NCBI RefSeq assembly: GCF_002257585.1
Contig: NZ_CP022743.1
Coordinates: forward strand, 2,666,001 to 2,730,000
Length of the DNA: 64,000 bases
Source: Mucilaginibacter xinganensis
GTDB lineage: Bacteria; Bacteroidota; Bacteroidia; Sphingobacteriales; Sphingobacteriaceae
Direction of reading: 5' to 3'
The notes under the pieces are model-generated. The model was not told the origin of the DNA, did no database searches, and saw only the letters and a list, made by a program, of their open reading frames with translations. Every line of letters begins with the position of its first letter. The stretch's first letter is position 1. Both the position numbers and the translations under genes were made by a program. Shown here piece after piece: positions 1 through 64,000 of the stretch.

Positions 1-147
1 AACTCTCAATTCACCACAGTAGAAAGCCTACGGGCTATTCAAAGGGCAAAAGAAATAGCATTATCTACTAAAACAAAAGTTAAGGTTTTTTTAAATGGCA
101 ATCCGCTTTACCTGGTTGATCGTAAAGGAAACCTTGCAGCAGCTTAA
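1..147 (+). CDS. 3' end of a small phage protein (partial)
   Basis: Frame 1 is open from the window edge to TAA at 145-147 and gives 48 residues, ending VDRKGNLAAA. The start lies left of the window. The visible part is basic and has no motif I recognise. It runs in the same direction as the early genes that follow, with a 23-nt gap to the next start, so it is probably part of the same operon. Confidence 0.55.
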   Translation, partial: NSQFTTVESLRAIQRAKEIALSTKTKVKVFLNGNPLYLVDRKGNLAAA

Positions 148-170
148 CCATATTATAAACACTTAAGATC

Positions 171-371
171 ATGAACAAAATGGAAACATTATTAGAAGCA
201 GTTGAAACTGCGATCAATGCCGAAAATACCAATATTGAATACCACGAAAAACAACTTGCCTACCATTCTGAATACCATACTAAAGCTAAAGAAGAATCTG
301 AACAAAGGAAGGCTACGCTGATAAGGGAATTATCGCTTTTGAAAGAATTATTGGACGAAGTGCCAGCTTAA
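171..371 (+). CDS. Small coiled-coil hypothetical protein
   Basis: A 66-residue acidic, strongly helical protein (residues 5-60 are rich in E, K, L and A) with no known motif. The ATG follows an A-rich leader typical of this genome. It is one of several small proteins ahead of the recombination genes. Function unknown. Confidence 0.6.
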   Translation: MNKMETLLEAVETAINAENTNIEYHEKQLAYHSEYHTKAKEESEQRKATLIRELSLLKELLDEVPA

Positions 372-443
372 AAATAACCATCGCCGATAACCACCTCAAC
401 GCTCGCAAGGCTTGAGGTTTTCCCGGCAAAAACCTATAGTAAA

Positions 444-617
444 ATGAAATCAACCCTGATAAAACTGATTTGCCTAATGTTCGGGCACGATTGGCGCCGC
501 CCTCTATACTACCAAAGAAAATGTGTAAGGTGCCACAAAATGCAGGTAAGAACCAATTACCATACATGGGAAAATTACCAACCAGTTATTAAGGAAATAA
601 AACCAATAGAAAATTAA
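444..617 (+). CDS. Small CxxC-containing hypothetical protein
   Basis: A 57-residue ORF beginning MKSTLIKLICLMFGHDW with a CVRCH motif at residues 27-31. Together with C10 and H15 this could form a small zinc site, which is inference. It ends four bases before the next start, which supports an operon. Function unknown. Confidence 0.5.
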   Translation: MKSTLIKLICLMFGHDWRRPLYYQRKCVRCHKMQVRTNYHTWENYQPVIKEIKPIEN

Positions 618-621
618 AAAT

Positions 622-930
622 ATGGAAGATTTTAAAGGAACACCTGGACCATGGGGAGTAACCCATGTTGTTGAAGGGCATAAGCCTGGAATTGATGCCT
701 ATCAAAATGGTAAGCCTACAAAAACAGTAATTCTATGGGCTACTGCAGAAGAATGGGCTGGAATCATAAATGAAGGGTCTGAACAATTAGCCAATGCAAA
801 TCTAATAGCCGCTGCACCGGAATTATTAGATGCTTTACAAAACCTTATTAAATGGAAAGTTGGAACGGTAAACCATTACCGGGCTTACAATGATGCTCAA
901 TCAGCAATTAACAAAGCACTTGGATTATAA
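622..930 (+). CDS. Phage protein with ANANLIAAAPELLDAL motif
   Basis: A 102-residue protein. Residues 57-72 carry the pattern ANxxLIAAAPELLDAL, which recurs at the C-terminal side of many small phage early proteins of unknown role. The N-terminal half (TPGPWGV) also fits that group. It sits 15 bases ahead of the next gene. Confidence 0.7.
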   Translation: MEDFKGTPGPWGVTHVVEGHKPGIDAYQNGKPTKTVILWATAEEWAGIINEGSEQLANANLIAAAPELLDALQNLIKWKVGTVNHYRAYNDAQSAINKALGL

Positions 931-945
931 AACAAAAAACCAATA

Positions 946-1332
946 ATGGAAACTCAATCAAATACCAAAATTACAACTGCATCTGTACGGGTAATGCAGA
1001 GCTTTAATTATTCAAACTTTGAAGTATCAATGTCGCTGGAAAACCCTGATGGAGTTACTCAATTAGATATTGATCAAGCGAGAATGCAAGCCCAGGCACT
1101 GACCAATAAGGCTGTAAGGGATTACCAAGAGGATAGGCAAATTGATATTAAACAGGGTGCTGAAAGTGAGCGTAAAAAATTACTGGGCAAAATTGGAGAT
1201 ATCAAAGCTTCAATACCTAAAAGAGAAATAACAGATCCTTCCGAAGTAGAGAAGATTGCTAACCTTCCGCTTTATACTCCACCTGCAAAAAAAGCTATCT
1301 CCAAAAAGCCTGTTACCAAAAAAGTTAAGTAA
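946..1332 (+). CDS. Hypothetical protein upstream of YqaJ exonuclease
   Basis: A 128-residue protein with a beta-rich N-terminal half and a lysine-rich tail (residues 110-128, PAKKAISKKPVTKKVK) that may bind nucleic acid. Its TAA overlaps the ATG of the exonuclease gene (TAATG at 1330-1334), so the two are probably translationally coupled. An accessory role in recombination is inference from context only. Confidence 0.65.
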   Translation: METQSNTKITTASVRVMQSFNYSNFEVSMSLENPDGVTQLDIDQARMQAQALTNKAVRDYQEDRQIDIKQGAESERKKLLGKIGDIKASIPKREITDPSEVEKIANLPLYTPPAKKAISKKPVTKKVK

Positions 1333-2078
1333 TGGAAGAAATCCAATTCATACAGCCTCATACTACTGAATGGGATGAGGCGCGGCTCGGTCGTTTAACA
1401 TCTTCGGAGATTCATAAGATATTTGTGAAGCCCCGAAGTAAGAGCGAACGGTTTTCAGAAGGTGCCGAAACCTACATCTATGAGAAGATAGCCGAACACC
1501 TTACAAGGGAATGTAAAAAGGTGCCTGAAACGGAAGCTATTTTAAGAGGCTTGGCAGAGGAGCAATACGCAAGGGAAAGGTATGTTCAGATAACCGGCCA
1601 TGAAGTAACTGACAGCTGCTTTATAGCCTACAATTCAATATTTGGCGGGACGAATGACGGAAACATTATCATAGATAAAAAGCACAAAGGCATTATAGAA
1701 ATAAAATGCCCTGACAGTAAAAAGTTTGTTGAAATATGTGCCTGTCAAAGCGCTGAAGAACTTGGCAAAATTGATAAGCAATACAAACACCAACCACAGG
1801 CTAACATCTTTATTTCCGGTGCTGAATTCTGTGATTTTGTGGCCTATGATGATCGGGTAAGAATACCTGAGCTTCAATTAAAAATAATTCGCATTTATCC
1901 TGATATGGAATGGCAAAAAGAATTTAAATCCCTGATAGGGGATGTTGCCGAAATGATGAATGAAAAGCTAACGGCCATACTAAATACACCCGAAAATAAT
2001 TTACAGTTCAAAGCCTCAAAAATAGATAACTCAAAGCTTGAGGGTTTGACTCAAACACTTAATCAATTGAGCGCATGA
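1332..2078 (+). CDS. YqaJ-type phage recombination exonuclease
   Basis: A 248-residue protein of the YqaJ / lambda-exonuclease-like PD-(D/E)XK family, which resects dsDNA ends for single-strand annealing. The N-terminus WDEARLGRLTSSEIHKIF matches the family opening (W, R, G, T/S-ASE). The nuclease core shows GGTNDGNI near residue 105 and IEIKCP near residue 122, giving the D...ExK triad. The family is usually 200-350 residues, so this looks full length. Neighbours (RusA-like resolvase, helicase) fit a phage recombination module. Its TGA overlaps the ATG of a possible small ORF. Confidence 0.85.
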   Translation: MEEIQFIQPHTTEWDEARLGRLTSSEIHKIFVKPRSKSERFSEGAETYIYEKIAEHLTRECKKVPETEAILRGLAEEQYARERYVQITGHEVTDSCFIAYNSIFGGTNDGNIIIDKKHKGIIEIKCPDSKKFVEICACQSAEELGKIDKQYKHQPQANIFISGAEFCDFVAYDDRVRIPELQLKIIRIYPDMEWQKEFKSLIGDVAEMMNEKLTAILNTPENNLQFKASKIDNSKLEGLTQTLNQLSA

Positions 2079-2215
2079 TAAACGATAGAATTAAGGTAAC
2101 AGGGGGAAACGTGAAAGGCACAGATGAAGTTAAGGCGATAAATCTCGTTATCGTAAGCCGTAAAGGATTCACAACGCCTCACCACGAGTTGGAAACGCCG
2201 ACAGTACGCAGATAA
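2075..2215 (+). CDS. Possible 46-residue ORF overlapping yqaJ stop
   Basis: ATGA overlap with the preceding gene and an ORF beginning MINDRIKVTGGNVKG. The frame reopens after TAA 2213-2215 for 29 more codons to 2305, which may mean an interrupted gene. The DNA here is less AT-rich than its neighbours and holds several inverted repeats, so it may not be coding at all. Confidence 0.3.
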   Translation: MINDRIKVTGGNVKGTDEVKAINLVIVSRKGFTTPHHELETPTVRR

Positions 2216-2290
2216 AAGCCCGTCCTACTGTATTGGTTCGATACCAGTTTCTATCGCGCCAACCCCATAGCTCTCAAGGCATGGGGATTT
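2130..2290 (+). other. Unexplained structured segment between yqaJ and next gene
   Basis: This segment contains three stem-forming repeats: CGATAA/TTATCG near 2137-2154, CGATA/TATCG at 2239-2256, and CCCCAT/ATGGGG at 2263-2268 and 2281-2286. All three frames are largely open from 2164 to 2268, as expected for less AT-rich non-coding DNA. I cannot assign a function; a structured RNA or a decayed gene are both possible. Confidence 0.35.
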
Positions 2291-2317
2291 GGCAGTAAAC
2301 GATAAATTATTTTCATC

Positions 2318-2926
2318 ATGACAGATTCATCTAAAATCAAAAAGGACATCCGAAGTATAATCTTCGTGTCCTCTGCAAAAACAATTATTAAACACCAGGT
2401 AAATTTTCAGCCGCTAAATCACAATAAGCCGGTTGATGAAGAAATCCCCCTAAAGTCAAACATGGAACGCCATGATGATTTTAACAGGGCAATGGACCGG
2501 TTTAAAGTTCACCTTATGGTAAGAGCCGAATTGGTTGAGCCCAAAGACAGATTAGGAAAGGTTATTACTAAAGAGTTTTTCGATGATCATATTTTTGAAG
2601 AAGATGATCGCTTTGCAGGGGTTGAAGTTGAGGCGATAATTTTCACCACAAAAACCGATACCACTTCTTTCCAAATTGTCGGCACTAAAACCACTGTTGA
2701 TGGTGAAGTAATTCATTTAAAATCACCTGTGATCTCAACATTAACGCTACCTGATGGATATAACTATCCGCTGCGTATTCTGGCTGATGAACATAAAGAA
2801 ACATTGCTTTTAGAAGCTCAGGAGTTTTTGAAATACAAGTCGAACGCCATGACCTTGTTTAGTTCACCTAATGTTTCAAAGCCGCTGCCTAAAAAGGCCG
2901 CTGCCGCCACACCAGCTTTCAACTAA
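2318..2926 (+). CDS. Hypothetical early protein (recombination context)
   Basis: A 202-residue, beta-rich acidic protein with a basic, alanine/proline-rich tail (KPLPKKAAAATPAF). I recognise no family. It lies between an exonuclease and a RusA-like resolvase, where phages often place a single-strand annealing or ssDNA-binding protein. The flexible tail would suit that, but this is inference from position only. Confidence 0.65.
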   Translation: MTDSSKIKKDIRSIIFVSSAKTIIKHQVNFQPLNHNKPVDEEIPLKSNMERHDDFNRAMDRFKVHLMVRAELVEPKDRLGKVITKEFFDDHIFEEDDRFAGVEVEAIIFTTKTDTTSFQIVGTKTTVDGEVIHLKSPVISTLTLPDGYNYPLRILADEHKETLLLEAQEFLKYKSNAMTLFSSPNVSKPLPKKAAAATPAFN

Positions 2927-2929
2927 GCT

Positions 2930-3505
2930 ATGGAAAATCAGACCGAGCTTTACAAAGCAACAGAAGCACAGCATTTGATTGTGTCCATACGTGCTATGAA
3001 CCCTTGTAAAGCTCGTACTGAAGCTGTATTGCAGCTTCAAAAGCAAGCAGAGAATTGGATAACAGAAAACGCCCATTTAGGTATTTACATAAAAGGAAAC
3101 GTACCCAGTTCAAAGAATTCAAAGGAAATAGGGATGTACAAAAAATATGTTCCGGATCCTGATAATCCAATGAACACGAAAGGAATATTAAAAGAATTCC
3201 ATACACTGCAAGATTCAGCCACAACCAAAGAATACAGGCTCGTTTCACGCCCTCAATGGATAGATAATAAGCGCAAGTTTAAAAGTCTGTCAGAGGGGCT
3301 AAAAATGCCTCTAAATGTAGAGTTCACTTTTATACGGGATAGCATGCGTAGGTTCGACTATCATAATGCCGTTCAAGTATGTGCTGATGTAATGGTTGAA
3401 TGCGGGTATATAACCGATGATGAAACCTGTTATTTAAAGCCTGTTTTCGGTGAAGTATTCTATTCAAAAAGCCTTGCAGGGGTAGTAATGAAAGTTTTAA
3501 AATAA
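2930..3505 (+). CDS. rusA: RusA-like Holliday junction resolvase
   Basis: A 191-residue protein with the hallmarks of RusA endodeoxyribonucleases, which cut Holliday junctions at paired acidic residues. PSSKNSK near residue 60 matches the N-terminal PxxKNR-type loop. RRFDYHNAVQVCADVM followed by CGYITDDET (residues 140-165) matches the D-x2-N ... D ... DD core. The usual lysine after the D-x2-N motif is not conserved (NAVQ). It starts four bases after the previous gene and is longer than E. coli RusA (120 aa) because of an insert at about residues 70-110. Confidence 0.75.
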   Translation: MENQTELYKATEAQHLIVSIRAMNPCKARTEAVLQLQKQAENWITENAHLGIYIKGNVPSSKNSKEIGMYKKYVPDPDNPMNTKGILKEFHTLQDSATTKEYRLVSRPQWIDNKRKFKSLSEGLKMPLNVEFTFIRDSMRRFDYHNAVQVCADVMVECGYITDDETCYLKPVFGEVFYSKSLAGVVMKVLK

Positions 3506-3516
3506 TCAATAATATT

Positions 3517-3822
3517 ATGAGCGAAGAAATTTATAATCCACTATCATGTGACCACCGCAAACCAAACGGTTTATCTGCTTACGGTTTCCTTTCTGGTTTA
3601 TCAGGTAGTGGCCCAAATTTGCGTTACCAACATAACCTATCAGTATGCCTAAGGTGCGGTGAAATACGTGTACAGGGCTTTGAATTGATTGATGGCAAAA
3701 TACATAGGTATTACCGTGAGTTTTCATTATACTATCCTGATGCGGTCGCGGCAATTGTCAAGAACTGCAACTACATGAACAGAGAAACAGAGGGATATAC
3801 ACCTTTTACGCAAGAAAAATGA
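3517..3822 (+). CDS. Hypothetical protein with Cys/His residues
   Basis: A 101-residue protein containing CDHRK near the N-terminus and CLRCGE at about residues 46-51, a possible zinc-binding knuckle. The ATG of the next ORF lies inside its last codons (3819), so the two genes overlap by four bases. Function unknown. Confidence 0.6.
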   Translation: MSEEIYNPLSCDHRKPNGLSAYGFLSGLSGSGPNLRYQHNLSVCLRCGEIRVQGFELIDGKIHRYYREFSLYYPDAVAAIVKNCNYMNRETEGYTPFTQEK

Positions 3823-4001
3823 ACATCCCAATATACCAGGAGCCAAAAGAGCTTTCAGAATATCAAATGGAGAATTGCATTTTCTGTAACGAGCAAACAA
3901 TATACTGGACAGTTGACCCGGAAATAAATAGGCCTGTATGTCCTTTATGTAGTGTAGTGAATTCAACTTTAGATATACCAAAAGCACCATACAATTACTG
4001 A
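3819..4001 (+). CDS. Small zinc-ribbon-like protein
   Basis: A 60-residue protein with two CxxC knuckles, CIFC (about residues 21-24) and CPLC (about residues 41-44), the layout of a minimal zinc ribbon. Its TGA overlaps the ATG at 4001. The two cysteine pairs are the only recognisable feature. Confidence 0.6.
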   Translation: MNIPIYQEPKELSEYQMENCIFCNEQTIYWTVDPEINRPVCPLCSVVNSTLDIPKAPYNY

Positions 4002-4243
4002 TGGATTTAAAAGAAATTTTCGAGTTGGATTTTAATCCTAAAAGGGAATTTACAGTAGTGTTTCAGCCAATAAAAAAGCCAGGAACTGAACGCAAAAGAT
4101 TTTTGATTTCTATCAATAGGTTACCCGATTATATTGGTGAAAATTGGACGATTTATGCTGTTAGAAAAATGCTAAATATGATGGGCAACAAAGACCGCAT
4201 TAAAATACGCCATATAGGCTTTATAGACGCATACAGAAAGTAA
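4001..4243 (+). CDS. Hypothetical phage protein
   Basis: An 80-residue basic protein (QPIKKPGTERKRFLI) that overlaps the preceding stop codon by one base. No family recognised. It closes the run of small genes before the replication initiator. The following 95 bases are AT-rich and hold no ORF. Confidence 0.55.
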   Translation: MDLKEIFELDFNPKREFTVVFQPIKKPGTERKRFLISINRLPDYIGENWTIYAVRKMLNMMGNKDRIKIRHIGFIDAYRK

Positions 4244-4338
4244 AGCTGATGCAATACTCATTAAGCTTGTAAAGATGGCTTAAAACGCAAAAAATACTAA
4301 AAGTAAATTCGGTTTAATATATCAACCCTAACTAACCA

Positions 4339-5121
4339 ATGAACGCACTACGAAATACATTAACTCAAGACGCCTTTTGGCAGATAAATAAAGCCCTTGT
4401 TTCGGCATTTGGAATAGAGGGTGCCGTTGTGTTAACCGACCTGATAGAGAAATATTATCACTTTTCTGATCGAAAACAAACAATAAAAAGGGATGAAAAA
4501 GATTGGTTTTTTTTTACCGCTGAAGATATACAGGACACTTTTAAAATTAGTTATAAAGTTCAAAAGAGAGTTCTGATGGAATTAAGAGATAAAAACCTAA
4601 TAGAGACTAAGGTTATGCAGGTGCCAGCTAAAGTACATATTCATCTTTGTGAGCGAAATGTGCTTAAATTCTTAAATGAAGCCAGTATTGCCCAAACGTC
4701 AAAACTGGAATTGCCCAAACGGCAATACTTGAATTGCCCAAAAGGAAAAACTAACTATAATAATACTATAGATAATAATTCTTTATTTAACAATAAAGAA
4801 TATGATGTTTTTGAAGAATTTGTTGAAACCTTTAATAAAATCAGAAAAGCAAAATTCAAACCCCTTGATAAACTTCGCCCTGTTTTCGCTAAACGATTAA
4901 AGACTTATTCAAAAGAAGACATCCTTCATGCGCTCACAAACGCTATGGCAACCCAACATCACATTGATAACAAATTCAATGATCTAACCCCTGAATTCAT
5001 TTTAAGGGAAGATAAGCTGGAGAAATACATCAACTACAATTCAAAAAAAGAATCACAGGTAAAGGAAGCGCCGGCACCGGCTGTTATTGATCATCGTACC
5101 CGCGCACTTAAACCAAGATGA
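4339..5121 (+). CDS. Phage replication initiator / helicase loader (wHTH)
   Basis: A 260-residue protein immediately upstream of, and overlapping (ATGA at 5118), the DnaB gene. The N-terminal 110 residues read as a winged helix-turn-helix (FFTAEDIQDTFKISYKVQKRVLMELRDKNLIETKV), as in phage replisome-organiser proteins. Residues 155-245 resemble the C-terminal helical domain found in such proteins, including the LTPEFILRED.KLEKYI type ending. The middle, low-complexity linker (about residues 115-155) is encoded by three tandem iterons and an AT-rich stretch, as in lambda O, so the gene probably carries the phage origin. The exact biochemical role (origin binding or helicase loading) is inferred. 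Confidence 0.75.
   Translation: MNALRNTLTQDAFWQINKALVSAFGIEGAVVLTDLIEKYYHFSDRKQTIKRDEKDWFFFTAEDIQDTFKISYKVQKRVLMELRDKNLIETKVMQVPAKVHIHLCERNVLKFLNEASIAQTSKLELPKRQYLNCPKGKTNYNNTIDNNSLFNNKEYDVFEEFVETFNKIRKAKFKPLDKLRPVFAKRLKTYSKEDILHALTNAMATQHHIDNKFNDLTPEFILREDKLEKYINYNSKKESQVKEAPAPAVIDHRTRALKPR
4687..4755 (+). repeat. Three tandem 23-bp iterons (putative origin)
   Basis: ATTGCCCAAAC occurs at 4687 and 4710 and ATTGCCCAAAA at 4733, spaced exactly 23 bp. The first two 23-bp units agree at 20 of 23 positions; the third agrees at about 17. Because 23 is not a multiple of three, the copies are read in different frames, so protein constraint does not explain the repeat. An inverted partial copy (GGCAATACT) lies at 4721-4729. 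Confidence 0.75.
4756..4805. other. AT-rich stretch beside iterons (putative DNA unwinding element)
   Basis: About 50 bp, almost entirely A and T, lie directly after the third iteron inside the initiator gene. The order iterons then AT-rich DNA matches iteron-type origins such as lambda ori. Function is inferred. Confidence 0.55.
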
Positions 5122-6506
5122 GTAGGAATCAAACAAATTATTCAGGATTAGGAAAATTACCTCCGCAGTCCATCGAACTTGAAGAAGCTGTCTTAGGTGC
5201 GATAATGGAGATGGATGTTATCTCAACAGTTATTGACATGTTGAGGCCGGAGATGTTCTACAAAACAAATCATCAAATTATTTATTCAGTAATGCTTTCA
5301 CTTGCAAAGCAAAACGAACCCATAGATGAATTAACCGTTATTGCCACGCTACGGGCTTCAGGAGAGCTTGAAAGCGTTGGAGGCATGTTCTATGTCACCG
5401 AACTGACAAGACGCGTTGCAAGCGCTGCAAACATCGAATTCAATGCCCGTATCATAGTTCAAAAGTTTTTAGCCAGGGAAGTTATAAGAATTTCAACCGA
5501 GGCTATACAGACAGCTTATGAAGATACCACAGATGTACTGGAACTGGTTGAACAAGTAGAGAAAAATATCTATGACTTATCATCCCATAAAAACAGCAAA
5601 AAGCAAAGTAAAATATCTGACGTGGTTGATGAGTGTATAGAAATTTTAAGCACCCCGATTAAAAACGGATTAACAGGTATTCCTACAGGCCTTACGAATT
5701 TGGATAAATTAACCAATGGTTGGCAGGATACGGACTTAATCATAATTGCAGCCCGGCCAGCGATGGGAAAAACGGCTTTTGTATTGCATTGCGCCAAATA
5801 TCCGGCAATCAAATTAAATAAACCTGTTTTGCTTTTCTCACTTGAAATGTCAGAAGTTCAATTGGGTAACAGGATGATTGCAGATGAAGCCGGTATTTGC
5901 TTAGATGATATTCAAAAAAGGAATTTAAGCCCGTACGATAAAGAAAAGGTTATTAGCCTTACCCGTAATCTTAAAAAATCGCCACTGATCATAGATGATA
6001 CCCCGGCACTTAACATTTTAGAATTTCGGGCTAAATGCCGAAGGGCAAAGCAGCAGCATGATATTAAATTAATCATAATCGACTACCTGCAGTTGATGGT
6101 AGGGGATGCTGGAAACCGAAACGGAAACCGGGAACAGGAGATAGGTAGCATTTCAAGAATGTTAAAAGCGGTGGCAAAAGAGTTGAAAGTCCCTGTTATC
6201 GCTTTATCTCAATTAAGCCGTAAGGTTGAGGAACGTGCCAATAAAATGCCGATGCTATCTGATATCAGGGAATCAGGATCTATCGAACAGGATGCGGACA
6301 TGGTTATCTTCCTGCATAGACCCGAATACTACGGAATAACAGAGTTTGAAGGTAAAAGTGTGGTCGGTAAGCTATCTGCCATAATTGCAAAGCATCGTAA
6401 CGGTGTATGTGATACCGCCCAGCTCGACCTTAATGCAGCTTATATGCGCTTAACAGATTGGGAAATTGATTTTGAACCAACAGAACTGAAAGGAGAATCA
6501 TTTTAA
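5118..6506 (+). CDS. dnaB: Replicative DNA helicase, DnaB family
   Basis: A 462-residue hexameric 5'-3' helicase for phage DNA replication. The N-terminal domain starts LPPQSIELEEAVLGAIM, as in cellular DnaB. The RecA-like C-terminal domain has Walker A AARPAMGKTAF (about residue 212), Walker B LIIIDYLQLM (about 318), ALSQLSRKVEERANKMPMLSDIRESGSIEQDAD and a final KHRNG element. Length and motif order are normal for DnaB. It overlaps the initiator gene by four bases and the next gene by one (TAATG at 6504). Confidence 0.95.
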   Translation: MSRNQTNYSGLGKLPPQSIELEEAVLGAIMEMDVISTVIDMLRPEMFYKTNHQIIYSVMLSLAKQNEPIDELTVIATLRASGELESVGGMFYVTELTRRVASAANIEFNARIIVQKFLAREVIRISTEAIQTAYEDTTDVLELVEQVEKNIYDLSSHKNSKKQSKISDVVDECIEILSTPIKNGLTGIPTGLTNLDKLTNGWQDTDLIIIAARPAMGKTAFVLHCAKYPAIKLNKPVLLFSLEMSEVQLGNRMIADEAGICLDDIQKRNLSPYDKEKVISLTRNLKKSPLIIDDTPALNILEFRAKCRRAKQQHDIKLIIIDYLQLMVGDAGNRNGNREQEIGSISRMLKAVAKELKVPVIALSQLSRKVEERANKMPMLSDIRESGSIEQDADMVIFLHRPEYYGITEFEGKSVVGKLSAIIAKHRNGVCDTAQLDLNAAYMRLTDWEIDFEPTELKGESF

Positions 6507-6802
6507 TGAAAAGGTACTTTTTTGTTTATGCCAATGAGGAAAGAACGCTGCTGCATGCAGGGGTAACAAGTGATATAGTAAAAACAATGAAGTTTTATGA
6601 TGGGCTTATAACCTTATTGCCAAAGCCTAAAAAACTAAACTACCTGGTTTACCTTGAGGATACGGTTTTGGAAGTAATAGCACAAAAAAAGCTAATAGAA
6701 TTCGGGGGTATGAAGCAAGTAGAAAAGGTAAAGCTGGTTGAATCAGTAAATCCTCAATTTATTGAAATAACAGCCGAAAGTTTGCAGCATCAGGGATGGT
6801 AA
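6506..6802 (+). CDS. Hypothetical phage protein
   Basis: A 98-residue protein with alternating beta and alpha segments; no family recognised. Its ATG overlaps the dnaB stop codon, so it is probably translated with the helicase. The next ORF starts seven bases before its end. Confidence 0.6.
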   Translation: MKRYFFVYANEERTLLHAGVTSDIVKTMKFYDGLITLLPKPKKLNYLVYLEDTVLEVIAQKKLIEFGGMKQVEKVKLVESVNPQFIEITAESLQHQGW

Positions 6803-6996
6803 AGTTTCAAGATACCTTAAACCTTTGGTATGTGAAATTTAGGAAAATGAAGCTTGGAGAAAAGTTAGACATTCAAACAGTAGGTAAACGGGACCCGAAA
6901 CTGTTCTTAGACATCTGTAAAAGCTTTATAGATGAGAATGCAGACTTTGAATTGAGTAACGATAAAAAGTATTTAAAGAGAATTAACAAATTTTAA
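6796..6996 (+). CDS. Small hypothetical protein
   Basis: A 66-residue basic protein overlapping the preceding gene by seven bases. It has no recognised motif. Tight packing on both sides supports expression as part of the replication operon. Confidence 0.5.
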   Translation: MVKFQDTLNLWYVKFRKMKLGEKLDIQTVGKRDPKLFLDICKSFIDENADFELSNDKKYLKRINKF

Positions 6997-6997
6997 G

Positions 6998-7402
6998 ATG
7001 ATTAAACTAAATACTGGTACACCGAAAAATTTAGGGATTGCTAACGGCATTGAGCCATGCCCATTTTGTGGAGCTAATGAGGGCGAAAATGGGCCTATAC
7101 TTGGGCAAGATGGTCATAGATGGATGATTACTTGTTTAAGTTGTAATGTTCAATTTATTGACGATAGAAAGGATAAAGTACAATCGCATTGGAACAGGCG
7201 GGAAGGAATGGTGAAAAAGGATGAGGTGGTGAAGTTAATACAATACAAAATAAATCACCACGGGGCCGAGGAAGCAATAAAAGGTCAGATACTTGATGAC
7301 CCGCGCCATCATAATGATAAAGAGCTATTTGCAGAAATAAACGAGCACAGAGCTTTTAAAAAGGAATTAACTGAACTTTTAACCCAAATAAATGAATTAT
7401 AA
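6998..7402 (+). CDS. Lar-like restriction-alleviation / zinc finger protein
   Basis: A 134-residue protein. Residues 20-67 contain CPFCGAN, then CLSCNVQF and finally SHWNRRE, which is the CPFCG ... CxxC ... WNxR pattern of the Lar family (phage Rac Lar modulates type I restriction and modification). The C-terminal half is helical and unassigned. The neighbouring methyltransferase genes fit an anti-restriction role, but Lar-like zinc proteins are common in phages and most are untested. Confidence 0.65.
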   Translation: MIKLNTGTPKNLGIANGIEPCPFCGANEGENGPILGQDGHRWMITCLSCNVQFIDDRKDKVQSHWNRREGMVKKDEVVKLIQYKINHHGAEEAIKGQILDDPRHHNDKELFAEINEHRAFKKELTELLTQINEL

Positions 7403-7476
7403 GATTTATTAAAATAAATTACCGCAAATAAAAATTAACAAACAAGAGTAGGAAACCTAAAAAAAACAACGACATC

Positions 7477-7494
7477 ATGAACACACCAAAATGA
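7477..7494 (+). other. Five-codon mini-ORF overlapping the next start
   Basis: ATGAACACACCAAAATGA encodes MNTPK and its TGA (7492-7494) overlaps the ATG at 7491. It follows a leader with TAGGAAAC (7449-7456). A similar arrangement occurs at 11614-11628. It may couple translation of the large downstream gene; this is inference. Confidence 0.35.
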
Positions 7495-10046
7495 CAACTA
7501 CCGGATACACCAATCCTAAAACAAAAGCATACATCGAAGAATGTATAAAAAGAAAAATAATATCAACCCCTAAAACAGGATTTCAAGTTCCTGAAGGTGA
7601 TTTTTGCGAACACCTAAAACCACATCAAAAGGACAGTATATCATTTGCAGCTGAAGGCGGTTGCCGCGCTATCTTCAATAGTTGGGGACTTGGCAAAACC
7701 CGCATTCAATTATGGCTTGCAAAGCTTTGTATTAAGCACACAGGCCAATCTTTTATTCAAGGCCTACCATTAGGTGTAGTTACCGAATTTTACGATGAGG
7801 CTGAAATATTAGGCTTGAAAGTTTACTACGTAACCAATCAGGCTGAAGTACTTAAAATTGAACTTGAAACCGGTTCCCCTCAAATATTCCTGTCAAATTA
7901 CGAAAGGATCCGTGAGGGTAATTTCGACCCCAAACACTTTGGCGGTTCATCATTGGATGAGGGTTACGCAATCAGGAACCTTGATACAGAAACCACTGAT
8001 TACATGATGAGTGAATTTCGGGCAATACCTTTCCGTTGGGTTGCCACCGCGACTCCGGCACCGAACGACTACACCGAAATTCTTAACTATGCTCACTACT
8101 TAGGCATAATGGATCGGGGCCAGGCCTTAACGCGCTGGTTCCAGCGTAACAGCACAACGGCCGGCGACTTAACCCTCTACGAACATAAAAAATATGAGTT
8201 TTGGTTATGGTTCAGAAGCTGGAGCATAACAATTCAATATCCATCCGATTTAGGTCATGATGACACCGGTTACCAGCTGCCGGAGCTTACGGTTAATTAC
8301 CACGAAGTAAGTATATCCGAAAGAACACAAAAAGCAGACCGTGACGGGAACGTAGCTATGTTTGCTAATCCAAGTAAGGGAGTAGTAGAAAGTAGCCGTG
8401 AGAAGCGGGATAGTATCACTGCAAGGGTAAACAAAGCACTTGAGATAATAGCTGACAGTCCGGATGACCATTTTATTTTATGGCATGACCTTGAAGATGA
8501 GCGCAAACTCTTAGAAAAGCTTTTACCTGAATGCAAATCGATTTACGGTTCTCAAACAAGGGAGAAAAAAGAGCAACTTATCCAAGGTTTCAAAAAAGGT
8601 GAGTATAAGTATTGCGCCACAAAACCAACAATCACAGGTTCAGGATGTAATTTTCAGCATCATTGCCACCGAGCCATATTCGTTGGCATAGGCTATAAGT
8701 TCAAAGACTTCATTCAGGCAATACACCGTATTTTCAGGTTCATGCAAAAATATGGGGTAGTGATTGACATCATCCATACTGATGCTGAAAGGGAAATCTT
8801 AAAAGATCTTCTCCGTAAATGGAATGACCATAATGAAATGGTTGCCACTCAAACTGAATTGCTTAAAAAGTACGGCTTGCATGGAAATATTACCGATGAT
8901 CTACTCCGTACAATCGGTGTAGAACGCGAAGTATTTGAGGGTGATGGTTTCAAGTATGTTTATAATGATTGTGTTTTAGAAGCCCAAAACGAACCTGATA
9001 ACAGCATCGATTTACAATTCAGCTCTTATCCTTTCAGTGACCAATACGAATACAGCTGTAGCTATCATGACATGGGCCATAATAACGGCGATAGTGAATT
9101 CTTTGAGCAGTTAGATTGGTTGACACCGGAAGCCTACCGAACATTGAAGCCAGGGCGTGTTTCAGTCATTCATGTAAAAGACAGGATCCGGTTTAGTTAT
9201 CAGAATGGCGTGGGCTTCACATCACTGAATGATTTCAGCGGCCGGGTAGTAGCCCATATGGAAAAGCACGGGTTTTTCCTTTTAGGAAAGCATGTGATAA
9301 CTACAGACGTAGTAAGGGAAAATAGCTCTACTTACCGTTTGGGTTGGAGCGAACAATGTAAGGATGCTACTAAAATGGGATGTGGATCACCTGAGTACTT
9401 ATTGGTATTCCGCAAACCGCCGTCCGATACCAGCAACGCATACGCTGATAACCCTGTCACAAAAAGCAAAGATGAATACACCCGCGCCCGTTGGCAACTT
9501 GACGCGCATGCTTTTTGGAAATCATCAGGCGACCGCTATTTAACCCCTGAAGAATTAAGGCAGCTTGACCATAGCCAAATAGCTATGATTTGGAAAGAAT
9601 ACGACCAAACACACATTTACGACCATGAAAAGCATGTAGCTATTTGTGAGGAACTGGATAAAGCCGGGAAACTACCATCGAGCTTTATGGCCGTTGCCCC
9701 TGCATCAACAAATGATGGCGTTTGGGATGACATCAACCGAATGCACACCCTTAACACTACCCAAGCATTGAAGAAGCGTGAAAAGCATGTATGCCCACTT
9801 CAAATTGATATTACCAGGCGTGTTATCACTCGATATTCAAATAAAGGAGACAAAGTAAAAGATTGGTTTTCGGGCATTGGTACAGTTCCGCTCATAGCTT
9901 ACGAGTTGGAGCGAATAGGAGAGGGAACTGAGCTCAACTATCAGTACTGGAAAGACGGTCAAATTTATTTCAAAGAAATAGCCCATAAAAAAAGCGTTCC
10001 AACATTATTTGGAGTAATGGGAATTAAAGCGGGGGATGCAGCATGA
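7491..10046 (+). CDS. SF2 helicase - DNA methyltransferase fusion protein
   Basis: An 851-residue two-part protein. Residues 1-480 are an SF2/SNF2-like ATPase: HQKDSISF Q-like motif, Walker A NSWGLGKTR (about residue 64), the threonine motif VATATPAP (about 184), and motif VI QAIHRIFRF (about 410). Residues 480-840 are an amino-methyltransferase of beta type: the catalytic motif IV position reads SSYPFSDQYEYS (about 506), and motif I follows near the C-terminus as WFSGIGTVPL with GTELNYQYW. Similar fusions occur in phages, probably for N6-adenine or N4-cytosine protection. The catalytic tetrad is SSYPF rather than classical DPPY or SPPF, so activity is plausible but unproven. It overlaps the next methyltransferase by four bases. 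Confidence 0.8.
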   Translation: MTTTGYTNPKTKAYIEECIKRKIISTPKTGFQVPEGDFCEHLKPHQKDSISFAAEGGCRAIFNSWGLGKTRIQLWLAKLCIKHTGQSFIQGLPLGVVTEFYDEAEILGLKVYYVTNQAEVLKIELETGSPQIFLSNYERIREGNFDPKHFGGSSLDEGYAIRNLDTETTDYMMSEFRAIPFRWVATATPAPNDYTEILNYAHYLGIMDRGQALTRWFQRNSTTAGDLTLYEHKKYEFWLWFRSWSITIQYPSDLGHDDTGYQLPELTVNYHEVSISERTQKADRDGNVAMFANPSKGVVESSREKRDSITARVNKALEIIADSPDDHFILWHDLEDERKLLEKLLPECKSIYGSQTREKKEQLIQGFKKGEYKYCATKPTITGSGCNFQHHCHRAIFVGIGYKFKDFIQAIHRIFRFMQKYGVVIDIIHTDAEREILKDLLRKWNDHNEMVATQTELLKKYGLHGNITDDLLRTIGVEREVFEGDGFKYVYNDCVLEAQNEPDNSIDLQFSSYPFSDQYEYSCSYHDMGHNNGDSEFFEQLDWLTPEAYRTLKPGRVSVIHVKDRIRFSYQNGVGFTSLNDFSGRVVAHMEKHGFFLLGKHVITTDVVRENSSTYRLGWSEQCKDATKMGCGSPEYLLVFRKPPSDTSNAYADNPVTKSKDEYTRARWQLDAHAFWKSSGDRYLTPEELRQLDHSQIAMIWKEYDQTHIYDHEKHVAICEELDKAGKLPSSFMAVAPASTNDGVWDDINRMHTLNTTQALKKREKHVCPLQIDITRRVITRYSNKGDKVKDWFSGIGTVPLIAYELERIGEGTELNYQYWKDGQIYFKEIAHKKSVPTLFGVMGIKAGDAA

Positions 10047-10933
10047 TTTATAAACCAACAGTTAACGGTTTTTTCTCCGGCGCTGGAGGGATGGAATTAG
10101 GCTTGCAGCAAGCCGGTTTAATTCTTAATCAATCATTAGACCTTGACAGCGAAGCAACCGACTGTATGAAGCTTAACCCTCATTACTTTAATCACATCGT
10201 ATTGAATGAGGATATAAAGGATAAAACAGTTTTGAGCCAGCCTGACTGTGATGTTATTGTTGGGACATACCCATGCACTAAATACAGCGCCATTGCAGAT
10301 ATACACGGCACCCGAACCGGTGATGATTTGTTTTTACACTTCTTTAGGCAGGTAGCTATTAAGCAGCCTGCCGCCTACGTGGTTGAAAATGTGCCGGGAA
10401 TGAAAAAGTTTCAGGTTGTAATGGAAGCTATGACAAAGCTGCCTGATTATTACGTGAATGTTTTTTGCCCGGTCGATGCAAGTAACTGGCTGCCACAAAA
10501 ACGTAAGCGCCTTATCTTAGTAGGTACCCGGAAACCTTTCTTTATGCAAGCGCCATCACAAGCACCCCGGAGGCCGCGGATAAAAGAAATATTAGAAAAG
10601 AACCCGGTTTATGAAATGCCTGATTACGTTTTAAAGCGCATTAACGGCGGGTATAGGGATAAGCCGATAATAGTTGACCCGGAAGATGTAAACGCAATAG
10701 CGCCCACATGCGTAGCTCATTATTCTAAAGATTTAGGCACCCGCATGCTGCGAACCAAAGATAACGAACATGGGTTACGCCCTTTTACTATTCGGGAATA
10801 TGCGAGACTGCAGGGTTTCCCGGATGATTTTGTATTTCCTGATAAACGGTCGTCATACCGGCTTATCGGTAACGCCGTAGCGGTTCAAATGGGTGAATGG
10901 GTAGGTGGTCAATTGATGAACTATTTTAATTAA
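10043..10933 (+). CDS. C5-cytosine DNA methyltransferase
   Basis: A 296-residue Dcm-type enzyme methylating cytosine at C5. Motif I is GFFSGAGGMELGL (residues 5-17), motif IV with the catalytic cysteine is VGTYPCTKYS (about 70-79), motif VI is VVENVP, motif VIII is LPQKRKRLILVG, and motifs IX-X are TIREYARLQGFPDDF and RLIGNAVAVQMG. The target recognition region between VIII and IX is short (about 55 residues). No endonuclease gene is adjacent, so it is probably an orphan phage methyltransferase that hides phage DNA from host restriction. Confidence 0.9.
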   Translation: MIYKPTVNGFFSGAGGMELGLQQAGLILNQSLDLDSEATDCMKLNPHYFNHIVLNEDIKDKTVLSQPDCDVIVGTYPCTKYSAIADIHGTRTGDDLFLHFFRQVAIKQPAAYVVENVPGMKKFQVVMEAMTKLPDYYVNVFCPVDASNWLPQKRKRLILVGTRKPFFMQAPSQAPRRPRIKEILEKNPVYEMPDYVLKRINGGYRDKPIIVDPEDVNAIAPTCVAHYSKDLGTRMLRTKDNEHGLRPFTIREYARLQGFPDDFVFPDKRSSYRLIGNAVAVQMGEWVGGQLMNYFN

Positions 10934-10943
10934 AACAACCGGT

Positions 10944-11003
10944 ATGATAAAGCTACAAATGACCGAAAAGAAAGAGCCGACATTATTAAGTCGGTTCAAA
11001 TAA
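10944..11003 (+). CDS. Possible 19-residue peptide
   Basis: ATG at 10944 opens a 19-codon frame (MIKLQMTEKKEPTLLSRFK) whose TAA overlaps the ATG at 11003 (TAATG). The overlap resembles other coupled starts in this operon, but the ORF is too short to judge by composition. Confidence 0.3.
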   Translation: MIKLQMTEKKEPTLLSRFK

Positions 11004-11320
11004 TGGGTGTGCTTGCTGAAATGATAGCTGTAGAGCATCAAAGTGAATTGGTTGATACAACTTTTAAAAATGCAATTGTCAATCAAAAAGCAAAGCGGAT
11101 TAAAGCCGATGCACAAGCTATAAAGGTAGACCTGTCAACTAACCAGCGCGTAAACATCAGATTTAATGATGACAACTTTATACAGGACTATGCATGTGAG
11201 CTGCACCGGGTATTTACCTACTTTATAGGCTTACCAATTGAGCAAATAAAAACGGTCATGGATAATCTATATGCTTTGAGTATAACGGTTCAGGAGCCGG
11301 TAATCGATTATGAAAGCTGA
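11003..11320 (+). CDS. Hypothetical phage protein
   Basis: A 105-residue protein with a helical N-terminal half and mixed C-terminal half; no family recognised. Its end overlaps the next ORF start by 11 bases. It lies downstream of the methyltransferase pair in the same operon. Confidence 0.55.
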   Translation: MGVLAEMIAVEHQSELVDTTFKNAIVNQKAKRIKADAQAIKVDLSTNQRVNIRFNDDNFIQDYACELHRVFTYFIGLPIEQIKTVMDNLYALSITVQEPVIDYES

Positions 11321-11570
11321 TTTTATTGAAGCGGATAGGTTGCTAATGAATAGCTATGAAGATGAGCAATACGCCTTGGTTTTCTATTTAAAACATGGAA
11401 ATCCAGGGCCTGTATTAAAACAAATAGCTGAAGAAAGGATAAAAGACCTTGAGTTCAAAAAGTCTAAAATGGACCCGGTTAAATATTATCCTGTTAAATC
11501 ACCAATGCCGCGATTGGAATTTGAAAGAGAATGTGAAACGGTAGGTACTTGTAAAAAGGAACTACTTTAA
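11310..11570 (+). CDS. Hypothetical phage protein
   Basis: An 86-residue charged, helical protein overlapping the previous gene by 11 bases. No family recognised. It is followed by a leader (11571-11613) sharing AGGAAAC with the leader of the helicase-methyltransferase gene. Confidence 0.55.
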   Translation: MKADFIEADRLLMNSYEDEQYALVFYLKHGNPGPVLKQIAEERIKDLEFKKSKMDPVKYYPVKSPMPRLEFERECETVGTCKKELL

Positions 11571-11613
11571 AAATTAAAAAAAGATTAGGAAACAAAACTT
11601 AAAACTACCCATC

Positions 11614-11628
11614 ATGAAACTAACGTGA
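11614..11628 (+). other. Four-codon mini-ORF overlapping the next GTG start
   Basis: ATGAAACTAACGTGA encodes MKLT, and its TGA overlaps the GTG at 11625. The leader CCATCATGAA resembles GACATCATGAA at 7471-7481. The downstream gene has no ATG start in its frame, so a coupled GTG start is the simplest reading. Confidence 0.35.
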
Positions 11629-12233
11629 ACACCTCAACAATACCCGGCTTTGTAAAGTACAAAGCCGGTAACAAAGTAATTTATCAAGGAAAAGAAGTCT
11701 TCGTTTCCTCAACAAAAAGAACGGATAATAAAATAGTTATCTGCGATGATGAAAACCTGCAAACGGGGTTTAATTATGAACCTGTTTATCCCTATGAATT
11801 AAGCCCTGTAAGGCAATTAAGGCAAGGAATAAGCACTAAACCCCAAACACCGGAGAAACGCGCTGAATTAAGCGATATGACAGCGTTTTTTGATTTGTTG
11901 GCTCAGATAGTTCCTTTCAACTGTGATAATTGTTTTAAGCCACTATATGCGGTTACTAAAAAATCCAAACGCTGTGTAACTGCACATATTTTCCCTAAAG
12001 CTTACTTTGAAAGTATTGCCACAAATCCCGATAATATTTTATTTATGGGAGCCGACTTTATCGGTTGCCCTTGCAATTGCCACGACCGTTGGGATGCGAA
12101 TTTGGATAGCCGTAAAAAGCTTACACGAGCCTACAGTATAGCATTAATCAGATTTGAAATATTAAAGCCATTCATGACTGATAAAGAATTGGTAGCCGCT
12201 TATGAGTATTTGGGATTGGAGGTTGAGGTATGA
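11625..12233 (+). CDS. HNH-like zinc-binding protein (GTG start)
   Basis: A 202-residue protein. Residues 1-65 are beta-rich (KYKAGNKVIYQGKEVFV), resembling an SH3/KOW-like module. Residues 100-155 show CDNCFKPL, then CVTAHIFPKAYF, NPDNILFMG and finally CPCNCHDRWD, the order of an HNH-type metal-binding finger with structural cysteines. A nuclease role is plausible, but the catalytic His is unproven. The GTG start at 11625 overlaps a four-codon mini-ORF. Its TGA overlaps the ATG of the next gene (ATGA at 12230). Confidence 0.6.
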   Translation: MNTSTIPGFVKYKAGNKVIYQGKEVFVSSTKRTDNKIVICDDENLQTGFNYEPVYPYELSPVRQLRQGISTKPQTPEKRAELSDMTAFFDLLAQIVPFNCDNCFKPLYAVTKKSKRCVTAHIFPKAYFESIATNPDNILFMGADFIGCPCNCHDRWDANLDSRKKLTRAYSIALIRFEILKPFMTDKELVAAYEYLGLEVEV

Positions 12234-13090
12234 ATGAGGTCGTATTAGATGTTGCAAGTATTGGTTTTGGGGTTCAATCGTCAACAATTTTGTTACTGGC
12301 GGCTAATGATATAATTGAACGTCCTGATTATTCTGTTTTCGTTGATCTAAAAAGAGAGAGTATTGAAGTATATGATTATATCGAATATTTCAAACCATAT
12401 TTAAGAGAAAGGGGGATTGAGGTACAAACTTATTCAACCGTTGATATTTTAGATCATGTTTTAAATTATGAAACCAATGACAGAACATCCGGAATCCCCC
12501 TTTGGTTTATTGCACCGTCAACAGGAAAAGTAACAGGATTAAACAGGCAATGTACGTTTGATTTTAAAATAGCATCAGTTGAAAAAACCATTCGTCAACG
12601 TTTGGGTCAAAGACAATTAAAAAGACATTCAATAAGAGTTTGGCAAGGAATATCAACTGATGAACTGGGTAGATGCAAAGCTCTATATACTGGTAAGTTC
12701 AGGATCAATCATTATCCTTTAATCGACATCTATGCAAATATAACCGCTCCAGGCAATAGGTGGGTAAATTATAGTCGGTTTAACTGTATAGAGGCATTCA
12801 AAAAAGCTGGCTTAAAAACGCCTCCAAAATCAAGCTGTATATTTTGTCCTTTTCATGATATTTTATATTGGATTCATTTGAGGGATACCCAACCAGCAGA
12901 ATTTGAACTTTGCTGCCAACTGGATGAGGCTATCAGAAACTATAAAGATTTAGAATACGGGCCTTTTTATCTTTTGAAATGGTGCATCCCATTACGTGAT
13001 GCTGATTTAGATAAATTGGCTTATAAAAAATTCGGAAATGATGCGAAATTCGATTTTGAAGGATGTAACAGCGGATTTTGCTTTGTGTAA
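12230..13090 (+). CDS. PP-loop ATPase, PAPS-reductase/DndC-like
   Basis: A 286-residue protein of the adenine nucleotide alpha-hydrolase fold. The modified PP-loop SIGFGVQSST is at residues 10-19, followed by a Rossmann-like segment ending FVDLKRES. CTFDFKI (about residues 106-112) and SSCIFCPFHD (about 201-210) add conserved cysteines. Such phage proteins are usually annotated as PAPS reductase, but they lack the neighbouring sulfate-assimilation genes. The family also includes DndC, which is used in DNA phosphorothioation. Its place beside two methyltransferases makes a nucleic acid modification role worth considering; this is inference. Confidence 0.7.
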   Translation: MNEVVLDVASIGFGVQSSTILLLAANDIIERPDYSVFVDLKRESIEVYDYIEYFKPYLRERGIEVQTYSTVDILDHVLNYETNDRTSGIPLWFIAPSTGKVTGLNRQCTFDFKIASVEKTIRQRLGQRQLKRHSIRVWQGISTDELGRCKALYTGKFRINHYPLIDIYANITAPGNRWVNYSRFNCIEAFKKAGLKTPPKSSCIFCPFHDILYWIHLRDTQPAEFELCCQLDEAIRNYKDLEYGPFYLLKWCIPLRDADLDKLAYKKFGNDAKFDFEGCNSGFCFV

Positions 13091-13107
13091 TTAAAAAAAT
13101 TAAAACA

Positions 13108-13452
13108 ATGAACAAAGACTTTAACATACTCGAAAAAGTAATGTGCAATATGGCAGATAATTTTTATCAGCCAGTAGAGTTTCCTTTATACGTTAAAAAA
13201 TTGGAAAAAGAATTTGCTGAACTAATGGAGCAATTAACCAAAGATGGAACTTTGGATAGTAGTAAAGAATGGCATCATTTTAAAAATGCAGTATTGGACA
13301 ATTTACCTGAGATAAAAGACGAGCTGGCAGATGTGCTTTGTTTCCTGCTAAGAATATCCAATAGCTTCAAAATATCCGGTACTGAATTACTGCATCATGC
13401 TATGTCTAAAATGGTAAGAAGAATTGGGGATGAAAACTATAACCGCGTTTAG
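13108..13452 (+). CDS. MazG-like nucleotide pyrophosphohydrolase
   Basis: A 114-residue all-alpha protein. EKEFAELMEQL (about residues 34-44) and EIKDELADVLCFLLRIS (about 72-88) match the two acidic helices of MazG-type NTP pyrophosphatases, and KMVRRIGDENY near the end fits the family tail. Such phage enzymes hydrolyse (d)NTPs or alarmones. I chose ATG 13108 over an upstream TTG because it has the A-rich leader (AAAATTAAAACA) and avoids overlapping the previous gene. Confidence 0.65.
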   Translation: MNKDFNILEKVMCNMADNFYQPVEFPLYVKKLEKEFAELMEQLTKDGTLDSSKEWHHFKNAVLDNLPEIKDELADVLCFLLRISNSFKISGTELLHHAMSKMVRRIGDENYNRV

Positions 13453-13454
13453 CT

Positions 13455-13595
13455 ATGTTAGAAATTGAACTGGAAGAAAAGTTGATGCAGGCGATTGCCA
13501 TTATCGAAAGCCTATTGAATAACCCAACCGCGGAAACAATAAAAATAGCTCAAAATTTTGTTGAAGAAAATGGGCAGGAAATCAACCTTATTTAA
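13455..13595 (+). CDS. Small helical acidic protein
   Basis: A 46-residue ORF (MLEIELEEKLMQAIAIIESL at its start) two bases after the MazG-like gene. It is acidic and entirely helical, with no recognised motif. Close spacing supports co-translation. Confidence 0.5.
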   Translation: MLEIELEEKLMQAIAIIESLLNNPTAETIKIAQNFVEENGQEINLI

Positions 13596-13606
13596 TTGCA
13601 AAATAT

Positions 13607-13640
13607 TTTGCTTAAACAAATAGATAAATAGTTACTTTTG
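13607..13640 (+). promoter_or_regulatory. Bacteroidota-type promoter
   Basis: TTTG at 13607-13610 and TACTTTTG at 13633-13640 fit the -33/-7 consensus TTTG...TAnnTTTG, though the 22-bp spacing is a little long. It would start a transcript about 12-14 bases upstream of the ATG at 13659. Confidence 0.55.
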
Positions 13641-13658
13641 ATTATAAAAAATATCAAC

Positions 13659-13868
13659 ATGACAGCAATCAAAAACGATGAAGAATATCAAAAAGCAATA
13701 TCCCGTTATGAACAGGTACAAGGTGCTTTATCTAACGACCCTAATCACGAGGGAAAAATAAATCTTGCTAATGAAATTTCAGCTTACGAAGATTCTATTT
13801 GGGATTTACCGGAATTAACCCCCGAACAATCAAAAAGAATAATGCAAGAAGAATTTGGCGCAAAATAA
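13659..13868 (+). CDS. HigA-like antitoxin N-terminal domain without HTH
   Basis: A 69-residue protein. The pattern IKNDEEYQKAISRYEQVQ, then EGKINLANEISAYED followed by W/L, matches the N-terminal segment of HigA-type antitoxins (IKTEEDY..AL..I..L ... EG..L..L..L.EAYE). The usual XRE helix-turn-helix that follows is absent, because the protein ends about 18 residues later. No HigB-like toxin is adjacent. It has its own promoter. ATG 13659 was chosen over TTG 13638, which overlaps the -7 box. Confidence 0.55.
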   Translation: MTAIKNDEEYQKAISRYEQVQGALSNDPNHEGKINLANEISAYEDSIWDLPELTPEQSKRIMQEEFGAK

Positions 13869-14003
13869 GCCCCTACAATCAATCAAAATACTTTAACCAC
13901 ATAAATACACATTCCCTATGATAAAAACATCACCGCCTTAAGCTAATAGCTTACACATCGAAAATAACAACCAATCAGGAAACAAAATTTACAACTTAAC
14001 AAA
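13869..14003. other. Short intergenic leader
   Basis: 135 bases with no supported gene. A seven-codon frame (MIKTSPP) starts at 13918. The last part carries AGGAAACAAAA, the same leader element seen before the genes at 7491 and 11625. Confidence 0.3.
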
Positions 14004-14180
14004 ATGGCAAAAAAAGAAAAGGTAAGTGATCCTTACTTGGATAGCATCACGAAACAAATCGAAAAAATAAACGATGATATAAAAGCGAGTAATAAAAAGC
14101 AATTTGATGAAATTGCCAAGCTCGAAGCAATCAGAACCCATTATACCAAATTCAAAAAAATGATGCTGGAGGGGAAATAG
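14004..14180 (+). CDS. Small coiled-coil protein
   Basis: A 58-residue lysine-rich helical ORF, starting MAKKEKVSDPYLDSITK, with heptad-like leucine and isoleucine spacing. It is the last gene before the early-operon terminator. Function unknown. Confidence 0.55.
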   Translation: MAKKEKVSDPYLDSITKQIEKINDDIKASNKKQFDEIAKLEAIRTHYTKFKKMMLEGK

Positions 14181-14206
14181 ATAATCGTAATTTTTTCATG
14201 TATTTG

Positions 14207-14239
14207 AAGCCGGATGTTTTAAACAAACCGGCTTTTTTT
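14207..14239 (+). terminator. Rho-independent terminator of early region
   Basis: AGCCGG (14208-14213) pairs with CCGGCT (14228-14233) across a 14-base loop and is followed by a T tract. It closes the rightward early operon. Confidence 0.7.
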
Positions 14240-14261
14240 ATTGCTGAAAAATAAAACATCA

Positions 14262-14819
14262 ATGATTTTATACCAAGCAAAAGCATTATTTAATGCTCAA
14301 TATTTAGGGCAAACAGTATTATCTCATATAGAGGCACCAAATTTAGCCACTACTTTAAGTAGCGGTTATTTATTTAATGGTGATAAAGAATGGTTTTTAC
14401 TTCTCCGCACCGTTGATCAATTGACGGATGATGAATGTGTAAATATTGCAGCCATAGTTGGTGAAAATCCATTTAACAGATACCGAAATATGGTAGTCAC
14501 AAGGGATTTTAAAATAACTGGATTTCCATATATTGCAGTTAGCCACAAAAATATTAAGCAACGTTTCAATATAGATTGCACCCACATCAATTTTTCAATG
14601 TACGAAATGGATGAAGATATATCGGGGCAAATTGATATGAAGCCTTATGCTTGTATTGACTACCTGCGATCAATCGGTATTCTACTACCCTTCACCTACC
14701 TAACCCCCGACCACAAACCAGTAACATTACAGCCTGACGAAATAATTAAATTGGGTTGGGCTAAAATAAAAGGGGTTGAAGTAAACTCAGCTGTAGATAA
14801 AACACACTACACCAATTAA
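14262..14819 (+). CDS. Hypothetical phage protein, possibly truncated by a stop
   Basis: A 185-residue protein of no recognised family. I chose ATG 14262 over TTG 14241, which is next to the terminator tail. After TAA 14817-14819 the same frame stays open for 28 codons (14820-14903) and reads EYLNLHSSEEYAYLKP..., which looks like genuine coding sequence. The stop may therefore be a recent nonsense change that removed about 13% of the protein. Confidence 0.55.
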   Translation: MILYQAKALFNAQYLGQTVLSHIEAPNLATTLSSGYLFNGDKEWFLLLRTVDQLTDDECVNIAAIVGENPFNRYRNMVVTRDFKITGFPYIAVSHKNIKQRFNIDCTHINFSMYEMDEDISGQIDMKPYACIDYLRSIGILLPFTYLTPDHKPVTLQPDEIIKLGWAKIKGVEVNSAVDKTHYTN

Positions 14820-15056
14820 GAATATTTAAACCTGCATAGTAGCGAAGAATATGCTTACCTAAAACCACGTATTGAAAGTAGTGAATACTTCAAATTGCCG
14901 GAATAAAAAAGGCGCTTCTATATGCGTTTTTGTGGGCATGATAAAGTTTACTACACTTTAAACCCTGCAATAAAAGTCTAATTACCATCGTCAATAAAAG
15001 CAAAAGCCCTGACATAACGCCAAGGCTATTTTATTTCCGGTAAATTCAGGATCCTA
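14820..15056. other. Non-coding gap and possible remnant coding tail
   Basis: The first 87 bases (14820-14906) continue the frame of the previous gene after its stop. The rest has no supported ORF. A weak hairpin with A and T flanks (about 14910-14933) could act as a two-way terminator between the convergent genes. Confidence 0.35.
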
Positions 15057-15293
15057 TTATTTTAAAATAAAGGAAATATCAAACTCAAGTGCATGGGCAA
15101 AAAGGATAAACCAGCTTATAGAAGCGTTCCAGGTCCCGGCCTCAATCTTGCTTACAGTTGATTTACCAGTTCCAATTAATTCGCCAACCTGTTCAAGGGT
15201 TAAGCCTCTTTCAAGTCGTATGGCCTTTAATTTAGCTCCTAAAGCAACTCTTTGCTGATGGATGTATTCTTCGCTTATGTTTGGTGTGCTCAT
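15057..15293 (-). CDS. XRE-family helix-turn-helix regulator
   Basis: A 78-residue single-domain DNA-binding protein. LGAKLKAIRLERGLTLEQVGELIGTGKSTVSKIEAGTW (residues 18-55) is a classical HTH_3 domain with the recognition helix at STVSKIE. There is no C-terminal dimerisation or peptidase domain, so it resembles Cro or a short repressor more than CI. It is the last gene of the leftward cluster, and a TATATTTA box lies just upstream (15302-15309). Whether it controls lysogeny is not shown. Confidence 0.8.
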   Translation of the reverse strand: MSTPNISEEYIHQQRVALGAKLKAIRLERGLTLEQVGELIGTGKSTVSKIEAGTWNASISWFILFAHALEFDISFILK

Positions 15294-15310
15294 TGTGGGT
15301 GTAAATATAT

Positions 15311-15667
15311 TTAAATTGTTGGTAATGGGTTAGCCCTTGCAATCTCTTTAGCCTTTTCAATAGCCTTTTTCCATCGCATGCAGTCGACAAATATAAATTG
15401 TTGGGCACATGCTTTAACGTCCTGAAAAGCAATAGGCGCCGGGATGCTATAAGCCTCGCAAAACTCTTTAGTACCCATCCAATCAATATCAAAAATGAAT
15501 TTTATTATCTCGTTTCGTTTTTCATGTATAGCTAAAAGGTTTTCGAGTTCCTTAATCCTTATTTCGGCATAGACTTCCATCGCTTCTAAATCATATTTAT
15601 CCGCGTTGCCACCTGAAGCTCCGTATTTGGCGTGAACCTGCCTATATATTTCTTCTGCTGTTTTCAT
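15311..15667 (-). CDS. Hypothetical phage protein
   Basis: A 118-residue mixed helical protein with a charged segment (IRIKELENLLAIHEKRNEII). No family recognised. It lies 17 bases upstream of the XRE regulator gene in the leftward cluster and six bases after the preceding gene. Confidence 0.55.
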   Translation of the reverse strand: MKTAEEIYRQVHAKYGASGGNADKYDLEAMEVYAEIRIKELENLLAIHEKRNEIIKFIFDIDWMGTKEFCEAYSIPAPIAFQDVKACAQQFIFVDCMRWKKAIEKAKEIARANPLPTI

Positions 15668-15672
15668 AATAT

Positions 15673-16053
15673 TTATTTTAGGGTGTTAATGTCAATGGCT
15701 AATCCAGCTTCAATTAAGCCGAATATGTCAAAGTGATGCTTTAATAAAACCTTAAGCGAACAATAAGGGGTATCGTTTACGTGGAAAAACTTAACTCCAA
15801 TAAATCCATTGCATGAGTCCTTTATTTCATCATCTGCGGGATGATTGTATAAATCAGATATCGGTCTTAGTATTGGCTTAATATCGCACTCAAGCATCCA
15901 ATTATACAAGGCTCCTGAATTCCATTTAATCTCGCAATCTAAAAAAACGGACGACTCGCTTAATTGAATCATTTTCCCGGTTACGCCGGTTATGGTTTTA
16001 CACATCAAACCATAAGGCAAATAAGGTGCAAGGTGTTTAAGTTCTAAGTTCAT
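15673..16053 (-). CDS. Conserved Bacteroidota phage protein (LKHLAPYLPYGL type)
   Basis: A 126-residue protein starting MNLELKHLAPYLPYGLMCK. I know this opening from many hypothetical proteins of Bacteroidota phages and prophages, none with a known function. The leader ends CTTAAAAAAAT just before ATG, a motif shared with another gene of this cluster. Confidence 0.65.
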   Translation of the reverse strand: MNLELKHLAPYLPYGLMCKTITGVTGKMIQLSESSVFLDCEIKWNSGALYNWMLECDIKPILRPISDLYNHPADDEIKDSCNGFIGVKFFHVNDTPYCSLKVLLKHHFDIFGLIEAGLAIDINTLK

Positions 16054-16107
16054 GATTTTTTTAAGTTATGTTTTCCCCCCGGGTATTAACTGGGAAGAAC
16101 TTATTAA

Positions 16108-16308
16108 TTATTTTAACAGATATTTTTGTAAGGAATATGTGTAAGAATTCTTCTCTACACTTCCAAAAGCTTTGAAGTAATGGTATTCCAAGTCTGTGAA
16201 ACACTCGAAGCATTGCGCCTCAATTTCTTCATTTGACGGCATTTCCTTGTACGCAGCTAAAAAATACTTGTCATATTCAAGCTGGGAGAATAAAATCAGT
16301 ATTTCCAT
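16108..16308 (-). CDS. Small acidic hypothetical protein
   Basis: A 66-residue acidic protein (SNEEIEAQCFECFTDLEYHYF). No family recognised. Its start lies three bases after the end of the upstream gene on this strand, so the two are likely cotranslated. Confidence 0.5.
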   Translation of the reverse strand: MEILILFSQLEYDKYFLAAYKEMPSNEEIEAQCFECFTDLEYHYFKAFGSVEKNSYTYSLQKYLLK

Positions 16309-16311
16309 AGC

Positions 16312-16524
16312 CTAAATAATTTCGCCGGTATTTTTGTACTGAGTTAATTGCCTATCTGCAAAGTCTGATTCGCAGTGAAATTTAATGTCCTTAATATCAT
16401 CTGCATCTAAGGGCCCTATATCGTTTGCCTCTATCTTTTTAATAAAAACGTGGTTGCCATCACAATCGCCCTCAATTGCATAAGTGATTTCTAATTCTCC
16501 GTATTCAATATAATAAGTTTCCAT
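16312..16524 (-). CDS. Small acidic hypothetical protein
   Basis: A 70-residue very acidic beta-rich protein (DADDIKDIKF). No family recognised. Its leader ends with two TTAAAAA blocks before the ATG, similar to neighbouring leaders in this cluster. Confidence 0.5.
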   Translation of the reverse strand: METYYIEYGELEITYAIEGDCDGNHVFIKKIEANDIGPLDADDIKDIKFHCESDFADRQLTQYKNTGEII

Positions 16525-16568
16525 TTTTAAGGTTTTTTAAGCCCAGCCATTACAGCCGGTCGGTTTGA

Positions 16569-16772
16569 TTAAAGTTCTTCTATGTCTGTAATAGCTTCAA
16601 ATTCACCACAGCAAAATTCAGCGGTTCCGACATATTCGGTTCCGTTAGCATCGTACCCAGTGCATTTATAAAAGGCTGAATGATCACATCTGTCTAATAG
16701 TTCAACTTGAAGGTCATCAAAGTGAACCAGTATTTCAGTTCCGTTTTCGTTGGTGTAAGTTTCTGTTTGCAT
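16569..16772 (-). CDS. Small acidic hypothetical protein
   Basis: A 67-residue acidic protein beginning MQTETYTNENGTEILVHF. Three cysteines are present but do not form a recognised motif. It follows a terminator-like hairpin (16786-16808), so its expression may be lower than, or separate from, that of the upstream gene. Confidence 0.5.
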   Translation of the reverse strand: MQTETYTNENGTEILVHFDDLQVELLDRCDHSAFYKCTGYDANGTEYVGTAEFCCGEFEAITDIEEL

Positions 16773-16785
16773 TTTTTTAAGTTTT

Positions 16786-16808
16786 AAAAACCCGGCTTAT
16801 CACCGGGC
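16786..16808 (-). terminator. Intra-cluster terminator hairpin
   Basis: On the minus strand CCCGG and CCGGG (plus positions 16803-16807 and 16791-16795) form a stem with a seven-base loop, followed by TTTTT. It lies between the 177-residue gene and the 67-residue gene and may attenuate the downstream part of the cluster. Confidence 0.55.
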
Positions 16809-16820
16809 TAAGTTGATTAA

Positions 16821-17354
16821 TTAATTATTAGTTGCTTCAATTAGTTTTCCCAGTTCATAAGTGATTTTTATAAACTTATTTTCTACATGGTAAACACGTA
16901 GCCACATTAGGACTACGTATTCAATGTTTTCTGTAAACCATGTATCAAAGTCAAATGAGCCTGTCAGTTGAGTTATTTCTCCCCAGCTTACTACATCTTC
17001 ACAATATTCATTTAAGCCCATACCGGCAGCAAATTCACGTAAACGACCGTAAGATAAGGTTGTATCAAACCACTCATCATTTACTGTGTAAATAACAATA
17101 ACATCATTGCCTTTAATGTCTGCTGATTCGATTGAAATTTTTGGAGAAGTTTTACCCACTGTTTCAGCCTCTAAGCGATTATCAATTTCATTGGTTAATA
17201 CCTGGATTTTAGATTGAACATTATTGCGCATTGCAATGTAAGTATTCATCTTACGAATTGATGAAGTGTTTTTGCAAGCTGCATCAATACTGTCATACTT
17301 TGACCAAAGGATTTCTCTTTGTGATTCTAATTGAGAAGTGGTTAGAGTTTTCAT
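16821..17354 (-). CDS. Hypothetical protein, first gene of leftward cluster
   Basis: A 177-residue protein. Residues 1-65 are helical (MKTLTTSQLESQREILWSKY at the start); the rest is mixed alpha/beta. No family recognised. It lies directly downstream of a good promoter (17415-17446) and upstream of a hairpin terminator, so it may be the most strongly expressed gene of the leftward cluster in a lysogen; this is inference. Confidence 0.6.
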   Translation of the reverse strand: MKTLTTSQLESQREILWSKYDSIDAACKNTSSIRKMNTYIAMRNNVQSKIQVLTNEIDNRLEAETVGKTSPKISIESADIKGNDVIVIYTVNDEWFDTTLSYGRLREFAAGMGLNEYCEDVVSWGEITQLTGSFDFDTWFTENIEYVVLMWLRVYHVENKFIKITYELGKLIEATNN

Positions 17355-17414
17355 GTTTTTTTCGCAGAGTTTATTGAGCTGCGCCGCTCTTTTTATTTGT
17401 TTTGTTTAATGATG

Positions 17415-17446
17415 TAAATGTAGAATTAAAGTTTTACATACGCAAA
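17415..17446 (-). promoter_or_regulatory. Leftward Bacteroidota-type promoter
   Basis: On the minus strand TTTG (plus 17443-17446), a 20-bp spacer and TACATTTA (plus 17415-17422) closely fit TTTG-N20-TAnnTTTG. It drives the leftward cluster from the divergent control region. Confidence 0.65.
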
Positions 17447-17482
17447 TAAAAAGTAAAATAAATTTCAATTATTTTTTTAGTC

Positions 17483-17490
17483 TATTTTTG
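17483..17490 (+). promoter_or_regulatory. Rightward -7 box ahead of packaging genes
   Basis: TATTTTTG matches TAnnTTTG 25 bases upstream of the ATG at 17516. I see no exact TTTG at the -33 position, so the promoter may need an activator. With the divergent promoter at 17415-17446 it makes this the likely early/late control region. Confidence 0.45.
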
Positions 17491-17515
17491 TTGTAAAAAA
17501 CAGCACAGTTACAAC

Positions 17516-17791
17516 ATGGCAAGACATAAATTTGAGGCGGGTAAAAGTGGTAATCCAAAAGGCCGTCCGAGGGGTGCATCGAACAAAACAAATAAGCTAA
17601 TTAAGGAGGTTTTCGCGGATGCTTTTTATGAGTTACAAAATGACCCGAAAGTTAATCTTGTGAAATGGGCGAAAGATAACCCCGGCGACTTCTATAAATT
17701 AGGCATAAGGCTTGTACCTACCCAAATGACTATAGTTACAGATATTCCGCAGGTAATAATATTTAAATTGCCTGAGAATGGACGAGATTAG
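17516..17791 (+). CDS. Terminase small-subunit-like protein (DUF5681 motif)
   Basis: A 91-residue basic protein. FEAGKSGNPKGRPRGASNKT (residues 5-24) is the signature of DUF5681-type proteins, which commonly precede phage terminase large subunits. The segment would suit DNA binding. It overlaps terL by 14 bases. The small-terminase role is inferred from position and motif. Confidence 0.65.
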   Translation: MARHKFEAGKSGNPKGRPRGASNKTNKLIKEVFADAFYELQNDPKVNLVKWAKDNPGDFYKLGIRLVPTQMTIVTDIPQVIIFKLPENGRD

Positions 17792-19295
17792 TTATATAGA
17801 GCCGCAAGCCGGTTACCAAACTAAATTCCTTTCCTCAAAAGCTGATATAGTTATCGGTGGGGGAGCTGCAGGTGTTGGTAAAACATATACCTTACTTTTA
17901 GAGCCTTTAAGGCATAAAGATAATCCCGGCTTTGGCACGGTTGTGTTTAGGCGTACAAGTCCGCAGATCAAAGCAGAGGGCGCTCTATGGGATACATCCG
18001 TAGGGATATACAATAAAATAAAAGGAACGACACCGCGCGAAACATCTACCGAATGGTTTTTTAGCAGCGGGGCCAAATTAAAATTCGCACACCTGGAGCA
18101 TGAAAAAAACATTTATGATTGGCAGGGTTCGCAAATACCATTGATAGAGTTCGATGAGTTAACCCACTTCACAAAAAAGATGTTTTTTTACATGCTTACT
18201 CGTAACCGGTCCGTTTGCGGGGTTGATCCTTACGTCAGGGCAACTGTTAACCCGGATCCTGATAGTTGGGTAGCTGAATTTATAGGATGGTGGATTGACC
18301 CTATAACCGGATTCCCTATACCGGAAAGAAACGGGGTATTAAGGTATTTAGTGATCGACGGGGATAATTACATTTGGGGTGATACTAAAGACGAAGTAAT
18401 TGAAAAGGCATCATTTATTTTTGATGCTATCAGGGATAAAACCAAAGTCGATTTTAAAGAATTCGTTAAGTCAGTTACATTTATCAGCGGAGATATTTAC
18501 GAAAATAAAAAGCTGCTTGATGTTAATCCGGCTTATTTGGGTAACCTTTTATCACAGGATAAAGCTACCCAGGCTTCACTGTTGCATGGCAATTGGAACG
18601 TTGTTCTATCAGATAACGACATTTACGATTATTATAAGTTCTTAGGGCTTTTTAATAATTTGTATGAAGTAGATCGAACAGGAAAATTTATCACCGCTGA
18701 CATCGCCTTAAAGGGTTCTGATAAGTTTATAGTTGGTTACTGGGAGGGATATTGTTTGGAAGATATTTTGATAATGGATAAATCAGATGGCAAAGAGGTT
18801 ATTGATGCTATTTCCTTGTTTGCAAAATCCTACGAAGTTCAAAACACCGATATTACTTATGATAATGACGGTGTAGGTGGCTTTGTCGATGGTTTCATAG
18901 TTGGCGCAGTTCCATTCATCAATGGCGGTGCTGCAATATCTGTTCCTGATAATAAAATAGTTGAGGCCGGCAAAGAAGTGAAGCCGAATTATTACAATCT
19001 AAAAACGGAATGCTACTACATGAGCGGCGATAACGTTAACAAGGGAAAATACAGAATCAGCGACCGCGTTGCCAATAAAATGTACGATGATACCATGACA
19101 GTAAGGCAACGTTTTATGTTCGAAAGAAAGGCTATAAAGCGAGATAAAGCTGACATGGATGGCAAACTCCGCATCATCGACAAAAAGGAAATGAAGACCA
19201 AATTAAATGGCCAATCACCCGACATAATGGATATGTTCATGATGCGGGAAAGGTTCAATCTTAAAATTAATCGGGAAGTAGATTTCGGCTGGTAG
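17778..19295 (+). CDS. terL: Terminase large subunit (TerL)
   Basis: A 505-residue packaging motor. The N-terminal ATPase has Walker A GGGAAGVGKT (about residues 29-38), Walker B PLIEFDELTHF (about 116-126) and the motif III region ATVNPDP (about 155). The C-terminal RNase H-like nuclease is seen in ITADIALKGSDKF (first Asp, about residue 299) and DNDGVGGFVDG (about 360). Length and order are typical of TerL. It cuts concatemeric DNA and translocates it into the prohead through the portal. Confidence 0.93.
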   Translation: MDEISYIEPQAGYQTKFLSSKADIVIGGGAAGVGKTYTLLLEPLRHKDNPGFGTVVFRRTSPQIKAEGALWDTSVGIYNKIKGTTPRETSTEWFFSSGAKLKFAHLEHEKNIYDWQGSQIPLIEFDELTHFTKKMFFYMLTRNRSVCGVDPYVRATVNPDPDSWVAEFIGWWIDPITGFPIPERNGVLRYLVIDGDNYIWGDTKDEVIEKASFIFDAIRDKTKVDFKEFVKSVTFISGDIYENKKLLDVNPAYLGNLLSQDKATQASLLHGNWNVVLSDNDIYDYYKFLGLFNNLYEVDRTGKFITADIALKGSDKFIVGYWEGYCLEDILIMDKSDGKEVIDAISLFAKSYEVQNTDITYDNDGVGGFVDGFIVGAVPFINGGAAISVPDNKIVEAGKEVKPNYYNLKTECYYMSGDNVNKGKYRISDRVANKMYDDTMTVRQRFMFERKAIKRDKADMDGKLRIIDKKEMKTKLNGQSPDIMDMFMMRERFNLKINREVDFGW

Positions 19296-19619
19296 CTATT
19301 TTATAAATTGTTCTCCGTTTCTGAAATACCCATTGAATAGTATAAAGTTTTTTGAACGGTAATATTTAATCCATTTCCTTTCTGAACGCTTTAGATCATC
19401 GGTATGGGTTATTTCCTCTATTGGGATAATTATAGGCACTAATCCATTGATACGCAAACACTTTACCCACTTAGCTAAAGATGAATCGCTGTAAGCCTTT
19501 AAATGATTGTAAAAACGAATCTTAGCATCTTTAGTTGCACCGACGTAAACAACCTCATTAGAGATAGGGCAGCTTATAGAATAAATACACTTTATTTGTT
19601 CAACTCTTTTCATGATCAC
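19296..19619 (-). CDS. GIY-YIG endonuclease (free-standing)
   Basis: A 107-residue single-domain nuclease. IYSISCPISNEVVYVGATKD (residues 11-30) is a GIY-YIG core (YSI ... VYVG) followed by the conserved Arg in AKIRFYNHL, and LKRSERKWIKYYR contains the catalytic Glu. It is antisense and starts right at the terL stop, the typical position of a phage homing endonuclease. Its start overlaps the end of the 112-residue gene by 20 bases. Confidence 0.75.
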   Translation of the reverse strand: MIMKRVEQIKCIYSISCPISNEVVYVGATKDAKIRFYNHLKAYSDSSLAKWVKCLRINGLVPIIIPIEEITHTDDLKRSERKWIKYYRSKNFILFNGYFRNGEQFIK

Positions 19620-19938
19620 CTTTCATTGCATCTTGCATTTCTTTAAGAAGATTACGTTTTGGAACTTCTTTTTTTATAGGAGACTTCACAGCAGTTTTAT
19701 TTACAACCTTAACGCTTTGTTGATGATTTATATTAGGTGCATCCTGCAATAATTGCAGTCCCAGTTCATTAATCACCCTTTCAGCATTATTATTGTCTGT
19801 GTCAGTCCACGGCCTTCCCCCGTCATTTAGCTTAGTGCTTAAATAAGACTTAGCATATTTATTCCCCGGCCACATCCTTTCAGCTATGTAAGAAAGGTTA
19901 ATAGCCGACTGTTTCAATAAGTACTCTTTATAATCCAT
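19600..19938 (-). CDS. Hypothetical protein upstream of GIY-YIG gene
   Basis: A 112-residue basic protein. The first 60 residues (QSAINLSYIAERMWPGNKYAKSYLSTKLN) resemble a helix-turn-helix-like DNA-binding segment, followed by a disordered lysine-rich tail. It may control or assist the nuclease, but no family is recognised. Its -7 box lies only four bases upstream of the ATG. Confidence 0.55.
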   Translation of the reverse strand: MDYKEYLLKQSAINLSYIAERMWPGNKYAKSYLSTKLNDGGRPWTDTDNNNAERVINELGLQLLQDAPNINHQQSVKVVNKTAVKSPIKKEVPKRNLLKEMQDAMKGDHEKS

Positions 19939-19942
19939 GCCA

Positions 19943-19950
19943 CAAATGTA
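19943..19950 (-). promoter_or_regulatory. -7 box, probably leaderless transcript
   Basis: TACATTTG on the minus strand ends four bases before the ATG at 19938. Transcription starting the usual few bases downstream would give an mRNA with almost no leader. Confidence 0.5.
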
Positions 19951-19983
19951 ATAAATTATGTAGAAAAAAAATAGTACATTTTA

Positions 19984-20015
19984 TTTGGTGGTGTAGAATT
20001 ATAGTTTTACATTTG
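19984..20015 (+). promoter_or_regulatory. Consensus Bacteroidota promoter
   Basis: TTTG (19984-19987), a 20-bp spacer and TACATTTG (20008-20015) match the consensus exactly. It faces a divergent promoter and drives the small-gene group starting at 20040. Confidence 0.75.
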
Positions 20016-20039
20016 AATTGTCAAAACAATAATAATATC

Positions 20040-20342
20040 ATGAAAAAGAGATTATTCAACATCGCATGGGCTGTTAGAAAACAGTTCAACACATTTTCAG
20101 AAGCTTTAAAGCATTCCTGGAAAGTGGTTAAGCTTCAATGGGCGCTATGTATCGAGGCTGTAGTTAACTTCAAATACAAAAAGGTTGACGGTTCAATACG
20201 TGAAGCAAAGGGGAGTAATGAATCATTAAACTACACACCCAGCGAAAAGCCAAAAAATACTAACTTTGGAGTATTGGTTTACTTTGATTTGGAAGCTTGC
20301 GGGTTCCGTAGCTGTAAAATTGAAAACCTTATTTTTAACTAA
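20040..20342 (+). CDS. Hypothetical phage protein
   Basis: A 100-residue basic protein starting MKKRLFNIAWAVRKQFNTF. The N-terminal half is helical and amphipathic, with several Trp residues (AWAVRKQF, HSWKVVKLQW). No family recognised. ATG 20040 was chosen over TTG 20013 because the latter lies inside the -7 box. First gene behind the consensus promoter. Confidence 0.55.
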   Translation: MKKRLFNIAWAVRKQFNTFSEALKHSWKVVKLQWALCIEAVVNFKYKKVDGSIREAKGSNESLNYTPSEKPKNTNFGVLVYFDLEACGFRSCKIENLIFN

Positions 20343-20348
20343 CCACCT

Positions 20349-20561
20349 ATGGACAAATTTACAAGAGGCCAATATTTAGTTTTCAGAGGCGAAACAGGCG
20401 CAAGGTGGAACAATGGCAGTGTTTATATTTACTTAGGCAATGGTGTAATTACCGATAAAAACGGTGATATTAAAAAACCAACATGGCCTAATTTTATTGA
20501 GGATAATTTTACCGTATATCAACCCGTAACGTATTGTACTGATTTTTTACAAAATTGCTAA
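20349..20561 (+). CDS. Small beta-rich hypothetical protein
   Basis: A 70-residue protein (GQYLVFRGETGARWNNGSVY) with predicted short beta strands. No family recognised. It sits six bases after the preceding gene and is probably cotranscribed. Confidence 0.5.
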   Translation: MDKFTRGQYLVFRGETGARWNNGSVYIYLGNGVITDKNGDIKKPTWPNFIEDNFTVYQPVTYCTDFLQNC

Positions 20562-20571
20562 AACAACATCT

Positions 20572-20793
20572 ATGAAATCAACATCATTCAACTTAGGCGA
20601 TTGTATTATCGATGGTAAGAAAGCCACGGATGTAACCGTTACTATAACCCACCAATTTGAGATAGGCAATAAGGTTACCGCTATTTCATCTAAAATTAAG
20701 TGTACGGGATTCATTACTAAAATAGATGATGATTCTATTTGGTTAAATGAAATACGTTTCCCGCGTGACATTTGTAGTTTCTTACCGGCTTAA
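20572..20793 (+). CDS. Small beta-rich hypothetical protein
   Basis: A 73-residue protein. IGNKVTAISSKIKCTGFITKIDDDSIWLNEIRF resembles a small SH3-like or DUF-type barrel, but I cannot name a family. Its end overlaps the end of the antisense gene at 20790 by four bases. Confidence 0.5.
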   Translation: MKSTSFNLGDCIIDGKKATDVTVTITHQFEIGNKVTAISSKIKCTGFITKIDDDSIWLNEIRFPRDICSFLPA

Positions 20794-21035
20794 GCCAATT
20801 CAGCAATTAACCTGCTTTTAAATTGGCTTAGATTATCCAGCCTTTTATCAACTAATTCTATTGAGTATTTAAGCAGTACATTCTTTGCATACCCGGCGTT
20901 CATTTTCTTTGAGCATACGATAAAAAACGTTTTACCATTATCCCAAACTTTGCAGGTATTAAGCCAGCTGCGCTTTTCAACTGTATAGGAACGGCCATCA
21001 ATTTCAAATTCAATTTCTTTGATAGTTTCTTTCAT
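20790..21035 (-). CDS. Hypothetical protein of antisense trio
   Basis: An 81-residue basic protein. ATG 21035 is preferred to 21110 because it gives a short overlap (26 bases) with the upstream gene instead of a 101-base one. Sequence (EIEFEIDGRSYTVEKRSW) is beta-rich, then helical. No family recognised. Confidence 0.45.
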   Translation of the reverse strand: MKETIKEIEFEIDGRSYTVEKRSWLNTCKVWDNGKTFFIVCSKKMNAGYAKNVLLKYSIELVDKRLDNLSQFKSRLIAELA

Positions 21036-21201
21036 TATTTTCAATGTCAAATCGTAGCATAATACCGACTTGCCATTTACCGTTTTTAATGAAAGTAACC
21101 TGGTTCTCATGACCGAATTTTTGAGTTGCTTTATACAAAGATATTTCTTTTAATTGATAACATTTTTCGAGCCAATTTTCAATTAAGTATAATCCGGGCA
21201 T
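21010..21201 (-). CDS. Hypothetical protein of antisense trio
   Basis: A 63-residue ORF (MPGLYLIENWLEKCYQLKEI at its start) that overlaps genes on both sides in different frames. Mutual overlap of three leftward ORFs is plausible for a compact operon. No family recognised. Confidence 0.4.
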   Translation of the reverse strand: MPGLYLIENWLEKCYQLKEISLYKATQKFGHENQVTFIKNGKWQVGIMLRFDIENNERNYQRN

Positions 21202-21389
21202 TCATCCAATAACCGCAGTGCAGTTACATGAACTAAACCAGCAAATAAAGGGCAACATTCAAGTAATGTTCGTTCATGCGTTTCTACATAATGTTTAAGG
21301 GCTAACTTCATATCATGTCGGTTAATACCTGAATAAATTCTTTCCGTGTTGTAAAGCCAGCGTAAGGCTTCATAATGCAATGATTCCAT
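21183..21389 (-). CDS. Hypothetical helical protein of antisense trio
   Basis: A 68-residue helical protein (HYEALRWLYNTERIYSGINR) with no recognised family. It is first in the leftward trio between the small-gene group and the portal gene. The 86-bp gap to the portal start must hold the divergent promoters, but no clear TAnnTTTG box was found on this strand. Confidence 0.45.
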   Translation of the reverse strand: MESLHYEALRWLYNTERIYSGINRHDMKLALKHYVETHERTLLECCPLFAGLVHVTALRLLDECPDYT

Positions 21390-21475
21390 ACTTATATTAA
21401 TGCTTTTAGGTTACACTTTTTTATTGTCAATAAATAGTAACTTTAAGCCGATAAAAAAACATTAATTTTTCTGCA

Positions 21476-22894
21476 ATGGATTTAATCGGTTCCCTTTTCA
21501 ATAACGCCATCTCAAAGCGCGTAAGTCAGCAGATAGCAGTTAGTCAATCTTCAGCATTTAGTAATGCACTTTCATATATTAATCTTGGCTTAAATTCAGC
21601 GTTACCAAGCATTAACCCAGATGCGGCTAATTACTATGAGATATACAAAACAATCGGTGCCGTTTATGAGGTTACAGACATCATTACAAAAAAGGTTCTG
21701 AATTGTCCAATAGTAAAGTATAAGATTAAAGACAAAAAGAAGCTACTAAAAGCAAAGGCATTATTCAAGTCGGATCCTGTTCAATCCTACATTATGAAAA
21801 TGCAGGCCATTGAAGAAGTTGACGTGCCTGATTTAGATAAGATGCTTTCAACTGGTATGGCTAATCCTTATCAAACAGGAACTCAGTTTTTATGGTCAAC
21901 CGTATTAACATACCTGCTTAACGGTAATGCTTATGTTAACCCAGTTAAAGTATCAAGCGGCCAAGTAAAAGAAATGTATTGCTTCCCTAACATGAACATA
22001 GCAGTTGACAGGGAAGACATGATGGACCCGATAAGAGGTTATATACTTTTAGGTTCAATGTTTGACGTGCAATCGGAAATAGCCCGGTATGAAAAAGATG
22101 AAATTTGCCACATCAAAACAGGCACAGCTGCACCTTTTGACAGAACAATGATGTATTTGTATGGGGTATCAGCCTTACGCGCTTATTTGGAATCAATGCG
22201 ATCAATTAAAGAGGGTAAAACACAAGCAAGCAAGCAAGCAAGAAACGGTGGCGCTTTCGGTGTGCTATCACCTAAGAATAAAGAAGATCAATTCTCTACA
22301 GATCAAAAGCTGGCATTAAAAGAGAAGATGGTCGAAGCCCGTAAAAGCAATGATGAATTAGCCCGTCTATTCCCGTCTTCAATAAGTTTGGACTTTACAC
22401 AAATTGGAATGTCTATGGCTGATTTGCAGTTGTTGGAATTAGTTCAAGCAAGCGAAGAAGATATTTACCGCGCTTTCCATTGGCCTCTGCAATTCCATAA
22501 CCAAAAAGCCAGCACAAGCAACAACCAGGCTACAGCAGTTAAGCAGGGTATATATGACGGTGTAGCACCTATCTGTGATATAATGAGCGAAGCATTTACA
22601 ATTATGCTTTCCCCTGGATACGGATTTGATTATTTGGAATTTGATTATACCCAATTACCTGAGATGGCCGTTAACATGAAAGATGTTGCTGCTTATCTTT
22701 CAGCACTGCCGGCCGGGGTATTAACTCCAAATGAAATGAGGGTAGTGTTAAAGTACGGGGAAAGTTCTGAAGCTTATATGAATGAGCATTACATTGCAAG
22801 TAATATGACCACAATGAAAAGGGTTTTTGATGGAACTAATACATCACCTGCCCCGGCTGCAGCCTCAACTACTGACCCCGTAGCAGGTGCGTAA
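21476..22894 (+). CDS. Phage portal protein (HK97-like)
   Basis: A 472-residue dodecameric portal at the head vertex. The segment YYEIYKTIGAVYEVTDIITKKV, then LLNGNAYV (about residue 145) and the C-terminal FHWPLQFHNQKASTSNNQATAVKQGIYDGVAPICDIM region match HK97-family portals (the N..A....Y..T..P stem). It follows terL as expected, but antisense islands separate the two by 2.2 kb. Its last 26 bases overlap the tail end of the convergent glycosyltransferase gene. Confidence 0.9.
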   Translation: MDLIGSLFNNAISKRVSQQIAVSQSSAFSNALSYINLGLNSALPSINPDAANYYEIYKTIGAVYEVTDIITKKVLNCPIVKYKIKDKKKLLKAKALFKSDPVQSYIMKMQAIEEVDVPDLDKMLSTGMANPYQTGTQFLWSTVLTYLLNGNAYVNPVKVSSGQVKEMYCFPNMNIAVDREDMMDPIRGYILLGSMFDVQSEIARYEKDEICHIKTGTAAPFDRTMMYLYGVSALRAYLESMRSIKEGKTQASKQARNGGAFGVLSPKNKEDQFSTDQKLALKEKMVEARKSNDELARLFPSSISLDFTQIGMSMADLQLLELVQASEEDIYRAFHWPLQFHNQKASTSNNQATAVKQGIYDGVAPICDIMSEAFTIMLSPGYGFDYLEFDYTQLPEMAVNMKDVAAYLSALPAGVLTPNEMRVVLKYGESSEAYMNEHYIASNMTTMKRVFDGTNTSPAPAAASTTDPVAGA

Positions 22895-23423
22895 TATCTT
22901 GTTTTGGATTGTCTGACATTAGTCTGTAGGCATGAAATACGTAGATGCCTGTCATTATACCCAACTTCATTTTTGAACGTCTTGCAGCGGCTGAAAATAA
23001 GCTGTCAAACTGCAATGAGTTTTCATGAAATCCTCCTAACTTATTCCAAGTTGATACTTTAAAGCATAGACAGAAAGCCGCAAGTATATCGTTAATCTCA
23101 AATACATTTCCGTAATTAGCTTCATGCATCGCGTTAGCGCACTTTATATGGTCCCTTATATCGGTAACACAGAACATGCCAGGCACGAGCTGGTGTGAAA
23201 TGGCCAGCCTATTGGTAGCCACTCCCAAAATATGAAAGTCAGTTGTTTCAAGTATTTCTTCTAACTGCTTTTTACTATCAGGACGTAGGAATAAAACATC
23301 ATGATCGAGTAGGCAAATGAAATCATCAGGATCCGTGTTTAATTGCTTTATTGCTGAATTAATACTCCCCCCAATATTAGGAGGAGTATTTTTATCATAA
23401 GGTTGTATGTAATGAACAGCCAT
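22869..23423 (-). CDS. GT-A-fold glycosyltransferase
   Basis: A 184-residue GT2-like protein. FICLLDHDVLFLRPDS (about residues 34-49) contains the DxD metal/sugar-nucleotide motif, and TWNKLGGFHEN (about 129) is the acceptor-side W..LGGF.E pattern of family 2. It is shorter than most GT2 enzymes and lacks the usual N-terminal VSI-type strand, so it may be a minimal enzyme. It is the last gene of the antisense cassette and overlaps the 3' end of the portal gene. Confidence 0.65.
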   Translation of the reverse strand: MAVHYIQPYDKNTPPNIGGSINSAIKQLNTDPDDFICLLDHDVLFLRPDSKKQLEEILETTDFHILGVATNRLAISHQLVPGMFCVTDIRDHIKCANAMHEANYGNVFEINDILAAFCLCFKVSTWNKLGGFHENSLQFDSLFSAAARRSKMKLGIMTGIYVFHAYRLMSDNPKQDITHLLRGQ

Positions 23424-23686
23424 TATAAACCTGAAGCTATAATGTTTGTTCCCTCAGCGTGTGCCTTGACATCTACAGAATATATTTCAAGTTCTTTTTG
23501 CATGTTTTCATTAGCTAAAATTCGGGCATCTGCTAACTTCTTTTGTAGGTATTTAAAAGGTTCTACCTGATCTTTATGGCTTAATCCTGAAAGTACATTG
23601 AATGCTGATTCAGCCATTTCTATATGATAAGGCATTTCTTGTTGTTTTTCAGCGACAATAGTCGAATTGTTTGTTTGTGGATACAT
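23423..23686 (-). CDS. Hypothetical helical protein in glycosylation cassette
   Basis: An 87-residue helical protein (SAFNVLSGLSHKDQVEPFKYLQKKLADARI). Its TAA overlaps the ATG of the terminal glycosyltransferase gene (TAATG at 23423), implying coupling. No family recognised; its role in the cassette is unknown. Confidence 0.5.
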   Translation of the reverse strand: MYPQTNNSTIVAEKQQEMPYHIEMAESAFNVLSGLSHKDQVEPFKYLQKKLADARILANENMQKELEIYSVDVKAHAEGTNIIASGL

Positions 23687-23740
23687 GATTTGTTTTTTAT
23701 TTAGTGAATATTAAATTTTAATTGCGTTAGATGTAGTGAA

Positions 23741-23824
23741 TCATTTAAAAGGATGCTTATTCATGAAGTGAGCTATTATTGATGCAATAACCATAAATAT
23801 TAATAATAACAATAATGGGTTCAT
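23741..23824 (-). CDS. 27-residue single-TM micropeptide
   Basis: MNPLLLLLIFMVIASIIAHF, then MNKHPFK. One hydrophobic helix with a basic tail. Its ATG overlaps the stop of the FkbM gene (ATGA at 23821-23824), as other genes in this operon do. It could be a membrane micropeptide or chance; the overlap supports translation. Confidence 0.4.
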   Translation of the reverse strand: MNPLLLLLIFMVIASIIAHFMNKHPFK

Positions 23825-24438
23825 CTCACAAAAATTAAGTTTTCATTGTTTATAATAGCCAATTTAAGCCCGTATGAGGCACAATAAATTGAGAAGCGTG
23901 CTTGTAGTTCATTATCTCCGTTAAACTCAATAACAAGGCAGCGCACGTCTTTTAAATCAATATGCTTTAGTATTGTCCAATCGTGTCCTTCAGCATCGAT
24001 TGAGATAAAATCAAATACCGGATTTTCGATTGAATTGTAGAAGTTTTCGAATGATACTAATTGTATCTCCCTTTCGGTAAACTGAACGCCTGATTTTCGC
24101 CAACGTAACGTCTCATTGTAATGAGTAGAAGATACAAGCCCTTTATCACTACCATTGCTGACATGTGTGCCACTTTCATAGAATTTAACTACTTCATCAC
24201 GTTCGCCTATACCGTAATTGAACACATGCACTTTACAATTGTCTTTATGAAGCAGGAATAAATCCCCGCAAACACTTCCAGGTTCTAAAACATAAGCATT
24301 CCATCCGTTTTCAATAAGCAGGAGAGAGTTTGACAATGTCCGGCCATCATTAGCACCGATTTCAAGTAAAGTACCTTTAAAACCTTTAAAATAGTCCAAT
24401 ACGAAAAGGTCTTCGCGGTTTTGTGAATACGAGTTCAT
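23821..24438 (-). CDS. FkbM-family methyltransferase
   Basis: A 205-residue SAM-dependent O-methyltransferase. GTLLEIGANDGRTLSNSLLL (about residues 22-41) is the SAM-binding motif I in its FkbM form (xExGANxGxxxS), VLEPG is motif II, and DFISIDAEGHDWTILKHID (about 143-161) with CLVIEFNGD is the FkbM signature (hDaEG.e). Such enzymes methylate sugar hydroxyls in surface glycans and methylated glycoconjugates, which fits the surrounding glycosyltransferases. It overlaps the ORFs on both sides by four bases. Confidence 0.85.
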   Translation of the reverse strand: MNSYSQNREDLFVLDYFKGFKGTLLEIGANDGRTLSNSLLLIENGWNAYVLEPGSVCGDLFLLHKDNCKVHVFNYGIGERDEVVKFYESGTHVSNGSDKGLVSSTHYNETLRWRKSGVQFTEREIQLVSFENFYNSIENPVFDFISIDAEGHDWTILKHIDLKDVRCLVIEFNGDNELQARFSIYCASYGLKLAIINNENLIFVR

Positions 24439-24587
24439 GACTTTTTTACTACTGATATAGGTGCAAAAACTACAGTTGTCAATTCTTCGCCGATATAGAA
24501 TAAGACAAAACCATCTTTATATTCCATCCTGTCGGCCTTTAAAAATTCGGGGGCAAATCCCTCAATCGTTACTTTGTATTCGTTCAT
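24435..24587 (-). CDS. Small hypothetical protein in cassette
   Basis: A 50-residue ORF starting MNEYKVTIEGFAPEFLKADR, predicted beta-rich. It overlaps the FkbM start by four bases (ATGA) and the preceding ORF's stop in the same way, so a chain of start-stop overlaps joins these genes. No family recognised. Confidence 0.5.
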   Translation of the reverse strand: MNEYKVTIEGFAPEFLKADRMEYKDGFVLFYIGEELTTVVFAPISVVKKS

Positions 24588-24787
24588 GATTTTCTATTTT
24601 TATGAATTACTGTTTCACATAATCTAAGGGTTTGATACCCTACTTCTAATTCGTCCCTATTTTTAAATTTGATTTCTTCACTTAATCCATCACGGAATTT
24701 TACAAGTAACATTTTTTCATTTGGGAATCTCTTTGCTGAACAAACATTATCGATGTTTACCAGCGTGTCGTTAATTTCTATCATCAT
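24584..24787 (-). CDS. Small hypothetical protein in cassette
   Basis: A 67-residue protein (MMIEINDTLVNIDNVCSAKR at its start), beta-rich and similar in size and style to its neighbour at 24435-24587. ATG 24787 is chosen because it overlaps the stop of the upstream glycosyltransferase (TTATGATGA). No family recognised. Confidence 0.5.
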   Translation of the reverse strand: MMIEINDTLVNIDNVCSAKRFPNEKMLLVKFRDGLSEEIKFKNRDELEVGYQTLRLCETVIHKNRKS

Positions 24788-25425
24788 AAGCCCATACATT
24801 TAAAAATTATTTTTTCGTTTAAAATCTGATCGTAAATACCGGCGTATTGTACATATTCCGGTTGGTGACTGAATCTTTCACCATAATTGTGGATAATGGC
24901 CGACATACAGCTTTGATCATGCCTGTGATTATCCCATGAACCATTGAATAAGCCTGCACTTTCAGCTAATTTCAGGTTAGTAAAAAGAAGTTTACCTAAA
25001 TAGGAATCAAAGTTAAAGCCCATGAACCCGGATTGAATCATGGGCACTTGTGAGTTGCTGTCTATTTCATAAAAGGATAATGTTTCATCATTACACCAAT
25101 CATTAAGCCAGCACCCAGCGCCCTCAAACCAATATCCCTGAGCTTCGATTAAATCAAAAATTGGCTGCACTGGAGCGACCGCGTAAACAGAGCAATCAAG
25201 CCAAAGTATTTGAGTGTATCCGGCATCAATAGCTTTTTGTATAGCGTAAACTTTGAATGCGTAATTGTTATCAGCATGAAGGGGAGAGCCAACTGCAGCC
25301 TCGTGAATGAATCCTAAAAAATCAATCCCATCGGCGTTATCCCGTAGGGAATTTGACAGCCTGGCTAATCCGTCAACGTATCGAGAGTTTTTAGTTGCCA
25401 ATGAAACGACGGCCCTTTTGCTCAT
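24784..25425 (-). CDS. Glycosyltransferase-like protein (GT-A fold)
   Basis: A 213-residue protein. After a strand ending VVSLATKN, YTQILWLDCSVYAVAP (about residues 73-88) places a metal-binding D.S in the usual DxD position, and SGFMGFNF plus HDQSCMSAIIHNYGERF resemble the acceptor half of GT8-like enzymes. The donor and acceptor are unknown. Its start lies inside the 3' end of the HNH gene upstream (35-base overlap), as if the HNH gene was inserted right at the promoter-proximal edge. Confidence 0.6.
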   Translation of the reverse strand: MSKRAVVSLATKNSRYVDGLARLSNSLRDNADGIDFLGFIHEAAVGSPLHADNNYAFKVYAIQKAIDAGYTQILWLDCSVYAVAPVQPIFDLIEAQGYWFEGAGCWLNDWCNDETLSFYEIDSNSQVPMIQSGFMGFNFDSYLGKLLFTNLKLAESAGLFNGSWDNHRHDQSCMSAIIHNYGERFSHQPEYVQYAGIYDQILNEKIIFKCMGL

Positions 25426-26044
25426 AATATTCAAATATTTTGTAAATAGATTTTTTTCTTTTCATCATAACCCCAAAATTACTTGTAGGTAATTCTAATA
25501 TTCTTGCCCATTCAGATGCTATTTTAAGACTGCCCTTATATTCAATCCAAACATTATTTCGTCTATTTTTATTTTGCTCTAAAACCGTCGCCCATCTGCA
25601 ATTTTCTTTGGAATAACCTTTAGAATTATCTATTCGATCTAAAGAACAATTTGAAGAGGGGCGAAGCCCGATGTCTTTTAAAAATGTTTCGAAAGAGTTA
25701 ATCCAAGTAGGGCAAACCGTTATTCCCCTACCGCCGTAATCATTATAGTTCTTGTGGTTTGGGTTGGTGCATCTATCTTTTAAAGAATGCCAAGCCATAT
25801 ATTCAGTCCCTTTAATTTTACCGGCGTATCCGTGGGTTGTTTTTGATTTACTCATGTATTCTTTTCGAAAACATCCACAGCTTTTAGTTATACCTCTTAT
25901 CAGGCTTGTTGACTTTGTGTTAAATTCTTTGCCACAGTCACATTTACATAACCAAAATGCCTGGCCAGACTGTAGTTCTATAAATTTAATTCCAGTAACC
26001 CTACCAAATTTTTTACCTGCAATATCTGTTTTTGGTCTACCCAT
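25391..26044 (-). CDS. HNH-type phage endonuclease with zinc finger
   Basis: A 217-residue protein of a widespread phage mobile-nuclease group. CKCDCGKE and KSCGC (residues 33-57) form an N-terminal zinc finger. RCTNPNHKNYNDYGGRGITVCPTW, a W..SF..FL.DIG segment, SLDRIDNSKGYSKENCRWAT and a Q.KNRRNN end (residues 90-165) form the core. It is embedded in the glycosylation cassette on the same strand and overlaps the start of the next gene, unlike the other nuclease genes here. Confidence 0.75.
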   Translation of the reverse strand: MGRPKTDIAGKKFGRVTGIKFIELQSGQAFWLCKCDCGKEFNTKSTSLIRGITKSCGCFRKEYMSKSKTTHGYAGKIKGTEYMAWHSLKDRCTNPNHKNYNDYGGRGITVCPTWINSFETFLKDIGLRPSSNCSLDRIDNSKGYSKENCRWATVLEQNKNRRNNVWIEYKGSLKIASEWARILELPTSNFGVMMKRKKSIYKIFEYYEQKGRRFIGN

Positions 26045-26052
26045 GTTGAAGC

Positions 26053-26604
26053 TTATTTATTAGAAATGTATTTGTAATTATAAATCGGTTCAATGATTGT
26101 GCTTTCAGTTCTTAAAAAATGCATTAAACGCTTACTGTATTCAGCATCTTCGCCAAAAGCTATTTCAGGAAAGCCAGCCTGCAAAGCCAATTCCCGTCGA
26201 ACAGGTGAAATATGATTCGGTGTCCTATAATATGTTCCATCAGGTCCAGTGTACCATTTTCCGAATTCTTTACTGATAAACCATTTGCGTAAATCATGCC
26301 CGTTTGTTGTGATGGTTCCGTTAATACCTATGCAGTCAGGATCCTGTTTGCATGCTTCAAGTATAAGCGAAACGTAGTTTGGTGATACTTCATCATCATC
26401 GTCTATGAAAACAACATACTTACCTAAAGCTTCTTTAAGCATAATATTACGCTTAGTTCCTATGTTGTATTCCATTGAATCATTAATGCCAACTTGAACA
26501 TTTGGGAATTCATCCCCGTTAGCCTGTAAGCATTTAAGCAAATTATTTAAATCTGATCTTCTTGATGGCATAGTGCAAATACATATTGAAAGCATTATTT
26601 CCAT
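26053..26604 (-). CDS. Family 2 glycosyltransferase
   Basis: A 183-residue GT2 enzyme. SICICTMPSRR opens the fold, NIGTKRNIML and GKYVVFIDDDDEVSP (about residues 62-76) give the DxD motif in a DDDD run, and GFPEIAFGEDAEYSKRL (about 144-160) contains the ED catalytic-base motif of inverting GT2 enzymes. All key elements are present although the protein is short. It overlaps the upstream gene by ten bases. Confidence 0.85.
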   Translation of the reverse strand: MEIMLSICICTMPSRRSDLNNLLKCLQANGDEFPNVQVGINDSMEYNIGTKRNIMLKEALGKYVVFIDDDDEVSPNYVSLILEACKQDPDCIGINGTITTNGHDLRKWFISKEFGKWYTGPDGTYYRTPNHISPVRRELALQAGFPEIAFGEDAEYSKRLMHFLRTESTIIEPIYNYKYISNK

Positions 26605-27254
26605 AGTATATATTCCTTTTTAATTAATGGATTAATAATTCCAAAATTATCCTTTGAACGGCGGTCTAAAGTTGCTTGACCATGAGCCCAGGTAGAATTG
26701 TTTTTAACATTAATAGCATCCATAGCCATTTTACCAGTGGTGTAGTGATTATGCGGAAACGAAAGGTCAAGTGTAATAACCCTGCCTAACATGTGCCCGA
26801 CAATGGTCATTTCCTCATCGCAGTGCATGTGTAAATAATCAGGATGATAGATATAGCCGAAGCGAGTGTAATACGTACGGTCCATTATTGGAAGGGTGAT
26901 AAGCGTTTTTTGCAGTCCATCTTTAGTTTTAACAAGGAAGTCTGATTTACCTTTTAGTAACTCTAAAAGCAAAGTATCCCAATGTTCAGGACATGAAAAA
27001 TCATCTGATATTACAATTATCAAATCACCAACAGCAATTTTTGCAGCATTATTAATTGCTTCAATAGCTGAATTGTTATTCATACGCAGAACATCGCAAA
27101 GAAAGGTTTGCTCATAATTTATTTTATCATCTGTATCTACGGATAATATGTATTGAATACCTACAAGGCTATCGGCTTTTCTTATCCATTCATTATAGGT
27201 TTTCCAACTTAATTCCTGCCTGTTTTTGGTTGGGTGTATGATACTGATCATCAT
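26595..27254 (-). CDS. Glycosyltransferase-like protein (GT-A fold)
   Basis: A 219-residue protein. ISIIHPTKNRQ is a GT2-type first strand, AKIAVGDLIIVISDDFSCPEHWD (about residues 72-94) carries the SDD metal motif, and the HPDYLHMHCDEEM segment supplies acidic residues on the acceptor side. Donor and acceptor unknown. ATG 27254 overlaps the stop of the upstream ORF (ATGA). Confidence 0.75.
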   Translation of the reverse strand: MMISIIHPTKNRQELSWKTYNEWIRKADSLVGIQYILSVDTDDKINYEQTFLCDVLRMNNNSAIEAINNAAKIAVGDLIIVISDDFSCPEHWDTLLLELLKGKSDFLVKTKDGLQKTLITLPIMDRTYYTRFGYIYHPDYLHMHCDEEMTIVGHMLGRVITLDLSFPHNHYTTGKMAMDAINVKNNSTWAHGQATLDRRSKDNFGIINPLIKKEYILWK

Positions 27255-27505
27255 GACCAAGAAATAACAGTAATATCTTCACCCATCATGCCTACTTGTT
27301 TGCTTAAAATAAAACCCTTTTTTAAAAGCTCTTGTATAATATTAAAGGGCATTATCATGTCAAATAATTTAATACATCGTTGCCCGTTTTTAGCCTGTGT
27401 ATGAATGCTTTTTAAAATGCTTTTCATTTCGGGAAACCCTTTAAGGGTTAATTCAGCCGCGTCTAAAGCGCTGAAATTTTCAGGTACATCATTGTTAATT
27501 TCCAT
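27251..27505 (-). CDS. Hypothetical protein between glycosyltransferases
   Basis: An 84-residue protein (ENFSALDAAELTLKGFPEMK) with alternating helices. No family recognised. It is joined to the next gene by a four-base start-stop overlap and lies two bases after the previous one, so it belongs to the cassette. Confidence 0.5.
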   Translation of the reverse strand: MEINNDVPENFSALDAAELTLKGFPEMKSILKSIHTQAKNGQRCIKLFDMIMPFNIIQELLKKGFILSKQVGMMGEDITVISWS

Positions 27506-27507
27506 GG

Positions 27508-28194
27508 TTATTTAAACGGTTTAAATTCTTTACTTAAATATTTTTCCTGATATAATTTGAAATTTGAGGGGATACATGCTCGGTCTTCCGGTGTAAATGA
27601 TGATTGGCAATCAGCTAATTCAAATAATGGTGAATTATGCCATACATCCACATACCTACGAGGCGTTAACCCTGCATTAAAAGCGCGGTCGCTCACGTTC
27701 ACATGCTCATAACCATAGCCTGTAAATGACATATCCCATCCGCCGATGGTGTTTACTGCCGTACGGGTAAAGTACATCATACATCCGTTTGGCTTTTCAA
27801 ATTCACGGTACTGATTTTCAACCTCACTTACTAAAGGCCTATCAAAAGTCCATGTTGCATGCTCAAGCCGGGAATTAATGTAAGGTTTCCACCAATTAGC
27901 TAAAACCGGCCGGCAATCATCATCGAATAAAAAGAAGTGCGTGCAGCAAGCACTATAGAGCAGTTCTAGGCACTTGTTTTTTACCATACTAACGCCTACA
28001 TGCCTTTCAAATCTATATTGGTTAATGTAGCTATTGCTAAACCCAAAAGGTGGATTAATGCTTGCGTCATCAACTAATCCAATTAAAGAATTCTTAGGGC
28101 GCAACTTGTCGAGGATGTCGAATGTTTGCCGGCTCACTTCTGGTCGGTTATGGCTTGAAATAGCAATACCAATTTTAATTACTTCTTTTCCCAT
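27508..28194 (-). CDS. Glycosyltransferase-like protein (GT2 type)
   Basis: A 228-residue protein. IGIAISSHNRPEVS is the first-strand motif, HFFLFDDDCRPV (about residues 88-99) is the DxD motif, and GGWDMSFTGYGYEHVNVSDRAF (about 149-170) matches the GGxDExF.GxGxED acceptor pattern, with EHV in place of ED. This resembles galactosyltransferase-type GT2/GT7 enzymes. It overlaps the first gene of the cassette by 16 bases. Confidence 0.75.
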   Translation of the reverse strand: MGKEVIKIGIAISSHNRPEVSRQTFDILDKLRPKNSLIGLVDDASINPPFGFSNSYINQYRFERHVGVSMVKNKCLELLYSACCTHFFLFDDDCRPVLANWWKPYINSRLEHATWTFDRPLVSEVENQYREFEKPNGCMMYFTRTAVNTIGGWDMSFTGYGYEHVNVSDRAFNAGLTPRRYVDVWHNSPLFELADCQSSFTPEDRACIPSNFKLYQEKYLSKEFKPFK

Positions 28195-28364
28195 GATTCG
28201 TTAAGCTGATAACCGTAGTAATTAAACATCTTTTCCAACACTTTTTGCTTTAATGTTTTTGCCTCAAATCGCTTCTTAATATTCGAAGCATTTTGAGGAC
28301 TTGTAAATCCAGCATACCACTTCGGCTCGCTTGTGATTAAATTGAAAACTTCTATTGCTGTCAT
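28179..28364 (-). CDS. Small conserved phage protein, first gene of cassette
   Basis: A 61-residue protein starting MTAIEVFNLITSEPKWYAGF. The opening T.lEvynli...PKWY....S.q.A..iKKR pattern occurs in many small Bacteroidota phage proteins of unknown role. ATG 28364 is preferred over GTG 28370 because the -7 box ends at 28370. Confidence 0.6.
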   Translation of the reverse strand: MTAIEVFNLITSEPKWYAGFTSPQNASNIKKRFEAKTLKQKVLEKMFNYYGYQLNESWEKK

Positions 28365-28369
28365 GACCA

Positions 28370-28377
28370 CAAATATA
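28370..28377 (-). promoter_or_regulatory. -7 box of glycosylation cassette, nearly leaderless
   Basis: TATATTTG on the minus strand ends five bases before ATG 28364. No clean TTTG lies about 20 bp upstream. It is the only recognisable promoter element ahead of the whole antisense cassette. Confidence 0.5.
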
Positions 28378-28437
28378 CACTGTTTTGTTTAACGAATTAT
28401 TCAATAAAATTTTTGCTTTTGCCTTACTTTTACAACA

Positions 28438-28563
28438 ATGGATAAGCAACAACAAATAGAACAGGAAAATAAGCTAAAAAAAGCGGTTAAAAATGCCCCT
28501 GAAAAAGTGCGAAAAGCCATTAATGAAAAGGTTAAAGGCTTGAATAAACCATTCAACAAATGA
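28438..28563 (+). CDS. Small basic helical protein
   Basis: A 41-residue ORF (MDKQQQIEQENKLKKAVKNA at its start) with ATGA overlap to the protease gene at 28560. Restart of the rightward structural genes begins here, about 70 bases from the divergent cassette promoter. Function unknown. Confidence 0.5.
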   Translation: MDKQQQIEQENKLKKAVKNAPEKVRKAINEKVKGLNKPFNK

Positions 28564-29402
28564 GCATTTTAAAATCAAGATATTTCCCTGAAAAAGAATT
28601 CGCTTCGAAAGATGCTTTGTTTGCTGATCTGCGAAAGAATTATAATGATTTAATAGCTTTCAAAAAGGCTGAAATTCAAAAGTCTTGTGAAAAGGGTTTA
28701 GCTGTCACTTGTAAGTCACTGGACATCGATAAATTAAAGCAACATGTTAAGGCTTTAAAAGTTGATAGCGCTTACTACTACATTGCTGTTAACACAACCA
28801 ATATTTTAGATAGCCACGAAGACTTACATATTCCCGGCATTTGGAATAAATCGGTAAAAGAACAGCAGGGACAAAACTACCTTGTTGCCGACCACGAATT
28901 ATGCATTGATAATGTAATAGTTCGTAAGGAATATATCGAAATGTTTACCGCCGAACTGCCTTTTGCAATGTTAGGCAAAGCGTATGATGGAAATACCGAG
29001 GCTCTAATCTACAAGGTGCCTAAAGACAAGGTAATCCACTCAAAAGCTAAAGAGTGGCTTGAAAGCGGTGATGATATCGAAGCCAGCGTAAGGATGCAAT
29101 ATATTACTATCCTTTTTGCTATGGATAGCAATGACCCTGAAGACGCTACACTTAAAAAGAACTATGACGAGTATTTGTCTCAAATAGCAAATAAGGCTGA
29201 CTTTGAATATATCCTTTACTACTTCATTGTAAAAGAGGCAAAAAATGTCAGAGAAAGTAGCCTAGTAGTGTTTGGGAGTAACCCAGCTACAGGCAATATA
29301 AGAAATTCAGAGCCGGGTAAATCCACTCTCGAAAATAAAGAAACGCCGAACCCGCAGGATCGCAGTACGGTAGTCAAATCAAATTATTATTTCACTATTT
29401 AA
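28560..29402 (+). CDS. Prohead protease (HK97-like)
   Basis: A 280-residue serine protease that matures the capsid. NILDSHEDLHIPGIWNKSVKEQ (about residues 78-100) and YLVADHEL (catalytic His, about 112) match the S78-type DxHGD...W...L..H pattern; ASVRMQY (about 178) provides the nucleophile Ser; EAKNVRESSLVVFGSNPAT (about 231-249) matches the conserved EV.LVT.PAN ending. The final 35 residues are a proline/asparagine-rich tail. Its place between the portal and capsid genes is standard. Confidence 0.8.
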   Translation: MSILKSRYFPEKEFASKDALFADLRKNYNDLIAFKKAEIQKSCEKGLAVTCKSLDIDKLKQHVKALKVDSAYYYIAVNTTNILDSHEDLHIPGIWNKSVKEQQGQNYLVADHELCIDNVIVRKEYIEMFTAELPFAMLGKAYDGNTEALIYKVPKDKVIHSKAKEWLESGDDIEASVRMQYITILFAMDSNDPEDATLKKNYDEYLSQIANKADFEYILYYFIVKEAKNVRESSLVVFGSNPATGNIRNSEPGKSTLENKETPNPQDRSTVVKSNYYFTI

Positions 29403-29413
29403 AAATTAAAAAG

Positions 29414-30712
29414 ATGTTTAAGATTCTAACAAAAGACGAATTTGACGCTCTTACACATGCACAGCAGAATTATTACATGCAACAAAAAAAGGAGCATGAT
29501 GATAAAGAGGCGAAGAAATTAGCTGACGATTCGGCAAAAGTGGCTGTCGATGCTATGAAAGCAGAAATACAGGCCGAAAACCAAAAGCTTATCGATGCCT
29601 TAAAAGCCGAAAATAAAACAGCACTTGACGCGCTTTCTGCTGAAAATAAAGAAAAGCTTGACGCACTGGAAGTTGCAATGAAACGCGCCAAAAAAGGCGA
29701 AGGCAAGCTTCGTATGAAAGGCTTCAGTGATCATATCATTGAAAAGCTTTCTACACCTGAAGGTGAAGCAATGATAAAAGAATTCTTCGCTGGTCAAAAA
29801 TCTAAGTTCCAGGTTAAGATCGGAGATGACCTTGACCCTGAATTTGATGCAACAATAAAGGCAATGGGTGTACCTGCCGGTGGTGTTGCACCTGAATTCA
29901 CACCAATTGTAGGCCCAGGTCACGATGAGTTCCACGCCCGTAACATCATACCGGTGTTCCCAACTACAAGCAACGCAATAAAGTTCATTCAATACGTTGT
30001 TGATGGCACACCCGGATTAGGCTTTGGTACGGTTGCGGTTGGAGCGCAAAAACCATCAGTAAACTACATCCCAACTGTTAAAACCGCCAACGTTCATAAA
30101 ATCGCAGGTTTGTTGGATGTACCTGATGAGTTATTGGATGACGTTGTAGGTTTCCGCGCCTGGATTGCTTATGAGCTTCCAAAAGCTTATATGGATGCTG
30201 AAGATTTGCTTTACTACAAAGGCGATGGCACCGGGGAAAACCATTTAGGTTTATGGTATCAGGCTTCAAACCAATCATTCCCACAAGGCAGCGTAACCGC
30301 AGCTTCAAATACCATTGATAAAATAACCGCTGGTATTACCGAAGTGCGTAAACTTAAACGTGCTACCAGCGCAGTTGTGTTATCACCTGTTGCATGGCAG
30401 GAAATCTTTATTAACAAAGGCACTACCAAAGAATACACTTACCCGATTATACTTGACGCTATGGGCGTTATGCGTATCGGCGGTGTACCAATCTTCTGGT
30501 CAAACGTTTTTGCTGATGGAGAAGGTTTGGTAGGTGACTTTGCACATGGTACAGCTATCTTCCAACGTAAAGCAATGCAGATCGGTTACTTTGACCAAAA
30601 CAAGGATAACGTTGAAAAGAACGTTGTTACTATCCGTTTGGAAGGACGTACAGCACTGCCGATTTTCTATCCTGAATCGTTCAAACGTTTGCAGCTTACT
30701 GTAACTACCTAA
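29414..30712 (+). CDS. Major capsid protein (HK97 fold) with scaffold domain
   Basis: A 432-residue capsid subunit. Residues 1-110 are a charged coiled coil (ADDSAKVAVDAMKAEIQAEN and onward) equivalent to the HK97 delta/scaffold domain removed by the protease. The remainder is the coat domain, with HARNIIPVFPTTSNAIKF, the P-domain region AGLLDVPDELLDDVVGFRAWI and the closing GRTALPIFYPESFKRL. A strong terminator follows (30747-30775). Confidence 0.9.
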   Translation: MFKILTKDEFDALTHAQQNYYMQQKKEHDDKEAKKLADDSAKVAVDAMKAEIQAENQKLIDALKAENKTALDALSAENKEKLDALEVAMKRAKKGEGKLRMKGFSDHIIEKLSTPEGEAMIKEFFAGQKSKFQVKIGDDLDPEFDATIKAMGVPAGGVAPEFTPIVGPGHDEFHARNIIPVFPTTSNAIKFIQYVVDGTPGLGFGTVAVGAQKPSVNYIPTVKTANVHKIAGLLDVPDELLDDVVGFRAWIAYELPKAYMDAEDLLYYKGDGTGENHLGLWYQASNQSFPQGSVTAASNTIDKITAGITEVRKLKRATSAVVLSPVAWQEIFINKGTTKEYTYPIILDAMGVMRIGGVPIFWSNVFADGEGLVGDFAHGTAIFQRKAMQIGYFDQNKDNVEKNVVTIRLEGRTALPIFYPESFKRLQLTVTT

Positions 30713-30746
30713 GCCGGTTTTGTTTTTCATAGGGTTGTTAATTGAA

Positions 30747-30775
30747 AAGTCCGGCTGGTTACCGGACTTTTTTTA
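30747..30775 (+). terminator. Terminator after major capsid gene
   Basis: AAGTCCGG (30747-30754) pairs with CCGGACTT (30762-30769) across a seven-base loop, followed by a T tract. It probably sets capsid mRNA apart from connector genes. Confidence 0.75.
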
Positions 30776-30790
30776 ATAAAAGTTAAAATT

Positions 30791-31267
30791 ATGGATGAGC
30801 TTTCAGTAATATCATTAGAACAGGCAAAAAATCACTTAGTAGTACTGAATGATACCTTTTATGACGCTCAAATCACCGGGATAATTAAAACGGCAGTCGG
30901 TATGGTTGAGCAATATACCGACTATCGCCTTTACAAGCGTGATGTTGTAATTCCAATGGTTAGCTGCAAACAAGAAATAGCCTTGTTCCCAATAAGCATT
31001 ACAGGCGTTTTAAACAACTCAATCGCGCAGATATACACAACATGCCAACGCACTTTATCTGTCATTGTAGAGTGCTCAACATGGCGTAATTCTGTAATAA
31101 ATGCAACTGTAGGTTATGATGATGTTACTAAAATACCTCATCCATTAATCGGGGCCTGTTATAAAATCATAACCTACCTTTTTGAAAATAAAGATGCTTA
31201 CGATGCTACCATTCCTTATGATGTCCAGGTAATGATTAATCAACTTAGAAGATCAGCTTCAATATGA
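30791..31267 (+). CDS. Head-tail connector (gp6-like adaptor)
   Basis: A 158-residue helical adaptor that binds below the portal. ISLEQAKNHLVVLNDTFYDAQITGIIKTAVGMVEQYTDYRLY (residues 7-48) is the HK97 gp6 / SPP1 gp15 pattern (sleeaK.hLr.d.d.dD..i..li.aA...ie..tg). It overlaps the next gene by four bases. Confidence 0.85.
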   Translation: MDELSVISLEQAKNHLVVLNDTFYDAQITGIIKTAVGMVEQYTDYRLYKRDVVIPMVSCKQEIALFPISITGVLNNSIAQIYTTCQRTLSVIVECSTWRNSVINATVGYDDVTKIPHPLIGACYKIITYLFENKDAYDATIPYDVQVMINQLRRSASI

Positions 31268-31656
31268 GTAAAGCAAGGTTTGAAAATAAGACACATTTAG
31301 ATCCAGGTAGGTTTCGTTATCCTGTGACCTTTTTACAAGAGATTACAGCTACGCAAGCCGATGGAAGTATGATTGTATCATATTCAGCTATTCTTTCAAC
31401 CAGAGCCATTAGAGAGGCTGTAACAAAGCGATTTTCCCCAATGGGAGATATTATATTATCAGCGGGGGCGACATTGCTAAATGACTATTATTATTATACT
31501 ATTCGATTTATAAGAAATGGATTTGTCCCGGCAAAAGATATGTTATTATCAACACCTGATGGAATATTTACAGTTAACGCAATTCCTGAACTTGATGAAC
31601 CGGCTAATTATTGGAAGCTATTATGTGTAAAAACTGATAAGATAATCACAACATGA
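31264..31656 (+). CDS. Head closure protein (head-tail joining)
   Basis: A 130-residue beta-barrel protein. LDPGRFRYPVTFLQEITATQADGSMIVSY (residues 11-39) matches the start of SPP1 gp16 / HK97 gp7-like joining proteins (g.lr.ri.f........dg...). It sits in the standard slot between adaptor and tail-terminator genes, with four-base overlaps on both sides. Confidence 0.75.
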   Translation: MSKARFENKTHLDPGRFRYPVTFLQEITATQADGSMIVSYSAILSTRAIREAVTKRFSPMGDIILSAGATLLNDYYYYTIRFIRNGFVPAKDMLLSTPDGIFTVNAIPELDEPANYWKLLCVKTDKIITT

Positions 31657-32063
31657 CCCCACAACAAGCAATACAACAGTTACAAGATTTAGCCAAAGGC
31701 AGTAAAGAAGCCATGAAAAGGGCTGAATTTACTGTGAATAACAATATCGCTTTAACTGCTATTGCCTTAGCACCTGAAAACACTTCAAAATTGGTTGAAA
31801 GCATAGAAATTTTGGAAACAGATAGAGGAAGCAGTGTAATTGTTGGCGCTCCTTATAGCGGTTACGTCGAGTTTGGGACGGGTCCATTCGCTGCCGATTA
31901 TGTTGCAGAGTTACCCGAATCATGGAAAGATGAGGCAATGAAGTTTTTTGTTAACGGAGAGGGACATTCACAAGCACATCCATTTTTTTACCCGGCAGTT
32001 CAGCAGCATATACCCGAATTAATACCTGAAGTTGAAAAAGAACTTGAAAAATTAACAAAATGA
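31653..32063 (+). CDS. HK97 gp10-like tail component
   Basis: A 136-residue protein. GSSVIVGAPYSGYVEFGTGPFAA (about residues 49-71) and AHPFFYPAVQQH (about 109-120) are the hallmark segments of HK97 gp10-type proteins (V....YA.yvEfGT ... aqPFl.PA). The role is tail completion or head-tail joining. It overlaps the next gene by four bases. Confidence 0.85.
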   Translation: MTPQQAIQQLQDLAKGSKEAMKRAEFTVNNNIALTAIALAPENTSKLVESIEILETDRGSSVIVGAPYSGYVEFGTGPFAADYVAELPESWKDEAMKFFVNGEGHSQAHPFFYPAVQQHIPELIPEVEKELEKLTK

Positions 32064-32497
32064 TTTACTCACCAGATAAGCCTTTAAGAACCGCATATAT
32101 CACAGCTTTGCAAATAGCTACTGGCGTTGGTGTGTTTCCTGATTTAGTGCCTAAAAATATCCAAACCCCAACGTCTTACATATTGCTCACAAGCCAAACT
32201 AAGACACGTATAGCAGTTGCAAAGCCTACAGCATCATCTAACCTGTCTGACAATTTTGGATGGCTCTCATCTATTGTTTTTGACATTCAGTATTTTTCAC
32301 CCAGTGGTTTTTCAAATCCCGGGGCAGTTGATGATATCGAACAGCAGATTATAAATGTTGCTGAAACTGTAGAAGTACCAGGATGGGCCATAAAATCACG
32401 GGTACAGGTGCAATCAATCCCGCTGCCGGTAAACACACCAACCAATTACATTAACAGACGGGTTTTAACCTATCAACATTGGATTGAAAAACTATAG
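32060..32497 (+). CDS. Tail terminator / completion protein (DUF3168-like)
   Basis: A 145-residue protein in the tail-terminator position after the gp10-like gene. YILLTSQTKTRIAVAKP, then FDIQYFSPSGFSNPGAVDDIEQQIINV, fits the beta-alpha fold of DUF3168-like terminators (yv.l........t.....~v.v~v~..... a..i...v...l). Assignment rests partly on gene order. Confidence 0.65.
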   Translation: MIYSPDKPLRTAYITALQIATGVGVFPDLVPKNIQTPTSYILLTSQTKTRIAVAKPTASSNLSDNFGWLSSIVFDIQYFSPSGFSNPGAVDDIEQQIINVAETVEVPGWAIKSRVQVQSIPLPVNTPTNYINRRVLTYQHWIEKL

Positions 32498-32500
32498 ATT

Positions 32501-32665
32501 ATGGAAATAGTAATATGCTTAGATAAAGAAGATATTTCAACTCAAAAATTTGGGGTTAATTACCGTATATCTGCTGATGGAATCAAAATATCATTAACAG
32601 AAGATGCGGCTAAAGAACTTGTTTCTGATTTAATACATCTCTTAAACGAACCATCTGAAAAATGA
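32501..32665 (+). CDS. Small hypothetical protein in tail operon
   Basis: A 54-residue ORF (MEIVICLDKEDISTQKFGVN at its start), too short to classify. ATGA overlap (32662-32665) with the tail-tube-like gene and a three-base gap upstream support translation. Confidence 0.5.
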   Translation: MEIVICLDKEDISTQKFGVNYRISADGIKISLTEDAAKELVSDLIHLLNEPSEK

Positions 32666-33147
32666 TAGCAGGATCCTTAATCGGCTTAATGGTAAACGGG
32701 GCTTTTGTTTCCTGTGAAACCAGCTGCCAAATTAATTTTAATCAGGTAATGATAGCCTCCAGCGCAATTGATAGCGGTGGTTGGGGTGAATTTGTAGCAG
32801 GGTTAAGATCATGGACTGTATCGGTAAATGGTAATTTACTTTTAGAGGCCGTTGGAAGCGATATAAAGGCTTTAATTCAATCAGGGTACATTAACCAACT
32901 GCCAATGTTTGCAGAGTTTAGCACAAGGCCGTCAAGTGATATACAGTTAAAATTTAGTGGCGCAGTTTTATTCAATACAGCAAGTATTTCGGCTGCAAGC
33001 ACTGGGGTAGCTAATTGGACGGCAACGCTTCAGGGAACCGGGAAATTGACTCCAACTTATCAGGATTTTTCATTGCTTATTGATAGTATGCCATCGGAAG
33101 CCTTGTACCCAATCATAGTAGACGAAAGCGGGGGATTTACTACTTAA
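32662..33147 (+). CDS. Tail-tube-like protein, copy 1
   Basis: A 161-residue beta-rich protein. GSLIGLMVNGAFVSCETSCQINF at the start and SAASTGVANWTATLQGTGKLTPT near the end match the layout of TP901-1-type major tail proteins. The copy at 34120 shares the same ends (GRLIGITLDGDYYNCQTAADL; NAPSTGASTYDVTITGNGEPTFT), so the two are paralogues. One could be the tube and the other a decoration, tip or initiator subunit. Confidence 0.7.
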   Translation: MIAGSLIGLMVNGAFVSCETSCQINFNQVMIASSAIDSGGWGEFVAGLRSWTVSVNGNLLLEAVGSDIKALIQSGYINQLPMFAEFSTRPSSDIQLKFSGAVLFNTASISAASTGVANWTATLQGTGKLTPTYQDFSLLIDSMPSEALYPIIVDESGGFTT

Positions 33148-33725
33148 ATATTATTAAGATTGGCAAATTCGCCATAATGCTTTTTAGCATGCTTATTATA
33201 TGCTATTGCTGCCTCTAACTCTGTATCGAAATTACCAAGTGCAATTTTCTTTTTGTTGAGAACCGCTTGTGCGCACCACCTGTATGTAACCCATGTTTTT
33301 GTTTCGCCTGTTGTTTTCAACTTTCTTGTAGTCTTACACATTTTAAGATTAACCCCTAAATATTGAGAGGTCTTATTCTTTTGCTTGCTAACATTTCGGG
33401 CGTTTTGACAATTGGATGCGGCTCTTAAATTTTCTATTTTGTCATTTAACTTATCTCGATCCCTATGGTCAACTATTTCAGGCCAACAATTATTATGATA
33501 AAAGAAAATTAGTCTTGACGAATAATAGGCGTATTTACCTATCCTAATTAAACGGCGTTCTCCACTATGTGTTTTAGATACCCAACCAGCCTTTTCGCCT
33601 ATTTTTGATTTGCCATTATTATCCAAAGGATGGCGCTTTATTCTGTATAAAAAACCTTCCCGATAATCGAATAATGATTTAACATATTCTTGAGTAAGAA
33701 TAGTTTCTTTGTTTACCTTTGTCAT
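33144..33725 (-). CDS. HNH-AP2 homing endonuclease
   Basis: A 193-residue two-domain mobile nuclease. EIVDHRDRDKLNDKIENLRA (about residues 83-102) is an HNH motif, followed by SNCQNARN. SQYLGVNL to the C-terminus, with WCAQAVLNKKKIALGNFDTELEAAIAYNKHAKKHYG, is an AP2 DNA-binding domain. It is antisense, between the two tail-tube paralogues, and its stop overlaps the end of copy 1 by four bases. Confidence 0.9.
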   Translation of the reverse strand: MTKVNKETILTQEYVKSLFDYREGFLYRIKRHPLDNNGKSKIGEKAGWVSKTHSGERRLIRIGKYAYYSSRLIFFYHNNCWPEIVDHRDRDKLNDKIENLRAASNCQNARNVSKQKNKTSQYLGVNLKMCKTTRKLKTTGETKTWVTYRWCAQAVLNKKKIALGNFDTELEAAIAYNKHAKKHYGEFANLNNI

Positions 33726-33760
33726 ACTCTTTTAAATTAGCGTTATAAAGGTACGAAAGG

Positions 33761-33787
33761 CCTGCAAGAAATTGCAGGTTTTTTGTT
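33761..33787 (+). terminator. Terminator before 33801 gene
   Basis: CCTGCA (33761-33766) pairs with TGCAGG (33773-33778), followed by a T run. It is immediately followed by the -7 box at 33789, forming a terminator-promoter junction. Confidence 0.65.
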
Positions 33788-33788
33788 T

Positions 33789-33796
33789 TATATTTG
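33789..33796 (+). promoter_or_regulatory. -7 box, probably leaderless
   Basis: TATATTTG ends four bases before ATG 33801. The sequence TTTTTTGTTTTATATTT overlapping it recurs at the terminator-start junction near 35458-35474. Confidence 0.5.
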
Positions 33797-33800
33797 ACGT

Positions 33801-34136
33801 ATGACAGGCATTTGCGCAATATCACATGAAGGCGGTTGGAGCATCTCAAATGATACAATTTTTGATGCTGATAAACACCTTGTTGTTGAGGGTGAAAAAA
33901 GATATTCTAAACAAATATTAACCATAAAAATAAATTGTATTTTTGATGTATCAGGACAACTGATTGAGGGCGATAAAGTTGAGTGTTTATTTAAATCGGA
34001 TGATGATAAAAAATATGCATTCATTGGCACTGTAAAAAGCAGGGGAAAGCAGCTCACAGTGATACACGAATTATTAAAATCAGAACGGTACGAACAAATT
34101 TTAAATAAAATAAAAAATCATGGCAAACACAACTAA
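33801..34136 (+). CDS. Hypothetical protein between tail-tube paralogues
   Basis: A 111-residue beta-rich protein (EGDKVECLFKSDDDKKYAFIGTV) with a basic tail. No family recognised. It overlaps copy 2 of the tail-tube-like gene by 17 bases. It has its own apparent promoter, so it could be expressed separately from the tail genes. Confidence 0.5.
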   Translation: MTGICAISHEGGWSISNDTIFDADKHLVVEGEKRYSKQILTIKINCIFDVSGQLIEGDKVECLFKSDDDKKYAFIGTVKSRGKQLTVIHELLKSERYEQILNKIKNHGKHN

Positions 34137-34596
34137 TTTACCCGGCAGATTAATCGGTATTACCCTTGACGGGGATTACTATAATTGCCAAACAGCAGCT
34201 GATCTAACATTAGGTACTTCGCTGACTAAAAATCCAATTTGCAAACCCAATCCAAATGGCACAACTTCAATAAGTTGGGAAACATCAAACGTAGATGCTA
34301 AGAACTGGCAACTGACTTTTTCAGCACAATCATTTTTGGATAGTATCACAGGTACTAAAAACAACAATGACCTACTGGCAAAATTCATCTCAGGTGATTT
34401 GCGGGTTGAAGCACAGTTTTTAACAAGTGCAGATTTAACATCGCAGGAAAATTATGATCATGATTTCCTATTTGAAGGTGCAGGATTGCTTACCACAGTA
34501 AAAGTTAATGCTCCATCTACCGGCGCTTCAACTTACGATGTAACAATTACAGGTAACGGGGAGCCAACATTTACGCTTATACCAGCAACAACCTAA
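34120..34596 (+). CDS. Tail-tube-like protein, copy 2
   Basis: A 158-residue protein paralogous to the product at 32662-33147. Shared features are the N-terminal GxLIGxxxxGxxxxCxT block, a central WxxSxxxLL-type segment and the C-terminal STGxxxxxxTxxGxGxxTxT block. Being closest to the chaperone and tape measure genes, this copy holds the usual position of the major tail protein. Confidence 0.7.
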   Translation: MANTTNLPGRLIGITLDGDYYNCQTAADLTLGTSLTKNPICKPNPNGTTSISWETSNVDAKNWQLTFSAQSFLDSITGTKNNNDLLAKFISGDLRVEAQFLTSADLTSQENYDHDFLFEGAGLLTTVKVNAPSTGASTYDVTITGNGEPTFTLIPATT

Positions 34597-34599
34597 AAA

Positions 34600-34782
34600 A
34601 TGCCCCAACGCCGCGCAGAACTGGCCCGGATTAGTCACCATTCAAAAAATACTTGGCTAATCAATTACAAGCTTTGGGCTGAATGTGGGTGTTATTATAA
34701 TAGGTTCGTTCTGCAAGTCCAGGGCGAACCTTCTTTAGAACAAGCTTTAAAAATCATCGATGAAGATAAAAATAAACGGTAA
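34600..34782 (+). CDS. Small basic hypothetical protein
   Basis: A 60-residue basic protein (MPQRRAELARISHHSKNTWL at its start). Its end overlaps the tail-assembly chaperone start by 23 bases. It has two adjacent cysteines (ECGC) but no recognised motif. Confidence 0.45.
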   Translation: MPQRRAELARISHHSKNTWLINYKLWAECGCYYNRFVLQVQGEPSLEQALKIIDEDKNKR

Positions 34783-35161
34783 AGACCATGGTATTCATTG
34801 GGGTATGCCAGCTTTGGGCGACATGTGTGAGGCGCTCGATATCTCAATTGAAACTTGCATTGAATTAATAGTTGGTGGAGGCGAACACACGCCATTTAAA
34901 CGGGCAAAAGCAAGCGCAGTTGCAATATTATGTGCAATGAATCATTATGCCCGTCTAAACAGATTAGAGGCCCCTGATGTAACCATTTACGAAGTAGAGA
35001 ACTATTGCGACATTACCCCCAGCGAAGAGTTTAATAAAATAAGGGAAGACTTCTCAAACTCAATGATTAACGGTCGCCTGGTAAGTGAAGTTTTGGGATT
35101 AACCCCAGCACCTATTCAAGCCCAGGTTAAAAAAAAATCCCAATCCACAAAAAAATCCTGA
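34760..35161 (+). CDS. Tail assembly chaperone (gpG-like, zero frame)
   Basis: A 133-residue protein in the conserved position before the tape measure gene. It starts MKIKINGKDHGIHWGMPAL and has a helical core (MCEALDISIETCIELIVGG; SAVAILCAMNHYARL), like gpG-type chaperones that coat the tape measure protein. The tail is lysine-rich because it is encoded by slippery A runs at 35129-35137 and 35149-35155, where a -1 shift would produce a longer gpGT-like fusion. Confidence 0.75.
   Translation: MKIKINGKDHGIHWGMPALGDMCEALDISIETCIELIVGGGEHTPFKRAKASAVAILCAMNHYARLNRLEAPDVTIYEVENYCDITPSEEFNKIREDFSNSMINGRLVSEVLGLTPAPIQAQVKKKSQSTKKS
35129..35155 (+). promoter_or_regulatory. Programmed -1 frameshift site (two A runs)
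   Basis: A nine-A run (35129-35137) and a seven-A run (35149-35155) both provide A AAA AAA slippery sequences in the zero frame. A stop in the -1 frame at 35128 bounds the site on the left and the zero-frame TGA at 35159 on the right. The -1 frame is open from 35131 to 35430. Confidence 0.75.
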
Positions 35162-35430
35162 TTCTTTACGAAATTGGTTATAAGCCCTGGGAGATAGACC
35201 AAATTTTATACCGGGATTACAACATGATAATTTCGGGTTATTACCGCAAGCAAGAGAGGGATGCCAACCTTGCAAGAAATATCATGTTTTACATTAAACA
35301 TTTCGGCGGTATGGGTAATCCTGATAAAGATACCCCTCGCGATATATGGCCTTTAAATATGGATAGGGAAGATGAGAAACAAATGATTTCAACGCTAAAA
35401 ATGGCACTCGAATTATTGAAAGAATTTTGA
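35131..35430 (+). CDS. Frameshift extension of tail chaperone (T-like domain)
   Basis: The -1 frame stays open for 99 codons after the slippery runs. The sequence ILILYEIGYKPWEIDQILYR, followed by MIISGYYRKQERDANLARNI, is clearly protein-like before the first ATG (35224), which argues for entry by frameshifting. The fusion with the upstream chaperone would be about 220 residues, as in lambda gpG-gpGT. A terminator follows directly. Confidence 0.75.
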   Translation, partial: KKIPIHKKILILYEIGYKPWEIDQILYRDYNMIISGYYRKQERDANLARNIMFYIKHFGGMGNPDKDTPRDIWPLNMDREDEKQMISTLKMALELLKEF

Positions 35431-35436
35431 TAAAAA

Positions 35437-35463
35437 AGACCGCTATTATAAGGCGGTTTTTTT
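35437..35463 (+). terminator. Terminator before tape measure gene
   Basis: ACCGC (35439-35443) pairs with GCGGT (35453-35457), flanked by an A run and a seven-T run. It separates the chaperone genes from the tape measure gene. Confidence 0.65.
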
Positions 35464-35482
35464 GTTTTATATTTACATTAAT

Positions 35483-38400
35483 ATGCCACAGTTAGAATAT
35501 TCGATATCAGGTGATAACTCCGGGTTAATTGCGGCCACGGATAGAGCAATTGGCAACATTGAAAATCTCACAAATGCCATAAATAATGCGAACATTTCAC
35601 TGCAATTTAAAAACGGAATTGCAGCCTTAGATACGTTAGGGCAAAAGCTTTTAGTTGCACAGGGAAACGCTACTTTATTTGGTGATAGTATTGGCAATCA
35701 AACTCAACAAATATCAGCGTACCAATCTGCAATAAATTCTTTGCTTGCAAATGGGTATGACCCCATGAGCGCTGATATTCAAAGATTAAAAGGTCAAATA
35801 GATGATTTGAATGCTTCTATTGCCTCAACTCCTAAAGTAAATAGGTCATTTGTAAATGATACATCAAATACGCCAAGTGCAGAAAACTTATCCCGTCCTC
35901 AATTAATAGGATCCGTTCAAGGAGAATCAGCATTTGTAACAGCACTTAATCAACAACTCGCATCCGGGGCAATAAATGCACAAGAATACTCACAGGCATT
36001 GGCCGGGGCAAATTCAACAGCGCAAACTTTAGGACAAACAACTCAACAAACTGCTGAACAAATAGCAGTTGCAGATGGCTATGTTATTGGTTTAAAACAA
36101 GCATTAGCTGATCTTAATTCACAGCGATTAATCGCACCTGCTCAAGACTTAGTAGCTTTAAATGCTGAAATACAGCAGGTAGAAATTAGCTTACAGCAAG
36201 CAAAAAATATAGGTAAGGTTGGATTTGATGAAATGGGTAATGCTATTAAGGGAGTTTCATTGCAAAATGTAAACGGCCAAATAATAGCTTTATCAAATAA
36301 CCTATTTGGTGCCCGTCAAATTGCGAAGGATGTGGTAAGAACACTCGATAGCAGTAACCTTGCAGGAGTTGCCAAAGGAATAGGTTTGTTAGCTGTTGAT
36401 TTTCTTTACTATGCTCAAAACGCCCAATTTGCAGCCGGAGCGACTACTGTAGCAACTGGTGCAATAGCAGCGGAAGGAACAGTTGCAGCATCATCCGGCA
36501 TAAGTACAGCTGCATTAGGAGCTGCATTTTCGTCGTTATTAACACCGGTTAACCTAATAATATTAGGTGTAGCGTTGTTAGGTGGAGGGTTACTTGCTTA
36601 TGAAAGGCATCAAAAAACGGCTGCACAGGCAGCAACGGAGCATTTAAAGGCATTACGCGAACAAAAACAAGCATTGGAAGATGTATTGTCAACTCTTAAT
36701 GCGCAACAGCGTGTAGAGGCAAAAGCATCTGAAATTTACAGTGACCAAATAGCAAAGCTTAACGAATTATACACAGCTTTAGAACAGCAAGTTAGTGCTG
36801 GTAATGACTATACTTCACAATTAACAGATCTACAAAATGCTTTCCCGCAATTCTTTGCTAATATAGATACCGCTGCTGCTAAAACAAATGCATTAACGGA
36901 GGCTTATAAAAATGCGGGTGAAGCAATAAAAGCTTTAGGCTTAGTTACAGCAGCTTTACAATTATCAGGTGAAAGTAATAAATCACAGGTTCAAAACCAG
37001 GTAGCAGCTGATGCTTTACTTGCACCGCTTCAAAAAGTTAAAAAGGAACTTGAAGACGCTACAAAAGAATTCAACAAAAATGGGGCGCAATTCAGTCAAA
37101 GTTTTTCAGGTCCAGGACAAGGAGGTGCTTCTGTAGCAGCATCTAATTTAAGCGTATTAAAAAAGCAATATGATGATTTAAACGATAAGATTCATACTTA
37201 TAACGTTGCAGTAGCTACAGCAAGGGCACAAACTGATGCGTTTAATAAAATAGCTGTTAATAATCAAAGTGCTGCCGATGCCGGTAAAAACAGCGGATTA
37301 ATAAATAGTCTTGAAAAGCAACTTGCTAATTTAAAGGCAATAGAACCGTATCTTAAAACACAAGAACAGGTTAACAAAAATATTGCAGAGCAAAAAAAAA
37401 TACAGGCTGAACTTGATTCTATTGAAGGTAAAAATGCGGCCAACTTGTTAAAATCAAAGCAGGAAGAATTATCTATACAGCAGCAAATAGCCGATATTAT
37501 CGCAAAATCAGGTGCTGATGCTAACAAATCAGGATTAACAGGTTATGCACTGCAGGTTGCAGATATAACTTCAAAATATGAAGCTTTTGGGGTTCAACTG
37601 GATAAGATCGCAACTAAAATTGCTAATCAATCCGCTTTATTTTCTGCAACTAATGGCAAACGCGGACTTTCACCAACGCAAGCGGCAAATGATACTTCAG
37701 CATTAAACAATGCACGCGGAATACTTACAGTTAATGAGTCAAAACAATTATCTGATGCCCAAATAAAGGAGGCTCAAATAACAGCAGATGCAATAACTAA
37801 AATAAATAATGATTTCGGCATAAAACAGCAGTTCGGATACAATGAAGAACTTAGCCATGTAAAAAGGCTTTATGATGATATTATAGTAAAGGCAACAGAG
37901 GGAACGCAAACGCTGGCTCAAATCAACGCAAATTATCAGAACGCAATAACTAAAGCCAACGGCAATCAAAGTGCCTTAGATGCCGCCAAAACAAACTACG
38001 ATGCCCAAATACAACAGGCTAATGATGCCCAGGCTAAAATATTAGCGGCAAAATCTGATTTATTACCTGCCATACAAGCTATTGATGAAAAATACATTCA
38101 GCAAGAACAACAGGTTTATGATAAGATAGTCGATATAGCGAACCAAGCCTTCATTACATTAGATGATGGGGAAACATCACGTACCGACAAAATTAATTCT
38201 GAATGGCAGAAAAGAATAAGCTCAGCTAATGCGTATTTTAACAAATTACGTGAGTTAGCTGTTTCTTCAAAGCTACCTCAATCAGCAGTAGATAATATTA
38301 ATTCTGTTCAATCACAGGTAAATGGAGTTTTAAATACAGCAAATTTTGAAGCTGTAAGTATTGAAATATCCAAAAACTTTGCCGCTGCAATGCAATCGGC

Positions 38401-39496
38401 AACTCAAGGATTTGTAACTGATTTTTATACATCTTTAACCGGATTAGGTGCAGCACGTCAAAGCATAGATGCTAAATATTCAGCACAGTTAGCTAATGCA
38501 CAGGATCAGGCTACACGCAATCAAATAAATAGAATAAAGGAGCTTGAAAAACAAAGTACAACTTCATTTGGTGCAATCTTCAGTGATTTAGTAAATAAAT
38601 TCAGTACTTCATTTAATCAATCTATACTGCAAAGCTTTACTAAGCAGATTACTGAAAATTTAGGTAAAACTTTATTAACTCCAACTGCATCACAATTAAA
38701 AATATCACCTGAAGAACAATCAGCTGAAAGGGTTTCTACCTTATTAAAATCTGCCGGCACTTCTTTAGCAGATCAAATAAAGCAAGCCGGATTAGATTTT
38801 TACAATACTACTAAAGGAGGTTCTGTAGGCGGGTTACTTTCAGGTGCAAGCGGTGGTTCTTCTATTGTACCTGGATTAACTGCAAATACAGGATTAGGAA
38901 GTTTTGCGCCTAATTCGGATGGTTCCCTGACTTTTGGAAATACTGTAGAAACATCAGCGTCAAATTTTAAAGATGCAGCAACAAAGGCCGGTGGTGCTAT
39001 AGGTTCAGGAGCTGAAACAGGAGGTAAAGCTATTACAGAAGCTGGTAACCACTTGTCAAGTAAAGTAGCAAGTGCTGCTGCTGCCTTGTCTTTGGCGGGC
39101 GGTCTTGTTAGCGGTGCAACTTCACCTACAAGTAAAGTTGGTCAAGGAGTTGGGGGATTACTAAAGGGTGCCGGTGAGGGGGCTTTGATTGGAAGTGCAT
39201 TTGGCCCAGAAGGTACTGTTATAGGAGCTATCGGAGGAGCTTTAATTGGTGGAATAAGCGGTTTATTCAGTGCTTCAAAAGCACAAAAGGAATTACAAGC
39301 GCAACAATTAGCAGAACAGCAACAACAAACAGCCTTGTTAAAAGCCAGTTTAGCATATACCTCTCAAATTATTGGCAGGGATACGGCCAATGGAATTGTT
39401 ACAGGTATTTCAGTAGGTGCGTTTGGTCAGTTAGTAGCTACGGTTTCAGGAAAAGATTTACAATTTATTTTAGACAGGAGTTCAAATGGCCGTTAA
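35483..39496 (+). CDS. Tape measure protein
   Basis: A 1,337-residue tail-length ruler. Long Q/N/A-rich helical stretches make up most of it, with a hydrophobic helix near residues 360-375 (LTPVNLIILGVALLGGGLLA) and a glycine/alanine-rich hydrophobic C-terminal part (GEGALIGSAFGPEGTVIGAI, about residue 1,230). These are normal for tape measures that help DNA cross the membrane. ATG 35483 is preferred over TTG 35462, which lies in the terminator tail. If the usual 1.5 angstrom per residue applies, the tail would be around 200 nm; this is inference. Confidence 0.9.
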   Translation: MPQLEYSISGDNSGLIAATDRAIGNIENLTNAINNANISLQFKNGIAALDTLGQKLLVAQGNATLFGDSIGNQTQQISAYQSAINSLLANGYDPMSADIQRLKGQIDDLNASIASTPKVNRSFVNDTSNTPSAENLSRPQLIGSVQGESAFVTALNQQLASGAINAQEYSQALAGANSTAQTLGQTTQQTAEQIAVADGYVIGLKQALADLNSQRLIAPAQDLVALNAEIQQVEISLQQAKNIGKVGFDEMGNAIKGVSLQNVNGQIIALSNNLFGARQIAKDVVRTLDSSNLAGVAKGIGLLAVDFLYYAQNAQFAAGATTVATGAIAAEGTVAASSGISTAALGAAFSSLLTPVNLIILGVALLGGGLLAYERHQKTAAQAATEHLKALREQKQALEDVLSTLNAQQRVEAKASEIYSDQIAKLNELYTALEQQVSAGNDYTSQLTDLQNAFPQFFANIDTAAAKTNALTEAYKNAGEAIKALGLVTAALQLSGESNKSQVQNQVAADALLAPLQKVKKELEDATKEFNKNGAQFSQSFSGPGQGGASVAASNLSVLKKQYDDLNDKIHTYNVAVATARAQTDAFNKIAVNNQSAADAGKNSGLINSLEKQLANLKAIEPYLKTQEQVNKNIAEQKKIQAELDSIEGKNAANLLKSKQEELSIQQQIADIIAKSGADANKSGLTGYALQVADITSKYEAFGVQLDKIATKIANQSALFSATNGKRGLSPTQAANDTSALNNARGILTVNESKQLSDAQIKEAQITADAITKINNDFGIKQQFGYNEELSHVKRLYDDIIVKATEGTQTLAQINANYQNAITKANGNQSALDAAKTNYDAQIQQANDAQAKILAAKSDLLPAIQAIDEKYIQQEQQVYDKIVDIANQAFITLDDGETSRTDKINSEWQKRISSANAYFNKLRELAVSSKLPQSAVDNINSVQSQVNGVLNTANFEAVSIEISKNFAAAMQSATQGFVTDFYTSLTGLGAARQSIDAKYSAQLANAQDQATRNQINRIKELEKQSTTSFGAIFSDLVNKFSTSFNQSILQSFTKQITENLGKTLLTPTASQLKISPEEQSAERVSTLLKSAGTSLADQIKQAGLDFYNTTKGGSVGGLLSGASGGSSIVPGLTANTGLGSFAPNSDGSLTFGNTVETSASNFKDAATKAGGAIGSGAETGGKAITEAGNHLSSKVASAAAALSLAGGLVSGATSPTSKVGQGVGGLLKGAGEGALIGSAFGPEGTVIGAIGGALIGGISGLFSASKAQKELQAQQLAEQQQQTALLKASLAYTSQIIGRDTANGIVTGISVGAFGQLVATVSGKDLQFILDRSSNGR

Positions 39497-41501
39497 ATAT
39501 ACTATACCATACAGGTCAATGGATGATCAACAATGGCGAATTGATATTTCAGATAATACACATGATGGAGGTACGCCTGTACCAATAAGAGGCAACGGTA
39601 GCGCGGGTGTAGTTACATGGGTTGCAGATAACACCGATGATCCCTATTCATGTTATAAATCTTCGACGCTTACAATGAATGTAATTCAAGAGGGTCAAAT
39701 AAATATATCAGAGTTTCAAGTTGCACAAGACCGGGATTATATTGTAAGGCAATATCAAAATGGTGTTTTAAAATGGCAAGGTTTTTTAGTTCCAGATGGA
39801 ATTTCTTATCCGCTTTTAAGCAACCCAAACAATGTGACTTTATCGGCAATTTGCGGCTTAACTATGCTGCAAAATATCCCATATAAACATACCGATTTAC
39901 AAGGCACTACAAGCGCGATAGATTATTGTCCGATGAATTACATCCGCGATATTCTTTTTCTTAATCTCGGAGCTTATTTGCCCGTACGTTGGACAAATTT
40001 ACTTCAATGCACAGCTTTTGATAACGAAGATATATTTGCCGGTTCAGTTCAATGGTCAGTAAATGGAGAGGGTTATATTTCTTATCAATCATATTCAAAC
40101 AGTATAGGTAGTGGCAATACTGATGCACCTGGGCCACCTCAAACATGCGATTATATATTAAAAGGAATTTTGCAATCATCACAATGCACTATTTATTTAG
40201 CTGATGGCCGTTGGAACATAAGACGGATTAATGATTTGGTAAGAACAACCGTCCCTTACAAGCAAATAGCCGCTGATACCGGGATAATGGTAATCAATGT
40301 CGGCACTCAAAATATTACAAAGCAAATAGGGCGATACGGCTTTAATTTCATTAATCAAAATGCTTTAGTAACCGTAAAACAAGGTATAAAAACCTGCAAA
40401 ACAACTTATACAGCAAACATCAGGGACAACATATTACCTAATGGCAGCTTTGATTATATAGATAAAGATGGAGGGTTATTTTATCTTAGATACTGGGGGA
40501 TTTACGATGAAACCAATCATTTTGTTGTTGCATCGGATAGCCTGGACAATAGAAAAGGATATTCAGCAGATTTGATTTATGAGGGTGTTATACCCAATGA
40601 TCAATGGTTTACGATGTTCACAGGCATTACTAATCCATTAGGTAAAAATGGGTTGTCGATTGATACAAACACCATGATTGCTTATGTTATTTTTGGCTTT
40701 TTGCTTGAAATAACTGGCGGTGGTGGATTTCCTTTACATGATGATGGAACAATAAACTGGGATGGTGATCCACTTAGAATAAAAGTAATACTAAATCTTG
40801 GAGGTATTCAATGGTTTCTTAAAAAAACAGGGTTTTGGGTTGTTGAAGATACCTACATTCCTATTTCAGTTGATAAACTATCGCTTAATGACGTAGCTAC
40901 CGTAGATTTTAATGCTTTCCAACATATTTTACTGCCTATAACACCTCCAACAGACAAGGTAATTGCCGGGTATGAATCAAATATTCAGGTTTTATTCCGT
41001 ATTGCTGAAGGTCAATCATATAAAGTTGATAATGTTTACCTGAGCATAACTAAGGGTAATGATGTTTACGAAAGTACTTTTGCAACAAGTAAAAATACAA
41101 CAACAGATAAAAGAGAACTAAATATTAGCAGTTCTTTCGGTGGGTATCAACTATCCAATTTAATGACCTCTCCATTTAATTCAGGTAATGAATGCGATTA
41201 TAGGGATGCAGAAATTTATACAGGCACTTTAACCGGTCTTACCTCAAATGCCATTATGCGTTGTATGTACAAAGCAATGCGTATTTTAAATACCGATATA
41301 AACGTACGTAATCAATTCTGGTCATTCGATAGCACTTATTTGATAGATAGTATGGGCACATCATTATTTCTGCCTCTCAACGCTTCTTATGATACTGAAA
41401 AATGCCAGGTAAACGGATTAGTAGCTATTGAGATAAGAAATGATGCTATCGAACTAACTGAAAAATATTATAATTCTAACGATTCACAACTTTCAAATTA
41501 A
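39486..41501 (+). CDS. Distal tail / tail-tip protein
   Basis: A 671-residue protein in the position of distal tail and tail-associated proteins. Residues 1-100 (YRSMDDQQWRIDISDN ... LKWQGFLVPDG) look like the beta-barrel tip domain; residues 320-540 form a beta-sandwich-like, possibly carbohydrate-binding region that begins NGSFDYIDKDGGLFYLRYWG. No peptidase motif found. It overlaps the tape measure gene by 11 bases. Confidence 0.65.
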   Translation: MAVKYTIPYRSMDDQQWRIDISDNTHDGGTPVPIRGNGSAGVVTWVADNTDDPYSCYKSSTLTMNVIQEGQINISEFQVAQDRDYIVRQYQNGVLKWQGFLVPDGISYPLLSNPNNVTLSAICGLTMLQNIPYKHTDLQGTTSAIDYCPMNYIRDILFLNLGAYLPVRWTNLLQCTAFDNEDIFAGSVQWSVNGEGYISYQSYSNSIGSGNTDAPGPPQTCDYILKGILQSSQCTIYLADGRWNIRRINDLVRTTVPYKQIAADTGIMVINVGTQNITKQIGRYGFNFINQNALVTVKQGIKTCKTTYTANIRDNILPNGSFDYIDKDGGLFYLRYWGIYDETNHFVVASDSLDNRKGYSADLIYEGVIPNDQWFTMFTGITNPLGKNGLSIDTNTMIAYVIFGFLLEITGGGGFPLHDDGTINWDGDPLRIKVILNLGGIQWFLKKTGFWVVEDTYIPISVDKLSLNDVATVDFNAFQHILLPITPPTDKVIAGYESNIQVLFRIAEGQSYKVDNVYLSITKGNDVYESTFATSKNTTTDKRELNISSSFGGYQLSNLMTSPFNSGNECDYRDAEIYTGTLTGLTSNAIMRCMYKAMRILNTDINVRNQFWSFDSTYLIDSMGTSLFLPLNASYDTEKCQVNGLVAIEIRNDAIELTEKYYNSNDSQLSN

Positions 41502-41506
41502 ATGCT

Positions 41507-42496
41507 ATGCCAACATACGAAGTTTTAAATGCGCGTGTAAAACAGAAAATAGCCACCGAGGCTGATTGGATTTCGCAGGAAGATGCTTTTGGGGTAATTT
41601 TTGAAGGTGAGGCAGCTTATGTATTAGCTCCGGACGGTTCAACGCCTATTAATTTCAAAATAGGTGATGGTACAAAGAAATTTAGTGAGCTTCCTTACTT
41701 TATAGCTTATTACACAAATGTTACTGCTCAAAAAGTTTTATCATGGATAAATACCACGGTTAACGTAAGTGCTACCAGTGTATTCAGGGCAAACTCGCTC
41801 TTAACAGATATCATAATTTATAATAATTCAGGATCCGTTATTCCGCTTAAAATTGGAACTACGGACGGTGGTTCAGAAATATGCAGCATAAACATTCCAA
41901 ACGGTGCTAATAGCATCGGTCGCCATTATGCATTTACGGATGTTGAAACGGTTTACTTAACAGGGATAACGGGGCTTGAATGCTCAATATTCCTGCTTTA
42001 TATTCAAATGGATGAAAGCCCGGCCATACCGCCAAGTTCAGCAGTTTCAACAAAGTTTCCAGCTGGTTTTGTCGGGATATTTGAAGAAATAACAGGTTTA
42101 GGACTTACCTACGCTGCAGTATGGGATTTTACTACAGGTTTGGCACGTTTGGGTTTTGGTTATGACAACTGTGTTATATGCGGTACAAACGGAACTAATG
42201 TAAGAGGGGGAGCTGTTTCATTACCGTATAAAACGGGACAAACATTTGGGGCTAAATTAGGAAGTGCATTAAATCAAGCTTTATTAACAGTTGATAATAT
42301 CGCACCATTTACTGTAAAAACACCTATTCCTGCTGAAAGATACCATACTCAATCAGGAGGTTCAGATAACCCTTATGGTGCAGCCGGACCGCCTGTGAGA
42401 ACTGATTTATTGGAATCTCAATCGCTCGGTTTAGGAAGTCCTGTAAGCATACAGAATTACGGAATAATTGACTTATGGTTTAAAGCAATATCATAA
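41507..42496 (+). CDS. Tail fibre / receptor-binding protein
   Basis: A 329-residue protein. The start VLNARVKQKIATEADWISQEDAFGVIFEGEAAYVLAPDG, followed by FKIGDGTKKFSELPYF, is the N-terminal fibre-attachment module found in many phage tail fibres (R...K..T...W......L..GE......G..KiGDG...f..Lp). The remaining 250 residues are beta-rich and glycine-rich, consistent with a receptor-binding tip. Specificity unknown. Confidence 0.75.
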   Translation: MPTYEVLNARVKQKIATEADWISQEDAFGVIFEGEAAYVLAPDGSTPINFKIGDGTKKFSELPYFIAYYTNVTAQKVLSWINTTVNVSATSVFRANSLLTDIIIYNNSGSVIPLKIGTTDGGSEICSINIPNGANSIGRHYAFTDVETVYLTGITGLECSIFLLYIQMDESPAIPPSSAVSTKFPAGFVGIFEEITGLGLTYAAVWDFTTGLARLGFGYDNCVICGTNGTNVRGGAVSLPYKTGQTFGAKLGSALNQALLTVDNIAPFTVKTPIPAERYHTQSGGSDNPYGAAGPPVRTDLLESQSLGLGSPVSIQNYGIIDLWFKAIS

Positions 42497-43182
42497 TGAA
42501 AAGAACAGAAATTTTTGAACAAATACAGGCAGCAACACCGACTGAAAAGGTGTTGCTTTTATCTTTTCTTACTGGTAACAATATACCTGTAACCGCTGAT
42601 TTGCTTGATGAAGATGTACCGCTTTGGAAAAATGTAAAAGATATTATTTCTGTAACTAAACCATTTAGGATTAATTTCCCTACAGGTGAAGCGCTGCCGT
42701 TGGTTTTCTCCAATTTTCAATTGCTTTACAGTCAAACAGGATCTGTACCAAAAGTAAGATGCAGAAAGATAACCGGGGGCGGTTGGCTGACAGCTTCAAT
42801 CACAAATTCGGCTACATCGGCCACTGATGGAACATATACGGCTCAAGCTATGGTTAATGATAGCGGAGTTTACAGCGCTACAGGCATAGGGAACGCTGGT
42901 ACAGCTACATTTATAGTTTCCGGTGGAATTGTAACCAGTGTAACAAAAGTAAGCGCAGGGAGCCTCTATAACGTCGGCGATACTTTCACATGCGCGGCAT
43001 TGCCCGGGGCTGTATTTACCATAGCTTCAGGAAGTGAATTTTATTATGAAGATTTAACAGCTCAGGCAACTATAAGTATTGGTGAAGTTACAGATGAAAT
43101 ACCCGATAGTATTTCGATAAATGTAGATGATGATGGAAGTGGTATTTTGGCAGATGCTATGCAAATAATATTTTCAAATTAA
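42496..43182 (+). CDS. Tail-associated hypothetical protein
   Basis: A 228-residue protein. Residues 1-60 are helical; residues 85-200 are a beta-rich, Gly/Thr/Ser-rich module (GTYTAQAMVNDSGVYSATGI ... VTKVSAGSLYNVGDTFT) like repeats in phage fibres. Start overlaps the previous stop by one base. Probably a fibre subunit or a fibre chaperone; not resolved. Confidence 0.6.
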   Translation: MKRTEIFEQIQAATPTEKVLLLSFLTGNNIPVTADLLDEDVPLWKNVKDIISVTKPFRINFPTGEALPLVFSNFQLLYSQTGSVPKVRCRKITGGGWLTASITNSATSATDGTYTAQAMVNDSGVYSATGIGNAGTATFIVSGGIVTSVTKVSAGSLYNVGDTFTCAALPGAVFTIASGSEFYYEDLTAQATISIGEVTDEIPDSISINVDDDGSGILADAMQIIFSN

Positions 43183-43187
43183 ACAAT

Positions 43188-43195
43188 TATATTTG
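43188..43195 (+). promoter_or_regulatory. -7-like box overlapping the GTG start
   Basis: TATATTTG matches TAnnTTTG but its last base is the first base of the only good start codon (GTG 43195) of the Com-like gene. Either the box is accidental or the downstream gene is read from a longer transcript. Confidence 0.3.
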
Positions 43196-43344
43196 TGCAA
43201 GAAAGACGTTGTATATCGTGTAATAAAAAGCTTTGTGAAAGTGATTATGCAGTTGTGATTAAATGCCCCAAATGCAGCACTTTAAACAGCTTTGTAAGCT
43301 TAGTAAAATTTGTGATTAAAAGAGAGCGGATTAACCACCATTAA
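43195..43344 (+). CDS. Com-like zinc-ribbon protein
   Basis: A 49-residue protein beginning MQERRCISCNKKLCESDYAV with VIKCPKCSTLN following. CxxCxKxL then IKCPKCxxxN is the pattern of phage Mu Com, a zinc-binding translational activator, and of Com-like proteins beside phage tail genes. No mom-type gene is seen next to it. The start is GTG 43195 because no in-frame ATG precedes the first cysteine. Confidence 0.6.
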   Translation: MQERRCISCNKKLCESDYAVVIKCPKCSTLNSFVSLVKFVIKRERINHH

Positions 43345-43378
43345 TTTACCGGAATATTAAAATAATTGATCGCCATTG

Positions 43379-43416
43379 AGCGGCATATTTCTTAGGAAGT
43401 ATGCCGCTTTTTTATT
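43379..43416 (+). terminator. Strong terminator ahead of fibre-like gene
   Basis: AGCGGCATA (43379-43387) pairs with TATGCCGCT (43400-43408) across a 12-base loop, followed by a T tract. It ends the tail operon 12 bases before the next start at 43428. Confidence 0.8.
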
Positions 43417-43427
43417 TAAAAATCAAC

Positions 43428-46259
43428 ATGAAAAAACTCCTTATCATCCTGCTATTATTAGCCAGCTTTATCACTACAAAAGCCCAGGTAACCCCACAGT
43501 GGAAAGCTTTAAACGGGGGCATCCTGAATTTCTATCCTGGTAAATCTCCAAGTGGTTACGATTCATTAATGTATCTAAGCTACCTACGAACATATTTCGG
43601 AAATACTTTTGTTACCAAAAAATATTTGTTTGGAAATAACGGATTAGTGCAAATGGGCGACACATTGACCAGCAAAGCATGGATTGCACTTGATACCGTA
43701 AATAAAAGAATTGATGCACAAACTATAGGAGATAGTACAATAAGTGGCTTTACTTCTTTTGTTGGAGGCTTGTCTTTATTTCAAACTGATATACCCAGCG
43801 GACTTGGTAAAACTATAAACTTTTATCCAGGCAATAGGAGTATTGTTATATCAAATAATTATAATAAAGGGATGCAGTATGATGTGCATCCAACTTTTTT
43901 AGATACGTTGCAGATACCTGATATTGCTTATATAAACCATTTACGAGGAATTGACAGCGCGAAAATATACAGCGGTAATCATACGTATACTGGCACTAAC
44001 ACTTATAACGGGCGCTCTTATTTTAACTCTGACCCTTATTTCTATAATGGGTTACGAATGAAAACAGCAGGTGGCATTTACATGGATGATGGAACGGACA
44101 TTGTTTTTTCACCTTCCGGATACGCCTTACAAGGTGGAGCAGAGGGATATTTTGCAATATTTAATAACACTCATGCAAGTGGTATTCAGTTGCTTGCTGA
44201 TAAAAGCATTTTAAATGGTAATAATGAAAAATTACTTACTGAAAATGCGGCTAATAGCATCTATGGCGTATCAAAACGAAGGTTAGGCACTATCTATAAC
44301 ATAATCCCCAACACCGCTAATTCAGCCTTATATACTACGGTAGGTAGCGGTACAACTTGGACTTACAGTACTACAGGCCTGACAACATCAGGCGGTGATG
44401 GTACCGTTGCAAATCAAATTAGATATAATAAATGGTGGACTAATGCCAGCTACTATGAAAGGTGTGCGAAATTTATTTCTACGACAGCCGGTTCAGGAAT
44501 TGGCGTTTCTTTATGGTCGTTGTCAGCTTCTGCAACCTTGTCGGCCAAGATAAATACATCAACCGGCACGTTAACACTGGAGGTTTACCGGTCAGGTACA
44601 ACTACCACAAAGGCTACATCTGCCAGTAACTTAACGATTGCTACCGGTGATACGATACAGGTAAAAATGGTTAGGTCTATGGCTAACTTTTTTGTTACTG
44701 CCAAAGATTTAAATACCGGTGTTACCGTATTTATTAATTATACAGATCCATATACCAGCGGCACGGTTCAAACCTCATGGAGCGCAGCTGAATCAACTAT
44801 TGTCCATTACGGTGGCTCTCAAAAGATCATAAATGATTCTTATGTAGTAAATAATATTGTAGGTAATGACATTGTTTGGTATGGTAACAGCATCGGTGCC
44901 GGGTTATCTTCCGGTTCTGCCAACAATGCAGCGGCAAATATTATCGGCGCAAATACTAACGACAATGTGAACGTTATCGCCGGTGGCAGCAACCGGACTT
45001 CTGATTTTATATTATTGGAGAATGAGATCAAGGCATTGAGGCCACGAATGATTTTTTATACCGATGGTATTAATGATATTATAAACTCAATTTCACAGGA
45101 CACTACCAATGCGCATATAACTGCTGCTGCACAGTTCGCAAGAACTAACGGTATCCAGATGGTTTTTAATTCTATCCTACCGGTTGGGCCTACTTATGGT
45201 GGTGCTTCAAATGCTACCTACCAGGCTGCAATCATAACAACTAATACTTTTGAAACTACTATAACGGACGCTATACAGGTAAATACCTATAGCTCGGTTC
45301 TAAATGCTTCTACTTCTGCCCTTGATCCGCTTTTTGATAGTGGTGATCAATTACACCCAAACAGGTTTGGGCAGGAAGCTGTAGCAGCATTTAATTCAGC
45401 ATTTGTAAAGGGGTTATCAAATTTGGGAAATTTATCTCATAACGACCCTAACGGATGGAAAGTAATAGCGCAAGTTGGAGCACGCGGTGGAGTAACCGTA
45501 CAAAATGTTTCACAAAATGCGTCAGCGTCTTCAATGTTTACAACTTTGAGTAATAATAATGTTACACAAGTTACTTTCGGTATAGCCTCATCAACAAGTG
45601 CTTCAAACTATAATGATGCAAACGGAGCATTAAATGGACAAGCGATAACAACAGGTAAAAAGTTTTTTGTCGGAGCAACAGATAAAATTATTATTAATGT
45701 AGGCTCTACTGCAGTTTCCGCCAATAACAAAGCTTATTTTACCGCTACTGCCGGAATTAAATTGAATGATAAGGTTTGGTTTGGGGATACTACAGGTACT
45801 GCTACAGCTCGTGTTCATATCAAAGCCGGTACAGCAACTGCAACAACGGCCCCTTTGAAATTTGGAACCGGAGGCGTAGTGCTTACCACTCCTGAAGCAT
45901 TGGCTTTAGAATCAACCAACACCAGTTTATTTTTTACAGATACAGTAAGCACTGTTAAAACAAGGCGGGAAATAATATTGGATACCAAAACACAAACCTT
46001 AACCGCAAAAACATTTGGAGATAAGCTTCGTGTATCAACCTCCGTCAACGCCGGGGCGGGAACCGCTACGCTGGTTGCAGGAACGGTTACCGTTTCCAAT
46101 ACATCAGCAGTAACTGGAAGCCTGATATTTTTTACCAGGATCAGTAACGGGGGCACAGTCGGAACCTTATCCTACACCATCAGCAATGGCGTATCATTTA
46201 CCATTAATTCAACGAGCGCCACTGATACGAGTACAATTGGCTATACCATCATAAACTAA
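43428..46259 (+). CDS. SGNH/GDSL hydrolase fibre-like protein with signal peptide
   Basis: A 943-residue protein. MKKLLIILLLLASFITTKAQ is a clear Sec signal peptide. Residues 20-470 are beta-rich and fibre-like. Residues 485-680 hold an SGNH hydrolase: block I WYGNSIGAG (GNS instead of GDS), block III GINDI and block V DQLHPNRFG with the Asp-His pair. The C-terminal 270 residues are Thr/Ala/Ser-rich beta repeats. An esterase or deacetylase acting on surface polysaccharide is likely. A signal peptide on a virion fibre is odd; it may instead be exported by the lysogen. Confidence 0.75.
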   Translation: MKKLLIILLLLASFITTKAQVTPQWKALNGGILNFYPGKSPSGYDSLMYLSYLRTYFGNTFVTKKYLFGNNGLVQMGDTLTSKAWIALDTVNKRIDAQTIGDSTISGFTSFVGGLSLFQTDIPSGLGKTINFYPGNRSIVISNNYNKGMQYDVHPTFLDTLQIPDIAYINHLRGIDSAKIYSGNHTYTGTNTYNGRSYFNSDPYFYNGLRMKTAGGIYMDDGTDIVFSPSGYALQGGAEGYFAIFNNTHASGIQLLADKSILNGNNEKLLTENAANSIYGVSKRRLGTIYNIIPNTANSALYTTVGSGTTWTYSTTGLTTSGGDGTVANQIRYNKWWTNASYYERCAKFISTTAGSGIGVSLWSLSASATLSAKINTSTGTLTLEVYRSGTTTTKATSASNLTIATGDTIQVKMVRSMANFFVTAKDLNTGVTVFINYTDPYTSGTVQTSWSAAESTIVHYGGSQKIINDSYVVNNIVGNDIVWYGNSIGAGLSSGSANNAAANIIGANTNDNVNVIAGGSNRTSDFILLENEIKALRPRMIFYTDGINDIINSISQDTTNAHITAAAQFARTNGIQMVFNSILPVGPTYGGASNATYQAAIITTNTFETTITDAIQVNTYSSVLNASTSALDPLFDSGDQLHPNRFGQEAVAAFNSAFVKGLSNLGNLSHNDPNGWKVIAQVGARGGVTVQNVSQNASASSMFTTLSNNNVTQVTFGIASSTSASNYNDANGALNGQAITTGKKFFVGATDKIIINVGSTAVSANNKAYFTATAGIKLNDKVWFGDTTGTATARVHIKAGTATATTAPLKFGTGGVVLTTPEALALESTNTSLFFTDTVSTVKTRREIILDTKTQTLTAKTFGDKLRVSTSVNAGAGTATLVAGTVTVSNTSAVTGSLIFFTRISNGGTVGTLSYTISNGVSFTINSTSATDTSTIGYTIIN

Positions 46260-46276
46260 CGACAACTAACAATAAT

Positions 46277-46648
46277 ATGAAAAAATCAATCATCATCATT
46301 GCATTAACATCAATCAGCACATTATCATTTGCCCAAATAAAACCGGCCAAACAAAAACTGGCATCGGTTGCACCGAGGGCAGATCAATCTGCACCAACTG
46401 ACACTTTTAAATTTACTTATAAAGAAGCGCAATTGCTTTTTCAATTATTGGAAGAGGACAAAAAGTTTTATTCGTTGTCCGATGATATCTCAGGCCGTAA
46501 AGCCAATACTATTTATATCCCCAGGGCTGATTCAATTCAGCGGATCCTCGCAAGACAGGCCAAAACATTTGAGGATAAAAGACAACTGGCCACCAAGCTG
46601 AAAGCCATCGCAGACAGCGCAAAAAAAGCTACCATTAAAAAACCATAA
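46277..46648 (+). CDS. Exported small helical protein
   Basis: A 123-residue protein with a signal peptide (MKKSIIIIALTSISTLSFAQ, cleavage after AQ) and a charged helical mature part ending in a lysine-rich tail. No family recognised. It follows the fibre-like gene and precedes the lysis genes, so a role at the envelope during lysis is possible but not shown. Confidence 0.6.
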   Translation: MKKSIIIIALTSISTLSFAQIKPAKQKLASVAPRADQSAPTDTFKFTYKEAQLLFQLLEEDKKFYSLSDDISGRKANTIYIPRADSIQRILARQAKTFEDKRQLATKLKAIADSAKKATIKKP

Positions 46649-46650
46649 CC

Positions 46651-46821
46651 ATGGATTTAACAATTGATCAACAAGCAACACAACGGGAACTGGAAAGGCT
46701 TACAGCGAAGTACCCCGATCAAACATCACCATTATTAACATCTATAACTATAATGATGGCTGATGTTAATGAGCAAGAAGCAGAATCAATAAAGGAAATA
46801 TTAAGTAAAAAGGATAAATAA
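46651..46821 (+). CDS. Small hypothetical protein in lysis operon
   Basis: A 56-residue helical ORF (MDLTIDQQATQRELERLTAK at its start) between an exported protein and a membrane protein. No membrane segment, no recognised motif. Spacing of two and eight bases to its neighbours supports translation. Confidence 0.5.
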   Translation: MDLTIDQQATQRELERLTAKYPDQTSPLLTSITIMMADVNEQEAESIKEILSKKDK

Positions 46822-46829
46822 TAATTACG

Positions 46830-47246
46830 ATGAGCGAGCAGGAAAGGTTGTCGCAAATAGGGCGCGATGTTGGTTTTATTAAAAGATGGTGGCCGGTCGC
46901 TACGGTAGCTGGAGCAATACTATATGCAACGGTAACTACTGTTCATAATGCTACCTCTACCTACGATACCAAAATAGCCAAGAAAGAAGACATTGCAGCT
47001 TTAAGCAAACAGGTATCAGACCTAAGTATACAGGTATCACATTTAGCTGATGATTTCAAAGGTTATAAAACCACAAAGGTTAGTGATAGCGTGGAACGGG
47101 TTGCAATCAAAAAAGACCTTGAAAGCCACAAAAGGTTTGTAAATGGTCAATTGGAAAAAATAGCTAAAAGATTGGCCTCTTTTCGGTTTTATACTGAAAA
47201 AAGAATAGGAGATAAACTGATAGTTACACCCGTAAGCAGAAATTAA
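46830..47246 (+). CDS. Membrane-anchored coiled-coil protein (spanin-like)
   Basis: A 138-residue protein with one membrane helix (residues 21-39, WPVATVAGAILYATVTTVH) followed by a coiled coil (about residues 50-115: IAALSKQVSDLSIQVSHLAD). This topology is that of an inner-membrane spanin subunit or a pinholin-like accessory. It lies directly upstream of the endolysin. Spanin identity is inferred, and no separate lipoprotein partner is seen. Confidence 0.55.
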   Translation: MSEQERLSQIGRDVGFIKRWWPVATVAGAILYATVTTVHNATSTYDTKIAKKEDIAALSKQVSDLSIQVSHLADDFKGYKTTKVSDSVERVAIKKDLESHKRFVNGQLEKIAKRLASFRFYTEKRIGDKLIVTPVSRN

Positions 47247-47247
47247 C

Positions 47248-47769
47248 ATGGATACGACACACCTTTTCAACTCGCTTAGAAAATTATCAGGATCACTTTC
47301 ACAAATACAGGTTGATAGTGTAAACGCCATTTTAAGCGCCTGTAACAAACACTTAGTTACTGACAGTAATCAGATAGCCTATATTTTAGCTACAGCTTAC
47401 CATGAAGCACGCTTAAAGCCTGTAAGGGAAGTAGGGTTAGGTCGTGGGCATCCTTACGGTGTTCCTGATAAAGAAACCAATCAAACTTATTATGGCCGTG
47501 GATTCTGCCAAATAACATGGAAGGGGAATTATCAAACCTTTGCAAAACTGTTAAATATTGACCTCGTACATAATCCTGATTTAGCTATGCAACCTGAATC
47601 AGCAGCCGAAATAATTGTAATAGGCATGAAAAACGGATTATTCACCGGTAAGAAGTTAAGCAACTATTTCACCGCGACAATAAACGACCCGATAAATGCA
47701 AGGCGCATAATTAACGGTACTGATAAAGCCGAACTTATATCCACTTATTACAAAACAATTTTAACATGA
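47248..47769 (+). CDS. Endolysin, glycoside hydrolase family 19
   Basis: A 173-residue muramidase/chitinase-like lysozyme. YILATAYHEARLKPVRE (about residues 46-62) includes the catalytic Glu of GH19, and YYGRGFCQITWKGNYQTF (about 83-100) is the family signature (YYGRG..QLTG..NY). It has no signal peptide, so it needs a holin. It degrades peptidoglycan at the end of the lytic cycle. Overlap of four bases with the holin-like gene. Confidence 0.9.
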   Translation: MDTTHLFNSLRKLSGSLSQIQVDSVNAILSACNKHLVTDSNQIAYILATAYHEARLKPVREVGLGRGHPYGVPDKETNQTYYGRGFCQITWKGNYQTFAKLLNIDLVHNPDLAMQPESAAEIIVIGMKNGLFTGKKLSNYFTATINDPINARRIINGTDKAELISTYYKTILT

Positions 47770-48032
47770 AAGCTTCATCATTTTTAAACGACAATATTAA
47801 GCCAATACTTTGTTTGGTGATTGTTGTAATCGGTTTTAGTTACTTCTTTATGTGTTCAATAAGGAATATTAAACCTGATCCTCAAATATTAATAGCATTT
47901 GTATCGGCTATATCTACGTCAACCGGGTATTACTTTGGAAGCTCTCAAGGCAGTAGCAAAAAGGATGATATCATAGCGGATGCCTCTAACAAGCCGATAG
48001 TTAATGCTGCTGACACTGTTAATGTAAAGTAA
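47766..48032 (+). CDS. Holin-like membrane protein
   Basis: An 88-residue protein with two predicted membrane segments (about residues 12-31, ILCLVIVVIGFSYFFMCSI; and 39-58, ILIAFVSAISTSTGYYFGSS) and a charged C-terminus. Size, topology and overlap with the endolysin gene fit a class II-like holin. Confidence 0.7.
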   Translation: MKASSFLNDNIKPILCLVIVVIGFSYFFMCSIRNIKPDPQILIAFVSAISTSTGYYFGSSQGSSKKDDIIADASNKPIVNAADTVNVK

Positions 48033-48063
48033 AAATCACTATAATAATTAATCAATAGAAATC

Positions 48064-48513
48064 ATGAGTTTAAAAACGTTTTTAGAAAAACTATTACCGT
48101 TCCTGTTTAATGCAGTTGAGCGCGCTTACGATCAATTACCACAATCCGAAAAAGATGCTTTAGTTAAATCGGGGCAATTTGGGCAAATTATCAAAACGGA
48201 GTTAACAAATGGCTATAATGCCATTGTTAAAGTATCGGCTGATAAATTAGGTTTGAAGCCTGCCGAAGTTGATTTATTATTAACTTCCCTTGCAAAGGAA
48301 ATGAGTATTAATATCTCAAAACCAAGTGATATTATTGATGCATTGCAATCAAAAGTTAATGCAGGATTAACCAACAGCGGATGGGATAGCCTTTGGACAA
48401 CCATTTCGGGGCAATTGGCTATCATTGTTACAGGTGGTTCTGTTAGCTGGCCTACATTGGCATTAGGATTAATTGAATTCGTATATCAGAAGTTTATCCA
48501 GCCAAAAGCTTAA
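48064..48513 (+). CDS. Hypothetical helical protein after holin
   Basis: A 149-residue helical protein (VERAYDQLPQSEKDALVKSGQFG) with a moderately hydrophobic end (ISGQLAIIVTGGSVSWPTLALGLIEFVY). I recognise no family, though similar proteins accompany lysis genes in Bacteroidota phages. It could be an antiholin or a cell-envelope factor; neither is shown by sequence. Confidence 0.55.
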   Translation: MSLKTFLEKLLPFLFNAVERAYDQLPQSEKDALVKSGQFGQIIKTELTNGYNAIVKVSADKLGLKPAEVDLLLTSLAKEMSINISKPSDIIDALQSKVNAGLTNSGWDSLWTTISGQLAIIVTGGSVSWPTLALGLIEFVYQKFIQPKA

Positions 48514-48524
48514 ATTAAAGCCGA

Positions 48525-49181
48525 ATGAAAAATATATTATTGATCATTTTCGTGCTATCAGGAATATGTTCCTTGCATGCACAAACGCTAATTAACTGCA
48601 AAGTTGATACAACTGGAGGTTATATAAGCGTATTTGATACTGTAAAGTATAACCCTATTTGTAATTATGAGGTATTGACAAAAGCTCACCTGGATAATCA
48701 TTCTGCAAACAACAGGGATACCATTTCATTTTTTCCTCATAAAATAGACGTGCTTTATAAAAAATCTGGTTATAGCCGTGGGCATTGTCTTCCCTTTGAA
48801 GATTTAGCCTATTCGTATGTATCTGCAAAAGCAAGCATGAATGAAAAGAGAAACCTTGCACCACAACCTCAAAATGAGAATATAGGCACTAAATTAGCTT
48901 GTGAAGACACCTGCAGGTTACTGGCTAATCAACAAGGCTCAATACAGGTATTTGGTGGCACATGGGGGACTTATGGCAGTATGAAAGGAATAAATATTCC
49001 GGAGGCCTACTGGACAATGATTATTGATTCAGATAATAACGCAATCTGTTGGTGGCTACCTACCCATGGAGGTAAAATAGGTTATCATGATTTAGGTGCG
49101 TGCAGAATAACTCAAGAATCATTAGAAGCTAAATTGGGTTTTGAACCGCCATTGGTGATATTTAAACAGCAAATAAGATAG
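48525..49181 (+). CDS. Exported DNA/RNA non-specific endonuclease (NUC type)
   Basis: A 218-residue nuclease with a signal peptide (MKNILLIIFVLSGICSLHAQ). GYSRGHCLPFEDL (about residues 85-97) is the DRGH-type catalytic motif of beta-beta-alpha-Me nucleases (here SRGH), and KRNLAPQPQNENIG (about 110-123) supplies the metal-binding Asn of the N.xPQ...N.g pattern. Such enzymes (Serratia nuclease, EndoG, NucA) cut DNA and RNA outside the cytoplasm. It is the last gene of the lysis operon and is followed by a strong terminator. Leading Asp replaced by Ser is a variation seen in some homologues. Confidence 0.75.
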   Translation: MKNILLIIFVLSGICSLHAQTLINCKVDTTGGYISVFDTVKYNPICNYEVLTKAHLDNHSANNRDTISFFPHKIDVLYKKSGYSRGHCLPFEDLAYSYVSAKASMNEKRNLAPQPQNENIGTKLACEDTCRLLANQQGSIQVFGGTWGTYGSMKGINIPEAYWTMIIDSDNNAICWWLPTHGGKIGYHDLGACRITQESLEAKLGFEPPLVIFKQQIR

Positions 49182-49205
49182 TTTTCGTTTAGTTGGTTTA
49201 GTTTG

Positions 49206-49234
49206 GCCCTGTAAGAGATTACAGGGCTTTTTTA
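49206..49234 (+). terminator. Terminator of late operon
   Basis: GCCCTGTAA (49206-49214) pairs with TTACAGGGC (49219-49227) across a GAGA tetraloop, followed by a T tract. It closes the late operon. Confidence 0.9.
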
Positions 49235-49446
49235 TTTTCAATTATTTCACCAATTGCCTGAATGTCATCTAACGTCAAAAGGTTTGTACTGGAATGCAGA
49301 TGCCATTCACCATTGACCTTTATAATGTCCCCGTAGTAATATTTATCTATCAGTAGCTGGTAACCGCCTGAACCCTTATTCACATCAATAATGGTTACCT
49401 GCTTTATTTCATCCCCAAAGCTGGCTGAAAAACTAATACGCTCCAT
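49219..49446 (-). CDS. Small hypothetical protein next to integrase
   Basis: A 75-residue beta-rich protein (SGGYQLLIDKYYYGDIIKVNGEWHLH). Its stop codon lies within the downstream stem of the convergent terminator. It is the gene after the integrase on the minus strand, 21 bases on, so a cotranscribed directionality or accessory factor is possible; no HTH seen. Confidence 0.55.
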   Translation of the reverse strand: MERISFSASFGDEIKQVTIIDVNKGSGGYQLLIDKYYYGDIIKVNGEWHLHSSTNLLTLDDIQAIGEIIENKKAL

Positions 49447-49467
49447 ATACTCAATGCCCGATGTTTT

Positions 49468-50643
49468 TTAAATCTTTCGACCCTTATCATAAACACGACC
49501 GCGCTCAACGCGCCCCAGGCTTTTTAAATACTTCATGGTTACATAAGGGTCAGCATGTCTGAAAAGTACCTGAATATCCCGGATAGTAGCGCCATCATCG
49601 AACAGATCACATGCTCTCTTTGACTTGAAACAATAAAGGCCGTATTCATCACCAAAGCCAAAGTGTTTTTTAACAGGCCTGAACCTACGGGCAAAATTAT
49701 CATTGCCAACCCTCACAGGTCCCGGTTTATCGTTCCTGCCAAATAAATACCAGTCGCCTGGGTATTGCTCCAAATTCAGGCTCTCTAATAATTCTAAAAA
49801 TTCAGGATAAATAGGGACGGGTTGCCTAACCTTATTTTTAGCTATTTCAGCCTCTACAAAGAATAGTTTATTTTTAAGATCAAAGTCACCACATTTTAAA
49901 TAAGGCAACTCTGCTTCGTTCCTTAGGCCTGTATAGTAGATAACCTGGCACACAAGCCATAGGTAAGGATCCGGGGCATGTGTTTCATCACCTATTAGCA
50001 GGTGTTTCTTTATCGCGTTAAATTCTTCGTCGGTGTAAGCAATATTTCCTTTTTCTTCTACTGGGTCACGGGTTATTTTGGCAGCGGGGTTGCGCTCCAG
50101 GTAATCATCATAGTTATCCATATAATGATTAAAGAACCTGCGAATGTCATTTAAATAGTGGTTGACTGTTTTACCTGATTTGATATTTCGCTTTTTAATG
50201 CTTTCTACAAAGTCAAAGATGTGCTGCTTTTTGATCTCGTTAATATCGTAGCCGGCAAAGCCTGAACTTTCAAGCCAACCTTTAAAAACGGTTAACTCTA
50301 TTCGGTACTTTCTTTTGGTATTATCCCTGAGCTTCCCATTTGCTATGAACTCTAAAAATAAATCAATGCAATGAATGATGTTTTTATTTTCGTCGGTCGC
50401 TGTTGGTAAAATGTCAAATGGACTGCCGCCTTTTTCAAGCCATTCATTATAGGCTACTACATAAGCATTTGCTAAGTCGTAACGTGAAGCCCTTGTATTT
50501 TCCTGATTTATTTCTTTGAATACTTTAAAGCGATCAAACTTTTTTGTTTCCGGGTTAAGATAGGAGTACTTAACATACCATTGTTTTTTAAGATCACCTC
50601 CAGCGTCGTAAAGAGTAGCTTTTTTGTAATTTAATCGTAACAT
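49468..50643 (-). CDS. int: Tyrosine-family integrase
   Basis: A 391-residue recombinase of the Bacteroidota phage/transposon type, with an N-terminal arm-binding region, SAM-like core-binding domain (about residues 105-200) and catalytic domain. YYTGLRNEAELPYLK (about 235-249) has the first Arg, FKSKRACDLF (about 343-352) the second Arg with Lys in place of the usual His of HxxR, RHADPYVTMKYLKS (about 365-378) the His and nucleophile Tyr. It faces away from ssrA, whose 3' end lies about 105 bases from the int start. It inserts and excises the prophage at ssrA. Confidence 0.93.
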   Translation of the reverse strand: MLRLNYKKATLYDAGGDLKKQWYVKYSYLNPETKKFDRFKVFKEINQENTRASRYDLANAYVVAYNEWLEKGGSPFDILPTATDENKNIIHCIDLFLEFIANGKLRDNTKRKYRIELTVFKGWLESSGFAGYDINEIKKQHIFDFVESIKKRNIKSGKTVNHYLNDIRRFFNHYMDNYDDYLERNPAAKITRDPVEEKGNIAYTDEEFNAIKKHLLIGDETHAPDPYLWLVCQVIYYTGLRNEAELPYLKCGDFDLKNKLFFVEAEIAKNKVRQPVPIYPEFLELLESLNLEQYPGDWYLFGRNDKPGPVRVGNDNFARRFRPVKKHFGFGDEYGLYCFKSKRACDLFDDGATIRDIQVLFRHADPYVTMKYLKSLGRVERGRVYDKGRKI

Positions 50644-50660
50644 CCTTTTGTCGTCAGCAA

Positions 50661-50709
50661 ATTTTGGAACGTTTTTCCCTCCTGTTATTTTTGGCAGTGT
50701 TTTGGCAGT
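50661..50709. repeat. Putative integrase arm-type sites
   Basis: TTTTGGCAGT occurs twice in tandem (50689-50698 and 50700-50709), 11 bp apart, and a related TTTTGG block lies at 50662-50667. Short direct repeats between int and the core site are typical of integrase arm sites. A further TTTGGCAGTAAA is at 2288-2299. Confidence 0.45.
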
Positions 50710-50710
50710 A

Positions 50711-50742
50711 AAAACCGCTAACTTGTTGATAGTTAGCGGTTG
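50711..50742 (-). terminator. tmRNA terminator on the phage side
   Basis: On the minus strand AACCGCTAACT and AGTTAGCGGTT form an 11-bp perfect stem with a seven-base loop, followed by TTTTT. It lies seven bases beyond the tmRNA 3' end, so it is in prophage or core DNA. Confidence 0.85.
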
Positions 50743-50748
50743 TAAAAG

Positions 50749-51114
50749 TGGAGCCGGAGGGATTCGAACCCTCGTCCAAACATGGTATAAGGTAAGCTTT
50801 CTACATGCTTAGCTTCTGTTTAATTGTAGGGAAGGGGAAGGCCAGTTGCTTGCCTGTACCGTCTTCCTTAGGTGCTTTATCTCGCCCGCTATGCACACCT
50901 TAAGCAGGCCAGTTCCATCTTTCGATGCCCCTGGTGCCGATCCGATGAAACGGAAAACCGGCGGGACAAAAGCTAGCTAAATTCTAAATTAAGCAGCTAA
51001 GGCGTAGTTATTTTCGCCATTTGTGATTTTGAGTGTTCTGATTAGAGCGCTAATTCACCCAACGCGCTGCATGCTTACTTACTTATCTCCATCCTGTCAA
51101 TTCCGGTCGACCCC
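50749..51114 (-). ncRNA. ssrA: tmRNA (ssrA), prophage attachment site
   Basis: A 366-nt transfer-messenger RNA. The 5' GGGGTCG (51114-51108) pairs with the 3' CGGCTCC; the 3' end has the T arm GGGTTCGAATCCC and discriminator A at 50749. The CCA end is not encoded. The tag frame (51018 down to 50989) reads GENNYALAA then TAA, a Bacteroidota tag. It releases stalled ribosomes with SmpB. The phage integrase abuts its 3' end, so the 3' part (from about 50749 to 50780) is probably the duplicated att core. Confidence 0.95.
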
Positions 51115-51169
51115 ATTTTTTAGAGTTTGCAGTTGCCTGTGGGCAGTTAGCAGTTTTTTGATAAGGATA

Positions 51170-51199
51170 CAAAGATACACTATTGAGGTGAAAGGCAAA
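51170..51199 (-). promoter_or_regulatory. Probable ssrA promoter
   Basis: On the minus strand TTTG (plus 51196-51199), an 18-bp spacer and TATCTTTG (plus 51170-51177) fit the Bacteroidota consensus. Transcription would begin about 50 nt before the mature 5' end, which RNase P would then trim. Confidence 0.55.
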
Positions 51200-51205
51200 A
51201 GGATA

Positions 51206-51247
51206 AAGGTAAAAGGTGTTTTCTTTTTGCGTTTCGCCTTTTACCTT
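51206..51247. terminator. Long hairpin at aminotransferase 3' end
   Basis: AAGGTAAAAGG (51206-51216) and CCTTTTACCTT (51237-51247) form an 11-bp perfect stem around a T-rich loop and overlap the end of the aminotransferase gene. It may end that transcript or separate it from the ssrA promoter. Confidence 0.4.
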
Positions 51248-52467
51248 GCAGCTTTTACCTCTTCCACGCCAACTGAACGTCCCGGATACACCTTTAGGGC
51301 CTCATCCAGGCAGATCATTGCTTTTTCAATATCGTTATTGTTCAAAACGTATGCCATTCTAACTTCGTTAAGTCCGGCGCCGGGGGTGCTGTAAAACCCG
51401 GTTGCAGGCGCCATCATTACGGTTTGGTTTTCGTAGCTGAATTCCTCCAGCATCCACTGGCAAAACTTGTCGGCATTGTCAATCGGCAGCTGCGCCACCA
51501 CGTAAAACGCGCCACCTGGGTTAGGGCAGTAAACGCCTTCCATCCGGTTTAGGCTGTTTACAATGGTATTGCGGCGGCTGGTGTATTCTTTATTTACACT
51601 TTCAAAATATTCGTCGGGGGTATCAACGGCAGCTTCGCCGGCTATTTGCTCCACCATACCTGCGCTAAGCCTTGCCTGGGCAAATTTAAGGCCCGCGGCC
51701 AGTACCTGTTTGTTTTTGGTGATCAGGCATCCCAGCCTTGCACCGCATGCGCTGTAACGCTTGCTTACAGTGTCCATCACAATTACATTTTCGTCCAGCC
51801 CTGCTAAATGCATTGGCGAAATGAAAGATTTGCCGTCATAGCAAAACTCGCGGTAAGCCTCGTCACTAAACAAATACAAGTCGTATTTTAGCGCCAGCAC
51901 CTTCAGTGCCTCCATTTCTTCCTGCGAATACAAATACCCGGTAGGATTATTGGGGTTACAGATAATTATCGCCTTGGTTTTACCAGTGATCAGTTTTTCA
52001 AACTCGCTGATAGGGGGCAGGGCAAAGCCATTTTCAATGTATGACAGTATGGGTTTAACAACAATATCGCTCTGGCAGGCAAAGCCATTGTAGTTGGCAT
52101 AAAAAGGTTCTGGTATTATTACCTCGTCGCCCGGGTCAAGGCAGGCCATCATAGCTATGGTAATAGCCTCTGATCCGCCTGTGGTTACAATTATATTTTC
52201 GGGCGTGATATTGTAGCCCAGTTTATTGTAGTAGCCGGTAAGTTTTTTACGATAGGATAAAGTTCCTTCTGACGGGGTGTAGGCCCAAACTTTAAAATCA
52301 ATATTTTTAATGGCATTAAGCATCCCTTCCGGGGTCTCAATATCTGGTTGGCCTATGTTTAAGTGATATACCTTTTTACCATCAAGCTTTGCTTTATCGG
52401 CGTAAGGCGTTAATTTACGAATAGGGGAAGCGGGCATTTGCTGCCCTTTGTGCGATATTTTTGGCAT
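51241..52467 (-). CDS. PLP-dependent aminotransferase (class I/II)
   Basis: A 408-residue aspartate aminotransferase-like enzyme. NIGQPDIETP at residue 36, GGSEAITIAMMACLDPGDEVIIPEPFYANY (about 91-120), NPNNPTGYLY (about 176) and the PLP lysine in DTVSKRYSACGARLG (about 237-251) are fold-type I hallmarks. The conserved C-terminal Arg is in LNEVRMAYV. Substrate (aspartate or another amino acid) cannot be fixed by sequence. Host gene; composition is richer in G and C than the phage genes. Confidence 0.92.
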   Translation of the reverse strand: MPKISHKGQQMPASPIRKLTPYADKAKLDGKKVYHLNIGQPDIETPEGMLNAIKNIDFKVWAYTPSEGTLSYRKKLTGYYNKLGYNITPENIIVTTGGSEAITIAMMACLDPGDEVIIPEPFYANYNGFACQSDIVVKPILSYIENGFALPPISEFEKLITGKTKAIIICNPNNPTGYLYSQEEMEALKVLALKYDLYLFSDEAYREFCYDGKSFISPMHLAGLDENVIVMDTVSKRYSACGARLGCLITKNKQVLAAGLKFAQARLSAGMVEQIAGEAAVDTPDEYFESVNKEYTSRRNTIVNSLNRMEGVYCPNPGGAFYVVAQLPIDNADKFCQWMLEEFSYENQTVMMAPATGFYSTPGAGLNEVRMAYVLNNNDIEKAMICLDEALKVYPGRSVGVEEVKAAR

Positions 52468-52530
52468 ACGGCAAAATTAGTAATTTTAGTCCAAAAGTTG
52501 GAAAGGACGTTGGAGCAGGAGGAAAATAAT

Positions 52531-52568
52531 CAGCAGGCCCGGGCTGAAGAAATGCCACCGGCCTGCTG
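52531..52568 (-). terminator. Large hairpin between lipoprotein and aminotransferase genes
   Basis: CAGCAGGCC (52531-52539) pairs with GGCCTGCTG (52560-52568). A second short palindrome (ATATGGGC/GCCCATAT) lies next to it at about 52574-52592. Both are downstream of the lipoprotein gene. Confidence 0.5.
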
Positions 52569-52599
52569 AATGAATATGGGCAAAGCCCATATTTAAGTA

Positions 52600-53163
52600 T
52601 TAATTGCTTTTGAAGGTGTACGGGACTTTATTAAAGCCGCCACCGGAAATGTTTGCTATAGTTACAGAAACTACGTTTCCGTTGCTGTCGTAGTTATTTA
52701 CCAGGGTTGTAAAGCTATAGGTCCCGGTGATCTGGTTTTTAACAGAATCAACGGCGGTAACCACCACTGTGCCTGATCCTGCTGCAACGGTACCGTTTGG
52801 CGTATATACAAGGTTCCCCTCTGAATTTTTTTGCGGAGTTAAATAAGCCAGCTGCAGGTTTGGTGTAGCATCAACTGTATAAGTACCTAAAGGAAAGCCG
52901 CTTGAGTTAATAGAGGTGCTTTTTGTTAACGAGATACTTATCCGTTTACTGAAACCTGTTCCCTCGCATATAAAAGTTTTTGTTTTAGCAGCTGCATTAT
53001 AGGTTAATGACGACGTAACCGTATCAGTGTACCATGTACTGTCTTTTATGTTGGCGATCATTAATGAGGTTGAGGTGGAAGTGGCTACAACTGTATCTTT
53101 TTTACAGTTTTCCAAAAATAAAATGCCCGATAACAAAATAGCAATAAGTGAAATTTTCTTCAT
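52600..53163 (-). CDS. Outer-membrane lipoprotein, beta-rich
   Basis: A 187-residue protein with a lipoprotein signal (MKKISLIAILLSGILFLENC, lipobox LENC, Cys20 lipidated) and a Thr/Ser-rich beta-strand mature part. The opening of the mature part, with a W near residue 44 (IKDSTWYTDT), and the periodic strands match DUF6252-type proteins of this group. Probably surface or outer-membrane located; function unknown. Confidence 0.7.
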   Translation of the reverse strand: MKKISLIAILLSGILFLENCKKDTVVATSTSTSLMIANIKDSTWYTDTVTSSLTYNAAAKTKTFICEGTGFSKRISISLTKSTSINSSGFPLGTYTVDATPNLQLAYLTPQKNSEGNLVYTPNGTVAAGSGTVVVTAVDSVKNQITGTYSFTTLVNNYDSNGNVVSVTIANISGGGFNKVPYTFKSN

Positions 53164-53306
53164 ATATGATTATTTAGCAAAGGAACGACTTTTAGCTAAA
53201 TTTAATATAAAGTATTTCGTTTTTTACATTTTTTAACAATTGGCGCATTCGGGGCCATTTTTATCAACATTAAAGGCTAATACAACTTAGCTGTAAATCG
53301 CGTATT

Positions 53307-53504
53307 TTACTTAAAATACGAGAGCGGGATTTCCTTCCACATGCCGTGAGAGAGGTTGCCGGTAAGTAATTCATAAATTAAATAAAGCGGCCAGAATATA
53401 TAGCTGATTATCAGCATTATAATGCTGTGGTTGTAATACCAGTTTACCATTAGTGAATATATTCCCAAAACTAAATACAGGATGCTTGAGTCTCTGTTTT
53501 TCAT
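53307..53504 (-). CDS. Small membrane protein
   Basis: A 65-residue protein with two hydrophobic segments (residues 8-22 and 28-48, SIIMLIISYIFWPLYLIYELL) and a short basic N-terminus. No family named. Monocistronic; 143-bp gap to the lipoprotein gene. Confidence 0.6.
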   Translation of the reverse strand: MKNRDSSILYLVLGIYSLMVNWYYNHSIIMLIISYIFWPLYLIYELLTGNLSHGMWKEIPLSYFK

Positions 53505-53783
53505 GATCTTTATGGTGCTTTATTGTAAATTATGTTCAATATTAGCAAATTCAGGCTATTATCCGGTGTCTGTGGCACAAATTTATTAGTTTAAATTAAA
53601 CCAGGTTTAATTAAGGGTTTACATATTGTTAATAACTATTGGCGGGGCATAACTAAGTTAAATTTGTTTCTTAAGCATAATTATATAACTTGGCATCCTG
53701 ATATGCTTAAATATCGCTTATAAAACCTATTTAAAAACAAAATGCCCTTACAGGGGTTTAATCAAAAAACAAACAAACTTATC
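53505..53783. other. Intergenic region with promoter
   Basis: 279 bases without a supported gene. It contains a -7 box TAAATTTG at 53659-53666, oriented rightward, with no exact TTTG at -33. It would give a leader of about 110 nt to the gene starting at 53784. Confidence 0.4.
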
Positions 53784-53993
53784 ATGGCAACAACAAATGG
53801 CATTACTGCGTATTCAGTAAAAACAAAAACTAAAAATGTACCAATGATCGATCCTGTTATTGACATTAAATCAGGAAGATACATTGCAACAGGAAAAGAC
53901 AGCGAAGGTAATAAAATGGCTGCAATTATGGGTAAAGCAACTGCCGAAGAGCACATAAAGAACGGTAACGCTAAAAAAGGCACTGGCTGGTAG
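53784..53993 (+). CDS. Small conserved hypothetical protein
   Basis: A 69-residue protein starting MATTNGITAYSVKTKTKNVP. No domain recognised; the repeated K-T pattern and final KKGTGW look like small soluble proteins seen in Mucilaginibacter and relatives (recognition by style, not by search). ATG 53784 is favoured over 53742 for its A-rich leader. Followed by a hairpin shared with the convergent gene. Confidence 0.55.
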   Translation: MATTNGITAYSVKTKTKNVPMIDPVIDIKSGRYIATGKDSEGNKMAAIMGKATAEEHIKNGNAKKGTGW

Positions 53994-54030
53994 TCTGCTA
54001 ATCATTTGCCTTTATAAAGGTTAGTGATGT

Positions 54031-54095
54031 AATTATACCTGGCTTAAGTTTTTGTGTGTAAAATACATTTACTTATGCCAGGTATAATTTTTTAT
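54031..54095. terminator. Shared terminator between convergent genes
   Basis: AATTATACCTGGC (54031-54043) and GCCAGGTATAATT (54077-54089) form a 13-bp perfect stem with a T run after it on the plus strand. It can end both the 53784 gene and the leftward operon. Confidence 0.6.
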
Positions 54096-54099
54096 ACCC

Positions 54100-54903
54100 T
54101 TATTGCTCCAAAACATCATTTGCGATGGGATTTTCAATTTCCTTTTTCAGCAGTTTTAGCTCGGTTATGATAATGAAGCTAACAATAACCAAAAAAGCCC
54201 AGGAGCTGATTTTCTGACAATTTACCATTGCCCATGTTTGATGCTGATAGGCGTATTTCCAGGCCCCAAGCCTCGTTGCAACGTTTTCTGCAAGCCATAT
54301 AAAAAAGCCGATCAGCAGGAAAGAAAGGATCACCGGCATCTTGTACGCCCTGTTTTCGATATGAAATATAACCACAGCCTTTCTGAAAAATAAAAGGATC
54401 AGCAGTCCTGCAAAATAGCGCACATCTAAAATAAAATGGTTGCTGAAAAAGTTAAGATATATCAATGTGCCTGTTATCCTGGCTATGCGGTGCCCCGGCC
54501 AGTTAATTAACTTTAAGTTGAACCGGCGCCAGGCCTGGCACATATAGCTGGCTACACTGGCATACATAAAGCCGCTATACAATGGCACGCCGCCTATTTT
54601 GGTAACGGCATATTCCGGGTATGACCACGAGCCGATGTGCACCTTAAATAATTCCATAATTAAGCCCAAAAGGTGGAATATGCAGATCACCATTACCTCA
54701 TCCCGGGTTTCAATTTTTAGCGCGAATAACATTACCTGGATAGCTATACAGCCAATCAGCATAAAATCATACCGGTAAATTACCCCCGTTAACAGGTGCG
54801 ACAATGCGAGTAAGCTAAAAACCAACACCGGGAACAGGCATGATAACGCCTGTTCTTTAATAAAAATGATGAAATTGCGCATGGTGGATTTAATGGTTTT
54901 CAA
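54100..54903 (-). CDS. DUF817 family membrane protein
   Basis: A 267-residue integral membrane protein with seven to eight hydrophobic helices. Conserved family features include FKVHIGSWSYPEYAVTKIGGVPLYSGFMYASVASYM (about residues 85-120) and AENVATRLGAWKYAYQHQTWAMV. Function unknown. It overlaps the MpaB-like gene by four bases, third in a DUF2809 / MpaB-like / DUF817 operon. Confidence 0.85.
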   Translation of the reverse strand: MKTIKSTMRNFIIFIKEQALSCLFPVLVFSLLALSHLLTGVIYRYDFMLIGCIAIQVMLFALKIETRDEVMVICIFHLLGLIMELFKVHIGSWSYPEYAVTKIGGVPLYSGFMYASVASYMCQAWRRFNLKLINWPGHRIARITGTLIYLNFFSNHFILDVRYFAGLLILLFFRKAVVIFHIENRAYKMPVILSFLLIGFFIWLAENVATRLGAWKYAYQHQTWAMVNCQKISSWAFLVIVSFIIITELKLLKKEIENPIANDVLEQ

Positions 54904-55664
54904 TGGGCCTGCTCCATTTCCATCACTTGTTTTTTATAGGCGTTTGGCAATAAGGCATTTTTTACATACCCCTCAACTTTAAGTTTGCGGAGCACCTTGT
55001 AAACAACAAGCACCGGCTTAACCCAGCGCACATTATTGGGCAGCAATTGCGTTTTTACATGCGGGGGTACAAGTATAAGCTGTACCTGCTTTAAAATAAT
55101 GAATCTCAAGGGTCCTAAATGTTTTTTATATTGCAGGTAAAGGTCAGCCGTAAAGTGACTGTTCACCAGGTTTTGCCGCAGGTATTGCTCCCGCATTACA
55201 CAATATTCGCCGTATCCGGATGGCAGCCCGGCCAACTGCATTCTGGCGCCCACTTGTTTGAAAACAGCAAATACTTCCTCTTTTTCGTGTGCGGTAAGGT
55301 TGCGTTCCAATAACTCATAAGAGCGGATAGAGTAGTCTATCAGCAGAAACAATACGTTCAGATAGGCTTGGCCGGGAATCTGCGACCCCCTGTTTTTCTC
55401 TACACTGCGGTGGATGCCCGTTATCCGGTCTATTGCTTCCAGCGCCTTTTCCCGCTTCGAAAAAATGATTTGGTGCGAATAAGCAAGTGTAGAAAATAGC
55501 CTCCCGAGCGGATCAGCCGGTAGACGCCCGGTAAAATACAGCCAGTCAACAGCCTTATTTAAAGCAAATTCAGCAGCTGCACCCGCAAATATGAACAGCA
55601 CGGTATCGGCCTTCCCCCATATCGCTCTAACTATCGAATCTTTATCTACAAAAAGGTTTTCCAT
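54900..55664 (-). CDS. MpaB/DUF2236-like oxygenase-type protein
   Basis: A 254-residue helical protein. DPLGRLFSTLAYSHQIIF (about residues 51-68), ITGIHRSVE (about 82-90) and LLIDYSIRSYELLER fit the rubber-oxygenase / mpaB-like DUF2236 family, which binds b-type haem via a conserved His. Here the IH in ITGIH is the family position. Substrate unknown. Neighbours are two uncharacterised membrane proteins, so it may act at the membrane. Confidence 0.7.
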   Translation of the reverse strand: MENLFVDKDSIVRAIWGKADTVLFIFAGAAAEFALNKAVDWLYFTGRLPADPLGRLFSTLAYSHQIIFSKREKALEAIDRITGIHRSVEKNRGSQIPGQAYLNVLFLLIDYSIRSYELLERNLTAHEKEEVFAVFKQVGARMQLAGLPSGYGEYCVMREQYLRQNLVNSHFTADLYLQYKKHLGPLRFIILKQVQLILVPPHVKTQLLPNNVRWVKPVLVVYKVLRKLKVEGYVKNALLPNAYKKQVMEMEQAH

Positions 55665-55667
55665 TCA

Positions 55668-56057
55668 TTAAAAACTTTTAACGCTGTATCTTACATTTTC
55701 AACAAAAAGCACCAGTATTATGCCAAGCGTGTAGGCTAGCAGGTCGGTAAATGAGAAACAGGTACCTAACAAAACTCTTGCAAGGGTAGAGTTCGCTAAC
55801 ACTAACACGTTTAACAAATTAAAGTATTGTGACACCTCAACCAGGTAAGCAACCAGCAACACAGCGCCGGCGGTTTTTAAAACAGGTGTATTGATAAAGC
55901 TTTTTATAAAACAATACAGCAGGATGACTACCAGGAAATCGCCCCCATAGGGTCGGATTATAGCATCGTGCACATCAGCGCCAATTATAAATTCTGCAGT
56001 AAACAAGAAAACGGTTAATACGAAATAGCTTTTGAAGAAGCCCAGTCTTGTATTCAT
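55668..56057 (-). CDS. DUF2809 family membrane protein
   Basis: A 129-residue protein with four membrane helices. IIRPYGGDFLVVILLYCFIKSF (about residues 32-53), VAYLVEVSQYFNLL (about 69-82) and ARVLLGTCFSFTDLLAYTLG (about 92-111) are the DUF2809 signature. Function unknown. First gene of the operon; three bases separate it from the MpaB-like gene. Confidence 0.85.
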   Translation of the reverse strand: MNTRLGFFKSYFVLTVFLFTAEFIIGADVHDAIIRPYGGDFLVVILLYCFIKSFINTPVLKTAGAVLLVAYLVEVSQYFNLLNVLVLANSTLARVLLGTCFSFTDLLAYTLGIILVLFVENVRYSVKSF

Positions 56058-56181
56058 TTAAAAGTACTTTGAATTACAAAGTAAAAGAATTTTAGTTAAA
56101 CCTGCAACAGTTAAAAATAAGTTTAAAGAGGGTAAAAAGCAGTGCCGATCTATTTTTTACAAAAACTGACGCCTTTTTTGC

Positions 56182-56189
56182 TACCTTTG
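56182..56189 (+). promoter_or_regulatory. -7 box of the 56286 gene
   Basis: TACCTTTG matches TAnnTTTG. It would give a 5' leader of about 90 nt that can fold (AGCCCG at 56199-56204 pairs with CGGGCT at 56254-56259, enclosing CCATA/TATGG). Confidence 0.55.
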
Positions 56190-56285
56190 CAATAATCCCA
56201 GCCCGTTTTGATATACACTTTCGGCTACTGACCATAACTATATGGTTACGCATCGGGCTATTTCTATTCTTAAATTTTAAATATT

Positions 56286-56483
56286 ATGGCGAAATCACAG
56301 GCGACCTTCATGAAGAAGCAACTCGAAAAAAACAGGCAGAAGAAAAAAGAAGATAAAGAGCAGCGCAAGCTTGATCGTCAGCAAAACCCAACCAGCGGAA
56401 ATCTTGACGACATGATGGCTTATGTTAACGAATTCGGCGAAATAGTTTCCACTCCACCTGATAACTACAAAAAACCTGAATAA
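56286..56483 (+). CDS. Small basic protein with long leader
   Basis: A 65-residue protein: a very basic helix (residues 8-35, MKKQLEKNRQKKKEDKEQRK) followed by MMAYVNEFGEIVSTPPD. The MxAYVxEFGxIxxTPPD tail is common in small Bacteroidota proteins that often sit next to cold-shock genes. RNA binding is plausible; function not established. The structured leader supports post-transcriptional control. Confidence 0.7.
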   Translation: MAKSQATFMKKQLEKNRQKKKEDKEQRKLDRQQNPTSGNLDDMMAYVNEFGEIVSTPPDNYKKPE

Positions 56484-56532
56484 CAAAACTACCTGTGCAA
56501 ATAGTTAGATTAGCGTAAAATTGCTGATCGTT

Positions 56533-57777
56533 ATGAAACAGGTTCTACTTTTTTTATTTTGCCTCACAAGCATTGCCGTTACTGCCCAGGATATTAACGG
56601 CAATGCAATTGTTTTGGGCCACACGGATAGTGTTCAATCTAAAATTCTTAAACAAAAGCGAATTATTTGGGTGCATTTGCCTGCGGGCGCCAGTACAAAC
56701 CCGGCTTTGCGTTACCCCGTAGTTTATGTGCTGGACGGGCCCGAGCACTTTGCCGCTGTATCGGGAATGATCCAGTACCTGAGCGAGGCCAATGGCAACA
56801 TGATCTGCCCCGACATGATAGTGGTAGGCATAAGCAACATTGACCGTACACACGATCTTACTCCTACCAACAGCCATTTCGATTACGAAAACAAGCCAAC
56901 TAACTCCTTTGCAACATCAGGCGGGGGCGAAAAATTCGTTTCGTTTATGGAAAAGGAGCTGATGCCATACATTGAATCGAAATATCCTGCGGCTCCGTTC
57001 CGAATGCTTATCGGGCACTCATTTGGCGGATTAGCTGCAGTAAACATCTTAATAAATCACGCTGATCTTTTTAATGCATATACCATAGTGGATCCCAGCA
57101 TGTGGTGGGATAATTATGCGCTGTTAAAACAGGCGCGCGAGGTTTTACGTGTGAAAAGCTTTGCTGGTAAATATGTTTTTATGGGGATAGCCAACACCAT
57201 GCCGGCCGGCCGGGATACCGCACATGCGCACCGGGACACTGCTGCCAACACCAACCATATCCGCTCCATATTAAATTTAGCTGATGAATTTAAACGTAAC
57301 CCGGGCAACGGTTTAACATTTAATTATAAATATTATAATGATGATAACCACAATTCATCGCCGTTAATAACTGAATACGATGCCTTTCGCTTTTTGTTTG
57401 GTTATTATAAACTACCCGGGGAAATTGACGCCATGTTGTACGACGCAAAAGCAAAGCTTGATGTAGCAGCAGTGATAGAAGATCATTATGCTGATGTATC
57501 AAAACACATGGGTTATAAGGTGGCGCCGCCCGAAACCATACTTGATGCGATGGGGCACGACTATTTGGAAATAAATTTACCTGACAGGGCGCTGGCAGTA
57601 TTTAACCTTAATGCTAAATATTACCCGGAAAGCGCCGCCGCTTATGCCGCAATCGGCGACTATTATGCGATAAAAAAGGACAATCAAAAGGCTGCTGAGG
57701 CATACAAAAGCGCCTTGAGATTAAAGAATGATACGGGGGTTAGAGAGAAACTCAGGAAAATTACAGCTCAAAAGTAA
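56533..57777 (+). CDS. Exported esterase (Fes/IroE-like) with C-terminal TPR
   Basis: A 414-residue alpha/beta hydrolase with a signal peptide (MKQVLLFLFCLTSIAVTAQ). VLDGPEHF, GISNIDRTHDLTP and the nucleophile elbow LIGHSFGG (about residues 153-160) match the putative esterase (PF00756) family of enterochelin-esterase-like enzymes. The C-terminal 60 residues (YYPESAAAYAAIGDYYAIKKDNQKAAEAYKSAL) are one to two TPR units, a common addition in Bacteroidota. Periplasmic; substrate unknown. Confidence 0.85.
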   Translation: MKQVLLFLFCLTSIAVTAQDINGNAIVLGHTDSVQSKILKQKRIIWVHLPAGASTNPALRYPVVYVLDGPEHFAAVSGMIQYLSEANGNMICPDMIVVGISNIDRTHDLTPTNSHFDYENKPTNSFATSGGGEKFVSFMEKELMPYIESKYPAAPFRMLIGHSFGGLAAVNILINHADLFNAYTIVDPSMWWDNYALLKQAREVLRVKSFAGKYVFMGIANTMPAGRDTAHAHRDTAANTNHIRSILNLADEFKRNPGNGLTFNYKYYNDDNHNSSPLITEYDAFRFLFGYYKLPGEIDAMLYDAKAKLDVAAVIEDHYADVSKHMGYKVAPPETILDAMGHDYLEINLPDRALAVFNLNAKYYPESAAAYAAIGDYYAIKKDNQKAAEAYKSALRLKNDTGVREKLRKITAQK

Positions 57778-57800
57778 TGGTGGAACGTTATTTGTTGAAC

Positions 57801-57828
57801 AAAAAAGATGCAGCCACTGACTGCATCT
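57801..57828 (-). terminator. Terminator of collagen-like gene
   Basis: AGATGCAG (57806-57813) and CTGCATCT (57821-57828) form an 8-bp stem followed on the minus strand by a T run. It also lies between the convergent esterase gene and this gene. Confidence 0.7.
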
Positions 57829-57856
57829 CTTTAAGTATAAAAGTGATTGCTGAGTT

Positions 57857-58816
57857 TTAATCCTGGATCCTGAAGAATTTCCTTACCGCTTCATAATCAT
57901 TCAGGTTGATGTGGTTGTTTTTAACAGAAGCCGTAAGCACACCGCCCGGAATAACAATATACCTGTATTGCAGCAATGTTGATAACGCAACAGAGTTTGT
58001 GTTGTCTGCAGTAAAACGGGTGATGATAAACTTGCCTAAACGCGGCCAGTACGACATGGTATTTAATTTACCACCTGCATAACTGGTGTATGGCAAGGTG
58101 TAAACGCCGCCGCCAAACGTGAAATATATTTGTGCCTGGCCAGAGTTTAGTATGGCGGTGGTGAGTGCCGGTGCTGCAACATCTCCTGCGTGCAGGTTTG
58201 TGTTATCCGCGGTGGTATCTCTGAAATTTGTTGCATACATCCAGCCCGAGTAAGAAACATTGGCGGTTCCGGCTGGCCCCTGAGGACCGGCAGGGCCTGT
58301 TAATGATACCGCTGGCCCCCAGCCTGCAACGATTTTGGGTCCATATAAAAAGTAGCTGTTTTTGTCGAGATAATAGTCACCTAGATTTCCCAGGTTAGCA
58401 GCAGGTACCCCTGTTCCGCTTAATACAGTGTTGCCATTAGTGCCGTTAGCGCCAGTGGCTCCGGTTGCACCAGTGGCTCCGGTTGCACCAGCGGCTCCAG
58501 TCGCCCCTGTAGCTCCTTTTAGTGAGAAGCCGGTTCCCCAGCCGGCAGCTGTTTTTGGGCCGTAAAGCAGGCTGTTGCTGCTGTTCAGGTAAAAGTCGCC
58601 TACGGTGCCCGTTGTTGCAGCAGGTACTGTAGTTCCGCTATAAATAACACTGCCGTCCTTTCCGTCTGCGCCTTTAGGGCCGGCAGGTCCAACAGCTCCC
58701 TGTGCGCCGGTTGCGCCAATTGGGCCTTGCGGCCCTGTTGCTCCGTCTTTTCCGCATGACGCGGCAAAAATTAGTACCGTTGATAGTAATAAAAATAAGT
58801 TGTTGATTTTTTTCAT
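57857..58816 (-). CDS. Collagen-like lipoprotein
   Basis: A 319-residue surface lipoprotein. Residues 1-21 are a lipoprotein signal (lipobox FAASC). Three collagen-like Gly-X-Y blocks follow (about residues 22-55, 100-128 and 175-184; for example GATGPQGPIGATGAQGAVGP), separated by two copies of a roughly 45-residue module (GTxVPAxxxGxxGDxYLxxxxxxLYGPKxxxGWGxxxSL). The C-terminal 130 residues form an unassigned beta domain. Bacterial collagen-like proteins are usually surface-exposed and adhesive. Confidence 0.8.
   Translation of the reverse strand: MKKINNLFLLLSTVLIFAASCGKDGATGPQGPIGATGAQGAVGPAGPKGADGKDGSVIYSGTTVPAATTGTVGDFYLNSSNSLLYGPKTAAGWGTGFSLKGATGATGAAGATGATGATGATGANGTNGNTVLSGTGVPAANLGNLGDYYLDKNSYFLYGPKIVAGWGPAVSLTGPAGPQGPAGTANVSYSGWMYATNFRDTTADNTNLHAGDVAAPALTTAILNSGQAQIYFTFGGGVYTLPYTSYAGGKLNTMSYWPRLGKFIITRFTADNTNSVALSTLLQYRYIVIPGGVLTASVKNNHINLNDYEAVRKFFRIQD
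58452..58500 (-). repeat. 18-bp tandem repeat in collagen-like gene
   Basis: CCAGTGGCTCCGGTTGCA occurs at 58452-58469 and 58470-58487 and a degenerate copy follows. In frame it encodes GATGAT units, so copy number can vary without breaking the reading frame. Confidence 0.7.
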
Positions 58817-59272
58817 AAAATTGCTTGTTTGCTAGTTATGATCTTGTTATGTTTTGTTGAAGTGACCAACTCGTCAGCTGCATTTACACAATCCAAAATT
58901 GAAAAAAATGACATCGGTATTTTTATGGTAATTACCTGATTTTATGGGTAATAATACCGTAATTAACATGCGTAATTATAACCTGCTGGCTTGCGTATTT
59001 CTACTTATATCTTCTACAGTGTATGATTACTCATTAGCCGAACTTTGGAGAGGGGAAGCCGAAGATTACATGGAGTATATTTTGCATCAATCTTTCTTTT
59101 GTATGCCTGAGTGAAAGTTGCCGGAAGTTGCACTAAATGGGGAGGTGCTTACAACAGGGGTGTCTTTGTAAGTATGGGGAAGAGAGATTGGTAATTAGTT
59201 AACCTGAAGGGGAAGGTCTTGGCGTGCTTGAAAAAATGCTTTATTAACAAGCCTTCGATAAATAATAGCTAA
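58817..59272. other. Intergenic region, mostly without features
   Basis: About 450 bases with no clear gene. It contains a perfect palindrome GGTAATTACC at 58927-58936 and a possible 48-residue ORF at 58968-59114. Otherwise I see nothing. Confidence 0.4.
58968..59114 (+). CDS. Possible 48-residue ORF
   Basis: ATG 58968 opens MRNYNLLACVFLLISSTVYD and continues to TGA 59112. A hydrophobic N-terminus suggests a small membrane or exported peptide, but there is no clear promoter or leader, so it could be chance. Confidence 0.2.
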   Translation: MRNYNLLACVFLLISSTVYDYSLAELWRGEAEDYMEYILHQSFFCMPE

Positions 59273-59303
59273 ACAAAAAGGATGCAACATTTAGCTGCAT
59301 CCT
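59273..59303 (-). terminator. Terminator of the blaR1-like gene
   Basis: AGGATGCA (59279-59286) and TGCATCCT (59296-59303) form an 8-bp stem followed on the minus strand by TTTTTG. It is 53 bases beyond the end of the M56 peptidase gene. Confidence 0.75.
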
Positions 59304-59356
59304 GAATTACGAAACTATTGGAAAGTCTGCGAGTTAAAAATAAGCGCAGCTATTAT

Positions 59357-60865
59357 TTAACTTTTATCAGCAGGGGCCGTTCTCATGCTGTAATACATGC
59401 CACTTCGGTATCTGTTATCATGTGCTTCTTTTAAGTACTTTTTGTAAAAAGCAATCGTCATTAAATCAATCTGGTACCTGTAATTTTTGTAATTGATGGC
59501 ATTTTTTGTAAGCCTGCTTACAATGGCCTGGTCAAAATCAGCAGGTTTATAATTGTCAAGTTCATTATTTTTTACTTTTTTACCATCTATCCATATACCA
59601 CATGTTTTAGGATTTTTCCATATATCTAATTGAGCTTGGGTAGGTTGCTTTGGTGGTAAAGGCGGGCCGTTGTAAGTGAAACCTATAGACTGGTCACATT
59701 GCTGTTTATAGCTCATTTTTTTAAAGATCGCCTCCATTTTATCCTTGTCTGCCTGGCTTATTTTTTCAGGATGGCGCATTAATCTTTCGGAGCTTTCCTC
59801 ATACTTGCCTGCAATGTCACTATACTCTTTTAATAAGGCATCGGTCACTCCTTCTGCTGTATGAGGGTAATCTTTTGAAAGAAATATAGGCGGCAATTTC
59901 TTTTTTGAAGTTTTAGTGACGGCTTGTGCAGTCTTTTGAGGTGGGCTTTTTGCTACAGCCGGTTCCTGCTGCGCCTCGGTTTTAGTGCAAAATAAAAAAA
60001 AAGCAATAGCCATTATCGGGATAATGGCGAGCCGTGCAAAAATAGAAGTAGTTGCGGAGGTCGTTTTGGTCATCATAATTAGTCTTTTTTTGGTTATTGA
60101 ATAATTGAATTGGCTTGTGATATTTTGGCTTTTAAAATAACCCAGCTTACTGAGCAATAGCTGTTGGTAGTTGGCTATGTTACGGTTATTGTTAAGCACA
60201 GCTTCATCCGCAATAAACTCATGGTTTAGCTGTATAGCCTTCCGGTACAATATTATAAAAGGATTGAACCAGCAAAAAGCCTGCACCAGTTCGATAAATA
60301 TTACATCTGCCGAATGGCGCTGGCGGGCATGGGTTAGCTCATGTTTTAGCACATCATCCTCAATTTGCCGGTTGTTGTAATCATCCTTATTCAGGAAAAC
60401 GTAGTTTAAAAAAGTATGAGGCGTTAACTTTTCATCAACCAATATGAGTCTTGAATCCTTATAATTTATGTGCCCGTGATGCTTTACAGATACACGGATA
60501 CTGTTTAAGTTACGCGCAAAACGGTATAACAGCAGCAGCGTAATTGCACTATAAACAGCTATTAAACCAAATAGCAACTTATTAACACCCGGCTTAATGT
60601 TAATGCCTGAGGATATATCGGGTGCAGATGACGGGGCTTCCGTTGGCGTAATAATTTCCGGCAGTAATTGCCGTTCCCGGGGAAATAATGGGAGCGGAGT
60701 AGCAGCTTTATTAACAGCAATTAAAGGTACTGAAAGCGAAAACGTGATGCTCACCAGCAGGTAAAACCTGTTAAAAGTATATATGGTTTTATTTTTTAGC
60801 AACAGGTGATAAGCAAGCAGCAGCAATGCTGAACAAAACACGAAATTTAACAGGTAAGTTATCAT
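59357..60865 (-). CDS. M56-family (BlaR1/MecR1-like) membrane metalloprotease
   Basis: A 502-residue sensor-protease. Four membrane helices (about residues 1-24, 34-52, 97-115 and about 275-295) frame a cytoplasmic metallopeptidase domain with VLKHELTHARQRHSADV (HExxH-like HELTH, about residue 175) and LNHEFIADEAVL. The C-terminal extracytoplasmic part (about 300-502) has no penicillin-binding fold motif and ends without TonB homology, so the signal sensed is unknown. It overlaps the repressor gene by four bases, as in BlaI/BlaR1 pairs; it would cleave the repressor on sensing. Confidence 0.85.
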   Translation of the reverse strand: MITYLLNFVFCSALLLLAYHLLLKNKTIYTFNRFYLLVSITFSLSVPLIAVNKAATPLPLFPRERQLLPEIITPTEAPSSAPDISSGINIKPGVNKLLFGLIAVYSAITLLLLYRFARNLNSIRVSVKHHGHINYKDSRLILVDEKLTPHTFLNYVFLNKDDYNNRQIEDDVLKHELTHARQRHSADVIFIELVQAFCWFNPFIILYRKAIQLNHEFIADEAVLNNNRNIANYQQLLLSKLGYFKSQNITSQFNYSITKKRLIMMTKTTSATTSIFARLAIIPIMAIAFFLFCTKTEAQQEPAVAKSPPQKTAQAVTKTSKKKLPPIFLSKDYPHTAEGVTDALLKEYSDIAGKYEESSERLMRHPEKISQADKDKMEAIFKKMSYKQQCDQSIGFTYNGPPLPPKQPTQAQLDIWKNPKTCGIWIDGKKVKNNELDNYKPADFDQAIVSRLTKNAINYKNYRYQIDLMTIAFYKKYLKEAHDNRYRSGMYYSMRTAPADKS

Positions 60866-61233
60866 AGCTTTTTTTTGTTAAGTTGTTGATCTATAATTCT
60901 CTTAAGTTCTTCCAGCTCGCTATCGGTAAGATTGGTTTCCGTGGTAAAGAACGATGCAAACTGCATGGATGAGCTGCCAAAAAAGTTTTTTATTAGTCCA
61001 TTTACATGTTTTGAAAAATATTCCGACTTTTTAACCAGCGGGTAGTACTGTCTTGAATTCCCCATTAATTTATAAGCCACAAATCCTTTGTTTTGCATTC
61101 GTTTAAGCAGAGTCGCTATGGTTGTCGTTGCTGGTTTAGGATCAGGATAGCTGTCGATGATATCTTTCATAAACAACTGTTCTTTATCCCAAATAAGTTC
61201 CATTAATTGTTCTTCGGTGCTGGTAAGTTTCAT
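60862..61233 (-). CDS. BlaI/MecI/CopY-type repressor
   Basis: A 123-residue winged-helix repressor. LTSTEEQLMELIWDKEQLFMKDIID (residues 2-26), then TTTIATLLKRMQNKGFVAYK (about 36-55), forms the DNA-binding wing, and the C-terminal helices allow dimerisation. The family binds TACAnnTGTA operators and is inactivated by a partner M56 protease, which lies next to it. A 26-bp perfect palindrome (61253-61278) 20 bases upstream is the likely operator. Confidence 0.92.
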   Translation of the reverse strand: MKLTSTEEQLMELIWDKEQLFMKDIIDSYPDPKPATTTIATLLKRMQNKGFVAYKLMGNSRQYYPLVKKSEYFSKHVNGLIKNFFGSSSMQFASFFTTETNLTDSELEELKRIIDQQLNKKKL

Positions 61234-61252
61234 ATTGCTCTACTTTTTGAGA

Positions 61253-61278
61253 ATTAACTCTACAATTGTAGAGTTAAT
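61253..61278. promoter_or_regulatory. 26-bp palindromic BlaI-type operator
   Basis: A perfect 26-bp inverted repeat centred at 61265/61266, with core TCTACAATTGTAGA holding TACAATTGTA (61261-61270), the exact TACAnnTGTA half-site pattern of BlaI/MecI. On the minus strand TACAATTG is also the -7 box, with TTG 20 bp upstream, so repressor binding would block the promoter. Confidence 0.85.
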
Positions 61279-61414
61279 ATTTTGAATTTGCAAGTTATTT
61301 GGAATTTTTAATATTAGATAAGAAAGAATGGGGCAGCACAGTTTATAATAAATATTTTTCTGTTGCTCACAAAATTCTTTAATTGTTGTTAATTTTAAAC
61401 CAAATAGCATATTC

Positions 61415-61801
61415 ATGAAGCGTATAGGATTAATAATAGGTTTAGTTGTAATTTTAATTTTGGCGGGAATATTTTATTACCGCTACTATTTTGTTTTTGG
61501 CGATGGCACCAAAGCCGGCACCATGAACTATTTTGTGCATAAAGGGTACATGTTTAAAACTTATGAGGGCAGGCTGATCCAGTCGGGCATCCGTACCCCA
61601 ACTCAGGGAACCATTCAATCCAACGAATTTATGTTCTCGGTAACCAACCAGCACGTTGCCGACCAGTTAAACAAGAGTGCCGGTGCTTACCTGGAGCTGC
61701 ATTACAAAGAATACCTGCATACGCTGCCCTGGCGGGGCGTAAGCGTGTTCGTTGTTGACAGCGTAATGTCGGTACATCCCGTTACGCCCGTGCAGCCGTA
61801 G
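61415..61801 (+). CDS. Small membrane-anchored hypothetical protein
   Basis: A 128-residue protein with one N-terminal membrane helix (residues 4-22, IGLIIGLVVILILAGIFYY). The soluble part (GTKAGTMNYFVHKGYMFKTYEGRLI ... WRGVSVFVVDSV) resembles small Bacteroidota proteins often mis-named 6-phosphogluconate dehydrogenase; no dehydrogenase motif is present. Function unknown. Confidence 0.7.
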   Translation: MKRIGLIIGLVVILILAGIFYYRYYFVFGDGTKAGTMNYFVHKGYMFKTYEGRLIQSGIRTPTQGTIQSNEFMFSVTNQHVADQLNKSAGAYLELHYKEYLHTLPWRGVSVFVVDSVMSVHPVTPVQP

Positions 61802-61864
61802 GTGGGTGTTTTATGCAAACTTTAAGCCTGTATAATAGTTTACTCAGAAACAAACATAGCCGCC

Positions 61865-62095
61865 ATGTGGAACGAAACCGATAATAAGCTTTATAAGGCC
61901 TTTCAGTTCAAAGACTTTTCAGCCGCATTCGCATTTATGACAAGGGTGGCGTTGCTTGCCGAAAAAAGCAACCACCACCCAACCTGGACCAACACCTATA
62001 ATAAAGTGGAGATCTGGCTTTCAACCCATGATGCCGGCGATAAAGTGACCGATAAAGACCGGTTACTGGCAGATGAGATTGATAGTGTTGTTTAA
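61865..62095 (+). CDS. phhB: Pterin-4a-carbinolamine dehydratase
   Basis: A 76-residue enzyme that dehydrates 4a-hydroxytetrahydrobiopterin in pterin recycling. [41 protein letters not shown] (residues 19-59) contains the catalytic HH and the conserved P, W, N, V and T/H positions; the final [12 protein letters not shown] is the family ending. It is shorter than the usual 95-115 residues because it lacks the N-terminal strand region. Confidence 0.9.
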
Positions 62096-62218
62096 ATCTG
62101 CCGTCGTTTTACAACTGATCAGTACTTTGGTTTCCACATTTGCCTAACTTTTCCACAATCCCGCTAAACACCGGGCAATGCATTAACTTTACCGACCTAT
62201 TAAAAAGGAGTAAACCGT

Positions 62219-64000
62219 TTGGCAAAAGACGCAACCAAAGAAACACCGTTAATGCAGCAGTACAACCAGATAAAGGTTAAGTACCCGGGTGCTTTGCTGC
62301 TGTTTCGTGTGGGTGATTTTTATGAAACGTTCGGTGAGGATGCAATTAAGGCTGCAGGTATTTTAGGGATTGTACTTACCCGGCGCGCTAATGGCGCTGC
62401 CACCCATATCGAGCTGGCTGGTTTCCCGCACCACTCACTGGATACTTACCTGCCAAAACTGGTGCGTGCAGGCCAGCGTGTTGCCATCTGCGATCAGTTG
62501 GAAGACCCAAAAACGACAAAGACCATTGTTAAGCGCGGCGTAACGGAACTGGTTACACCGGGTGTGGCAATAAATGACAATATCCTCCATCAAAAAAGTA
62601 ATAATTACCTCGCCTCCCTTTATTTTGAAAAGAATAGTATAGGCATTGCTTTAATTGATATTTCAACCGGCGAGTTTTTAACCGCCCAGGGCAGCAGTGA
62701 ATATATTGATAAACTGCTGCAAAGTTTTTCACCTTCTGAGATCATTTATCCGAGAAGCCGGCAGCAGGATTTTAAGGAAAATTACGGCGACCGATTTTAT
62801 ACCTACACGCTTGATGAATGGCCTTACAGCGGTGATTACGCCAGCGAAGTATTACTCAAGCACTTCGGTGTAAAATCATTAAAAGGTTTCGGGATAGATA
62901 AATTGACCCTGGGGATAGTAGCCGCCGGTGTTGCACTGCATTACCTGAACGAAACGGAACACCGGAACCTGCAGCACATTTCGGGCATCAGCAGGATTGA
63001 AGAAGACCGTTACCTGTGGCTTGACCGTTACAGCGTGCGGAACCTGGAACTGGTGGGATCGGCTAATGAAAACGCCTTAACACTTGTTGATGTGCTCGAT
63101 CATACCTGTTCGCCGATGGGGGCAAGGTTATTGCGCCGCTGGATAGTGATGCCGTTAAAAGAGCTGAAGCCTATTAACGATCGCCTGGGTGTGGTGGAAT
63201 ACCTGATAGCCGAAGAAGAACTAAGGGAAACATTAAAACAAAATATTCGCCTTATTGGCGACCTGGAGCGCCTGATTTCAAAAATAGGCCTTCAAAAGGT
63301 AAATCCCCGCGAAGTATGCCAGCTAAAAAAAGCCCTGCTGGCAATTGATACCATTAAAAAAATTGGCGAGACATCGGTAAGCCTGCCCTTACAGGCCATA
63401 GCCGCACAACTTAACCCGTGTACCCTCATCAGTGAAAAGATAGAAAAGGAACTAAGCGCCGAACCCCCGGTAATGCTGGTTAAAGGCGGGGTAATGAGTG
63501 AGGGGATTAACGAGGAGCTTGACCGCCTGCGAAAGATAGCATTTGGTGGTAAAGGGTATTTACTGGAGATCCAAAAACGGGAGGCCGAGTTAACCGGCAT
63601 ACCTTCACTTAAAGTATCCTTTAATAACGTATTTGGTTATTATCTTGAAGTTACGCACAGCCACCGGGATAAGGTACCTTCTGAATGGATCCGCAAGCAA
63701 ACACTGGTAAATGCGGAGCGTTACATTACGCCTGAACTTAAGGAGTATGAAGAGCAGATCCTGGGTGCCGAAGAAAAGATCCTGGCACTTGAAACACGGC
63801 TGTATAACGACCTCGTCTATTCGCTTGCCGAATATATTAAGCCTATCCAGTTGAATGCACAGCTGGTAGCCCGTTTAGATGTACTTCTGAACTTTGCGAC
63901 CATCTCCATAAAAAATTACTACGTTAAGCCCGACATGAACGATAGCCGGGTTATTGACATTAAAGGCGGCCGCCACCCGGTAATTGAAAAGAACCTGCCG
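62219..64000 (+). CDS. mutS: DNA mismatch repair protein MutS (3' end beyond window)
   Basis: 594 codons are open from TTG 62219 to the window edge. The start is supported by AGGAG (62206-62210), a rare Shine-Dalgarno match here, and by the protein opening AKDATKETPLMQQYNQIK. Domain I is LMQQYNQIKVKYPGALLLFRVGDFYETFGEDA, including the FYE mismatch-reading motif. The connector, lever (LVDVLDHTCSPMGARLLRRWI) and clamp domains follow; the window ends before the ATPase Walker A. MutS recognises mispairs and starts repair with MutL. Confidence 0.97.
   Translation, partial: MAKDATKETPLMQQYNQIKVKYPGALLLFRVGDFYETFGEDAIKAAGILGIVLTRRANGAATHIELAGFPHHSLDTYLPKLVRAGQRVAICDQLEDPKTTKTIVKRGVTELVTPGVAINDNILHQKSNNYLASLYFEKNSIGIALIDISTGEFLTAQGSSEYIDKLLQSFSPSEIIYPRSRQQDFKENYGDRFYTYTLDEWPYSGDYASEVLLKHFGVKSLKGFGIDKLTLGIVAAGVALHYLNETEHRNLQHISGISRIEEDRYLWLDRYSVRNLELVGSANENALTLVDVLDHTCSPMGARLLRRWIVMPLKELKPINDRLGVVEYLIAEEELRETLKQNIRLIGDLERLISKIGLQKVNPREVCQLKKALLAIDTIKKIGETSVSLPLQAIAAQLNPCTLISEKIEKELSAEPPVMLVKGGVMSEGINEELDRLRKIAFGGKGYLLEIQKREAELTGIPSLKVSFNNVFGYYLEVTHSHRDKVPSEWIRKQTLVNAERYITPELKEYEEQILGAEEKILALETRLYNDLVYSLAEYIKPIQLNAQLVARLDVLLNFATISIKNYYVKPDMNDSRVIDIKGGRHPVIEKNLP

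Follow-up and report, generated by a model that had tools for sequence, protein, structure and literature searches.

By its sequence, the last late gene of a temperate phage integrated in Mucilaginibacter encodes a nuclease of the PF01223 family that retains the catalytic His, Asn, Glu and Arg, opens with a signal-like N-terminus, lies in the late block and has relatives that recur near lysis genes. We see even chances that this gene, at 48525-49181 (+) of the window (the whole 64,000-nucleotide stretch of DNA analysed here), specifies a late-made, Sec-exported nuclease that would wait in the periplasm and, once lysis sets it free, digest the nucleic acid of the burst.

Results

The open reading frame runs from an ATG over exactly 48525-49181 (+) and encodes 218 amino acids. 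It scores 62.9 bits against PF01223 (curated cut-off 23; E = 4.5e-17, Pfam), matches PHROG 14168, named 'nuclease' (E = 3e-8), and aligns with solved sequences of Anabaena NucA (E = 6.7e-7 and 7.9e-7) and, weakly, with the Serratia nuclease (E = 0.022). Given these matches, we dismiss a chance open reading frame and regard 48525-49181 as a genuine gene for a putatively exported DNA/RNA non-specific endonuclease-like protein.

The N-terminus, MKNILLIIFVLSGICSLHA followed by QT, reads as a stretch resembling a Sec signal peptide that ends in LHA before Gln (residues 1-19; 48525-48581, +). Kyte-Doolittle hydropathy, taken in 12-residue windows, peaks at 3.14 at residue 4, and Ala19 and Gln20 are invariant or nearly so among aligned relatives. 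Cleavage is likely before Gln20, which would leave a mature protein of about 199 amino acids, and by our reading the nuclease domain is followed by no secretion domain.

Alignment to NucA and the Serratia nuclease, together with spacing, places the sequence SRGH (Ser84-Arg85-Gly86-His87; 48774-48785, +) at the position of the family's DRGH motif, while spacing and conservation mark Asn119, Glu127 and Arg131 (48879-48917, +) as predicted metal-binding and catalytic positions. His87, Asn119, Glu127 and Arg131, as well as Gly86, are invariant among 20 aligned sequences. The catalytic His and the metal-binding Asn, Glu and Arg are thus present at the near-canonical spacing of PF01223: from the Asn of the N..PQ motif onward the spacing is that of the Serratia nuclease, and the distance from His to Asn is two residues off. 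The complete DRGH motif is absent, Ser84 replacing its Asp. Both matched solved Anabaena NucA chains carry Ala at this place, which we take to be an engineered form of low activity, and for this reason an activity below the family norm is possible for the window nuclease. DRGH is usual for PF01223 nucleases, yet not required; human EXOG, reported to be an active nuclease, has SRGH where EndoG has DRGH (PMC6547421), and SRGH in the window protein would therefore be compatible with activity.

An AlphaFold model built with a 20-row alignment was of moderate confidence (mean pLDDT 64.9), and its poorest stretches, residues 64-84 and 106-118, lie around the active site. The top Foldseek matches of this model of pLDDT 64.9 were EndoG (best E = 5.3e-6), EXOG, NucA and the Serratia nuclease, with E-values from 5e-6 to 1.5e-4 and TM of about 0.5; autotaxin chains were likewise among the matches. 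In a viral structure library, three proteins matched at E <= 0.001, one of them named DNA/RNA endonuclease G.

The gene belongs to a prophage of about 53.9 kb that sits in the tmRNA gene (50748-51114). A 22-bp att core lies at the tmRNA 3' end (50747-50768), and its second copy is found 53.9 kb leftward, outside the window (locus L018, 16869-16890); a search for direct repeats inside the window did not reveal the left att site, because the left end of the prophage lies 3.1 kb beyond the window. Just past that left site, a 161-amino acid open reading frame (L018, 16135-16620) looks by eye like the N-terminal portion of a tyrosine recombinase and is perhaps a remnant of an older integration. Integrase, terminase, portal, major head protein and a DnaB-type helicase are strongly recognised in the prophage, and a tape measure weakly. 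The integrase is of the tyrosine type (49468-50643, -; PF00589, E = 5.3e-8; PHROG 1, E = 3.3e-36).

The rightward late block ends in the order 43401-46259, 46277-46648, 46651-46821, 46830-47246, 47248-47769, 47766-48032, 48064-48513 and the nuclease, which starts 11 bp after the preceding open reading frame. The nuclease had been described as the last late gene, and this fits, because the next genes, 49219-49446 and the integrase, lie on the opposite strand; the late block also ends in a terminator-like hairpin with a 10-bp stem followed by a T-run (49205-49228, +), which carries weight by its place and stem alone, as the scan of the region found four hairpins against 3.9 expected from shuffles. 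From the end of the nuclease gene to the att core are 1566 bp, holding only the small open reading frame and the integrase. In the late block, on the same strand, no Bacteroidota-type promoter pattern occurred upstream of the nuclease; matches in the promoter scans were no more frequent than chance, and the scans are still compatible with a promoter within the neighbouring open reading frame.

The neighbours on the left form a lysis region. The endolysin is GH19-like (47248-47769, +), matching PHROG 181 (E = 4.6e-31) and PF00182 exactly at its cut-off (25.5 bits). It overlaps a short membrane-like protein that is a candidate holin (47766-48032, +) with no named family in Pfam or PHROG; of the two neighbours named in the original prediction, the endolysin is supported and the holin stays a candidate. 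A 149-amino acid protein of no Pfam family (48064-48513, +; best PHROG E = 0.044), for which a scan of IMG/VR returned no relatives, stands between candidate holin and nuclease, and a membrane-anchored coiled-coil-like protein with no family above cut-off precedes the endolysin (46830-47246, +). The other part of the prediction, that a temperate phage carries a gene for an exported nuclease of NUC type in its lysis region, is borne out in sequence by PF01223, PHROG 14168, the signal-like N-terminus and the att sites.

Exported-looking proteins number at least three among the last nine late open reading frames. One, of 123 amino acids (46277-46648), has a signal-like start and no family match. 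Another is the large tailspike-like frame 43401-46259, which ends in a K1-lyase_C domain; large late frames in tail-fibre position open with Sec-signal-like stretches in three different phages (this one, L028 602-2242 and L029 1300-2937). Signal peptides on tail proteins would be odd.

Relatives of the nuclease are distant, at 23-32% identity. Matches at E <= 1e-8 occurred in 14 of 399 sampled genomes of the family, its own included, and among these 399 nothing besides the window protein itself exceeded 36% local identity to it. A scan of genome contigs confirmed 16 loci, all from Mucilaginibacter except one from Pedobacter. Five of 50,697 records in a phage collection matched at E <= 0.01, and eight of 72,556 plasmids at E <= 1e-4. 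The exported PF01223-like proteins of Mucilaginibacter and Pedobacter (L090-L105) share 23-32% identity with the window nuclease, as well as the invariant His, Asn, Glu and Arg and Cys25; they differ in being mostly chromosomal, in having KGH instead of SRGH and in being about 30-50 residues longer. For most of the relatives from Mucilaginibacter genomes, we saw no lysis module around the gene. Two of KGH type (L023 and L027) stand, by eye, near genes resembling a conjugation cluster. The genome that harbours the prophage also holds a second PF01223 gene with a stronger match (E = 8.1e-49; G000:C1:2301898-2302554, -; locus L158), with DKGH and a lipoprotein-like, exported-looking start.

A scan of IMG/VR with the window nuclease alone found no relatives. 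With three alignments, seven contigs carrying a relative were found, two of them identical over 7,523 bases, so that six are non-redundant. In three of the six the relative lies within 2 kb of a peptidoglycan hydrolase: 308 bp from an endolysin 68% identical to that of the window (L028), 1285 bp from a GH25 gene (L088), and 1643 bp from a phage lysozyme, with DUF5675 on the other side (L085). The scanned neighbours in L084, L083 and L086 included no peptidoglycan hydrolase, and showed instead a Mu-Gam-like gene, Vsr with a cytosine methylase, and a helicase, respectively. Under uniform placement, at least three of six contigs would have a hydrolase this close with P = 0.022 for 2 kb and 0.052 for 3 kb, both computed post hoc; the clustering near viral lysis genes is suggestive only. 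Phage ends near lysis genes gather accessory genes of many kinds, which counts against a lysis role for the nuclease.

In L028 and L088 the motif Arg has become Tyr and the Asn of N..PQ has become Gly; L028 falls below the PF01223 cut-off and L088 has no Pfam match at E <= 0.01. These two copies may be inactive as nucleases, because catalytic residues are lost and the Pfam score is below cut-off or absent. A tree of 20 sequences unites the two with support 1.000 and separates them from the window nuclease, which lies, together with L090/L091 and the outgroup, on the other side of a branch of support 0.997; L085 takes a different position, weakly supported (0.225). Because L028 and L088 group apart from the window nuclease, the gene has probably entered lysis modules at least twice, perhaps three times, on separate occasions.

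Viewed from the endolysin, the picture is sparser. A core lysis gene would be regularly present in the lysis modules of related phages; among 55 viral loci whose endolysin is related, one, L028, held a nuclease relative in the stretch examined, and the nuclease is an accessory gene. A search for further exported nucleases beside the 55 endolysins, using a crude signal filter, kept 26 of 344 open reading frames, and by eye these held lipoprotein- or spanin-like frames and the L028 case only. Among bacterial genomes, 24 carry a related endolysin, the genome with the prophage included; a nuclease relative, known from 14 genomes, accompanies it in only some of them, and the two genes were found close together in the genome with the prophage and in another Mucilaginibacter genome (G116). 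In G116, at L146 8309-11474, 1.75 kb separate a relative without a Pfam match at E <= 0.01 from a GH19-like gene, and large repetitive open reading frames and an FtsK-type gene are nearby; we left this locus out of the phage lysis modules, the FtsK gene being close and none of the six open reading frames scanned being a recognised phage gene.

Discussion

In the reading that we favour, an accessory beta-beta-alpha-metal (His-Me finger) nuclease gene at the end of the late block would be transcribed together with the lysis genes, and Sec export would let its product fold in the periplasm, apart from the phage DNA in the cytoplasm. When the endolysin and its partners open the cell, the nuclease would be set free and would cut spilled DNA and RNA, and also free foreign nucleic acid. 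The phage could benefit through lower viscosity, through virions loosed from tangled chromosomes and through a supply of nucleotides. We infer the activity, the export, the late co-transcription, the retention in the periplasm until lysis and the benefit, retention because no secretion domain follows the nuclease domain. Among the functions offered in the original prediction, destruction of incoming DNA, lower viscosity at lysis and release of nucleotides, a role at lysis appears preferable to protection of the lysogen, because the nuclease sits in the late block.

The closest characterized proteins are the extracellular nucleases of Serratia and Anabaena type (PF01223; EndoG/EXOG superfamily), which the window protein resembles in Pfam match, the His/Asn/Glu/Arg set and its spacing, an exported-looking N-terminus and, tentatively, the fold of its moderate-confidence model, and from which it differs in SRGH for DRGH, a short mature form and its location in a prophage late block. 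The Serratia nuclease gene is itself chromosomal, and its regulator NucC is also linked to the holin and endolysin genes nucE and nucD. NucC is described as an activator from a cryptic prophage that controls the extracellular nuclease of Serratia marcescens (PMC2716549), which likewise ties a PF01223 nuclease to a phage late-type regulator; the window nuclease, in contrast, lies inside the phage.

By position, the nearest precedent comes from Streptococcus pyogenes, whose prophages are reported to carry the secreted DNases spd1, spd3, spd4, sda and sdn (PMC1949102, PMC4710455), in which a toxin or DNase gene lies with paratox next to attR, at the right-hand terminus (PMC6224593). The window gene, too, is a nuclease gene with a signal-like start at a prophage end near attR, a likeness of position and signal to Spd1, Spd3, Spd4, Sda and Sdn (PMC6224593, PMC1949102). 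The streptococcal genes belong to a Gram-positive human pathogen and are linked to paratox, whereas the window gene stands close against the lysis genes of a Bacteroidota phage. To say that a nuclease in this position has no known standard role was accordingly too strong, given the secreted DNases that S. pyogenes prophages are reported to carry at their right end (PMC6224593, PMC4710455). A nuclease of phage GBSV1 was set aside as a precedent, being an unrelated, DnaD-like replication protein (PMC2390534). In the literature that we searched on phage-encoded extracellular nucleases and Mucilaginibacter prophage nucleases, with subscription papers mostly outside its scope, we did not find the arrangement described in Bacteroidota. 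What is new is that a divergent nuclease with SRGH stands in the lysis module of a Bacteroidota phage; the prophage-borne secreted DNases of streptococci are known.

The streptococcal parallel also lends itself to lysogenic conversion, in which nuclease from lysogens, or from the few that lyse, would degrade extracellular DNA and thereby feed the population or loosen biofilm. In S. pyogenes, prophages carry secreted DNases and toxins at this end, beside attR (PMC6224593), strains cured of their phages reportedly secrete less DNase (PMC4710455), and NucM of Moraxella, a secreted PF01223 nuclease, is described as acting in DNA uptake and biofilm (PMC6384898). The relatives of the window nuclease are, moreover, mostly chromosomal accessory genes of Mucilaginibacter, some beside conjugation-type genes (L023, L027). 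We nevertheless consider conversion rather unlikely: the gene sits tightly within the late block, another PF01223 gene, already present in the host, scores higher and has an N-terminus that looks exported, and no separate upstream promoter was seen in scans that leave one possible.

Less probable still is that a periplasmic nuclease of the lysogen destroys incoming phage or plasmid DNA. The predicted export and predicted nuclease fold would suit such a barrier, but a late-block gene should be silent in the lysogen, and most tailed phages thread their DNA through both membranes in a channel.

The replacement of the DRGH Asp by Ser, at a place where both matched NucA chains have Ala, and the loss of further residues in L028 and L088 raise the question of whether the protein is a catalytically weak or inactive relic, or one that binds nucleic acid. 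We think this improbable, as His, Asn, Glu and Arg are all retained, the reading frame is open over 218 codons and human EXOG is reported active with SRGH (PMC6547421). Delivery with the phage particle is the most doubtful proposal: endo- and exonucleases are reported among the 63 particle-associated proteins of Yersinia phage YerA41 (PMC7354516), a PF01223 protein of which is annotated as phage-particle-associated in a GenBank note, and the tailspike-like late frame of the window also has a signal-like start, but the window nuclease seems to bear a signal peptide, its alignment with the relative in YerA41 spans 42% of its length at 30% identity, and that relative stands in another gene context.

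If our preferred reading, release of a stored nuclease at lysis, is correct, some phages would, besides bursting cells, use an exported enzyme to clear away the nucleic acid that is spilled, and in Bacteroidota this would bear on phage release, on gene transfer and on the DNA of biofilms. Prophage-borne secreted DNases, read as virulence factors in streptococci, would then extend to environmental Gram-negative bacteria, and this would suggest an older use of such enzymes that serves the phage. A wider generalization, which we put forward as an unlikely speculation, is that exported His-Me finger nucleases have been taken up time and again by phages of Bacteroidota to assist in lysis: stored in the periplasm and released with the virions to clear nucleic acid from the burst, they would form a further functional class within lysis modules, next to holin, endolysin and spanin.
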